This document shows, piece after piece, positions 1 to 36,808 of a DNA stretch of 36,808 nucleotides. Made by a program: the position numbers and the translations under genes. Below the pieces are notes generated by a model that ran no database searches, was not told the origin of the DNA, and saw nothing but the letters and a program-made list of their open reading frames with translations. The DNA comes from Selenomonadaceae bacterium (lineage in GTDB: Bacteria; Bacillota; Negativicutes; Selenomonadales; Selenomonadaceae), in NCBI GenBank assembly GCA_017554235.1, contig JAFZIV010000057.1:1-36808 (forward strand), given 5' to 3'. Each line of letters starts with the position of its first letter. Within the stretch, counting starts at the first letter, position 1.

Positions 1-341
1 ATAGGAATTGCCGTCACTTCCTGTAACTGCACGTGACAAAACGTGACGCAAAAAAGAAATGCGAAGAATATAAAAGTAATAAGAGGTTGGTATCTTAATG
101 ATTGTGTACGTTATAATGATAAAGTAGATTGGATAAGCGGTTTTACCAGGCGCAAGTTTATGTGAAAGATGTACAAGACGGATATATTAAGCCGACAGGA
201 AAAAATTAACACAGATACCGCTTAGTAAATCAGAGTTAGTACGTCACAATAACAGTTGGCAGTATTGCTATAGACAGGACGGCATTCATCCTAACGCTTA
301 GAGGCGTGGGAATTTTGACGCATTTAGGGTTAAAAAACATT
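1..341. other. No confident gene; possible 3' remnant of a coding region
   Basis: I find no complete gene here. A short plus-strand reading frame near 140-210 ends at TAA (about 208-210) with the residues VYVKDVQDGYIKPTGKN, which looks like the tail of a protein whose upstream part is lost or frame-disrupted. The motif ACGTGAC occurs twice near 31-48. Nothing else can be supported. Confidence 0.3.
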
Positions 342-962
342 TTAATTTGAAAATATAATAAAAATTGCTGCAAGCGCAAAATACGGACCATAGGCGAAAT
401 AACTTTTTCGCCCTTTTATTTTTGTCAAAATCATAATTCCCGCGCAGATTCCGCCAACGATACTTGCGATTAGCACGACATTCAAAAGATTTTCTGTACC
501 GAGCCAAATTCCAAGTACAGCGACTAGTTTTATATCACCGCCACCAATTCCGCCGGTCAACATTACCATTAATAAAAAAATCCCGCCGCCGATTACCGCC
601 GCAACAATTCTGTCGATAATTGGTAAATTTAAATGTATAGTAGCTACAACGCCGATTATTGCAAATGGTATCAGCATTTTGTCAAAGATAACGTATTGCT
701 CAAAGTCCGTGAAAATTATCAGTGCCAAAAAGAAAATCTCCGTCGCCATATAAAAGTTTAACGGCGCGGGGGCTGTAAAAATTTTTATAAGGCATAATGT
801 CAAAAATATAAATAAACATGGCTTGCGGAATTTTGAGCGGCTTGCAATTTCTTTAGGGAAACTTAACGGCGCGGACGGCATTGAGTACAAAAAATCTATC
901 CAGCGTGATCCGATAGCCGTCAATGCGATAGCGATTAAAATACTTGAAATTATTTCTGTCAA
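342..962 (-). CDS. Prepilin peptidase, A24 family (short form)
   Basis: Membrane aspartyl protease of the type IV prepilin peptidase/PilD family, which cleaves leader peptides of type IV pilin-like or competence pseudopilins at the cytoplasmic membrane face. The protein is 206 residues and almost entirely hydrophobic helices. The two family aspartates are visible: one in FTDFEQYVIFDKM (about residue 85) and the GxGD-type site in GGIGGGDIKL (about residue 140). A FAYGPYFALAA segment typical of the family is near the C-terminus. It lacks the N-terminal cysteine-containing methyltransferase region of full PilD (about 250-290 residues), so it may be a cleavage-only form. Start is a TTG at 962 preceded by GAGGAG at 6 bp spacing; I see no better ATG. 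No pilin genes are in the window, so its substrate is unknown. Confidence 0.85.
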   Translation of the reverse strand: MTEIISSILIAIALTAIGSRWIDFLYSMPSAPLSFPKEIASRSKFRKPCLFIFLTLCLIKIFTAPAPLNFYMATEIFFLALIIFTDFEQYVIFDKMLIPFAIIGVVATIHLNLPIIDRIVAAVIGGGIFLLMVMLTGGIGGGDIKLVAVLGIWLGTENLLNVVLIASIVGGICAGIMILTKIKGRKSYFAYGPYFALAAIFIIFSN

Positions 963-1085
963 AGTAAACTCCTCATAACCTTATCTACAAAAAAATTTAG
1001 CGGCTAGTGATTTTACCGACGCCTCGCCGTGAAAGCCCGTTAGCTATAGGAGATGAAATGGTGCAAAGCTGTACAACTTCATCAA
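963..1085. other. Flank between prepilin peptidase and IscB element
   Basis: Non-coding stretch. It contains GCCTCGCCGTGAAAGCCCG followed by TATAGGAG and an ATGAAATGG near 1057 on the plus strand. This could be the 5' remnant of an IS605-type tnpB start, but only about 10 codons remain before the IscB element's right end, so I do not call a gene. Confidence 0.25.
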
Positions 1086-1146
1086 ATATGCGCGGCGGAT
1101 ACCCCCTGCTTTAGCTGTGGGATGCGAAGCGACCGAATAGGGAGCT

Positions 1147-2345
1147 TCAGCTAGCCGCGCCACTCCTCTCTGTTAAATAACTTTTTCTTTTTGTGATTAA
1201 CTCCAATTTTTTGTAACTGATACCTGCTGATATGCTTGCTCTTCGTCCAAATATAAATCCTACCTCGCCTTTACATTTCACTTTATCGAAAAGCCTGTAG
1301 CCAAAAATTTCAAACGGCGATTGATTTCTTTTCCGAGTTCCACCTTTGTTAATCGTGAGCTTGTGTATCTGTCGATTGTGCTTACGTACCTGTTTCAAAT
1401 ACCAGAAATATTTAAGTCTTTCAGCGTGAACATTTCCTGCTATGCAGTATGCGTCAACGTAATGTTTCTTTGGCAATCCTAATCTTATCCGCGTGTTCTT
1501 CGTTATGTAGCCGAATTGACGGCGGGATAAATTTCTTTCAGTTTGTTAAAAAATGCCCGGCGCATTATCCTCATAAACGTTTCTGCCTTAAAACTTTGTC
1601 CGCGTTTTTGTTTCAGTTTGACTTTTCCTTCGTGATATTTTTTGTGGCACGTTTCGCAAAGTATGATTAAATTATTTGGAGCGTCTCCGCCTGTTTTTCG
1701 ACTTTCCAAATGATGTACATTCAAAACATTTTGCTTACTTTTACCGTAACAATATTGGCATTCGTGATTATCTCTGAACAATACATATTCCCGCACATTC
1801 CAAAAATTTAATTGTTCGCCTTGCTGATATTCTTCTCCGTTGATTTTCGGATTCTTGATTTTCTGAATATCAAAGCTCGCTGTCTCAACTATGATTTTCG
1901 TGACCGGCAGAATCTTGCAAACATTGTCCACAACTTTTAAATGTGTGTTGATTCTATTTTGAATTGTGGGAGCAAGCTAACCTTTATATTTTGCCTTCAC
2001 TCGATTTAAAAATCTTGGCTTACGATAACGAGTTTTGCGATTACGTCTTGCACTTCTCAATTCTCGACGTGTAGAAATTAATTCGGTGATGTCAGTGCGC
2101 AGTACAACTTCGGAGGCGTAGAGTTCTTTCTTTTTTGTAGACGCTGAAAGTCCAATGTGTTTTGCTCCCGCGTCTACTCCTAATGTTACTGATTGACGAT
2201 AACCGCTTGCACCATACAGAAACTGAATAGTAAACGGCTCACGTCTGATAACTTTTGCTTGCACGCTTTTCAAAAGTCGTCTAGCTTTTTGCGGTTTGCA
2301 CGGCATTAAAGATTTTACGTGCCTATTGATAACGTACACTAACAT
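1147..2345 (-). pseudogene. iscB: iscB, RNA-guided RuvC/HNH nuclease ancestral to Cas9 (broken by one stop and one frameshift)
   Basis: About 400 codons in three pieces. The N-terminal PLMP-type domain (VINRHVKSLMPCKPQKARRL) leads into RuvC-I (TLGVDAGAKHIGLS) and an arginine-rich bridge helix (RRELRSARRNRKTRYRKPRF). An in-frame TAG at 1977-1979 sits where the family has Trp (KGW-LAP), after which the same frame continues with RuvC-II (IIVETASFDIQKIKNP) and HNH (NVHHLESRKTGGDAPNNL, then CETCHKKYH). Around 1518-1522 a one-base frameshift moves the reading into GYITKNTRIRLGLPKKHYVD (RuvC-III) and the C-terminal RNA/TAM-contact domain, ending at TAG 1147. The catalytic Asp, Glu and His residues all survive, so inactivation looks recent. 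Start ATG at 2345 has GAGGAGG at 8 bp spacing. Family assignment is confident from motifs; function as a programmable DNA nuclease is known for the family. Confidence 0.93.
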
Positions 2346-2354
2346 AAAGTGTAC

Positions 2355-2366
2355 CTCCTCTCGGAG
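2355..2366 (-). promoter_or_regulatory. Hairpin occluding the iscB ribosome-binding site
   Basis: On the minus strand, CTCC-GAGA-GGAG forms a perfect 4-bp stem with a GNRA-type loop, and its 3' arm is part of the GAGGAGG Shine-Dalgarno of iscB. It sits at the 3' end of the omega RNA, so RNA folding or processing could limit iscB translation. Confidence 0.5.
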
Positions 2367-2520
2367 TTATAATCCTTCGCCAAAGTTATCCTGCGGTTTT
2401 GTATGCTTACAGCACCGTCCCTCTAGCTCAGGACTGTTTAACCGGTGCCCTTAGTGCTACAAGTTAGGATTAACGCTCGTAGGTAACTATACATTCGCAA
2501 GTAACGTAGTTTTTAGATAG

Positions 2521-2590
2521 TTAGTTGGGAGATCATTAGATCGTTAGTAAATTTTCTAGCTGATCCAACGATCTATGAACTATCAACTAA
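2521..2590 (-). repeat. Long inverted repeat replacing a short omega-RNA hairpin
   Basis: TTAGTTG (2521-2527) pairs with CAACTAA (2584-2590), and TAGATCGTT (2537-2545) with AACGATCTA (2567-2575). At the same place copies B and C have only a short AGTC/GACT hairpin. The arm is either an expanded RNA stem or a small palindromic insertion. Confidence 0.7.
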
Positions 2591-2649
2591 ACTTAGGCTA
2601 GCCAATCAGGGCTTTTACAAGCCCCGCCTTTATGTGTGGGGTTATTGAC

Positions 2650-3303
2650 TAAGTTTGGGAATTTTTGCCCGTAAAATGCAGGAACCGATAGAAATGATAA
2701 TTCCTGCGGAGTAGATTTAGGAGAAATCCATTTGATAGCGGCGTTTGAAAGTGAAGGAAAAGCAGTAATAATAACGGGACGCTATCTTCGCTCAATAAAA
2801 CAGTATCAGCTGAAAAAACTTGCAGAATTTGACCGTAAATTGTCGAAATGTAAAATAATTCCCGCCGCTATAAAAAATTGAGACGAGCAAAAAGAAGAAT
2901 GTTGCAGAAAACCAATGCACAGATACAAGATTTAAATCACAAGATAACACGAGCATTTGTAAAATGGGTATTGGAAAATAAAATATCGAAAGTGTATGTT
3001 GGCAATCCGGAAGGAGTACAGCGTAAGAAAAAAGGTAAAAAAGTGAATCAAAAGCTGTCGCGTTGGAATTTCGGGGTACACTTAAAATATTTGGAATATA
3101 AGCTTGCGGAAGTAGGAATAAAATTGGAAAAAAACAACGAAGCCTACTCAACGCAAACGTGTCCGCAATATGGAAGGCGGCATAAATGTAGCGGTAGGAA
3201 TAGAGATGTACACGGAGCGCGAAATATTTTAAGTTTGGGATTAAATCAAAGAATTTGCATAACGACAAAAATAAAAGAAACAAAGTATCTACGGACAGCG
3301 TAA
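2650..3303 (+). pseudogene. tnpB: tnpB remnant (IS200/IS605 RNA-guided nuclease), 5'-truncated and frameshifted
   Basis: Translated fragments match TnpB in order: QEPIEMIIPAE, a frame change near 2703, then RuvC-I as CGVDLGEIHLIAAFESEGKA and GRYLRSIKQYQLKKLAEF. A second frame change lies near 2875. The rest follows as RRAKRRMLQKTNAQIQDLNH, RuvC-II KVYVGNPEGVQ, the SRWNFG segment, EAYSTQTCPQYGRRH and the RuvC-III region DVHGARNI. The N-terminal half (over 100 residues before RuvC-I) is missing. The zinc finger is damaged: the second Cys of the first CxxC is Tyr, and the second CxxC block is deleted between SGRN and RDVHG. The 5' break coincides with the left end of the IscB element, which suggests that IscB insertion or a later deletion cut it. 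Non-functional as a nuclease. Confidence 0.88.
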
Positions 3304-3475
3304 GCCTGAAGTAGTAGTGCAGGCACGCGCCACGATTTTTATCGCGTTGCTGATTTTGTTAAATGTTAAGACAACAAGTGTTCGTAAAGACCTTGTGTTT
3401 AGTCTTTGACTACCTTGCTTACATTATTTAATAAAAAATCAGAAGCCCCCAAGTGTGAAGTGTCACCAGCCGCCC
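3304..3475 (+). other. Right-end region of the tnpB element (possible relic reRNA)
   Basis: Downstream of tnpB is a structured stretch: AAGAC (3368-3372) with GTCTT (3402-3406), enclosing ACAAG (3374-3378) with CTTGT (3392-3396). A GAAGCCCCCAAGTGTGAAG segment (3442-3460) resembles IS605-family right-end hairpins. TnpB guide RNAs normally cover the tnpB 3' end up to the right end, so this is the expected place for one. Its activity is doubtful because tnpB is broken. Confidence 0.45.
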
Positions 3476-3502
3476 AAGCTCCAATCTTATTTATAAATTT
3501 TT

Positions 3503-5056
3503 TTAAATCGCAAACGAATCAACCAAAGATAAACCGAAATATACGATACAGCCCATCATGATTATGAAGGGCAGAAAAACTTTAATTGCGAACTTCATAA
3601 TTTGACTTTCTACGCCGTGAATACCGACAGCCGCCACGCCAATAGCGATTGATTGCGGAGAAATAATTTTACCGACACACGCACCGGCCGCATTAGCCGC
3701 CGCCATCCACGCTTGCCCGACTTTACTTGCACCTATGACTGCCGCCGAATCTGCTTGTAAATTTCCAAAAAGTACGCCGCTCGTCGTAGCAGACCCTGTG
3801 ATAAATGAACCTGCCGCACCAATAAGCGGAGAAATTGCGGGATAAAATGTTCCTGTTGCCTCAACCGTTGTAGTTGCCATTGTATTTATCATTCCGCTGT
3901 AGCCCATTATGCGTGCAGTGCCAATTATCGTTATCATCGTTATGAACGTCGGCACAAGCGTTTTAACTGTCCTGTTTAAGACGCTCAACATATCGCTGAC
4001 AGTTGCGCCTTGTACAAATCCCGAAATTATCGCCGAAGTTAAAATTAATGTACCGGGTGTAACAATCCAAACGAAAGTATAAGGTCCTGCGCCTTCGCCT
4101 GTGTAAATAGGTATCGAAGTTTTAAATTGAATTAACAATTCATGAACGGGCGGAACAAGTTTTGAAGTTAATATTAAAAAGACAAAAATTAAAATAAATG
4201 GCAACCACGCTTTGATAGCTTTTGAAGTGCTTATTTCAGACTTTTCTTCCGGAACTTCAATTTCGTAATCCGGATTATGAACGGGGAACATTCTCGCGTA
4301 GACGACAATCAATCCCATTGAAAAAATTGCTCCCGCAACGCCTGAAAGTCCTGCTCCCATAAAATATCCCGCGATAAGTGCCGGTAATAAAAATCCCAAG
4401 CCTGCCACAAGACAAACTGGAATCATTCCGTTTAAAGCTTTTAAAGATTTTCCGAAAATCACGAGCATTAAAAACGGCATTATAATCATCATTAAAGCGA
4501 GTTGAATTGTAGTAAACGTAGCAATTTGTGAACCTTCAAAGTTCGTCAACTGGGCAAGTGTTGTAAGCGGCAATCCGATTGAACCGTAAGACGATTGAAC
4601 TGCATTTGCCAAAAGACAAACTATAATAGCTGAAATTGGATTTATACCGATACTTGCCAACATGGACGCGCCTATTGCTACCGCCGTGCCGAAGCCTGAC
4701 ATACACTCCAAAAAGCCGCCGAAGCCCCACGCTATTAACAAAACTATTACACGTTGATCTGTGCTGACGGAATTTAACATTTCTTTGATTGTTTCAATTC
4801 CTTTGGTATATACCGACAAATTGTAAGTGAAAATCGCTGAAATGATAACCCAAATGATAGGCCACAGTGCCATTGTGCCGCCTTCCAACGCCGCCGTAAT
4901 TGCGTTTTGATACGTCATATCGAAAACGTTTGACGCTACTATAAATGAAATTATAAGAGCTACCGCGCATGCCTGATACGCCGGCAATTTCAGGACAATC
5001 AGCGCGATTATCAACCAGATTATCGGTGCCAGTGCGGCAAAAAACATCATATCCAC
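3503..5056 (-). CDS. lldP: L-lactate permease (LctP/LldP family)
   Basis: Inner-membrane lactate:proton symporter of TC family 2.A.14, 517 residues, in the usual 510-560 range. About 12 or more hydrophobic segments run through the whole protein. The family-diagnostic loop GFGGFLECMSGFGTAVAIGA is at about residues 110-130, followed by NAVQSSYGSIGLPLTTLAQL, and late in the protein AGSFITGSATTSGVLFGNLQ and GKIISPQSIAIG. The start is GTG at 5056 behind an AG-rich stretch (GGGAGAGGATGAGGG); an ATG two codons further in (5050) is an alternative. It is a single gene with no lactate dehydrogenase or regulator beside it, and the decayed IS element lies immediately downstream. Confidence 0.95.
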   Translation of the reverse strand: MDMMFFAALAPIIWLIIALIVLKLPAYQACAVALIISFIVASNVFDMTYQNAITAALEGGTMALWPIIWVIISAIFTYNLSVYTKGIETIKEMLNSVSTDQRVIVLLIAWGFGGFLECMSGFGTAVAIGASMLASIGINPISAIIVCLLANAVQSSYGSIGLPLTTLAQLTNFEGSQIATFTTIQLALMMIIMPFLMLVIFGKSLKALNGMIPVCLVAGLGFLLPALIAGYFMGAGLSGVAGAIFSMGLIVVYARMFPVHNPDYEIEVPEEKSEISTSKAIKAWLPFILIFVFLILTSKLVPPVHELLIQFKTSIPIYTGEGAGPYTFVWIVTPGTLILTSAIISGFVQGATVSDMLSVLNRTVKTLVPTFITMITIIGTARIMGYSGMINTMATTTVEATGTFYPAISPLIGAAGSFITGSATTSGVLFGNLQADSAAVIGASKVGQAWMAAANAAGACVGKIISPQSIAIGVAAVGIHGVESQIMKFAIKVFLPFIIMMGCIVYFGLSLVDSFAI

Positions 5057-5356
5057 AAAACCCTCATCCTCTCCCTTAAAAATTTTTACATAAACCTTAT
5101 AAACATTTTTTTATTTTCAAGATATTATTACGACAAGGACAACTATAAATTTTGTCTGCGATGTTTTGTCAAAAATTCCTAACGCATCTCTTAATATTTT
5201 ATACTAAAATTTCAATTTTATTATAAGGCATTGTGTACAAAACTTCAACAAAAATTTATATTCGTAACTTTATGATTTTTTATTGGCTATAGACGTGTAA
5301 TTCGGTATTTGGTATAATTTTTTAGCTAAACAGCGATAAAATTTTGAGGTGAAATC
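5057..5356. other. Divergent intergenic region
   Basis: 300 bp between lldP (minus) and the AIM24-family gene (plus). It is AT-rich and contains the plus-strand promoter described separately. I see no RNA gene or reading frame worth calling. Confidence 0.6.
5290..5318 (+). promoter_or_regulatory. Sigma-A-type promoter for the AIM24-family gene
   Basis: -35 TAGACG (5290-5295), 17-bp spacer, -10 TATAAT (5313-5318). The gene's GAGGTG ribosome-binding site and ATG follow 29-39 bp downstream. Confidence 0.55.
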
Positions 5357-6043
5357 ATGAAGTATGAAATTTTATATCCTGAAGCTTTTCCTGTCGTAAG
5401 ATTTTATTTAAAACGCGGCGAAAAAATAAAAGCCGAATCGGACGCGATGATTGCAATGTCAGCAACGGTTGACGTTGACGGAAAATTGGAAGGCGGAATT
5501 TTAAGCGGACTTGCAAGAAAATTTTTTTCCGGCGAAAGTATGTTCTTTCAGGAATTATCAGCTAAGCGCGGCGACGGAGAAGTTTTGATTGGACATGCAC
5601 AGCCCGGAGGAATTTTAGATTTGGAACTTGACGGAAGTTACGGCTTGACAGTTCAGAAAGACGGTTTTTTAGCGTCGACGGATGGAATTGAAGTCAATAC
5701 GAAGATACAAAATTTGACACGCGGGCTTTTTAGCGGCGAAGGATTTTTTATTTTGAATATTCGTGGACGCGGTACGGTTTTCGTATCGAGCTATGGCGTG
5801 ATTCATCCTATAAATCTTGAAGACGGCGAAGAGGTCATTATTGACAACGGTCATCTTGTCGCATGGCCTGATTATATGGATTACAAAATTGAAAAGGCGT
5901 CAAGCGGATTTATTTCAAGTATGACTTCGGGCGAAGGATTAGTTTGCAGATTTCGCGGACCCGGTACTGTGCTGATTCAGACGCGTAATCCCGGTTCTTT
6001 CAAAAATTGGTTGCTTTCAATGTTTCCGACGCTTGCCAAATAA
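5357..6043 (+). CDS. AIM24/TIGR00266 family protein
   Basis: A 228-residue soluble protein of the widespread AIM24 (TIGR00266) family, predicted to fold as a beta-rich trimer-like barrel; its biochemical role is not established. Family features visible are the repeated glycine-rich SGE blocks (LARKFFSGESMFFQELSA, TRGLFSGEGFFILNIRGRG, ISSMTSGEGLVCRFRGPG) and the ending IQTRNPGSF. No signal peptide or membrane segment is apparent. The start ATG has GAGGTG at 7 bp and its own promoter. It sits between lldP and rsmD without an obvious functional link. Family assignment is confident; function is unknown. Confidence 0.9.
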   Translation: MKYEILYPEAFPVVRFYLKRGEKIKAESDAMIAMSATVDVDGKLEGGILSGLARKFFSGESMFFQELSAKRGDGEVLIGHAQPGGILDLELDGSYGLTVQKDGFLASTDGIEVNTKIQNLTRGLFSGEGFFILNIRGRGTVFVSSYGVIHPINLEDGEEVIIDNGHLVAWPDYMDYKIEKASSGFISSMTSGEGLVCRFRGPGTVLIQTRNPGSFKNWLLSMFPTLAK

Positions 6044-6047
6044 ATTC

Positions 6048-6077
6048 TTGCAAGTGACATTAACTTTGTGATAAAAT
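6048..6077 (+). promoter_or_regulatory. Promoter immediately before rsmD
   Basis: TTGCAA (6048-6053), 18-bp spacer, TAAAAT (6072-6077). Transcription would start around 6084, only a few bases before the rsmD ATG at 6087, which has no Shine-Dalgarno. Confidence 0.5.
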
Positions 6078-6086
6078 ACGCGGGCT

Positions 6087-6644
6087 ATGAGAATTATCAC
6101 GGGCAAAGTAAAAGGTTTAAAGTTAAAAGCTCCAAGTGGATTTTCAACGCGACCGACTTCAGATCGCGTGAAAGAATCTGTCTTTAATGTGCTAAACGGT
6201 ATGATTGACTTTTCAGAAGTTGACGCGGTATTAGACGTTTTTGCAGGGACGGGTTCATTAGGACTCGAATCACTTTCACGCGGCGCAAAGTTGGCAACCT
6301 TCATAGATTTTGCAACGACAGAAATTATTTCTGAAAATACTCGTCGTGCCAAGTTTGAAAACTCTACAACAATTCTGCGCGGCGACTTCAATAAAATGTT
6401 GCGCAAAATCTCTCAACAACAAAAAACTTTTGATTTAATCTTCATAGATCCGCCGTATAAAAAAAATTTGGTTGAAGCTACTCTTGAACTTATTGACGAA
6501 TTGAAACTTTTAAAAAATGACGGCTTGATAATCGTCGAACACGGCGCGGATGAAATTTTAGATATGAAAAGTTTTAATTCAATCAGGAAAATAAATTACG
6601 GGCGTACAACCGCCATTGAATTTTTAGTGGTGAAAAGTGATTAG
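6087..6644 (+). CDS. rsmD: 16S rRNA (guanine(966)-N2)-methyltransferase RsmD
   Basis: SAM-dependent methyltransferase that modifies G966 of 16S rRNA during 30S assembly; 185 residues, the normal size. The N-terminus MRIITGKVKGLKLKAP and the TRPTSDRVKESVFNVL block are diagnostic. The SAM-binding motif is DVFAGTGSLGLESLSRGA (about residues 50-67), and the catalytic tetrapeptide DPPY lies in FDLIFIDPPYKK (about residue 125). The next gene, coaD, overlaps its stop by 8 bp, the usual rsmD-coaD arrangement, so the two are probably translated from one message. No ribosome-binding site is visible before the ATG, and the nearest promoter leaves almost no leader. Confidence 0.95.
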   Translation: MRIITGKVKGLKLKAPSGFSTRPTSDRVKESVFNVLNGMIDFSEVDAVLDVFAGTGSLGLESLSRGAKLATFIDFATTEIISENTRRAKFENSTTILRGDFNKMLRKISQQQKTFDLIFIDPPYKKNLVEATLELIDELKLLKNDGLIIVEHGADEILDMKSFNSIRKINYGRTTAIEFLVVKSD

Positions 6645-7122
6645 AAAAGGAATTTGCACGGGAAGTTTTGATCCCGTAACTAACGGACACATAAATATTT
6701 TTGAGCGGGCAGCTAAGCTTGTCGACGAATTAACCGTTTGCGTTTTTGTCAATAAGCGAAAGACGTATTTGTTTGACGTGGAAGAAAGAGTTAAGCTTTT
6801 ACAAAAAGCTACAGAACATATCCCAAATGTCAAGGTTGATTCTTTCGATGGGCTTGTAGCAGATTATGTAAAATTACACGACATAAATACGATTATTCGC
6901 GGCTTACGTTCGACGGCAGATTTTGAAACAGAATTTAATCAGGCTCAATTCACTAAGTATTTAACATCAGAAGTCGAAATTATTTTTTTGTTGACAGAAA
7001 TAAAATTTTCGTTTATAAGTTCTTCGGGAGTTCGTGAACTTGCAAAATTTCACGGAGATATTAGCGGGCTAGTTCCCAAATGCGTGGAAGTTGCATTAAA
7101 GAAAAAAATCGAGGAATTGTAA
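6637..7122 (+). CDS. coaD: Phosphopantetheine adenylyltransferase
   Basis: Catalyses the penultimate step of coenzyme A synthesis, transferring AMP from ATP to 4'-phosphopantetheine. It is 161 residues, the standard length. The nucleotidyltransferase motif TGSFDPVTNGHINI (T/HxGH family) is at the N-terminus. The substrate-binding RGLRSTADFETEFNQAQ is at about residues 88-105, and the C-terminal ISSSGVRELAKFHGDISGLVP is characteristic. Start is GTG at 6637, overlapping rsmD by 8 bp; the frame offers no earlier usable start. It forms a unit with rsmD and probably the following coiled-coil gene. Confidence 0.96.
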   Translation: MIRKGICTGSFDPVTNGHINIFERAAKLVDELTVCVFVNKRKTYLFDVEERVKLLQKATEHIPNVKVDSFDGLVADYVKLHDINTIIRGLRSTADFETEFNQAQFTKYLTSEVEIIFLLTEIKFSFISSSGVRELAKFHGDISGLVPKCVEVALKKKIEEL

Positions 7123-7146
7123 ACTAAAAGGAGTCGTTACTGAATT

Positions 7147-7860
7147 ATGACTGTAAGCGATACGCTTGATAAAATCGAAGAGCTTGTTTTTAATGCGACA
7201 CGTTTTCCGTTGACAGGTAGAGTTTTGATAGATGACGAAGCAATGATGAAGTTGATTACAGAGCTTAAGCAGGATTTTCCGCAGGAACTTGAACGCGCTG
7301 AAAAAATTCTTCATGATCGTGACGAACTTATAAAATCTGCACAAGATCAAGCAGATAAAATTATTAAAGACGCTAAACTTGAAGCGGAACGCTTGACGGA
7401 TGAAAACGATGTCGTTGTTAGGGCGCGTGAAAAATCCCGCATGGTAATCGCGCAGGCTCAACAACAGGAGAGTGAGATTTTAGAGCGTACACGTCAGCAG
7501 GCAAGGCAGTTACAGGAACAGGCGGACAGATACGCCAATCAAGTTTTCGATCAGCTTATTGCTCACGTCGACAATACTTTTCAAGGTGTTCAGTCGGCGG
7601 AGGCAGGGCTTGAACAGGCGCGACAGGTTTTACGTCAAGCTAAGTTGATGATGAATAAGCAGTCAGCTCAAAATTCTTATAACGCGCAACAAAATGCTTA
7701 CGGCAATTCAAATCAGTATCTTCAAACGCAACAAAATCAGTATCATCAGCAAAATTCGTATGACGGACAAAATTACAACGCCCAACAAAATCCATACGGC
7801 GGACAAAATTACAATCCAACTTCCAATAATCAGCCGCCTTACGATCCAAATTCTTATTAA
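7147..7860 (+). CDS. Coiled-coil protein with Q/N/Y-rich tail (ATP synthase B-like)
   Basis: A 237-residue protein. Residues about 30-175 are charged and heptad-like (RAEKILHDRDELIKSAQDQA; EILERTRQQARQLQEQADRY) and resemble the extended helices of ATP synthase subunit b or DivIVA-type proteins. No membrane helix is present, so it is not a true F0 b subunit. From about residue 178 the composition switches to a low-complexity Gln/Asn/Tyr tail with repeats such as YNAQQNPYGGQNYNP. It lies 24 bp after coaD with AGGAG 13 bp before the ATG; a stop codon precedes the ATG in frame, so no longer form exists. Coiled-coil proteins are common next to coaD in related Firmicutes; function is unknown. A rho-independent terminator follows. 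Confidence 0.75.
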   Translation: MTVSDTLDKIEELVFNATRFPLTGRVLIDDEAMMKLITELKQDFPQELERAEKILHDRDELIKSAQDQADKIIKDAKLEAERLTDENDVVVRAREKSRMVIAQAQQQESEILERTRQQARQLQEQADRYANQVFDQLIAHVDNTFQGVQSAEAGLEQARQVLRQAKLMMNKQSAQNSYNAQQNAYGNSNQYLQTQQNQYHQQNSYDGQNYNAQQNPYGGQNYNPTSNNQPPYDPNSY

Positions 7861-7910
7861 ACTTTATGGAAAAAATTTTTAAGTGCGAGAAATTTATAAT
7901 AAAAATTTTT

Positions 7911-7951
7911 GGTAAGTGTTTAAAAGAAGTTTCTGACACTTGCCATTTTTT
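7911..7951 (+). terminator. Terminator after the coaD operon
   Basis: GGTAAGTGT (7911-7919) pairs with ACACTTGCC (with one G-U) and is followed by a T-run, closing the rsmD-coaD-coiled-coil unit. Confidence 0.75.
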
Positions 7952-7976
7952 ATTGCTCAAAACCGTTTCATTGAAC

Positions 7977-8005
7977 TTGACATAAAAATTTCTTTTCTGT
8001 ACAAT
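7977..8005 (+). promoter_or_regulatory. Promoter of the solute-binding lipoprotein
   Basis: Consensus TTGACA (7977-7982), exactly 17 bp, then TACAAT (8000-8005), with GGAGG 22 bp further on. Confidence 0.8.
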
Positions 8006-8042
8006 CAAAAAAATTTTTTAGTCTCATGGAGGTGTGACAGTC

Positions 8043-9071
8043 GTGTTAAAAAATTTTATCGGCTTATTTATGGCGGCGAGTCTTATTTTGTCGTCAGTCG
8101 TGTTGAGTGGTTGCGGCGGTGATGAAAATAAATCCGACGAACAAAAACTTATCGGTAATAGACTTGTAATTTACACGTCGATGAAAGAATCTTTAATTGG
8201 CGGCATTATCGAAGGGTTCAAAAAGAAATATCCTGACATAGAAATTGATTATCAATCGGCGGGCGCAGGAAAAATTATGGCGAAGCTTGAAGCCGAAAAG
8301 CAAAGCGGTAATATAATGGCTGATATTATTTGGACGAGTGAAGTTCCTGACTTTTATCAAATGCGTGATGCAGGTATGCTTGAAAAATATCAGCCGACTG
8401 TGTTCAATGAAATTTTAAATCCCTTCGATGATTACGACGGTTCATTTACGGCGGCGCGTCTCGGTACTTTGGGTATTGTTATAAACATAAATAAAATTAC
8501 CACGCCACCTACAAGTTGGGAAGAAATTGCGACGAATCCCGCTTACAAAGATTCTTTCGGCATTGCAGACCCTGCGCTTTCCGGCACGGCTTATATGAGT
8601 ATTGCTTTACTTGAAAAACAATTCGGTTGGGATTATATTGAACGCTTGCACGATAACGGCGCGATTAAGAGCAAAGGTTCAGGGCGCGTTGTTGACGATA
8701 CAGCTGACGGAACATTAAATGCTTGTCTCGGCGTCGATTACATAACTGCCAGCAAAATTGATAAGGGTGCACCGTTGAAAATGGTTTACCCGCCGGAAAA
8801 TATTGTCGTGCCAAGTCCCATTGCGATTTTAAAAGACGCAGACCACATGGAGGCGGCAAAAAAATTTGTTGACTACGTTTTAAGTCAAGAGGCACAGCAG
8901 AAAGTTGCAAACGCGGGAACAGTTCCTGTTCGCACTGATGTAAAAATGCCTGAAAAATATAATTTGCCGACTCCTGAACAGGCTCTTCAAAATGGAATTA
9001 AAATTAACTACACGGAAATTTTGCCGCATAAAGAAGATACTATAAATAAGTTTTCAAATCTGTTTAAATAG
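8043..9071 (+). CDS. ABC transporter substrate-binding lipoprotein, family 1 (Fe3+/FbpA-like)
   Basis: A periplasmic or membrane-anchored binding protein of 342 residues. It begins with a lipoprotein signal: a hydrophobic stretch, then lipobox LSGC with Cys near residue 24. The mature part starts RLVIYTSMKESLIGGIIEGF, contains DIIWTSEVPDFYQMRDAGML, and has the hinge region PSPIAILKDADHMEAAKKFV, as in FbpA/IdiA-type proteins for ferric iron or related anions. I prefer GTG at 8043 because GGAGG (8028-8032) lies 10 bp away; the in-frame GTG at 8034 is only 1 bp from it. No permease or ATPase gene is adjacent, so the cargo cannot be named from context and the protein may use a transporter encoded elsewhere. 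It has its own promoter, isolated by a terminator upstream. Confidence 0.88.
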   Translation: MLKNFIGLFMAASLILSSVVLSGCGGDENKSDEQKLIGNRLVIYTSMKESLIGGIIEGFKKKYPDIEIDYQSAGAGKIMAKLEAEKQSGNIMADIIWTSEVPDFYQMRDAGMLEKYQPTVFNEILNPFDDYDGSFTAARLGTLGIVININKITTPPTSWEEIATNPAYKDSFGIADPALSGTAYMSIALLEKQFGWDYIERLHDNGAIKSKGSGRVVDDTADGTLNACLGVDYITASKIDKGAPLKMVYPPENIVVPSPIAILKDADHMEAAKKFVDYVLSQEAQQKVANAGTVPVRTDVKMPEKYNLPTPEQALQNGIKINYTEILPHKEDTINKFSNLFK

Positions 9072-9074
9072 TTA

Positions 9075-9108
9075 AGTGAATAGTTAAAAATACTCTTCAC
9101 TATTCACT
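9075..9108 (+). repeat. Inverted repeat just upstream of omega RNA copy B
   Basis: AGTGAATAGT (9075-9084) pairs perfectly with ACTATTCACT (9099-9108). There is no T-run, so it is a weak terminator at best. It lies where the guide portion of the omega RNA would begin. Confidence 0.65.
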
Positions 9109-9120
9109 AAGGTAAAAAAT

Positions 9121-9395
9121 GTCAGCAACCTCACGCATAAAAGCGGGGGCTTGTGTGAAATTTAGAACAAGCTCTTACTGACTAGCCTTAGTCTTCACTG
9201 ACTATGTTACTTGCGAAAATATAGGTACCGGCGGACGTTAATCCTAATCTGCCGCTCTACGGTTTATGGTTAAATAGTTCTAAGGGGTAGGAACAGTGCT
9301 GTAAGCATACAAAACCGCAGGATAACTTTGGCGAAGGATTATTACGCTAGCGGGCGGCGGCTTTATCAGCATTTATGCCCGCTCGCCTTCGGGCG
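9121..9395 (+). ncRNA. Orphan omega RNA (HEARO) copy B
   Basis: Shares the core GCATACAAAACCGCAGGATA plus ACTTTGGCGAAGGATTAT with copy A and the block ATAGGTACCGGCGGACGT with copy C. Hairpins seen: GCTTGT/ACAAGC, CGGCGGA/TCTGCCG, GTTCT/AGGAAC. Where copy A has the iscB ribosome-binding site, this copy has a closing stem AGCGGGC (9349-9355) with GCCCGCT (9377-9383), then a CGCC-TTCG-GGCG tetraloop hairpin (9384-9395). No nuclease gene is attached. The RNA could act with an IscB made elsewhere, or be inert. No convincing promoter is visible directly upstream. Confidence 0.8.
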
Positions 9396-9463
9396 AAATT
9401 TAATTCAAAGGAGGGAAGCGCGTTTCCTCCCCACAGCTAAAAGGGGGTATCCACCGCGCATAT
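9121..9463 (+). mobile_element. IscB-less derivative of the IscB element, copy B
   Basis: Carries an omega RNA scaffold at the left and the same right-end sequence as copy A (CCCACAGCTAAA, GGGGGTATCC, CCGCGCATAT at 9429-9463) but no iscB reading frame in between. It is therefore a non-autonomous, RNA-only copy. Its right boundary lies directly against the murG start codon. Confidence 0.7.
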
Positions 9464-9468
9464 GTGTG

Positions 9469-10560
9469 ATGAGAATAATTTTTTCAGGCGGCGGCACGGG
9501 CGGACACATTTACCCCGCACTGACTTTGATTGATACGATTAAAAATAAATTACCCGATACAGAATTTTTATACGTCGGTACTGAAAAAGGTTTAGAATCT
9601 GACATTGTACCGAAGGCAGGAATAAATTTTTCTGCCATGAAACTTGAAGGCGGACTTGAACGCCATTTTACGTTGGAAAATTTTAAACGAGCGGCTGACG
9701 CAATCTTAAGCATTCGCCGCGCAGGTAAAATTATCAAAGAATTTAAGCCTGACGTAGTTGTAGGTACGGGCGGCTATGTTTGCGGACCGATTCTACTTGC
9801 CGCAAGTCTGAAAAAAATTCCTACGCTGATTCAAGAGCAAAATGCCGTTGCGGGTATTACGAATAAAATTTTGTCGAAGTTTGTTACAAAAATTGCAGTA
9901 GGTTCAACTTTGGCTTTAAAGAATTTTCCAGCCGCTAAAACAATTTATACTGGCAATCCTATTCGTACAAAAGTTTTGACGGCTAAACGTGAAGACGGTT
10001 TACGAGAATTTAATTTCACGGCGGACAAGTCTGTTGTTTTAATTTCCGGTGGCAGTCGCGGCGCAAGAAGTATTAACAATGCAATGGTTGAAGTTTTAAA
10101 GCGGGCTAAAGATTTTGACGCGCAATTTCTTCACGTGACGGGCAAAGGCGAATACGAATCAGTTACGGAAAATTTGGGCGACGATTTACCGCCTAATGTC
10201 AGAGTTGTACCTTATCTTTACAATATGCCGCAAGCTATGGCGATGGCAGATTTAGCGATATTCCGTGCAGGTGCAACGGGCTTGGCAGAATTAACTGCGC
10301 GGGGAGTGCCTTCAATCTTAATTCCTTATCCATACGCGGCGGAAAATCATCAAGAGTTTAACGCAATGGAACTTGTTAAAGTTGGCGCGGCGCGAATGAT
10401 TTTGAACAAAGACTTAAACGCAGAAATTTTATCCGCACAGATTGATGAGCTTTTAAAAAATCCTGACGAGTTACAAAAAATGTCTGCCGCAAGTTTATCA
10501 ATCGGCAGACCGCAAGCCGCTGATGAAATAGCTGATTTAATTCTCGACTTGAAAAATTAG
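9469..10560 (+). CDS. murG: UDP-N-acetylglucosamine--lipid pyrophosphoryl-MurNAc-pentapeptide transferase MurG
   Basis: Adds GlcNAc to lipid I to form lipid II on the inner face of the membrane. It is 363 residues, the expected size. Motifs are the N-terminal glycine loop FSGGGTGGHIYPAL, GTGGYVCGPILLAA, LIQEQNAVAGITNKIL, ISGGSRGARSINNA and the UDP-GlcNAc site region RAGATGLAELTARGVPSILI with PYPYAAENHQEFNA. I start at ATG 9469 (GTG 9466 is also possible) because MRIIFSGGG is the normal N-terminus; the frame stays open back to 9328 only because it runs through the omega RNA element. No Shine-Dalgarno is visible within 15 bp. It stands outside the usual division/cell-wall cluster. Confidence 0.96.
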   Translation: MRIIFSGGGTGGHIYPALTLIDTIKNKLPDTEFLYVGTEKGLESDIVPKAGINFSAMKLEGGLERHFTLENFKRAADAILSIRRAGKIIKEFKPDVVVGTGGYVCGPILLAASLKKIPTLIQEQNAVAGITNKILSKFVTKIAVGSTLALKNFPAAKTIYTGNPIRTKVLTAKREDGLREFNFTADKSVVLISGGSRGARSINNAMVEVLKRAKDFDAQFLHVTGKGEYESVTENLGDDLPPNVRVVPYLYNMPQAMAMADLAIFRAGATGLAELTARGVPSILIPYPYAAENHQEFNAMELVKVGAARMILNKDLNAEILSAQIDELLKNPDELQKMSAASLSIGRPQAADEIADLILDLKN

Positions 10561-10564
10561 GTTT

Positions 10565-10587
10565 GTAGATTTTAAATCTACTTTTTT
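10565..10587 (+). terminator. Possible weak terminator after murG
   Basis: GTAGATTT and AAATCTAC form a short inverted repeat directly after the murG stop, followed by six T (10582-10587). The stem is short and AT-rich. Confidence 0.45.
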
Positions 10588-10639
10588 AAAAATTTATGGT
10601 ATAATTCATTTCAAATTTTTTTGAGGTGAATTATTTTTT

Positions 10640-11527
10640 ATGAAGTTGCAGACAGTAGAATATTATTTCCGCGAAGTCGTAATTTCAATGGTAAGAAATC
10701 GTTGGATGAGTTTTGCTTCAATCGGCACGGTTGCGGTATCGCTTTTTATATTGGGAGTATTTTTAATTTTGGTAATGAATATGACGAAGATGGCGTCCGC
10801 GCTTGAAAGTCAAGTGCAAATTTCCGCATATCTCAATGATGACATTTCCAAAGAGGAACGCAACGATATTGAACGTATGACAAAAGCTTTAAGTGCTGTG
10901 TCGAAAGTTGAATATATACCAAAAGAATCAGCACTGAAAATTTTGCGTGAAAGACTCGGCGATAATCAAAAAATCTTGGACGCGCTCGGCGACTCAAACC
11001 CTTTACCAAATGCATTTTTAGTTACGGTAAATTCTGCGGACGCGGTAAAATCAACGGCAGATGCGATAGCTGATTTATACGGCGTCGAAGAAGTTAAATA
11101 CGGGCAGGACGTAGCGTCAAATATTTTCAACTTAACGCACTTGATAAGGCTTTTCGGCTTAATACTCACAATAATTTTGGCGGGCGCAACAATTTTCATC
11201 ATCGCCAACACAATCAGATTAACGGTCTTTGCGCGGCGAAAAGAAATTGCCATAATGAAATACGTCGGCGCAACAGATTGGTTTATCAGAATACCTTTCA
11301 TACTTGAAGGAATAGGACTCGGCATAATCGGCGGCACGTTAAGCGCATTTGCCTTGCGGAGTTTTTACGCGGCAATGGAAACTAAAATTTATTCGACGCT
11401 GGCATTTTTCCCAATGGTTGAGCAATATCCTTTTATGAACTACGTAACAGTTTCGCTGATATTGGCGGGAATTTTTGTAGGGATTTTGGGCAGTACTATT
11501 TCACTTAAAAAATTTTTGCAAGTCTAG
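10640..11527 (+). CDS. ftsX: Cell-division ABC transporter permease FtsX
   Basis: Membrane subunit of FtsEX, which couples ATP hydrolysis to activation of a peptidoglycan hydrolase at the septum or side wall. It is 295 residues, with an N-terminal cytoplasmic segment (EYYFREVVISMVRNRWMSFA), TM1 at about 22-45, an extracellular domain at about 50-165 (VEYIPKESALKILRERLGDN), then three C-terminal TM segments with the conserved RRKEIAIMKYVGATDWFIRI. GAGGTG lies 11 bp before the ATG; a TATAAT at 10600-10605 suggests a promoter in the gap. ftsE, which normally precedes ftsX, is absent here. The next gene is an M23 hydrolase, the usual FtsEX partner. Confidence 0.95.
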   Translation: MKLQTVEYYFREVVISMVRNRWMSFASIGTVAVSLFILGVFLILVMNMTKMASALESQVQISAYLNDDISKEERNDIERMTKALSAVSKVEYIPKESALKILRERLGDNQKILDALGDSNPLPNAFLVTVNSADAVKSTADAIADLYGVEEVKYGQDVASNIFNLTHLIRLFGLILTIILAGATIFIIANTIRLTVFARRKEIAIMKYVGATDWFIRIPFILEGIGLGIIGGTLSAFALRSFYAAMETKIYSTLAFFPMVEQYPFMNYVTVSLILAGIFVGILGSTISLKKFLQV

Positions 11528-11542
11528 AAAGTTGGTAAAGTT

Positions 11543-12823
11543 ATGAAAAAAATTTTACATTTAGTCTTTGCGATAATTTTATTGATGAATACCGTAGTTT
11601 TCGCGGACGAAATTCAAGATTTAGAAAATAAAAAATCAGAATATGAAGCGGCGGCAGAGGAAGCTCGATTGGTCGTCGACGCCATTCAAGCCAAAATAGA
11701 TTCTGTGTCAGAAATAAAACGCGCCCTTGACGAGAAAGCAGATATAGCCATTGCCGATTACGAATACAAGAAAGCAAATCTCGAATCGACTATTCAACGC
11801 ATTGCGGAGAATGAAAAAAAGTTGATTGCGACTGAAACTGAATATACCACAAAACACAGCAGACTTGAAAAGCGTGTTCGTGACATTTACATTAACGGGC
11901 AAATTTCCTATATTGATGTAATTTTCGGCGCAAAAGATTTTGGAGATTTTTTGACGCGAATGGATTTACTTAAGCGCGTTATGATTCAGGATTCGGAACT
12001 TGTCAATAAAGTTTTGGAATCGCGCAACGAAATTAAAGATATTGGGCGGCAACTTGAACAGGATAAAGCGCGGCAGGCTGAACAAACTTTGATTGCTGAA
12101 GAGGCTAAGGACGTGAAACTGCGTAAAGTCGCCGAACAACAGGCTTTGATTGATATGATGGAAAATGACAAGGATGTTTATAACCGGCAGTACGATGAAA
12201 TGATAGCGGCATCGAATCACATAACACAGTTGATTCAAGACAAAAAACATCAAGCTGAAGTTGAGGCTTTAAAACGTCAACAAGAGGAGGAACGCCGAAG
12301 ACAAGAAGCTGAACGTCGTCAACAGGAAGCGGCGGCACGTCAAGCTATACAACAAAGTCGGCGTGAAACTCCGCCTATAGGTTCTTATGAAAGTTCAGAC
12401 AACGGAAATTATCAAGCTTATGTTCCCGCGTCAAATTCCGGCGCAATGATATGGCCACTTACAGGTGAAGTAACTTCTGAATTTGGTTGGCGGACACATC
12501 CGATTTTTGGCGGACAAAGATTTCATAGCGGCGTTGACATTGGCGGAGATTACGGTATGCCTATTCACGCGGCGAAAATGGGCGTTGTATCTCATGCTGG
12601 TTGGATTGACGGCTACGGAAACACGGTTATGATTGAACACGGCGGCGGGATTGTCACGCTTTACGGTCACAACGAAAGCCTTGCCGTGAGTGTTGGGCAG
12701 GTTGTCAATCAAGGCGACGTTATAGCTTATTGCGGCTCGACTGGAAATTCAACAGGTCCTCATTGTCATTTTGAAGTACGTTTGAACGGTGAGCCCGTTA
12801 GCCCATTCGATTATCTTCAGTAG
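11543..12823 (+). CDS. Secreted coiled-coil M23 peptidase (EnvC/CwlO-like, FtsEX partner)
   Basis: A 426-residue exported protein. The signal peptide is residues 1-21 (KKILHLVFAIILLMNTVVFA). A long coiled coil covers about 23-275, including YINGQISYIDVIFGAKDFGD and a Gln/Glu/Arg-rich helix (QQEEERRRQEAERRQQE). A short linker leads to a LytM/M23 zinc-peptidase domain (about 305-426) with EFGWRTHPIFGGQRFHSGVD (His and Asp zinc ligands) and the HxH motif in GPHCHFEVRLNG. All catalytic residues are intact, so this is an active hydrolase rather than a degenerate EnvC activator. It starts 15 bp after ftsX; the layout of coiled coil plus peptidase matches FtsEX-controlled hydrolases. Confidence 0.92.
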   Translation: MKKILHLVFAIILLMNTVVFADEIQDLENKKSEYEAAAEEARLVVDAIQAKIDSVSEIKRALDEKADIAIADYEYKKANLESTIQRIAENEKKLIATETEYTTKHSRLEKRVRDIYINGQISYIDVIFGAKDFGDFLTRMDLLKRVMIQDSELVNKVLESRNEIKDIGRQLEQDKARQAEQTLIAEEAKDVKLRKVAEQQALIDMMENDKDVYNRQYDEMIAASNHITQLIQDKKHQAEVEALKRQQEEERRRQEAERRQQEAAARQAIQQSRRETPPIGSYESSDNGNYQAYVPASNSGAMIWPLTGEVTSEFGWRTHPIFGGQRFHSGVDIGGDYGMPIHAAKMGVVSHAGWIDGYGNTVMIEHGGGIVTLYGHNESLAVSVGQVVNQGDVIAYCGSTGNSTGPHCHFEVRLNGEPVSPFDYLQ

Positions 12824-12857
12824 TTTTTAGAAAAAATTTTAAAAGCAGGTGAGTTTT

Positions 12858-14012
12858 ATGAAAAAAATTTCCATACTCGGTTCAACGGGTTCAATCGGCA
12901 CACAAGCACTTGACGTTGTGCGTAATTTGCCGAATGAATTTAAAATTTGCGTATTGGCGGCAAATTCCAACGTCGAATTATTTTCCGCGCAGGTTGAAGA
13001 ATTTCAGCCGGAATTGGCGGTGCTTGCTGACGAAGACGCTTATAAAAAACTTAAAGCCGAAAAAAATTTCCCAAATACTAAAATTGCCGGAGGTCGTCAA
13101 GCATTTATCGACGCGGCGGCTTATGGCGATTCAGAAATTGTTTTAACTTCGATGAGTGGCTTTGCGGGACTTGAACCTACGATTAATGCGATTGGTAAAG
13201 GAAAAAATATTGCACTTGCCAATAAGGAAACTCTTGTAGCGGCGGGCGAGCTTGTCATTAATTTGGCGAAAGATTTTAACGTTAAGATTTTGCCGGTTGA
13301 CAGTGAACACGGCGCAATTTTTCAATGTCTTCATGGAGAAAATCCTAATGACGTTGAAAAAATTTTGTTGACTGCATCGGGCGGACCATTTCGCGGAAAA
13401 AATTTTGATGAACTTCAAAACGTAACTGTCGACGAAGTTTTAGCGCACCCGACTTGGAATATGGGACAAAAAATTACCGTAGATTCTGCGTCGCTCGTCA
13501 ACAAAGGGCTTGAAGTCATTGAGGCGCATTGGCTTTACGGCGTCGACTACGATAAAATTCAAGTTGTTGTCCATCCGCAAAGTATTATTCATTCTATGAT
13601 AGAATTTCGCGACGGCTCGATTATCGCGCAACTTGCCGAACCTGATATGCGTCTGCCTATTCAATATGCGTTGACTTATCCGCGCAGGTTACCTTCGCCC
13701 ATAAATCATTTAAACTTTTGGCAGATGAAGAATTTAACTTTTGAAGAGCCGGACTTAAAAACTTTTCGCGGTCTGAAACTTGCATACGACGCGGGAAAAA
13801 TCGGCGGAACAATGCCTTGTATTTTCAATGCCGCTAATGAAGTTGCGGTAAATGCGTTTCTGCGTGGACAGATAAAATTTTCGCAGATTTATGACGTGAT
13901 AGAAAATGCGATGGAAAGTCACGCCGTCTTACAGAATCTTTCATTGGGACTTTTGACGACAGAAGATTTTGCGGTTAGAGTTATGTCCGAAAAATTTATC
14001 GATAGACTTTAA
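12858..14012 (+). CDS. dxr: 1-deoxy-D-xylulose 5-phosphate reductoisomerase
   Basis: First committed enzyme of the MEP isoprenoid pathway, converting DXP to 2-C-methyl-D-erythritol 4-phosphate with NADPH. It is 384 residues, standard size. Seen are the nucleotide-binding ILGSTGSIGTQALDVV at the N-terminus, ALANKETLVAAGEL (about 120), the metal-binding PVDSEHGAIFQCL (about 146), LTASGGPFRG, HPTWNMGQKITVDSASLVNK and EVIEAHWLY. I start at ATG 12858 because GCAGGTGAG lies just before it; the GTG at 12849 overlaps that site. It follows the M23 gene by 34 bp and could share its transcript, though there is no pathway link. Confidence 0.97.
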   Translation: MKKISILGSTGSIGTQALDVVRNLPNEFKICVLAANSNVELFSAQVEEFQPELAVLADEDAYKKLKAEKNFPNTKIAGGRQAFIDAAAYGDSEIVLTSMSGFAGLEPTINAIGKGKNIALANKETLVAAGELVINLAKDFNVKILPVDSEHGAIFQCLHGENPNDVEKILLTASGGPFRGKNFDELQNVTVDEVLAHPTWNMGQKITVDSASLVNKGLEVIEAHWLYGVDYDKIQVVVHPQSIIHSMIEFRDGSIIAQLAEPDMRLPIQYALTYPRRLPSPINHLNFWQMKNLTFEEPDLKTFRGLKLAYDAGKIGGTMPCIFNAANEVAVNAFLRGQIKFSQIYDVIENAMESHAVLQNLSLGLLTTEDFAVRVMSEKFIDRL

Positions 14013-14027
14013 CATTGCATTGAAAAA

Positions 14028-14056
14028 TTGATTTTATTAACGGCAGGGTGTAAAAT
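14028..14056 (+). promoter_or_regulatory. Promoter for metG
   Basis: TTGATT (14028-14033), 17-bp spacer, TAAAAT (14051-14056), then GGAGG at 14072-14076. Confidence 0.5.
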
Positions 14057-14083
14057 ATTTCAAAAAAATTTGGAGGAAAATTG

Positions 14084-15628
14084 ATGAACGATAAAAAAAC
14101 TTTTTATATTACGACGCCGATTTATTATCCCAGCGCAAAACTTCATATTGGACACGCATATTGCACGACGATTGCCGATGCGATTGCGCGATTTAAAAGG
14201 CTTGCAGGTTACGAAGTTTTTTTCTTGACTGGTTCAGACGAACACGGGCAGAAAATTCAACGGACTGCAGAAGATCAAGGTTTAACGCCGCTTGAATATG
14301 TTGACAAAATTGTTGCGACTTTTAAGGAACTTTGGAAACGTCTTGAAATTTCCAACGATGATTTTATAAGGACGAGTGAACCGCGTCATCATGACGTTGT
14401 GCAGGAAATTTTCCGCCGTATTCGTGACAAGGGCGACATTTACAAGGGCGAATACACGGGGCTTTATTGTACGCCTTGTGAATCATATTGGACGGAATTA
14501 CAACTTGATGAAAATGGTTGCTGTCCCGATTGTCATCGCCCTGTTGAAAAAGTTTCGGAGGAAGCATATTTTTTCAAAATGTCGAAGTATGCGGACGCCG
14601 TTTTAAAATACATTGAAGACAATCCCGATTTTCTTGAGCCGAAGTCACGCCGCAATGAAATGATTAACTTCATTAAGCGCGGACTTGAAGACCTTTGCAT
14701 TTCGCGGACTTCGTTTGATTGGGGCATCCCCGTTCCAGATGATGAAAAGCATGTCATTTACGTTTGGTTTGACGCGCTGACAAATTATTTAACGCCGATT
14801 GGATTTTTGGACGACGAAGAAAAATTTAAAAAGTTTTGGCCCGCAGATTTACATTTAGTCGGCAAAGAAATTGTGCGTTTCCACACAATTATTTGGGGCT
14901 GTATCCTCATGGCATTGGGAATCGAACTTCCGAAAAAAGTTTACGGGCATGGCTGGCTGATAATCGACGGCGGTAAAATGTCTAAGTCGAAAGGCAACGT
15001 TGTAGATCCAATGTTGCTGATTGATGAATTTGGCGCGGACGCTATCAGATATTTTCTTCTGCGCGAAATTACTTTAGGGCAGGACGGCAATTTCAATTAC
15101 GACGCGCTTGTAACACGTTTCAACGCAGATTTAGCCAATGACTTGGGTAATTTATTACACCGTACACTGAATATGATTGGGAAGTTTCAAGGCGGTATTC
15201 TGCGCGAATCAAAAGACTTGACGGCACTTGATGAAAGTTTACGGATTGAAGCGTTTGATACGGCGAAAAATTATCGTCAACTTATGGAGGACATGCAAAT
15301 TTCTGACGCGGTTAAAATTGTGTGGAAATTTATCAGTCGCTCGAATAAATACATTGATGAGACGATGCCTTGGAAGTTGGCGAAAGACCCCGCGCAGGCA
15401 CAAAATCTTTCTAATGTGCTTTACAATCTCGCCGAATCGCTTAGGATTATCAGCATTTTAATTTCGCCGTTTATGCCGCAAACTGCGCGGAAAATTTATC
15501 AGCAGTTGAACATTGCAACGCCGTTTGAAAAAGTTCAACTTGAAGACGCAGAATTTTTCGGCAAGCTTGAAGTTAATCACGTTGTCGGCAAGCCTGAACA
15601 ACTTTTCCCGCGCATTGATGTAAAATAG
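14084..15628 (+). CDS. metG: Methionyl-tRNA synthetase, short form
   Basis: Class I synthetase charging tRNA-Met. HIGH motif in KLHIGHAYCTTIADAIA (about residue 20), a CxxC-CxxC zinc knuckle (CTPCESYW and CCPDCHRP, about 125-150), YVWFDALTNYL, and KMSKSKGNVVDP (about 295). The helical anticodon-binding domain is present to the end. At 514 residues it lacks the C-terminal EMAP/Trbp111-like tRNA-binding domain found in the roughly 640-680-residue enzymes of many Firmicutes. ATG 14084 is 7 bp after GGAGG, so I prefer it to the TTG at 14081. The stop overlaps the GTG of the downstream glycosyltransferase by one base. Aminoacylation should not be lost, as short MetRS forms exist. Confidence 0.96.
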   Translation: MNDKKTFYITTPIYYPSAKLHIGHAYCTTIADAIARFKRLAGYEVFFLTGSDEHGQKIQRTAEDQGLTPLEYVDKIVATFKELWKRLEISNDDFIRTSEPRHHDVVQEIFRRIRDKGDIYKGEYTGLYCTPCESYWTELQLDENGCCPDCHRPVEKVSEEAYFFKMSKYADAVLKYIEDNPDFLEPKSRRNEMINFIKRGLEDLCISRTSFDWGIPVPDDEKHVIYVWFDALTNYLTPIGFLDDEEKFKKFWPADLHLVGKEIVRFHTIIWGCILMALGIELPKKVYGHGWLIIDGGKMSKSKGNVVDPMLLIDEFGADAIRYFLLREITLGQDGNFNYDALVTRFNADLANDLGNLLHRTLNMIGKFQGGILRESKDLTALDESLRIEAFDTAKNYRQLMEDMQISDAVKIVWKFISRSNKYIDETMPWKLAKDPAQAQNLSNVLYNLAESLRIISILISPFMPQTARKIYQQLNIATPFEKVQLEDAEFFGKLEVNHVVGKPEQLFPRIDVK

Positions 15629-17181
15629 TGGGCGAAGTTTTAGGGCTTTACGCAAAATCGCTTGACGAATATAAAGCCGGAAATTTTGAATTGGCACTGA
15701 AAATTATCGCACAGATAAAAATTTTAGTGCCGAACTGGGCTAAGGCGACGTTACTTGAAAGTTATATTTACAGTAAGCAGTATAAATTTTTCAGTGAACT
15801 TGACGCCTTGAAAAAATGTTTATCGCAATGTACAGATGATGTTTCATTACGGGCAGAAGCGATTAGTCGGCTGGCGGGTGTTTATCGTGTTATCGGCGAT
15901 ACTCAATCTGCTGTGAAAAATTTTCTGCAGTCTGCTGAACTTGAAAATAATCCTACAAAAAAGCGTATTGAAATTTCAAACGCAATTTTTTCCGCCAATG
16001 ACAGTGAAAAAATTACCACGCAGAATTTTCAAAAACTCTACGCCGAATACCAAAAAACTTTCAGTTACGTTAAGCCTTTCGACAAAAAATTTTATCATCA
16101 TGAAAAAATACGCGTCGGGTATCTGTCTTCAAATTTTTGTATGCACCCCGTAGCAAATTTTATTTGGGCTTTGATAAATCTTCGTGATAAAAAAAATTTT
16201 GAGATATACTGTTATTCCAATACGAAAAATTTTGACACGATAACCGCGCAGATTAAAAATTCGGTTGATTTTTGGCGTGACATTACAGACGTTGACGACG
16301 CGACGGCGGCAAAAATTATTCGTGATGATGAAATTGATATTCTTATTGAACTTGGCGGACACACTGAAAATAATCGTTTGCCTGTTATGGCGTATCGTCC
16401 CGCGAGCGTTCAAATTTCCGGCATTGGCTACATGAACAGCACGGGAACAAATTTTGTTGACTATTTTTTAACGGATAAATTTTGTTACGTAGATACTGCG
16501 TGGAAGAATTTTTTTACAGAAAAGCCGTTAATACTTCCGCGCAGTCATTTCTGTTATACGCCGTTGAGAAATTTTCCTGTGATCGGCGACGCACCTTGCA
16601 TTACTAAAGGCTACGTGACTTTCGGCTGTTTTAATAATTTTAGCAAAATTACGCTGCAAATTTTTGAAGCATGGAGAAAAATTCTTCAACAAGTAAATAA
16701 CAGTCGATTGATTTTAAAGCACAAAATTTTTAACGACGCAGATGGGCGCGAGACAGTTACAAATTTTCTGGAATATTTAGGCTTTGATATATGGCGAGTG
16801 GAACTGCGCGGCTTTACGGCGAATTATCTTGAAGAATATCGCGACATTGATATTGCGCTTGATACTTTTCCTTACGTCGGCGGTACGACGACTTGTGAAG
16901 CTTTGTATATGGGCGTGCCTGTCATTTCTCTTTACGGTGATCGACACGGTACGCGTTTTGGCTACAGCATTTTAAATAACGTAGGAATTGGCGAATTAGC
17001 AGTTGAAAATGTTGACGAATATGTTGACCGCGCAGTAAAATTGGCGGGAGATTTTGAAACTTTGTCATTGCTCCATAAAAATTTACGCCGTATGATGAAA
17101 AATTCGCCGTTAATGAATGCCGTCGGATATGTTCGTAACATTGAAGAAAAATTTTTTGAAGTTTTGAAGGAGGACTTTTGA
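15628..17181 (+). CDS. GT41 (SPINDLY/OGT-like) protein glycosyltransferase
   Basis: A 517-residue protein related to O-GlcNAc transferases. Residues about 5-130 are helical TPR-like repeats (FELALKIIAQIKILVPNWAK; SRLAGVYRVIGDTQSAVKNF). The catalytic region starts at about 150 with KIRVGYLSSNF, contains ILIELGGHTENNRLP and VTFGCFNNFSKIT, and ends with the UDP-sugar site DIALDTFPYVGGTTTCEALY followed by MGVPVISLYGDRHGTRFGYS. Family knowledge predicts cytoplasmic transfer of a sugar to Ser/Thr of proteins, in bacteria often flagellins or surface proteins; the acceptor here is unknown. The GTG start overlaps the metG stop, and the next gene's ATG overlaps this stop, which implies coupled expression with the three SGNH-like genes. 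Confidence 0.9.
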   Translation: MGEVLGLYAKSLDEYKAGNFELALKIIAQIKILVPNWAKATLLESYIYSKQYKFFSELDALKKCLSQCTDDVSLRAEAISRLAGVYRVIGDTQSAVKNFLQSAELENNPTKKRIEISNAIFSANDSEKITTQNFQKLYAEYQKTFSYVKPFDKKFYHHEKIRVGYLSSNFCMHPVANFIWALINLRDKKNFEIYCYSNTKNFDTITAQIKNSVDFWRDITDVDDATAAKIIRDDEIDILIELGGHTENNRLPVMAYRPASVQISGIGYMNSTGTNFVDYFLTDKFCYVDTAWKNFFTEKPLILPRSHFCYTPLRNFPVIGDAPCITKGYVTFGCFNNFSKITLQIFEAWRKILQQVNNSRLILKHKIFNDADGRETVTNFLEYLGFDIWRVELRGFTANYLEEYRDIDIALDTFPYVGGTTTCEALYMGVPVISLYGDRHGTRFGYSILNNVGIGELAVENVDEYVDRAVKLAGDFETLSLLHKNLRRMMKNSPLMNAVGYVRNIEEKFFEVLKEDF

Positions 17182-18341
17182 TGAGAGTACTTTTAGTGAC
17201 GCTTAGCGATATACTACCTTTTGCATTGACGCAGGTATTAAATTCGGAATTGGAATATTGTGCGATTGTGGTTGACGAGCCGGACATTTCTAAAAAAATG
17301 TTAGAAAATTACCCTTCGCTTCGTAATACAATTTTTCCTTTTTACGAGCTTAAAGAGTGCATTACGAACAATTACTACGATTTAGCGATTTGGATTTTTG
17401 GTGGTATAGGCGATGATTGGACAATTTTTACAGATGAATTTAAAAGGTGTAATCTGCCTAAAAATAAATTCCTTAGCTTTGTTAATTTAAATTCGCCGTT
17501 TAATTTTCAAGTAGAGTACGCTTTAAGGTATTATAAAAATAATTGCACAGAATTTAATATGTTTGCAACTGGAATAAGTTATACAGAACTCGGATTAGTG
17601 CCAGAAATATTTTTACCTAAGCATAAATTATTTAATTTTGCGCGTGCCAGCCAAGATTTATACTACGATTACCAAGTTGCTAAATTTGTTCTCGAAGTAT
17701 GCGGGGGGGGGTATATTAAATATGCGCTAATAGGTTTAGCTCCTTACAGTTTCAACTTTGATTTAACAAAATCTTTTGAATTAAATTTTCAGCTTCTTCA
17801 ATTTTTTGTTGCATATGATGATATTCATAATCTCTGGATGCCTAAAGAGACCTATCGCAAACTTTTCAACGAAAATTACTTGAACTTTCGGTTACCTCTC
17901 GGCAATACCAAAATAAGTAGCGTTTCGGAATTGAGTCTAAATAAACCTGTACGCTACATGAGCTATAGGGAACGTATCAAATCACGCCAATTGATAGATG
18001 GTTGGAAAAATAAAGATTTTCCTGAAACTAAGAAAGAAAATGTGCAAATTCTTGACGACTATTTAACGTTATGTGAAAAAAATAATGTTCGCCCGATTAT
18101 GTTTATTCCTCCATTCACAGAAGGCTACAAAAAATATTTTAGCAAACAAAAATTAGAGGAATTTTATTATTTAATTCATGAAGCTCAGAAGAAACATTCG
18201 TTTGCATTATTTTTTGATGGCTGGAAATTGCAGGGATTTTCAGATGAACATTTTCACGATGCGGCACACCTTAACATACAGGGTGCGGCAAAATTCAGCG
18301 CGATACTTAACAACGCTATTGAAAGTTTAGAGAAAGGATGA
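17181..18341 (+). CDS. SGNH/DltD-like protein, tandem paralogue 1
   Basis: 386 residues; I do not recognise a named family. The C-terminal part reads PIMFIPPFTEGYKKYF then FFDGWKLQGFSDEHFHDAAH followed by LNIQGAAKFS, which resembles the D-x-x-H catalytic block of SGNH hydrolases/acyltransferases and DltD. A TGIS motif at about residue 133 could hold the nucleophile serine. No signal peptide or membrane helix is obvious, so a cytoplasmic site beside the glycosyltransferase is plausible. The N-terminus MRVLLVTLSDILPFALTQVL is almost the same in paralogue 3. GGAGG precedes ATG 17181. A role in modifying a sugar (for example O-acylation) made or used by the GT41 neighbour is inference. Confidence 0.7.
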   Translation: MRVLLVTLSDILPFALTQVLNSELEYCAIVVDEPDISKKMLENYPSLRNTIFPFYELKECITNNYYDLAIWIFGGIGDDWTIFTDEFKRCNLPKNKFLSFVNLNSPFNFQVEYALRYYKNNCTEFNMFATGISYTELGLVPEIFLPKHKLFNFARASQDLYYDYQVAKFVLEVCGGGYIKYALIGLAPYSFNFDLTKSFELNFQLLQFFVAYDDIHNLWMPKETYRKLFNENYLNFRLPLGNTKISSVSELSLNKPVRYMSYRERIKSRQLIDGWKNKDFPETKKENVQILDDYLTLCEKNNVRPIMFIPPFTEGYKKYFSKQKLEEFYYLIHEAQKKHSFALFFDGWKLQGFSDEHFHDAAHLNIQGAAKFSAILNNAIESLEKG

Positions 18342-18350
18342 TTTAATTTA

Positions 18351-19511
18351 TGAGAATACTTTTAGTAATTTTAAGTGACAGTTTGCATTTTGTGTTGACG
18401 AAGGTTTTAAATCCCGATAATGAATATTCTGCTATCGTGGTGGACGAGCCGGAACTTGCGAAAAAAAAATTTAGATGATTTCCCGCAACTTCGTGAAAAG
18501 ATTCATCCTTTTTACGAATTGAAAGAGTGCGTCCAAAATAATAATTATGATTTTGTTTTGCTTATGGCATCACATCCTAATGTGGGAACTGCCCTTATCG
18601 ACCAAATTAGGTAATACGGCGGCACACTTAAGCAATTTATAAATGCTCATATGTCATATTCGAACTGGCAAAAATTTTTTTGGATGGAAAGAAATTTGCG
18701 CTATTACAAAGAACACGCGACGGAATTTGAAATGATTGCTACAGGCGGTTGTTACGGTGCTATGGGACTTGACACTACAAAATTTCGGTATAAACTTTTT
18801 AATATCTCAAGAAACAATCAAGATTTTTATTACAAATATAAAGTCGCAAAATTTATATTCAAGCAAAATGAAAATGGCAGACATCTCAAGTATGCGCTGA
18901 CAGAAATTTCTCCGTTCATTTTCCATTTCGATTTATCAAAAACTACTATTGTAAACTCCATACTTGAATATTTGATAACTTTTGATGATATACATAATTT
19001 CTGGTTGCCGATTGAGGAATATAGAAAATTATTTCGCGAAGAGTTTTTAAATACGCGGCTTCCACTTGAAAATATTGATTTAAACAATCTTTTTTATCAA
19101 AAAGCTGATTATCCAAAATGTATGGATCTCAATTCGCGAATTAACGCAAGAAAAAGAATTGACATATTGACGAAAAATAAAAGTTATCCTGAAACCGTAA
19201 AAGAAAACGTGAAAATTTTTGACGATTATTTGACGTTGTGCGAAGAAAATAATGTGCGCTCGATTATTTTTCACCCGCCTTTACATGAAGCTTTCATGCG
19301 CTACTTCAACAGAGAAGCATTGAACGAATTCTATACATTGCTTGGCGAGGTGCTGAAAAAACATCCGTCAGCTGTATTTTTCGACGGCTGGAAGTTGAAG
19401 GGTTTGTCTTCCGACGAATATTATTCAGATGTAGACCATATGAATATAAATTATGCGGCGAAATTCAGCACGATTTTAAATGATTTTATTGAGAATTTGG
19501 AGAAAGGTTGA
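18351..19511 (+). pseudogene. SGNH/DltD-like paralogue 2, disrupted
   Basis: Begins with ATG 18351 (MRILLVILSDSLHFVLTKVL), nine bases after paralogue 1. A run of nine A (18461-18469) puts the frame out by one: with eight A the reading continues AKKNLDDFPQLREKIHPFYE as in its sisters. A TAA at 18612-18614 then interrupts that frame, after which it stays open (QFINAHMSYSNWQKFFWMER) to the end, including FFDGWKLKGLSSDEYYSDVD. The putative nucleophile motif is TGGC instead of TGIS. The A9 tract could slip in replication or transcription, but the nonsense codon still blocks a full product. The 286-codon 3' part from ATG 18651 could in principle be made alone; no good ribosome-binding site is seen. 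Confidence 0.8.
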
Positions 19512-19518
19512 TTAATTT

Positions 19519-20664
19519 ATGAGAGTACTTTTGGTAACACTTAGCGATATACTACCTTTTGCTTTGACACAGGTTTTAAATCCCGAATTGGAATATTGCG
19601 CGATTGTTGTAGATGAGCCGGACATTACTAAAAAAATTTTGGAAAACTATCCGCCGCTTCGTGATAAAATTTTTTCTTTCTACGAGCTGAAAGAGTGCGT
19701 TGAAAATTTTTATTACGATATTTTACTTTGTATTTCTGACAATAGAATAGTGTGGAAAATGTGTGACTATCTAAAAAAATACCAAGTAACGTCAGAAAAA
19801 TTTTTCCATGTATATTTATCAAATGATAAAGATAATCTTTTCTTAATGGAAAGGTCTTTACATTATTACAAAGAACACGCGACGGAATTTGAAATTTTTG
19901 CAACAGGAATTAGTAATATCTGCGTAGCTTTGGACGCCACTAAATTCAAAAAGAAAATATTCAATTTTGGTCGCGACAGTCAAGATTTATACTACGATTA
20001 CCAAATTGCTAAATTTATCTTCAATGAATGCGAAAACATCCGAATTAAGTATGCATTAATAGGTTTAATGCCATACTCCTTTCATTATGACGAATCTAAA
20101 GCTTACACATACCGACATAGAATTTTTCAATATCTCATAGCATTTAATGATTTACATAATTTTACGATTCCTGCATCAGAATGTCGCAAAATGTTTCGAG
20201 AAAAATTTTTAAATTCGCGATTGTCATTAAACTCCTTTGATTTAAACAATATATTTTTGGCAAAAAATAAACTGCAGATAATGACAGCTCAAGAAAGGCT
20301 AAGAGCTAGAGATATCATTGACAGATGGAACGGAAGAAATTACCCGGTAACGCGAAAAGAAAATCTGAAAATTTTAGACGATTATTTAAATTTGTGTAAA
20401 AGCAATAAAGTTCGTGCTGTAATGTTTCTTCCGCCACTCTCTAAAGGATATATGAAATATCTTAATCGCGAGATAGTCGATGAATTTCATTATTTGATTC
20501 GTGAGACGCGAAAAAAATATCCCGATATAGTTTTCTTCGATGGATGGAAATTAAATGGATTTTTGGACGAAGATTTTTGCGATGTTAGTCACTTAAATTT
20601 GAAAGGTGCGGCAAAATTCAGCGCAATACTTAATAATGTAATTGAGAATTTGGAGAAAGGATGA
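19519..20664 (+). CDS. SGNH/DltD-like protein, tandem paralogue 3
   Basis: 381 residues, paralogous along its length to the protein starting at 17181. The first roughly 57 residues are nearly identical to paralogue 1 (RVLLVTLSDILPFALTQVLN; EYCAIVVDEPDI), the middle is diverged, and the C-terminal block FFDGWKLNGFLDEDFCDVSH keeps the D-x-x-H motif. TGIS is at about residue 130. Start ATG 19519 follows GAGAAAGG of the preceding gene's tail, a junction repeated after each of the three copies (ENLEKG or ESLEKG ending). It probably belongs to the same transcript as the GT41 gene and tatD. Function is inferred only as far as an SGNH-type esterase or acyltransferase. Confidence 0.7.
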   Translation: MRVLLVTLSDILPFALTQVLNPELEYCAIVVDEPDITKKILENYPPLRDKIFSFYELKECVENFYYDILLCISDNRIVWKMCDYLKKYQVTSEKFFHVYLSNDKDNLFLMERSLHYYKEHATEFEIFATGISNICVALDATKFKKKIFNFGRDSQDLYYDYQIAKFIFNECENIRIKYALIGLMPYSFHYDESKAYTYRHRIFQYLIAFNDLHNFTIPASECRKMFREKFLNSRLSLNSFDLNNIFLAKNKLQIMTAQERLRARDIIDRWNGRNYPVTRKENLKILDDYLNLCKSNKVRAVMFLPPLSKGYMKYLNREIVDEFHYLIRETRKKYPDIVFFDGWKLNGFLDEDFCDVSHLNLKGAAKFSAILNNVIENLEKG

Positions 20665-20668
20665 GTTA

Positions 20669-21445
20669 ATGACTTTAATCGATACGCATTGCCATTTGAA
20701 TGACGAAAAATTTTTTGATGACTTAGATGAAGTTGTAAGCCGCGCAAAAAATGTCGGCGTCACACAGATTATAAACTTTGGCGACACTCTTGAAAATTCC
20801 GCGCAGGTTGTAAAGCTTGCCGAAAAATTTTCCAATATGTTTGCAGGCGTCGGTATTCACCCTGAAGAAATTTCAAACTTTGATGAAAATAATTCCGTCG
20901 AAAAAATTGTCGAACTTGCCAAAAATAAAAAAGTTGTGGCTATTGGTGAAATTGGTCTTGACTATTACTGGGAAAAAGATTCTGCAGTAAGACTGGCGCA
21001 ACAAAAAACTTTTATTCAGCAGTTGGACATTGCACGACAATTAAACTTACCCGTCTGTATTCATGAACGCGATGCACATGGTGACGCATTGAAAATTTTG
21101 CAGTGTGAAGCTAAGGGACTGCGCGGCGTTTTACATTGTTTTTCAGGCAGTCTTGAAATGGCGCGGGAAGTTTGGAAATTGGGCTGGCTTATAGGCATTG
21201 ACGGACCTATAACTTTTAAAAATTCCGCTAAACTTCCTGAAATTGTCAAATCTGCTCCGCGTGAAATGATTTTACTTGAAACGGACGCGCCATATTTAGC
21301 ACCAATGCCGAATCGCGGTAAACGTAACGAGCCGAGTTATCTTTTGGACATTGCAAAAAAAGTTGCGGAACTGCGCGGCGAAACTTTAGAAGAAGTTGCC
21401 GCTTATACAACTGATAACGCGAAACGGCTTTATCAATTAGATTAA
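20669..21445 (+). CDS. tatD: TatD family metal-dependent DNase/hydrolase
   Basis: TIM-barrel metalloenzyme of 258 residues. Metal ligands are seen in order: DTHCHLND (residue 5 onward), GEIGLDYYW (about 93), CIHERDAHGD (about 128), LHCFSGSLEMA (about 155) and LETDAPYLAP (about 205). Family members are 3'-5' exonucleases acting on damaged or single-stranded DNA. Start is ATG 20669, since MTLIDTHCH is the normal N-terminus; the reading frame upstream merely overlaps paralogue 3. In many Firmicutes tatD follows metG directly; here a 5-kb glycosyltransferase/SGNH cassette separates them. Confidence 0.95.
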   Translation: MTLIDTHCHLNDEKFFDDLDEVVSRAKNVGVTQIINFGDTLENSAQVVKLAEKFSNMFAGVGIHPEEISNFDENNSVEKIVELAKNKKVVAIGEIGLDYYWEKDSAVRLAQQKTFIQQLDIARQLNLPVCIHERDAHGDALKILQCEAKGLRGVLHCFSGSLEMAREVWKLGWLIGIDGPITFKNSAKLPEIVKSAPREMILLETDAPYLAPMPNRGKRNEPSYLLDIAKKVAELRGETLEEVAAYTTDNAKRLYQLD

Positions 21446-21484
21446 AAATTTTTTTTGACAATTCATACACAAATCATAAAAATG

Positions 21485-21493
21485 TGTTATAAT
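21485..21493 (+). promoter_or_regulatory. Extended -10 promoter of the NlpC/P60 gene
   Basis: TGTTATAAT (TGn plus TATAAT at 21488-21493). A TTGACA at 21455-21460 is too far (27 bp) to be its -35, so the extended -10 probably carries the promoter. Confidence 0.5.
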
Positions 21494-21540
21494 AAATTTA
21501 AAGTTTTTAAAAATTTTATTAAAAGTTAGGAAGTGTTTGT

Positions 21541-22203
21541 TTGGTGAGAGTTTTCCGAATGTTGACGATGTTATTGGTGGTAATGTTTGTAAGTTCAAGC
21601 GCATTGGCGGCAGAACTTAGGATTGGAGATGAAGGCGCAGAGGTAACAGAAATTCAAGGACAGCTTATAGAATTGGGCTACGACGTTTTAGCGGACGGAT
21701 CATTCGGACCTGCAATGGCGGACGCGATAAAATCTTTCCAAGCATCACGCGGAATTAAGTCAAACGGGATTGTAGACCCTACGACTTATTCGGCACTGTT
21801 GGGACGCGATATGCCGGAGAATATCGGCGGTTCAAGCGTCATTGTAAACAGGATTCTTACAGGCGCAATGCAATATATGGGAGTTCCATATATTTTCGGC
21901 GGCACGACTCCTTACGGCTTTGATTGTTCCGGTTATGTCCAATACGTTTTCGCGCAGGCAGGGATTTCAATTCCGCGCACGGCTGATGTCCAATTTGAGG
22001 TTGGTACTCCTGTATCGTCTGCAGAACTTGTTCCCGGCGACTTGGTCTTCTTTGAAACTTACACTTATGGCGCATCGCACGTCGGAATTTATGTTGGGAA
22101 TGGAGATTTTATTCACGCAAGTTCAAACGGCGGAGTAAAAATTTCTTCTCTCGGCAGTTCCTACTACAGCAGTCACTATATAGGTTCACGCAGAATCGTA
22201 TAG
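21541..22203 (+). CDS. Secreted NlpC/P60 peptidase with peptidoglycan-binding domain
   Basis: 220 residues. Signal peptide 1-23 (MLTMLLVVMFVSSSALAAEL region), a PG_binding_1 domain at about 25-90 (LRIGDEGAEVTEIQGQLIEL; FGPAMADAIKSFQASRGI), then an NlpC/P60 domain at about 100-220. The catalytic Cys is in PYGFDCSGYVQYVFA, the His in SHVGIYVGNGDF, and the third polar residue in FIHASSNG, so the triad is intact. It should cleave D-Glu-diamino acid bonds of cell-wall peptides. Start is TTG 21541 or GTG 21544, both behind AGGAAG (21528-21533); the choice changes one residue. It has its own promoter and terminator. Confidence 0.92.
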   Translation: MVRVFRMLTMLLVVMFVSSSALAAELRIGDEGAEVTEIQGQLIELGYDVLADGSFGPAMADAIKSFQASRGIKSNGIVDPTTYSALLGRDMPENIGGSSVIVNRILTGAMQYMGVPYIFGGTTPYGFDCSGYVQYVFAQAGISIPRTADVQFEVGTPVSSAELVPGDLVFFETYTYGASHVGIYVGNGDFIHASSNGGVKISSLGSSYYSSHYIGSRRIV

Positions 22204-22227
22204 TAAAAAAAAATCTGCAAAAAAATA

Positions 22228-22260
22228 AAGCCGACCTTTACGGGTTGGCTTTTCGTTTTT
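22228..22260 (+). terminator. Terminator between convergent genes
   Basis: AAAGCCGACC pairs with GGGTTGGCTTT (one G-U) around a TTTAC loop, followed by a T-rich run. It may work in both directions, since the next gene converges on it. Confidence 0.8.
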
Positions 22261-23378
22261 TATGGGCGTTGATGCTCATTCCAATTTTTCATCCACTCTT
22301 CCATATTTCGACGTACCTTGCTCCATAAAATTTCAGGATCATTGTATACCGCCTTGCAGTAGCTGATACACTTTCCGCCAATTAATTTTCCTACGACTTC
22401 GCTCAACGTACTGATTGCCATACGTACGACAACAATTATAATTATAGAAATTTTGAATCCCAACACGGTTATGGCAATGCCACCGAAAAGTGGTAACAAG
22501 AAAACCATTGTAAGTTTTATCGCGATGAAAGAAAATATTACGCCGATTGTACCCTTGCCTATGCGTAAAAAAAGTTGCGCGTGTTTCCTACAAAAAGTAC
22601 AGATTTCACGGAAGGCTTTTTGCGGGTGACGAATCATCAGCCATAAAAATTTCCCCGTCCTCTGCGCGTAGTACTGTAGAAATTCGCCCAGTTTTTGTAG
22701 CAATTTATTAATGTCCGTCGGAATACTCGTAACAGTTGCCATAACTGCTTGAAAGCTAAATTCCGTGACAGCTCCGCGCAGTGATCCGAGTGCGTTTCCT
22801 AAAAAGGCAGGAGCTTTACCGACTGCGCCGGTTACTGAATCCGGCAATGGTAAAGCGGGGATGAATGCCGCGATAACGTAAAGCGTGATTGCTAATATGC
22901 GACCGATAATCATCGCTATAAAAAATTTTATGACAGCTTTAGGATTGCGTCTGAAGGCTTGCGGGAAACGTCTAATTCTTTTAGGAAGTTTGTTAATAAG
23001 CGTGATGAAAAGTTTATCACCGGCACTTGGAAATTTTTCTATGCCAACATCGGGAGGAAATTCCATTTTGAGTTTATTTTCTTCTTCTAATTTATGCGAA
23101 AGATGAATCATTTTTTGGAATGCGTTGGATATAGCCGTTTCGCCCGCCTTTTCCAATCTGTCACGTTCGGCATCAAAAGAGCGAGTCTGTTGCATCATTG
23201 CCGCGAATTGTTGCGCTATAGCCTTTTGTTTTTCGTCGCCATCAACTTTTTTTGTCGTGTCCATTATCTGCATTAAACGGTTAGCCATTTGACGCTGATG
23301 GTTATCATTATCGCCCGCCTTCGTCGCGTGAATCATACGTTGAAAATTTTTTGAAAGCTTATCATTCTCCTCACTCAT
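22260..23378 (-). CDS. Membrane protein of unknown function with repeated N-terminal motif
   Basis: 372 residues; family not recognised. The N-terminal third is hydrophilic and holds four related segments about 27-35 residues apart: KNFQRMIHATKAG, ANRLMQIMDTTKK, AQQFAAMMQQTRS and NAFQKMIHLSHKL, a pattern of hydrophobic-xx-M-hydrophobic-xx-T/S that could form a helical bundle. A proline- and arginine-rich stretch (NKLPKRIRRFPQAFRRNPKA) leads to membrane segments at about 145-170 and 285-335 (IGVIFSFIAIKLTMVFLLPL). The C-terminus is charged and ends near EEWMKNWNEHQRP. I choose ATG 23378, with GGTGGTG about 6 bp upstream, over the GTG at 23390. It is convergent with the P60 gene and divergent from the omega-RNA/tRNA unit. 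Confidence 0.75.
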   Translation of the reverse strand: MSEENDKLSKNFQRMIHATKAGDNDNHQRQMANRLMQIMDTTKKVDGDEKQKAIAQQFAAMMQQTRSFDAERDRLEKAGETAISNAFQKMIHLSHKLEEENKLKMEFPPDVGIEKFPSAGDKLFITLINKLPKRIRRFPQAFRRNPKAVIKFFIAMIIGRILAITLYVIAAFIPALPLPDSVTGAVGKAPAFLGNALGSLRGAVTEFSFQAVMATVTSIPTDINKLLQKLGEFLQYYAQRTGKFLWLMIRHPQKAFREICTFCRKHAQLFLRIGKGTIGVIFSFIAIKLTMVFLLPLFGGIAITVLGFKISIIIIVVVRMAISTLSEVVGKLIGGKCISYCKAVYNDPEILWSKVRRNMEEWMKNWNEHQRP

Positions 23379-23541
23379 TTTTATCACCACCGAATTAGCT
23401 TTTGCTAAGTTTACGGTAGAAATTTTGAACTGTCAATCAGCCGCAAAAATTTTTCTTGACATAAAAAGTTTTAACGTTTATAATGCGCAATGTCGAAAGA
23501 CAAAGGTACTTAAGCCTTAATTGGTTAGAGTACTTCGGTTA
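23379..23541. other. Intergenic leader before omega RNA copy C
   Basis: Contains the strong plus-strand promoter at 23456-23484 and roughly 50 nt of predicted leader, including GTACT (near 23507) and AGTAC (near 23529), which could form a small hairpin. No gene is visible. Confidence 0.5.
23456..23484 (+). promoter_or_regulatory. Consensus promoter driving omega RNA copy C and two tRNA-Val
   Basis: Perfect TTGACA (23456-23461), 17-bp spacer, perfect TATAAT (23479-23484). No promoter or terminator of similar quality is seen before the terminator at 24016. Confidence 0.85.
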
Positions 23542-23810
23542 GTGACCCAACACTTTTTGTGTGAACTTGTAAGAGTTCTTGCTGACTAGCCTAAGTCTTT
23601 ACTGACTACGTTACTTGCGAAAATATAGGTACCGGCGGACGTAAATCCTAATCTGCCGCTCTACGGCTTGTGGTTAAAAGTTCTGATGGGTAGGAACGGT
23701 GTTGCAAGCAAATAAAACCGCAGGATAACATTGGCGAAGGATTTTTACCCTAGCGGGTGGGGATCTGCTTTATGTTAGCAGATATTTAAGCCCGCTCGTC
23801 TTAGGACGAT
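23542..23810 (+). ncRNA. Orphan omega RNA (HEARO) copy C
   Basis: Matches copy B closely (GACTAGCC, ACTGACTACGTTACTTGCG, ATAGGTACCGGCGGACGT, AACCGCAGGATAAC, TTGGCGAAGGAT) and has the same compensatory hairpins: GAACT (23563-23567)/AGTTC (23574-23578) and GTTCT/AGGAAC. The closing arm AGCGGG (23752-23757)/CCCGCT (23791-23796) encloses ATCTGCT/AGCAGAT, and a CGTC-TTAG-GACG hairpin ends it, as in copy B. A TTTATGTTAG inside the arm equals the start region of iscB in copy A, perhaps a relic of the deleted gene. No right-end sequence and no nuclease gene follow; tRNA-Val begins 13 bp later. Confidence 0.8.
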
Positions 23811-23822
23811 ATAAAATAATAT

Positions 23823-23896
23823 GGGATTATAGATCAGTTGGTTAGATCGTTTCGTTGACATCGAAAAGGGCACAAGTTCGAGTCTTGTTAATCCCA
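23823..23896 (+). tRNA. tRNA-Val(GAC)
   Basis: 74 nt cloverleaf: acceptor GGGATTA/TAATCCC, D-stem GATC/GATC, anticodon arm TTTCG-TTGACAT-CGAAA (anticodon GAC), T-stem ACAAG/CTTGT with TTCGAGT loop, discriminator A. No encoded CCA. The D-stem and T-stem are less GC-rich than usual, but all pairs form. Confidence 0.85.
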
Positions 23897-23911
23897 TTAT
23901 TTTAATTTTCG

Positions 23912-23984
23912 GCTCATTTAGCGCAGTTGGTAGCGCATCTCCGTCACATGGAGGGGGTCGGGGGTTCGAATCCCTCAATGAGCA
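23912..23984 (+). tRNA. tRNA-Val(CAC)
   Basis: 73 nt cloverleaf: acceptor GCTCATT/AATGAGC, D-stem GCGC/GCGC, anticodon arm TCTCC-GTCACAT-GGAGG with T33 and anticodon CAC, T-stem GGGGG/CCCTC with TTCGAAT loop, discriminator A. No encoded CCA. It lies 15 bp after tRNA-Val(GAC). Confidence 0.82.
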
Positions 23985-24015
23985 CATTTAATTTTCTAAG
24001 TAAAATATATAAACG

Positions 24016-24039
24016 TCGTCGCAATGGCGGCGATTTTTT
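24016..24039 (+). terminator. Terminator of the omega RNA/tRNA-Val unit
   Basis: TCGTCGC (24016-24022) pairs with GCGGCGA (24027-24033, one G-U) and is followed by six T. Confidence 0.75.
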
Positions 24040-24061
24040 ATTAACAGAGGAGAAAAATTTT

Positions 24062-24910
24062 ATGGTAATTGATATTCATACGCACATTTTCCCTGACAAA
24101 ATAGCGGAGTCAACTCTTGATAAACTGCGCGGGAAAAGTCACAGTAAAACTTTTACGGACGGAACTTTGTATGGGCTTATGGCGTCGATGAAAAAATTTG
24201 GCGTCGACGTTTCAGTAATTTTGCCGGTTGCCACCAAGCCTGAACAGGTTATAAAAATTAATGATCGTGCCACGCAGATTAACGAAAATTTTTCAGAAGT
24301 TGGGATAATTTCTTTCGCGAGCATTCACCCTGACTTTGAAGGTTATGCCGTTGAACTTAGCCGATTGAAAAATTTGGGATTCAAAGGTATTAAAGTTCAT
24401 CCTGTCTATCAAGGAACGGACATTGACGATAAAAATTTTCTGCGTATATTTTATCGCGCCGCAGAACTTGACTTAATTGTTTTGACGCACGCGGGTCTTG
24501 ATATTGGTTATCCGGGCGTTGTGCGTTGTACTCCTAAAATGTCTCGTCATGTCGTCGAGGAAGTTGGCGATTTCAAATTTATTTTGGCTCATATGGGCGG
24601 CTGGAAAAGTTGGGACGAAGTTTTAAACGAACTTGCCGATACAAATATTTTTATGGACACTTCCTTTTCAACGGGAAAAATTCCTGCGCTTGACGACGGA
24701 TATTATAACGCGAACGAATTAAATTTATTGGACGCGGAAAATTTTATGAAATTGTACAAAACTTTTGGCGCAGATAAAATACTTTTCGGAACGGACAGCC
24801 CTTGGATGTCGCCTAATATGCCAATGGATTTTATTAAATCTTTGCCAATCAGTGAAGATGATAAAAATAAAATTTTGGGCAGAAATGCGGAGGAACTTTT
24901 AACTTTATAA
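24062..24910 (+). CDS. Amidohydrolase family (Amidohydro_2) metal-dependent hydrolase
   Basis: 282-residue TIM-barrel hydrolase. The N-terminal metal site is IDIHTHIFPDKIA (HxH), followed by KGIKVHPVYQGTDI (about 120), VLTHAGLDIGYPG (about 145), FILAHMGGWKSW (about 180) and FGTDSPWMSP near the C-terminus (metal Asp). The set matches the COG2159 group (related to aminocarboxymuconate-semialdehyde decarboxylase); the substrate is unknown. Start is ATG 24062 with GAGGAG about 9 bp upstream; longer readings run back through the tRNA-Val gene. It converges on addA with only 2 bp between stop codons. Confidence 0.88.
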   Translation: MVIDIHTHIFPDKIAESTLDKLRGKSHSKTFTDGTLYGLMASMKKFGVDVSVILPVATKPEQVIKINDRATQINENFSEVGIISFASIHPDFEGYAVELSRLKNLGFKGIKVHPVYQGTDIDDKNFLRIFYRAAELDLIVLTHAGLDIGYPGVVRCTPKMSRHVVEEVGDFKFILAHMGGWKSWDEVLNELADTNIFMDTSFSTGKIPALDDGYYNANELNLLDAENFMKLYKTFGADKILFGTDSPWMSPNMPMDFIKSLPISEDDKNKILGRNAEELLTL

Positions 24911-24912
24911 AC

Positions 24913-27900
24913 TCAATTATTCATTTTGATTAAACGTCCCGCAGTAAGAAGGTACAAATATTTTTCAGAAATCTTAATCGACGTAAGATTTTCAATCGCC
25001 TGAACGTACAAACGAATTTGCTCCTTGTATTCGTGCTGAAAATATTCGTCGTCATTATTTCTATCGGTCTTGTAGTCAAGCAAAACCCATTCGCCCGTTG
25101 CAGAATCTTTGAAAAGCAAGTCGATAATTCCCTGCACGAAAATTTTTTCACCAGCCGCATTACGGAAATTTTCTCCGGCGTTAATCGTTCCAGCGTCAAT
25201 CTTTTGACTAAAGGGCAATTCGCGGTAAATTTCTTTAGCACTGACAACGCGCCGTCCCAAATCGCTTGCAAAAAATTCTACAATGTTTCCGACGCGCCGC
25301 TTAACTGCAATGCCTTGATCTTCTGTCAAAATCTGCGCGGAAATCATTTCTTCAATCTGAGCGGAAATATTTTTAGCGTCAAGTGTACCGCTTAAATTTA
25401 AATGTTGTATAACGCTGTGCATAAGCGTTCCGTATTCTGCGCCGGAAATGTCAGCCTTCTGCATAAAATTCGGTCGACGATAAAGTTTAGTCTTATCAAA
25501 TTTTTTCTTAGAAATTTCCGTAAGCCGCGCAGGTTCTTCTTCAGCCTCGATAATGCGGCGTTTAACTTCAGTCACGGAAAGTTTTGCGGGAATTTTAGCC
25601 AGCGGCGACTCTTCAGCAACTTCAGGAGGCGACGCAATTTTTTTGTCTTCAACCTTTAATTCTGCGTCGCCAAGTTTAATTTTAGACTTCTTGATAATCT
25701 GCAACGGCGCAACCTTTTCAATATCATTGCGAATCATCAACAACCAATCAATAGGACGTTTAACACCTTGCAACGCAGCAGTAGAAATTTCATTGAGATT
25801 TTTTTCAAGGGCATTAGAATTTTTAATCGTACCTGTAAGAAATAATTTTTCCCGCGCCCTCGTGCAGGCAACGTACAAAATCCTAAGTTCCTCCGCTAAA
25901 GTTTCAGCCTTAATTTTCATACCAATGACTTTTCGAGCGAAGGTAGAAACGCGCGTTAAACCGTAAGGCGAAGATTGAGTATCATAAATGCCGACTCCCA
26001 AATTTCTGTGCGTAATAACAGTGACGTTTAAATCTTGCAGATTAAAACTTTTGCCAAGTTGTGCCACGAAGACGACGGGAAATTCCAAGCCCTTACTTTT
26101 ATGAACAGTCATAACGCGGACAACATTTTCATTTTCTCCCAAAGTTCGAGCGGCGGCAAGATCATTTTCAAGTTCACGAATCTTTTTGATAAACTGAATA
26201 AATCTTGACAGTCCGCGAAATGCAGTTGATTCAAATTCGGCGGCGCGGTCAATCAGCATACGTAAATTTGCCTGCGCAACCCGTCCGTCAATCTTCGTGC
26301 CAAAATAATCATAATAGCCTGTTTCACGATAAATTTTACTTAAAAGTTCAGGAACTCCAATTTGTCGCGCCATAACTCGCCAATTATTTATTCTGTCCAA
26401 AAAATTTTTACAACGTGCAGAAAGTTCATCATCAGCGGAAAAATTTTTAATCAGCGTGTATAAGTCAGCTTTCTTGTCGCTAAGTCGAAGCGTCGCTAAA
26501 TCTTCTTCACTGAAACCGCCAATCGGACTAAGCATAACGGACGCAAGCGGAATATCCTGCCGCGAATTGTCAAGCACACTCAAAAGACTAATCGTCGTCA
26601 AAATTTCAGGAGCTTTAAAATAACCGCCATTGTCAGCCGCGTAAGCAGGAATATTATTTTTCTGCAACACGTCAACAATTTTAGTTGCCCGTCCGTCAAC
26701 CGCACGCATTAAAATCACAATGTCCTTATAAGTAATTTCGCGATAGGCTTTAATGTCAGTGTCCCAAATTTTTTTCTCCGCTTTAATCATCGCGTTAATT
26801 TTGTTGGCAATAATTTGAATTTCCAAGCCGAGTTCGTCAAGCTCCTCCGCGTCAGGAAAAATTTCCGGCGGCGTATCATCTTCATCAGAATCTTTGTGAT
26901 TTTCATATTCAAGATTGACGATACAAAATTCTGCGCGTTCATCAAAAATATTTTCGGCGACAGGATAATCCGCGCCAAAATTTAATTCGGCGTCTTCGTT
27001 ATAATCAATTTCCATAGCGTCCTTAGTCATTAAGCGGCGGAAAATTGCGTTGACGGTATCGACAACTTGAAGGCGTGAACGAAAATTTGTTGAAAGGTCT
27101 ATGCGTTTACTATCAGAAGTTTTAGGATAATTATCATACTTCTGCATAAAAATTTCAGGGTCAGCATTGCGGAAACGGTAAATTGACTGCTTAACGTCAC
27201 CGACTGCGAAAAAATTTTTACTGCGAACAATCTTGCTGATAATTTCTTCCTGCACTCCGTTGGTATCTTGATATTCGTCGACCATAATTACTTGAAATTT
27301 TCTGCGGTAATTGTCGGCAGTCGCTCTATCAGTGTTTAAAATTTTTAAAGCGAGGTGTTCCATATCATTGAAATCAATAATACCGCGTTCACGTTTAGCG
27401 GCAGTAAAGGCGTGTTCAAAGTCAATCGTAATTTTGGCAAGTTGACGCACTGACGCCGCCAAATTTTTTATCTGCGTCAAAATTTCATCGCGGTTCATAT
27501 AAACCAATTCGCGCAGGTTAGTGACATTTTCCTTGTACTTGTCACGAGTAACTTTTAAATCGCCTTTAAGCGTCAATAAATCGTCGGGCAACTTTCTAAC
27601 CGCAGGATAGCTTATAAACTCAATCGCCGTTGAAAAAGTTTCGCAAAGTTTATCCCAAACATTTTCAATTCCGCGCAGGTTATCAAGCGTTTTATAATCG
27701 CTGTTGAAAACGTTAATAATTTTATCCCAATTCTTTTTATATGTGTCTAAATCTTTCGGCTTGGCGTTGGGAGCGTGAACAGTCTGCGCGGCAGAAATAT
27801 TTTTGGCGTGACTGCAATTTTTCAGCGCGTCTTCGATAATAAATTTGGCGCGTTCCAATGCAAAATTTATCAGGAAGTCAAACCAATTCTGCCCGTCGTC

Positions 27901-28518
27901 AAGCGTGGCGGTCGCAGGATTTTCATAAAAGCTTACGATAGAATTAAGCCACTCTTCAGGGTAAGGGCGGCTTTGCGAAAAATTGTAAAGGTCGAAAATA
28001 ATTTTGTGCAGGTTAGAATCACCGTAAACAGTTCCGTCAAAGTTATCGGCGAATCTTGCAAAATCGGCGTCTTCAGAATATTTTTCCTCAAAAAGTTTTT
28101 CGATGACTTCCTGCTTTAAAATATTAAGTTCCTGTTCATTAGCTTCACGGAATTTTGGATCAAAATCAATTTTTGAAAAATTTCTGCGCAGTACTGAAAG
28201 GCAAAAGGCATGAAAAGTCATAATCGACGCGCCGCTTAGCAAAATTGATTGACGTTCAAGGCGTAAAAGTTTATCTGAATCTGCTTCGACGGACATACGC
28301 TCAAAAATTTTTTTATGGATACGGGAACGCATTTCTTGCGCGGCGGCATTTGTAAAAGTTACGACAAGCATTTTGTCCACGTCTAAGTTATCGTCAAGAA
28401 TCATTTGGATAATACGTTCGACGAGGACAGCGGTCTTGCCTGAACCTGCTGCTGCCGCTACAAGCAAATTTTTGTTACGAATATTGATAGCGGCTTGTTG
28501 CTGATTTGTCCACTGCAT
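24913..28518 (-). CDS. addA: AddA subunit of the AddAB helicase-nuclease
   Basis: 1201-residue UvrD-like helicase and nuclease that processes double-strand DNA ends for RecA-dependent repair. N-terminal QWTNQQQAAI (Q motif) and Walker A AAAGSGKTAVLVERI (about 20-35), VVTFTNAAAQEMRSRI, motif II VDEYQDTNGVQEEI, VGDVKQSIYRFRNADPEIF, RVMTVHKSKGLEFPVVFVAQ, LRILYVACTRAREKL, and the C-terminal PD-(D/E)XK nuclease site EWVLLDYKTDRN (about 1140). ATG 28518 lies 7 bp after GGAGG; the extension upstream has no family similarity. addB, normally next to addA, is absent. A -10 TATAAT lies on the minus strand at 28547-28552. Confidence 0.96.
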   Translation of the reverse strand: MQWTNQQQAAINIRNKNLLVAAAAGSGKTAVLVERIIQMILDDNLDVDKMLVVTFTNAAAQEMRSRIHKKIFERMSVEADSDKLLRLERQSILLSGASIMTFHAFCLSVLRRNFSKIDFDPKFREANEQELNILKQEVIEKLFEEKYSEDADFARFADNFDGTVYGDSNLHKIIFDLYNFSQSRPYPEEWLNSIVSFYENPATATLDDGQNWFDFLINFALERAKFIIEDALKNCSHAKNISAAQTVHAPNAKPKDLDTYKKNWDKIINVFNSDYKTLDNLRGIENVWDKLCETFSTAIEFISYPAVRKLPDDLLTLKGDLKVTRDKYKENVTNLRELVYMNRDEILTQIKNLAASVRQLAKITIDFEHAFTAAKRERGIIDFNDMEHLALKILNTDRATADNYRRKFQVIMVDEYQDTNGVQEEIISKIVRSKNFFAVGDVKQSIYRFRNADPEIFMQKYDNYPKTSDSKRIDLSTNFRSRLQVVDTVNAIFRRLMTKDAMEIDYNEDAELNFGADYPVAENIFDERAEFCIVNLEYENHKDSDEDDTPPEIFPDAEELDELGLEIQIIANKINAMIKAEKKIWDTDIKAYREITYKDIVILMRAVDGRATKIVDVLQKNNIPAYAADNGGYFKAPEILTTISLLSVLDNSRQDIPLASVMLSPIGGFSEEDLATLRLSDKKADLYTLIKNFSADDELSARCKNFLDRINNWRVMARQIGVPELLSKIYRETGYYDYFGTKIDGRVAQANLRMLIDRAAEFESTAFRGLSRFIQFIKKIRELENDLAAARTLGENENVVRVMTVHKSKGLEFPVVFVAQLGKSFNLQDLNVTVITHRNLGVGIYDTQSSPYGLTRVSTFARKVIGMKIKAETLAEELRILYVACTRAREKLFLTGTIKNSNALEKNLNEISTAALQGVKRPIDWLLMIRNDIEKVAPLQIIKKSKIKLGDAELKVEDKKIASPPEVAEESPLAKIPAKLSVTEVKRRIIEAEEEPARLTEISKKKFDKTKLYRRPNFMQKADISGAEYGTLMHSVIQHLNLSGTLDAKNISAQIEEMISAQILTEDQGIAVKRRVGNIVEFFASDLGRRVVSAKEIYRELPFSQKIDAGTINAGENFRNAAGEKIFVQGIIDLLFKDSATGEWVLLDYKTDRNNDDEYFQHEYKEQIRLYVQAIENLTSIKISEKYLYLLTAGRLIKMNN

Positions 28519-28546
28519 AAAAATTCCTCCGAAAATTTTTGTATCT

Positions 28547-28576
28547 ATTATAGCAGATTGAATTAATTTTGGGCAA
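28547..28576 (-). promoter_or_regulatory. Promoter of addA
   Basis: On the minus strand TTGCCC (28571-28576), 18-bp spacer, TATAAT (28547-28552), followed by GGAGG and the addA ATG. The -35 overlaps the tRNA terminator. Confidence 0.5.
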
Positions 28577-28601
28577 AAAAAATTGCGGCATATTACCGCA
28601 A
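28575..28601 (-). terminator. Terminator of the tRNA cluster
   Basis: On the minus strand TTGCGG, a 7-nt loop, CCGCAA and eight T (28575-28582). It separates the tRNA transcript from addA. Confidence 0.85.
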
Positions 28602-28632
28602 AGTAAAAGTCAAATTTTAAGAAAGGATTTGA

Positions 28633-28705
28633 TGCCTCAGCGCGGAATCGAACCACGGACACGGGGATTTTCAGTCCCCTGCTCTACCAACTGAGCTACC
28701 GTGGC
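28633..28705 (-). tRNA. tRNA-Phe(GAA)
   Basis: 73 nt cloverleaf: acceptor GCCACGG/CTGAGGC with an A-A mismatch at the fourth pair and a G-U at the sixth, D-stem GCTC/GAGC, anticodon arm GGGGA-CTGAAAA-TCCCC (anticodon GAA), T-stem CGTGG/CCGCG, loop TTCGATT, discriminator A. Last gene of a four-tRNA cluster. Confidence 0.93.
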
Positions 28706-28717
28706 TAAAAAAAATAG

Positions 28718-28791
28718 CGACCCGGATCGGACTTGAACCGACGATCTCCGCCGTGACAGGGCGGCATTCTAACCAACTAAACTACCGGGCC
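28718..28791 (-). tRNA. tRNA-Asp(GTC)
   Basis: 74 nt cloverleaf: acceptor GGCCCGG/CCGGGTC, anticodon arm CCGCC-CTGTCAC-GGCGG (anticodon GTC), T-loop TTCAAGT, and discriminator G as expected for tRNA-Asp. Confidence 0.95.
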
Positions 28792-28797
28792 TTTTGA

Positions 28798-28869
28798 TGA
28801 CGCCAGCGGGACTCGAACCCGCGAACCCGCCGTGAAAGGGCGGTGTCTTAACCGCTTGACGATGGCGCC
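28798..28869 (-). tRNA. tRNA-Glu(TTC)
   Basis: 72 nt cloverleaf: acceptor GGCGCCA/TGGCGTC, anticodon arm CCGCC-CTTTCAC-GGCGG (anticodon TTC), T-stem GCGGG/CCCGC with loop TTCGAGT, discriminator A. Confidence 0.95.
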
Positions 28870-28873
28870 TTAG

Positions 28874-28946
28874 TGATCCGCCCGGAACTCGAATCCGGGA
28901 CACCCTGATTAAAAGTCAGGTGCTCTACCTACTGAGCTAGCGAATC
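28874..28946 (-). tRNA. tRNA-Lys(TTT)
   Basis: 73 nt cloverleaf: acceptor GATTCGC/GCGGATC (one G-U), D-stem GCTC/GAGC, anticodon arm CCTGA-CTTTTAA-TCAGG (anticodon TTT), T-stem CCGGA/TCCGG, discriminator A. First gene of the cluster in the direction of transcription. Confidence 0.95.
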
Positions 28947-28971
28947 GTTTTTCAATGAATCAACGGGGCAT

Positions 28972-29000
28972 AATATATCACACCTTTTTTAGTTTGGCAA
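28972..29000 (-). promoter_or_regulatory. Promoter of the Lys-Glu-Asp-Phe tRNA cluster
   Basis: On the minus strand TTGCCA (28995-29000), 17-bp spacer, TATATT (28972-28977), 26 bp before tRNA-Lys. Confidence 0.6.
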
Positions 29001-29023
29001 GCCCCTTTTAAAAATTTTTTTTA

Positions 29024-30928
29024 TCAGCTTTGCGGCTGAATCGTTCCGCTTTGATAAGCCAATAAAAGCTTGTGCAAACCAATAATCTCGTCGCGGATGC
29101 CTTGCCCGTGATCTGTATCGCCAACCGTCATGTGACACGACAAAATTTCAACCGTCTCCGCTGTCGACTCAATGTCTTTGTTCTCGGCGAGCGCAGTTTT
29201 AACATCCGCAATTTTTTGATGACGCAAAAGCCTAAAGCCCCGTGAATTGGAAATAAGCGTATAACCCGATATGCCCGTTTTCTCATGGTAAGGCGTGCTG
29301 AATCCGCCGTCGATAATTACCGCCTTGCCGCCCGCCTTTATCGGACTCTCGCCCTTGCGAACCCGAACAGGTACATGCCCGTTGATTATGTGCCCGCTCT
29401 TCGTGTCCAAACCAAATTCATTTAAAATCGCGTCGCAAATTCGTTCATCATCAATCAAATTATAGTACGGGTCGCTCGGTTCCTTCCAAATTTCCTTATC
29501 ATCAATAAATGCTCGCTCAAATGTCCGAAATTCTCTGCCCGCTATCGGCGATAACAGCCCGCACCATAAAAAATACATAAAATCTAAGTCGCTTTGCTGC
29601 CTTTCGTAGTAAGCGCGACGCGCTCGCCTGTCTGCATAGTCAAAATAACCTTTGCCACTGTAAATCTCGCCCTCAAAAGAAATTTTCTTAAACAATCCGT
29701 CCTCCTCAAGCGGCAGCGCGGCATGAAATAATAAATTCCCATTGTGACAGGCATATACTCCACCCTTTTTATAAAGAAAATCCACGTGTCGTTGAAGATT
29801 TGCACTCGATATAAAATTTTCTCTCAAGCCCAATATAATTTCTCGTTCATCAGCCGTCAACTCATAAATATCATCAGAATTTTTATCCAACGTCGGGAAA
29901 TTCATCGTGTTGAGCTTGTAAATCTGCCCGCTTATATTAATCGTGCCCTCTTCAAAGTTAATCTTGTCAAGCAAAAGCCTACTTCCCATTTTAAAATCGG
30001 GATTGCGCCGAATCATCTGCCCTTCAAGCTTAAACATCATCATTAAACACGCTAACTCGGCGGCGCGAAGAGGATTTTCATTCGGATAGAGATTTGACGC
30101 AAAAATTGTCAGCGGACGCAAGCTTATTCCGTAGCCGCGCTCCAAAACATCGGTATTATTGTAGTGTAAAGAATTTTTTACGACCGCAGCTATGCAAACT
30201 TCACTGCCAAGAGCCGCTCCCATCCAAACTACGTCGTGATTGCCCCATTGTATGTCCACTTCCGCAGGATAATTCATCAAAAGATTTAAAATCGCGTCCG
30301 GACGGTCTCCTCTGTCGAAAAAGTCCCCGACTAAATGCAATCGGTGTATCGCCAGCCGCTTTATCAGTATCGTGAACGCATATATAAAATCCTCGCTGCT
30401 ATTTATCTCTACTATCGAATTTAAAAGCTTTTCATAGTAAATTTTCTGCGCCTCGTCGTCTTCAGGGTGCGTATTCAGTAATTCCAATATCACCGTCTCA
30501 TAACTGCTCGGAATAAGCTCGCGCATTTTGAACGACGGATATTTGAAACTCATAAACTTCGCCAACTTTACCAAACGCGCCAAATTTTTCCTGTACCATG
30601 TGGGCTTATCGCGTTTTTGAAACTTAATCTGCGCGATCTTCTCTTTAGGATAGTAAATCAGCGTGCAGAACTCCGCTATTTCCTCTTCGCCCAGCAAGTC
30701 CCCAAAAATATAATCGACCTTTTCCCTTATCACGCCCGAACAGTTATTGATTATGTGCAAGAATAAATCGTATTCGCCATGCAAGTCGCTCATGAAATGT
30801 TCCGTACCTTTAGGCAATGACAGCCGCGATTGCAGATAAATCAGTTTTTCGTAAATGGATTCCTTCGTCGGATATTTTTCAGAGAGTATTCTCATCAAAC
30901 TCGCCGCAAAATCGTAGTCTTTCTCCAT
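29024..30928 (-). CDS. fbp: Fructose-1,6-bisphosphatase, class III
   Basis: Gluconeogenic phosphatase hydrolysing fructose 1,6-bisphosphate; the class III (Firmicutes) type belongs to the calcineurin-like metallophosphoesterases. It is 634 residues (the Bacillus enzyme is about 670). Metal-site motifs in order: HFMSDLHGEYDLF (DxH, about 47), HLVGDFFDRGDRPD (GDxxDRG, about 190), VDIQWGNHDVVWMGA (GNHD, about 220) and IINGHVPVRVRKGE (GHxPxR). ATG 30928 follows AGGGGG by 9 bp; longer readings have no family similarity. TATAAT lies on the minus strand near 30960. It stands alone between the tRNA cluster and the accessory island. Confidence 0.96.
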   Translation of the reverse strand: MEKDYDFAASLMRILSEKYPTKESIYEKLIYLQSRLSLPKGTEHFMSDLHGEYDLFLHIINNCSGVIREKVDYIFGDLLGEEEIAEFCTLIYYPKEKIAQIKFQKRDKPTWYRKNLARLVKLAKFMSFKYPSFKMRELIPSSYETVILELLNTHPEDDEAQKIYYEKLLNSIVEINSSEDFIYAFTILIKRLAIHRLHLVGDFFDRGDRPDAILNLLMNYPAEVDIQWGNHDVVWMGAALGSEVCIAAVVKNSLHYNNTDVLERGYGISLRPLTIFASNLYPNENPLRAAELACLMMMFKLEGQMIRRNPDFKMGSRLLLDKINFEEGTINISGQIYKLNTMNFPTLDKNSDDIYELTADEREIILGLRENFISSANLQRHVDFLYKKGGVYACHNGNLLFHAALPLEEDGLFKKISFEGEIYSGKGYFDYADRRARRAYYERQQSDLDFMYFLWCGLLSPIAGREFRTFERAFIDDKEIWKEPSDPYYNLIDDERICDAILNEFGLDTKSGHIINGHVPVRVRKGESPIKAGGKAVIIDGGFSTPYHEKTGISGYTLISNSRGFRLLRHQKIADVKTALAENKDIESTAETVEILSCHMTVGDTDHGQGIRDEIIGLHKLLLAYQSGTIQPQS

Positions 30929-30971
30929 AAACACAGCCCCCTTTGAATTTTCCGATATTATATCATTTCCT

Positions 30972-31040
30972 TTGACATAGTAAAATTTTTTTGCTAAAGT
31001 TTGTAACGAAATTCGTTTGGCGACGTATAAGCTACAGAAA
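30972..31040 (+). promoter_or_regulatory. Promoter and conserved 5' leader, copy 1 (GG-peptide gene 1)
   Basis: TTGACA (30972-30977), 17 bp, then TGC-TAAAGT as an extended -10 (TAAAGT 30995-31000). The block 30982-31040 matches 32212-32270 at 52 of 59 positions without gaps, including TTGCTAAAGT, GTAACGAA and ACGTATAAGCTACAGAAA. Conservation continues past the predicted transcription start, so the 5' leader itself may be regulatory. Confidence 0.72.
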
Positions 31041-31119
31041 GAAATAATCCGCAAGGGATAAGCTGAATTGACAGCACAGCCGAATAAAACTTCTATCTAA
31101 ACAAAGGAGACGAATAAAA

Positions 31120-31473
31120 ATGGCAACACGCGATGAAAATCTCAAGAAAATCAACACCGAACTCGAAATCATGAGTGACGAGGAACTTGACCAAGTCGCT
31201 GGCGGAACAGCTAGTCAAATGGCAGATGACAGCCAGTTTTTGAACGAATTAACCGGTAAGCAAGATCGTTACGGCTCTTTTAGATGCTGGTTCGAGGGCG
31301 TTAGAATTGGTAAAGAACTCACTAAAGCATGGGCTGAAGTTGGTGTAACCTATGTTTATAGTCAGAATTGGAACGATTGCAAATATAGAATCGACGGTCG
31401 TGATGTTTCTCAACAAGAGGCTCGCAATCATGCAATGAGAGTCACCGGACACCATATGGACAAGTGGTCGTAA
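31120..31473 (+). CDS. Double-glycine leader (RiPP/bacteriocin-like) secreted protein 1
   Basis: 117 residues. The first 29 form a classic leader with acidic LEIMSDEELDQVAGG, the double-glycine signal cleaved by C39-peptidase ABC exporters. The roughly 88-residue remainder is large for a bacteriocin and hydrophilic: DDSQFLNELTGKQDRYGSF, KAWAEVGVTYVY, then KYRIDGRDVSQQEARNHAMR and VTGHH. It has two cysteines. The second half aligns with the product at 32290 (NGKEISREEAHKYALKVTGH there). AAAGGAG lies about 10 bp before the ATG. No modification enzyme or exporter is in the window. It could be an exported peptide, an effector or a RiPP precursor; only the leader class is supported. Confidence 0.72.
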   Translation: MATRDENLKKINTELEIMSDEELDQVAGGTASQMADDSQFLNELTGKQDRYGSFRCWFEGVRIGKELTKAWAEVGVTYVYSQNWNDCKYRIDGRDVSQQEARNHAMRVTGHHMDKWS

Positions 31474-31540
31474 TTAAAAATTCGATTAGCTAAAAACGCG
31501 GCGACGGTCAAAATCAGTAAATCAAGTTTGAATCGAAAAT

Positions 31541-31594
31541 AAATCCGCTATGACGGACAAATAATCGTCAGAATCCGTTATAGCGGATTTTTGT
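31541..31594 (+). terminator. Hairpin after GG-peptide gene 1 (terminator or replication site)
   Basis: AAATCCGCTAT (31541-31551) pairs with ATAGCGGATTT (31580-31590), and TGACG (31551-31555) with CGTCA (31566-31570). The outer arm ends in a T-run, so it can terminate transcription, but it also contains two of the three dyads described next. Confidence 0.6.
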
Positions 31595-31680
31595 TACTTT
31601 TTTACCCGCTCAAAACCCTAATTCTTAACAAACCGCGCCATGACGCCATTTATAAACTTTTCAACGTCCACTATAGCGGA
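31544..31680. repeat. Three 14-bp dyads upstream of the RepL-like gene
   Basis: TCCGCTATGACGGA (31544-31557), TCCGTTATAGCGGA (31574-31587) and TCCACTATAGCGGA (31667-31680) share a near-palindromic consensus TCCGYTATRGCGGA. The first two are 30 bp apart. The last two are each followed by TTTT and a G. They look like binding sites or iterons for a protein such as the adjacent RepL-like product. Confidence 0.65.
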
Positions 31681-31754
31681 TTTTGTTTTTGAGCCTTTCA
31701 AACGACCTTTTTTACTGCTATAATCATCAAAATTACTCTCGGAGGTGTTCTAAA

Positions 31755-32138
31755 GTGGTTTTCGACGATAATCGCACCTTGCGAACTATCAATGACGCTC
31801 CCAACTCCCATGTCATCAAAATTTTCTTCTATCTTGCCTTCCACCAGCCCAACGAAGGCATTCACGGCTTTCGAGTCAGTAAAAAACAGCTCCAATTCGA
31901 TTTGAAGCTCGGTCGCACCGTTTTTTTCGACGCTCTCCATTGGCTCAAGGATAATATCGTCATTCATGAGTTTAAACTCGCTGAAGACTCAGATTTCATG
32001 GTCAATCCATATATCGTAATGAATAACGGCGACCGCGACGCTCGCATTGCAGAATGGAACCGCCGTTGCAAGCTCGAAAGCGATAAAATACGTAAAAGTC
32101 GCGAACGTAAACGCCTTAAACAAAATAATCAGCAGTAA
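31755..32138 (+). CDS. RepL-like plasmid replication/winged-helix protein
   Basis: 127 residues. The sequence resembles the RepL family of Firmicutes plasmid initiators: HVIKIFFYLAFHQPNEGIHG, FRVSKKQLQFDLKLGR, FFDALHWLKDNIVIHEF, then DSDFMVNPYIVMNNGDRDAR and EWNRRCKLE. This is a winged-helix reading head followed by a charged tail. Start is GTG 31755 with GGAGGTG 9 bp upstream; the reading upstream of it lacks a start with a binding site. It is shorter than many RepL proteins (about 150-200) and may lack an N-terminal part. It lies between two GG-leader paralogues and behind three 14-bp dyads, which suggests a remnant of an integrated plasmid or element. Family call is by recognition, not search. 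Confidence 0.6.
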   Translation: MVFDDNRTLRTINDAPNSHVIKIFFYLAFHQPNEGIHGFRVSKKQLQFDLKLGRTVFFDALHWLKDNIVIHEFKLAEDSDFMVNPYIVMNNGDRDARIAEWNRRCKLESDKIRKSRERKRLKQNNQQ

Positions 32139-32164
32139 ATACTATCGGCGAGTGATTTATATTG

Positions 32165-32201
32165 AAAAAAGCCCTTCGGCGCACTGTCGTAGGGTTTTAA
32201 T
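32165..32201 (+). terminator. Terminator after the RepL-like gene
   Basis: AAAAAAGCCCT and AGGGTTTT enclose a GC-rich loop. The same type of hairpin (GCCCTTCGGC) recurs at 32623-32659. Confidence 0.7.
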
Positions 32202-32270
32202 TTGACTGCAGAAAATTTTTTTGCTAAAGTGTGTAACGAACTTGGATTTTCAACGTATAAGCTACAGAAA
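32202..32270 (+). promoter_or_regulatory. Promoter and conserved 5' leader, copy 2 (GG-peptide gene 2)
   Basis: TTGACT (32202-32207), 17 bp, TGC-TAAAGT (TAAAGT 32225-32230), then the conserved leader to ACAGAAA, gap-free against the copy at 30972-31040. AGGAG and the ATG of the second GG-leader gene follow within 20 bp. Confidence 0.72.
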
Positions 32271-32289
32271 TCGAAAGGAGAATGATAAT

Positions 32290-32613
32290 ATGGCAGATAA
32301 AGACAAATACGCGGACGAAATGCTCACTGATGATGAACTTGAAAAGGTAGCGGGCGGAACTTACTATGAATGTACAGATGATATGGATTTTCTTAGGAAA
32401 TGTGGAGTTGAAGTTGGGAATCCGGATAAGTATGATTCATTTCAAATTGAAAGCACAGTTGCAGATGCTTGGGCGAAGGTTGGTATAATTTGTTACCCTG
32501 AATCTTATGCTGATAATCATAGCAACGTATATAAGAATTCTTATTCACTTAATGGCAAGGAAATTTCCCGCGAAGAAGCGCATAAATATGCTTTAAAAGT
32601 CACCGGTCATTAA
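32290..32613 (+). CDS. Double-glycine leader (RiPP/bacteriocin-like) secreted protein 2
   Basis: 107 residues, paralogue of the product at 31120. Leader YADEMLTDDELEKVAGG with the cleavage Gly-Gly at about residue 23, then TYYECTDDMDFLRKCGVEVG, DAWAKVGIICYPESYAD and the shared ending SLNGKEISREEAHKYALKVT plus GH. Both proteins keep D-D-x-x-F-L, A-W-A-x-V-G, [ND]G-[RK]-[DE]-[VI]-S and V-T-G-H. It has three cysteines after the leader. ATG 32290 has AGGAG about 10 bp upstream; longer readings run into the shared promoter-leader and are not credible. Exported by inference from the leader; partner exporter not seen. Confidence 0.72.
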   Translation: MADKDKYADEMLTDDELEKVAGGTYYECTDDMDFLRKCGVEVGNPDKYDSFQIESTVADAWAKVGIICYPESYADNHSNVYKNSYSLNGKEISREEAHKYALKVTGH

Positions 32614-32622
32614 TTAAAGAAT

Positions 32623-32659
32623 AAAAAAAAGCCCTTCGGCTCGTGTCGGAGGGTTTTTT
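32623..32659. terminator. Bidirectional terminator between GG-peptide gene 2 and trkH
   Basis: AAAAAAAAGCCCTTCGGC and GTCGGAGGGTTTTTT form a strong hairpin with A- and T-runs on both sides, between convergent genes. Confidence 0.85.
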
Positions 32660-32669
32660 CGTTTAATAC

Positions 32670-34130
32670 TCACCAATTCTTAGATGAATTCCAAAATGAC
32701 GGACTCATAAGCGCAAGCACGGTAAAAATTTCAAGACGGCTTAAGAACATGAAACCGCAAGCGCAAAATTTACTAAAACTGGGCAACAGGGAATAAGTAC
32801 TTGTCGCGCCCTCGATACCAAAGCCGGGTCCGACGCTCGCCATTGTCGAAACGCTTACGCTGATTGCGTTTACAAAGTCTATACCGTCAAACATCATCAC
32901 CGCCGCAAATAAAACATCAAGCACGACGACCGCAAAGAAAAATTTCGCCGCGCCATAAACTATATCATCGTCAATCGGTCGTCCGCTCAAAGTAACTTTA
33001 CTGATTAAGTTTGGGTGAAGTTTTTGCCGAACGATAAGCCCGATAAATTTAAACAGTAAAATTATCCGTGCAACCTTCAAGCCGCCCGCCGTCGAACCGG
33101 CGCAACCGCCCAAAAACATAGTCATCATCAGAAAAGCTTTGCTTAACGGCGGATAAGTATCGAAATCGTGCGCTACAAAGCCCGTCGTCGAACTCAAGCT
33201 TGCCACGTGAAATACCGACGCCCGAATCGCCGTTTCAACGACCAATTTCATTTCCAAAATCAAATCGACTGCAACAACGACTGCCGCGATAAAAATTATT
33301 GTCAAATACGTTCGGAACTCGGTATTTTTCCAAATAACGCCCGCGCCCTTGCGAAAAGCGATAACATACATAGCAAAACTGCCGCTTGACACGACCATAA
33401 AAAACGCCATGCAATATTCAAGGTAGATATTTCCGTATTCGCTGACAGTGCCGTTATAAATGCCGAATCCGCCCGTCGCAATCGTCGTCATAGCGTGATT
33501 AATCGCCGCGAACGGACTCAGCCCGCATAAAAAATAACTCGCCGCACATATAACCGTTAATGACACGTAGATTGTAAAGAGAGCTTTGGCATTATCGCGA
33601 ATTCTGGGCATTTGTCTGTCCTTAGTCGGTCCGGTCGTCTCTGCTTTTAGAATAAACATGGCTCCGCGTCCGAATTGTGACATTAACGCCATAAATATTA
33701 CCACGATTCCCAAGCCGCCGAACCAATTCGACAGACTTCGCCAAAGTAAAATACTGCGCGGCAAAATTTCCACGTCGTCAATAACCGTCGCGCCCGTCCC
33801 CGAAAAGCCCGAAAATGATTCCGTAAAGCTGTCGAGAAAATTTAAATAACCGCCAGCGAAATACGGCACGAGTCCCAAAATTGAAATCAATAACCAGCCT
33901 AAGCCCGTTATGGCAATGCCTTCGCGTATGCTGACGTTATCTTTCTCTTTTAAGCCTCCGAATCGCTCAAGCTCAAAAGTCGCCGCCAAGCATAAAAAAA
34001 TCGACAGCAAAAAAGCCGCCGCTCCGTCAAATTCCTCTGCCGTTGCCGCCAAAATAAACGGCGGTATCATCGCCGCGCCGCAAAACAATGTTAAATAGCC
34101 GAGCAAGCCCGCTACTATTCGTCGATTCAT
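32670..34130 (-). CDS. trkH: TrkH/KtrB-type potassium uptake membrane subunit
   Basis: 486-residue membrane protein of the TrkH/Ktr superfamily, which conducts K+ through four pseudo-repeats each with a selectivity-filter loop. Loops visible: FSGFSGTGATVIDD (about 120), MTTIATGGFGIYN (about 225), SLSSTTGFVAHDFDTYP (about 315) and STMASVGPGFGIEG (about 425). All four have the filter glycine. LGGCAGSTAGGLKVARI is also typical. ATG 34130 follows AAAGGAAAG and starts one base from the stop of the DUF262-HNH gene; longer readings only overlap that gene. The regulatory partner trkA is not adjacent. The position at the end of a defence-like operon is unusual and is treated as a finding. Confidence 0.93.
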   Translation of the reverse strand: MNRRIVAGLLGYLTLFCGAAMIPPFILAATAEEFDGAAAFLLSIFLCLAATFELERFGGLKEKDNVSIREGIAITGLGWLLISILGLVPYFAGGYLNFLDSFTESFSGFSGTGATVIDDVEILPRSILLWRSLSNWFGGLGIVVIFMALMSQFGRGAMFILKAETTGPTKDRQMPRIRDNAKALFTIYVSLTVICAASYFLCGLSPFAAINHAMTTIATGGFGIYNGTVSEYGNIYLEYCMAFFMVVSSGSFAMYVIAFRKGAGVIWKNTEFRTYLTIIFIAAVVVAVDLILEMKLVVETAIRASVFHVASLSSTTGFVAHDFDTYPPLSKAFLMMTMFLGGCAGSTAGGLKVARIILLFKFIGLIVRQKLHPNLISKVTLSGRPIDDDIVYGAAKFFFAVVVLDVLFAAVMMFDGIDFVNAISVSVSTMASVGPGFGIEGATSTYSLLPSFSKFCACGFMFLSRLEIFTVLALMSPSFWNSSKNW

Positions 34131-34131
34131 T

Positions 34132-35244
34132 TTATTTCTTTCCTTTTGCCCGATTACATGCCTTGCATAACATTTGACAATTTTCCAAAACAGTTTTGCC
34201 GCCCAAGCTCCAAGCCTTAATGTGGTCGGCATCCATTTCTTTAAACTCAAATTCCTTGCCGCACTTCGCGCATTTGTGATTCTGTCGCTCGTAAGTCGCT
34301 CGCTTCATCTTAGGCGAAAATTTCCGAATGCTCAAATGCTTTTCGTTGCCGTCCAATAAGTATTCGTACACGCCCGAATTTTTCGTAACGTCATCATCAA
34401 TCATTAACTCGACAATTCTTTTCTCCAAATCGTCCGCGTCCAAAAATTTCTTGCCGTGCTTGTTATAAAAAATGCCCCACGCCAAACCCCGCATTTCCTT
34501 TCGATAAATCGGGAACGTCGCCTTTACCCATGCAAATACATTTTGAAAATAAATCCACAGCTCATTACAATGCGTATCGTGTTGATGACGCGCCATATAT
34601 TCTTCTATCGAAATACCTTCGCGGTCGGCTATCCACTTCAAAGCCGTCTCCAAATAATCCTGTCGAATCGCCGAGCCTTTTAAATATTTATCGTAATTTT
34701 TTTGTGCCGCGCAGTCCTTTTTGCTGAAAAATTTCTTCGCCGCAGTCAGCCAAGCTCCGGTATAAACTATGTTGCGATTTTCCTGCGCCGTCAATTCCAC
34801 GCCCGCAATATTCACTATCTCAAACCAGTCAAGCTTTTCGCGGTCGGTGCCTTCGCGACAAATATATACCATCAATTTATAATCAAGGATAAGATTTTTT
34901 TCTTCCGACAAAAGATTTTTGAAGTAGCGGCTCTTGCCGACTGCGAAATCACCGTTGATATATTGGCAAATGCTGAGAGTGCGCTGTTGCCCGTCCAAAA
35001 GTTCATAAGTCCCGTCGCCGCTCTCAACCCAATACATTACGTTCAGCGGAAAATTTTTTTGAATGCTCTCAATAACTGCGCGGCGTTGCTCCTTCTTATA
35101 GACAAACTCGCGCTGATAAGGCGGTCGAATGTTTAATTTGCCGCCGTAGCCGAAACAACCTTCCTCCGAATTATCAACATAACCTGCCACAACTTCGCGG
35201 ACAGGTATTTCATGCAGTTCAATTTTCATCGTGCCAATTTTCAT
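34132..35244 (-). CDS. DUF262 domain protein with C-terminal HNH nuclease
   Basis: 370 residues. The N-terminal DUF262 (GmrSD/ParB-like) domain shows IRPPYQREFVYKKEQRRAVI (about 40-60) and the signature ELLDGQQRTLSICQYINGDF (about 80-100). A middle helical part includes FEIVNIAGVELTAQENRNIV. The C-terminus is an HNH endonuclease with two CxxC pairs: NHKCAKCGKEFEFKEMDADH, IKAWSLGGKTVLENCQ and LCKACNRAKG (about 325-370). DUF262-HNH proteins occur in phage-defence and modification-dependent restriction systems, where DUF262 hydrolyses nucleotides and HNH cuts DNA. ATG 35244 is 8 bp after GGAGG, three bases downstream of hepT. Specific system assignment is open. Confidence 0.9.
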   Translation of the reverse strand: MKIGTMKIELHEIPVREVVAGYVDNSEEGCFGYGGKLNIRPPYQREFVYKKEQRRAVIESIQKNFPLNVMYWVESGDGTYELLDGQQRTLSICQYINGDFAVGKSRYFKNLLSEEKNLILDYKLMVYICREGTDREKLDWFEIVNIAGVELTAQENRNIVYTGAWLTAAKKFFSKKDCAAQKNYDKYLKGSAIRQDYLETALKWIADREGISIEEYMARHQHDTHCNELWIYFQNVFAWVKATFPIYRKEMRGLAWGIFYNKHGKKFLDADDLEKRIVELMIDDDVTKNSGVYEYLLDGNEKHLSIRKFSPKMKRATYERQNHKCAKCGKEFEFKEMDADHIKAWSLGGKTVLENCQMLCKACNRAKGKK

Positions 35245-35247
35245 TGC

Positions 35248-35604
35248 TCATTCCTCCGCCGCAAGTATTTCCTCCAACTGCGCTTTCAATTCGGGAATGC
35301 TCTGCTTTAAAGTTTTCCATGCTTGCTCAAAATCCACTTTTTCGTATTCATGAACATAAACGTTGCGAAGACCTTTTATCTCGTGCCAAATAATTTCGGA
35401 ATGTTCCGCTTTGAACTCGTTCGTAAGACGCTTAGTCAGCTCGCCAATTTGCAATACGCACATATCGCAGGAATATCGACAATTTATATCCGAAACATAC
35501 GAATCAAAAGAATTGCCGAATCTGTTCAGCGTAAATTCTATGTCATTGCAATAACCGATTATCTTCTGAATTATAATTTGATCAACATCATGCCGTCTCT
35601 TCAT
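35248..35604 (-). CDS. hepT: HepT-like (DUF86) RNase toxin
   Basis: 118 residues. HEPN-type toxin; the motif R-x4-H-x-Y is intact as RNVYVHEYEKVDF (about residues 79-92). The MntA partner is encoded directly upstream, overlapping by 17 bp. In known pairs the HEPN RNase is inactivated when MntA adds AMP to the Tyr of this motif. Start is ATG 35604 (MKRRHDVDQIIIQKIIGYC) with GAGGTG 7 bp upstream; readings starting earlier lie inside mntA. The pair sits within a methyltransferase/nuclease operon, consistent with a role in phage defence or stabilisation. Confidence 0.88.
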   Translation of the reverse strand: MKRRHDVDQIIIQKIIGYCNDIEFTLNRFGNSFDSYVSDINCRYSCDMCVLQIGELTKRLTNEFKAEHSEIIWHEIKGLRNVYVHEYEKVDFEQAWKTLKQSIPELKAQLEEILAAEE

Positions 35605-36001
35605 AAAGCAACACCTCATCCTGTTTGATTTCCTCAAGAAATTTTTTGTCTCTGATTCTTTCACTTACGGCATCGATATGGCATTTGAATTCGTCTTCCA
35701 AATCATAAATAAAATCGATATAGTCGAAAGTGGTTCGGATTTTGCCGTTACCTGAGTCGTAAAGAAAATCCAAGTCACTTTGAGCGTCAGCCTCGCCGCG
35801 TGCATAACTCCCGAACAGCGACAATCTTTTTACGCCGTATTTTTTCGCTATCGGTATCGCTTTTGCCTTTATTTCTTCCAGCGTGTAAACTTTATTGCCT
35901 TTTTCTTCGCGAAGAATTTTCTTCACCGAGTCCAATATCTTTTCAAGCGATTTTTCCGTCGCATTGTCCAATAAATCGATTATATCTGCTCGCGTGCTCA
36001 T
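35588..36001 (-). CDS. mntA: MntA-like nucleotidyltransferase antitoxin
   Basis: 137 residues of the minimal nucleotidyltransferase family. The catalytic G-S-x10-D-x-D is intact in LFGSYARGEADAQSDLDFLY (about 62-81), and a third acidic residue lies in CHIDAVSE (about 108). It has an N-terminal extension of about 45 residues (DIIDLLDNATEKSLEKILDS) that is helical and may mediate binding. ATG 36001 follows GGAGG by 8 bp and overlaps the methyltransferase stop by 4 bp (ATGA), while its own end overlaps hepT by 17 bp. By family knowledge it AMPylates and silences HepT. Confidence 0.9.
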   Translation of the reverse strand: MSTRADIIDLLDNATEKSLEKILDSVKKILREEKGNKVYTLEEIKAKAIPIAKKYGVKRLSLFGSYARGEADAQSDLDFLYDSGNGKIRTTFDYIDFIYDLEDEFKCHIDAVSERIRDKKFLEEIKQDEVLLYEETA

Positions 36002-36808
36002 CTTTCCATCCTCCGTCGAATCAGAATTCTTGGATAGGTATTTTTAAGCGTGTCATTAATTTTCAAAACCGGTCCGGCATTTAAATCGCTGTAGTTCGGA
36101 GAATCATTAGCTGTATAAACTTTTGTTTTTAATGAAGGGTCGCCCGCGCCTCGTTTTGCTATGCCGATAATTTCAAACTGCGCGGGATTGTACTTGTCGA
36201 GAAAAGTAATCGGGACGCCCATAACTCCGTAATAATCTTCGGGGATTTCGGCGGTCTTTGAAACTTCGATTGCGTCATAGTTATCATAGCGCGGATTTTT
36301 TTCCGGTGAATATTTTTCATAGAGCGGAATATCCCAGTATCTTTTCGGCGTCTCAATGTTGGTGTACCAAAGGCATTGATTGGTTGCGACAATTCGGTTG
36401 CCTTCCTTGTCAACTCGTGCCTCCGTTCCGTAAAGTTCATAATCATCGGGAACCGTAAAGCCCGAAATGGCTCGACCCATGCCATAACCCAGCCAAATTT
36501 TATTGTCTTTAATCAGCGGGAAAATCTCTTTGTAAGTGATTGAATTTATGTTGCCGATGATGAGGAATTTTTTATCGAAGTCGATTAGTAGCTTAACAAA
36601 TTCCCTAAACACGCTGAACGGAGGGTTAGTTACCACAACATCTGCCTCTTTTAAAAGTTCGATACACTCTTCGGAGCGGAAATCGCCCGCGCAATATTTT
36701 TCGTCGCCCGTCAGTTGTTGCGGCTTATAAATTCCCTGCGCCAATGCAAATTCCACATCGTCCCAATCTTCCGCGCCGTCGCCGTTGAAATCTCCGAATT
36801 TATCTATC
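35998..36808 (-). CDS. EcoRI-type adenine-specific DNA methyltransferase (5' end beyond window)
   Basis: At least 269 residues; the frame is open to the window edge, so the N-terminus lies outside. The catalytic motif is VVVTNPPFSVFREFV (NPPF), followed by FLIIGNINSITYKEIFPLI, KIWLGYGMGRAISGF, NQCLWYTNIETPKR and VMGVPITFLDKYNPAQFEII, which match the EcoRI-like adenine methyltransferase family. Just before the catalytic part is an EF-hand-like stretch, KFGDFNGDGAEDWDDVEFAL. It is the first visible gene of an operon with mntA, hepT and a DUF262-HNH nuclease. It could protect host sites from that nuclease or be a modification gene of a larger system outside the window. Confidence 0.85.
   Translation of the reverse strand, partial: IDKFGDFNGDGAEDWDDVEFALAQGIYKPQQLTGDEKYCAGDFRSEECIELLKEADVVVTNPPFSVFREFVKLLIDFDKKFLIIGNINSITYKEIFPLIKDNKIWLGYGMGRAISGFTVPDDYELYGTEARVDKEGNRIVATNQCLWYTNIETPKRYWDIPLYEKYSPEKNPRYDNYDAIEVSKTAEIPEDYYGVMGVPITFLDKYNPAQFEIIGIAKRGAGDPSLKTKVYTANDSPNYSDLNAGPVLKINDTLKNTYPRILIRRRMER

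Follow-up and report, generated by a model that had tools for sequence, protein, structure and literature searches.

A stand-alone IscB-type omega RNA within a tRNA-Val operon of a Selenomonadaceae bacterium, with a putative guide of tRNA-Val sequence

The DNA examined, hereafter the window, is a 36,808-nt contig of a 2.27 Mb draft genome of a Selenomonadaceae bacterium, 94% complete. On its plus strand, a putative sigma-70 promoter (23456 to 23484), with TTGACA and TATAAT matching the consensus at 12 of 12 positions across a spacer of 17, heads a tRNA-Val operon. There follow a remnant 5' half left from an earlier tRNA-Val(GAC) gene (23505 to 23537), an IscB-type omega RNA of the HEARO family (23538 to 23748), a set of 3' hairpins (23749 to 23809, the end being approximate), a complete tRNA-Val(GAC) (23822 to 23897; 70.6 bits), tRNA-Val(CAC) (23912 to 23985; 63.1 bits), and a terminator-like hairpin (24014 to 24032) that runs on into a stretch of T. 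The last of these comes from a terminator scan that found 6 such sites against 1.5 expected. A sequence-only reading had described a promoter, an IscB-type guide RNA, the two tRNA genes, and a terminator as one unit, and all of these parts were recovered in that arrangement.

Comparison with the genus indicates that the promoter is the tRNA operon's own, since relatives without HEARO keep a promoter of the same kind in the same place. Between positions 22800 and 24300, it is the sole promoter-like site on the plus strand. The promoter scan of both strands, with three sites against 3.6 in shuffled sequences, is by itself no proof; the proof is the presence of the promoter in relatives. In 45 of the 47 genomes in which our script found tRNA-Val(GAC), its spacing from the -10 box could be measured; it is 19 to 70 nt in 44 relatives (19 to 43 nt in 43 of them), and 338 nt in the window. 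Because the tRNAs are separated from their conserved promoter by the omega RNA, and no second plus-strand promoter was found in the scanned interval, the tRNA transcript should traverse the omega RNA. RNase P cleavage near 23823 would then release the 3' side of the omega RNA. As anatomy, the claim that the omega RNA is embedded in a tRNA transcription unit stands; its reading as a sign of domestication is taken up below.

The omega RNA matches the HEARO model RF02033 over model positions 1 to 211 of 211, with 104.3 bits against a gathering score of 83 (E 1.2e-20). The hairpins downstream of it, CCTAGCGGG...CCCGCT and CGTC-TTAG-GACG, are shared with other copies in the same genome and belong to an IscB-less form of the element. 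Directly 3' of these lie the tRNA genes and no IscB frame, so this is a stand-alone copy. The genome contains 24 HEARO matches, of which, by reading, 15 carry the IscB-less 3' module and 6 an IscB start module; the IscB-less state is therefore ordinary here. Of the five RRXRR matches in the genome, two are full-length IscB frames with both RRXRR and HNH, their active-site residues judged by eye; they lie away from this copy. No Y1 transposase was found in the genome.

Other such elements, or pieces of them, occur in the genome. On the minus strand of the window, 1147 to 2649 holds a HEARO copy and then an IscB gene disrupted by stops or frame changes; near it, on the opposite (plus) strand, 3082 to 3228 encodes a fragment of a TnpB C-terminal domain (PF07282). 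Elsewhere in the genome, the 5' flank of one HEARO (L010, G000:C58:84435-84712) ends in a CRISPR-type repeat, GTGGATTGAAAC, so that its guide would be partly repeat sequence. Another (L024, G000:C65:16972-17228) has, in place of IscB, what looks like the beginning of a TnpB frame after it, truncated where the contig stops.

The stretch between promoter and omega RNA starts 20 nt after the -10 box, the usual start position of the tRNA. Its last 17 nt are identical (17 of 17) to tRNA-Val(GAC) of genome G011 (locus L033), which, together with G002, is the nearest relative by MurG (87%). In IscB-type elements the 5' flank supplies the guide, presumably here the last 16 nt of the half (23522 to 23537), if we take the length of 16 from the IscB literature. 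This presumed guide matches tRNA-Val(GAC) of G011, G002, and G025 at 16 of 16 positions. The position of the remnant at the usual promoter distance, with its 17-nt identity to a relative's tRNA, leads to the conclusion that the insertion took place where the anticodon loop begins on its 5' side and that the guide of the window's omega RNA, read from its sequence, is tRNA-Val sequence. The sequence-only reading had the parts right and overlooked both the tRNA-derived guide and the doubled tRNA 5' half. One might instead suppose that the omega RNA sits in an ordinary leader and that the tRNA-like stretch arose by chance, a view to which the first 16 nt of the remnant, which resemble tRNA poorly, lend some colour. 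However, the identical 17 nt stand directly before the insertion motif and at the usual tRNA start distance, and in blastn searches query positions 6 to 98 aligned with promoter and tRNA in several relatives. On the strength of remnant identity and promoter spacing we reject a chance position of the omega RNA, and we regard accidental placement as scarcely credible. The first 16 nt have diverged from the tRNA and are now predicted to pair with the guide.

The break, located by comparing the remnant with relatives, falls at CTTCG/TTGACAT, and the element thus inserted before the TTGACA now found at 23855 to 23860. The tRNA 5' half joined to the sequence from TTGACA onward makes up a complete tRNA-Val(GAC). 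The site can be compared with those of 13 other IscB-less copies in the genome, namely the 15 less the copy in the tRNA operon and one cut by a contig end. By reading, ATGA or GTGA stands directly after 12 of these 13, often as a start codon and commonly with a Shine-Dalgarno-like stretch before it; the lone exception precedes a gene read as hfq. The window's IscB-less copy next to murG, whose ATG is at 9469, follows the rule, and no IscB-less module was found in the 80 nt before murG in 21 relatives. Judged from these sequences, the TTGA site in the tRNA gene fits the same pattern. In the tRNA-operon copy, the tRNA 5' half stands where the module would otherwise end. The copy before murG (9121 to 9468) and many other IscB-less HEARO copies of this genome end flush before ATGA or GTGA starts, with a Shine-Dalgarno-like stretch and a hairpin, as if these ends were replacements for a displaced ribosome site.

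Downstream of the element, the 5' part of the complete tRNA-Val(GAC), up to 23854, repeats the half at 23505 to 23537 but departs from the guide at four neighbouring positions. The 94% complete assembly yielded no other full tRNA-Val(GAC). A complete gene beyond the element would also be explained had a second tRNA-Val(GAC) already stood downstream when the first copy was hit, the piece between being deleted and nothing restored. This account leads to the same end product and differs from our preferred one, in which the tRNA was restored, in history only; we hold it to be very unlikely, as we noticed no tandem GAC pair among the tRNA-Val operons of the genus that were compared.

The complete tRNA-Val(GAC) is also unusually diverged. 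Set against the nearest relative's tRNA it shows 12 differences in 73 positions, where no two of ten relatives' variants differ from each other at more than 11; tRNA-Val(CAC) differs from its nearest at 5 of 72, with relatives differing among themselves by up to 15. Nearest identity is 83.8% for tRNA-Val(GAC) versus 93.2 to 100% for the other five tRNAs of the window, a comparison for which Glu and Lys contributed a small number of loci (8 and 9). Private changes of the window's tRNA, however, fall at 2 of 16 positions inside the guide footprint and 7 of 57 outside it (Fisher p 1.0). Selection for escape focused on the guide is therefore unsupported.

The remnant also has a notable predicted fold. 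Positions 23502 to 23537 form a predicted hairpin of -13.2 kcal/mol, versus -2.6 for the corresponding half of a relative, and predicted pairing is near 1 at most guide positions. Among the 33 5' flanks definable by a start-motif rule in 50 HEARO loci, this guide hairpin ranks first, with a z-score of -4.43 against -1.88 for the next. Random, shuffled, or mutated left halves folded equally well in 0.001 to 0.003 of trials, in a test picked after the hairpin had been noticed. According to these models, the old tRNA half can fold over the guide and hide it.

These observations bear on a reading in which the element still acts, by the logic of a cleave-and-rescue drive. The omega RNA, with IscB supplied from elsewhere, would cut unmodified tRNA-Val(GAC) alleles on incoming DNA or element-free chromosomes, the complete tRNA being immune through its mismatches. 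The guide does have no mismatches to the tRNA of close relatives versus the four to its own, the omega RNA scores above the gathering score, two full-length IscB frames with both domains are encoded in the genome, and tRNA-Val(GAC) is the most diverged of the window's six tRNAs. Against such activity stand a guide predicted to be paired at most of its positions and private tRNA changes that show no focus on it, and we consider this explanation unlikely.

The arrangement is rare. A search with the whole unit through 66 genomes of the genus, including the window's own, gave some match in 61, with several tRNA operons cut by contig ends; among roughly 9 to 10 candidate matches scored per genome, HEARO next to tRNA was found in one genome of the 66, that of the window. 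A general partnership of HEARO with tRNA genes was rejected as well. When 50 loci (of 59 HEARO places) were run through ARAGORN with flanks of up to 1.5 kb, a tRNA stood beside the window copy alone. A further 35 loci, assigned by an 18-base HEARO pattern alone and some of them in distant hosts, had no tRNA within 1.5 kb, the nearest being about 1.7 kb away. Scans of genomes and viral contigs, from which records very near the window were possibly left out, found no match to the junction. In the literature searched, which leaves most subscription journals outside, we recognised no account of a tRNA gene or operon with an omega RNA in it.

At up to three mismatches the guide matches nine places in its own genome, itself included, versus ten for a reversed control; the best two besides the guide itself have two mismatches each, none is perfect, and in none of the eight other places does NTGA follow the match. 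The sequence-only reading had suggested domestication, for which the IscB-less state seemed a sign. With the arrangement in one of 66 genomes, a guide that may be locked in a hairpin, four mismatches to the adjoining tRNA, and no NTGA after any of the other matches, this suggestion is not supported, and with 15 IscB-less copies of 24 the lack of IscB is ordinary here. The element might be thought a domesticated regulator, in which omega RNA and hairpin leader set the output of tRNA-Val or guide IscB to bind without cutting; it does sit in the operon under the operon's promoter, and two other members of the genus have TnpB-type guide RNAs in the same operon (see below). Yet the locus is not conserved among relatives, the arrangement standing in one of 66 genomes, and its own genome offers no perfect target besides the guide itself; we think this quite improbable.

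In the two genus members just mentioned, a different structured RNA lies between tRNA-Val(GAC) and tRNA-Val(CAC). The gap between these tRNAs, 7 to 21 nt in 38 of the 44 genomes measured, is 177 nt in G086 (L126, G086:C39:50200-51100) and 193 nt in G077 (L127, G077:C21:38500-39400). We take this RNA to be a TnpB-type omega RNA because the window genome has a TnpB frame (L168) whose 3' end overlaps a related RNA, and stand-alone copies occur too. In G086 its 3' flank, the guide, consists of 15 nt of tRNA-Val(GAC); in G077 the flank is 13 nt of tRNA-Val(CAC). Both flanks directly abut the start of tRNA-Val(CAC), with no base between. TCAC precedes the guide match in both tRNAs, and is also found 10 to 11 nt before the left-end hairpin in seven of eight stand-alone copies of this RNA; that hairpin and an adjoining promoter-like stretch, recognized by eye, are absent from both operon copies. 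In G086 a single mismatch separates the tRNA from its guide, a TTCGACT loop absent from the other nine variants; the G077 target matches its guide perfectly. The G077 RNA is 83% like the G086 operon RNA and 86% like another G086 copy elsewhere, a hint of separate origins. Inside or just after the tRNA-Val operon in four further genomes (L064 in G012, L066 in G022, L063 in G023, L048 in G026), short pieces end in TGGATTGAAAC (GGATTGAAAT in L048) and are followed by a duplicated tRNA-Val 3' end. From their sequence, these pieces resemble either a solitary CRISPR-type repeat whose spacer comes from tRNA or the end of another guide RNA. A wider view, which we offer as a doubtful conjecture, would make the tRNA-Val operon of the genus a recurrent seat of IscB- and TnpB-type guide RNAs with tRNA-derived guides freed by tRNA processing, the tRNA gene being target and a complete, partly recoded tRNA the rescue.

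For the window, we think it rather probable that an insertion was survived through restoration of the tRNA and later tamed. The sequence itself shows the insertion point, the source of the guide, the complete tRNA, the capacity for a hairpin, and the mismatches; the order of events, transcription, processing, and silencing are what we infer. An IscB-less HEARO inserted into tRNA-Val(GAC) immediately ahead of TTGA, on the 5' side of the anticodon loop, and the 5' flanking sequence, as expected of an IscB-type element, became a tRNA-Val guide. The cell could have survived because a complete tRNA-Val(GAC) stands beyond the element. That tRNA may have come about when a copy of the 5' half was joined to the original 3' half, or from a former tandem copy with the intervening piece deleted. 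The omega RNA would be made from the tRNA promoter as a long leader of the tRNA transcript and be removed by RNase P. In a later taming, the old half would have evolved pairing with the guide while the working tRNA diverged away from the guide match. The element has probably been silenced. It is one of many IscB-less omega RNA copies, ordinary in kind, and unusual in its tRNA-gene site, in the complete tRNA adjoining it, and in the masking of its guide.

With known HEARO or IscB omega RNAs (RF02033; the OMEGA systems) the element shares its RNA family, a guide taken from the 5' flank, and the existence of stand-alone IscB-less copies. It differs in that its target is a tRNA gene, present again complete beside the element, and in that the remainder of the tRNA half masks the guide. 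Engineered polycistronic tRNA-gRNA units place a guide RNA within a tRNA transcript, and cleave-and-rescue drives direct a guide at an essential gene while supplying a version of that gene that resists it; unlike either, the present case is a natural sequence, and any activity is putative. Type V-K CRISPR-associated transposons, as described in PMC8730458, home with a transposase by means of a delocalized crRNA whose tRNA-matching guide adjoins that tRNA gene. The likeness lies in a guide RNA with a tRNA-matching guide near the matched gene, whereas here the RNA is of IscB type, lies inside the tRNA gene, and has no Y1 transposase that we could find. In PMC11870625, TnpB is described as acting in plasmids as the gene drive of insertion sequences, with activity shown. 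There too the guide keeps a record of where the element inserted and is directed at alleles that lack it, but the present element is of IscB type, sits in a chromosomal tRNA, and has a masked guide and a putative activity. IStrons (PMC4227781) and group I introns in tRNA genes are likewise mobile RNA elements made tolerable within genes; those splice out, while in the present case we propose no splicing, a complete tRNA being present to one side.

The locus suggests a route by which an RNA-guided mobile element may enter an essential tRNA gene, one with no second copy in the assembly, without killing the cell: the guide is retained, a complete tRNA adjoins it, and the guide is finally masked and mismatched. 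Should any such guide RNA prove active, it would give a parallel in nature to two engineered designs, guides released from tRNAs and rescue copies that have been recoded, and the role of stand-alone omega RNAs would become directly testable.
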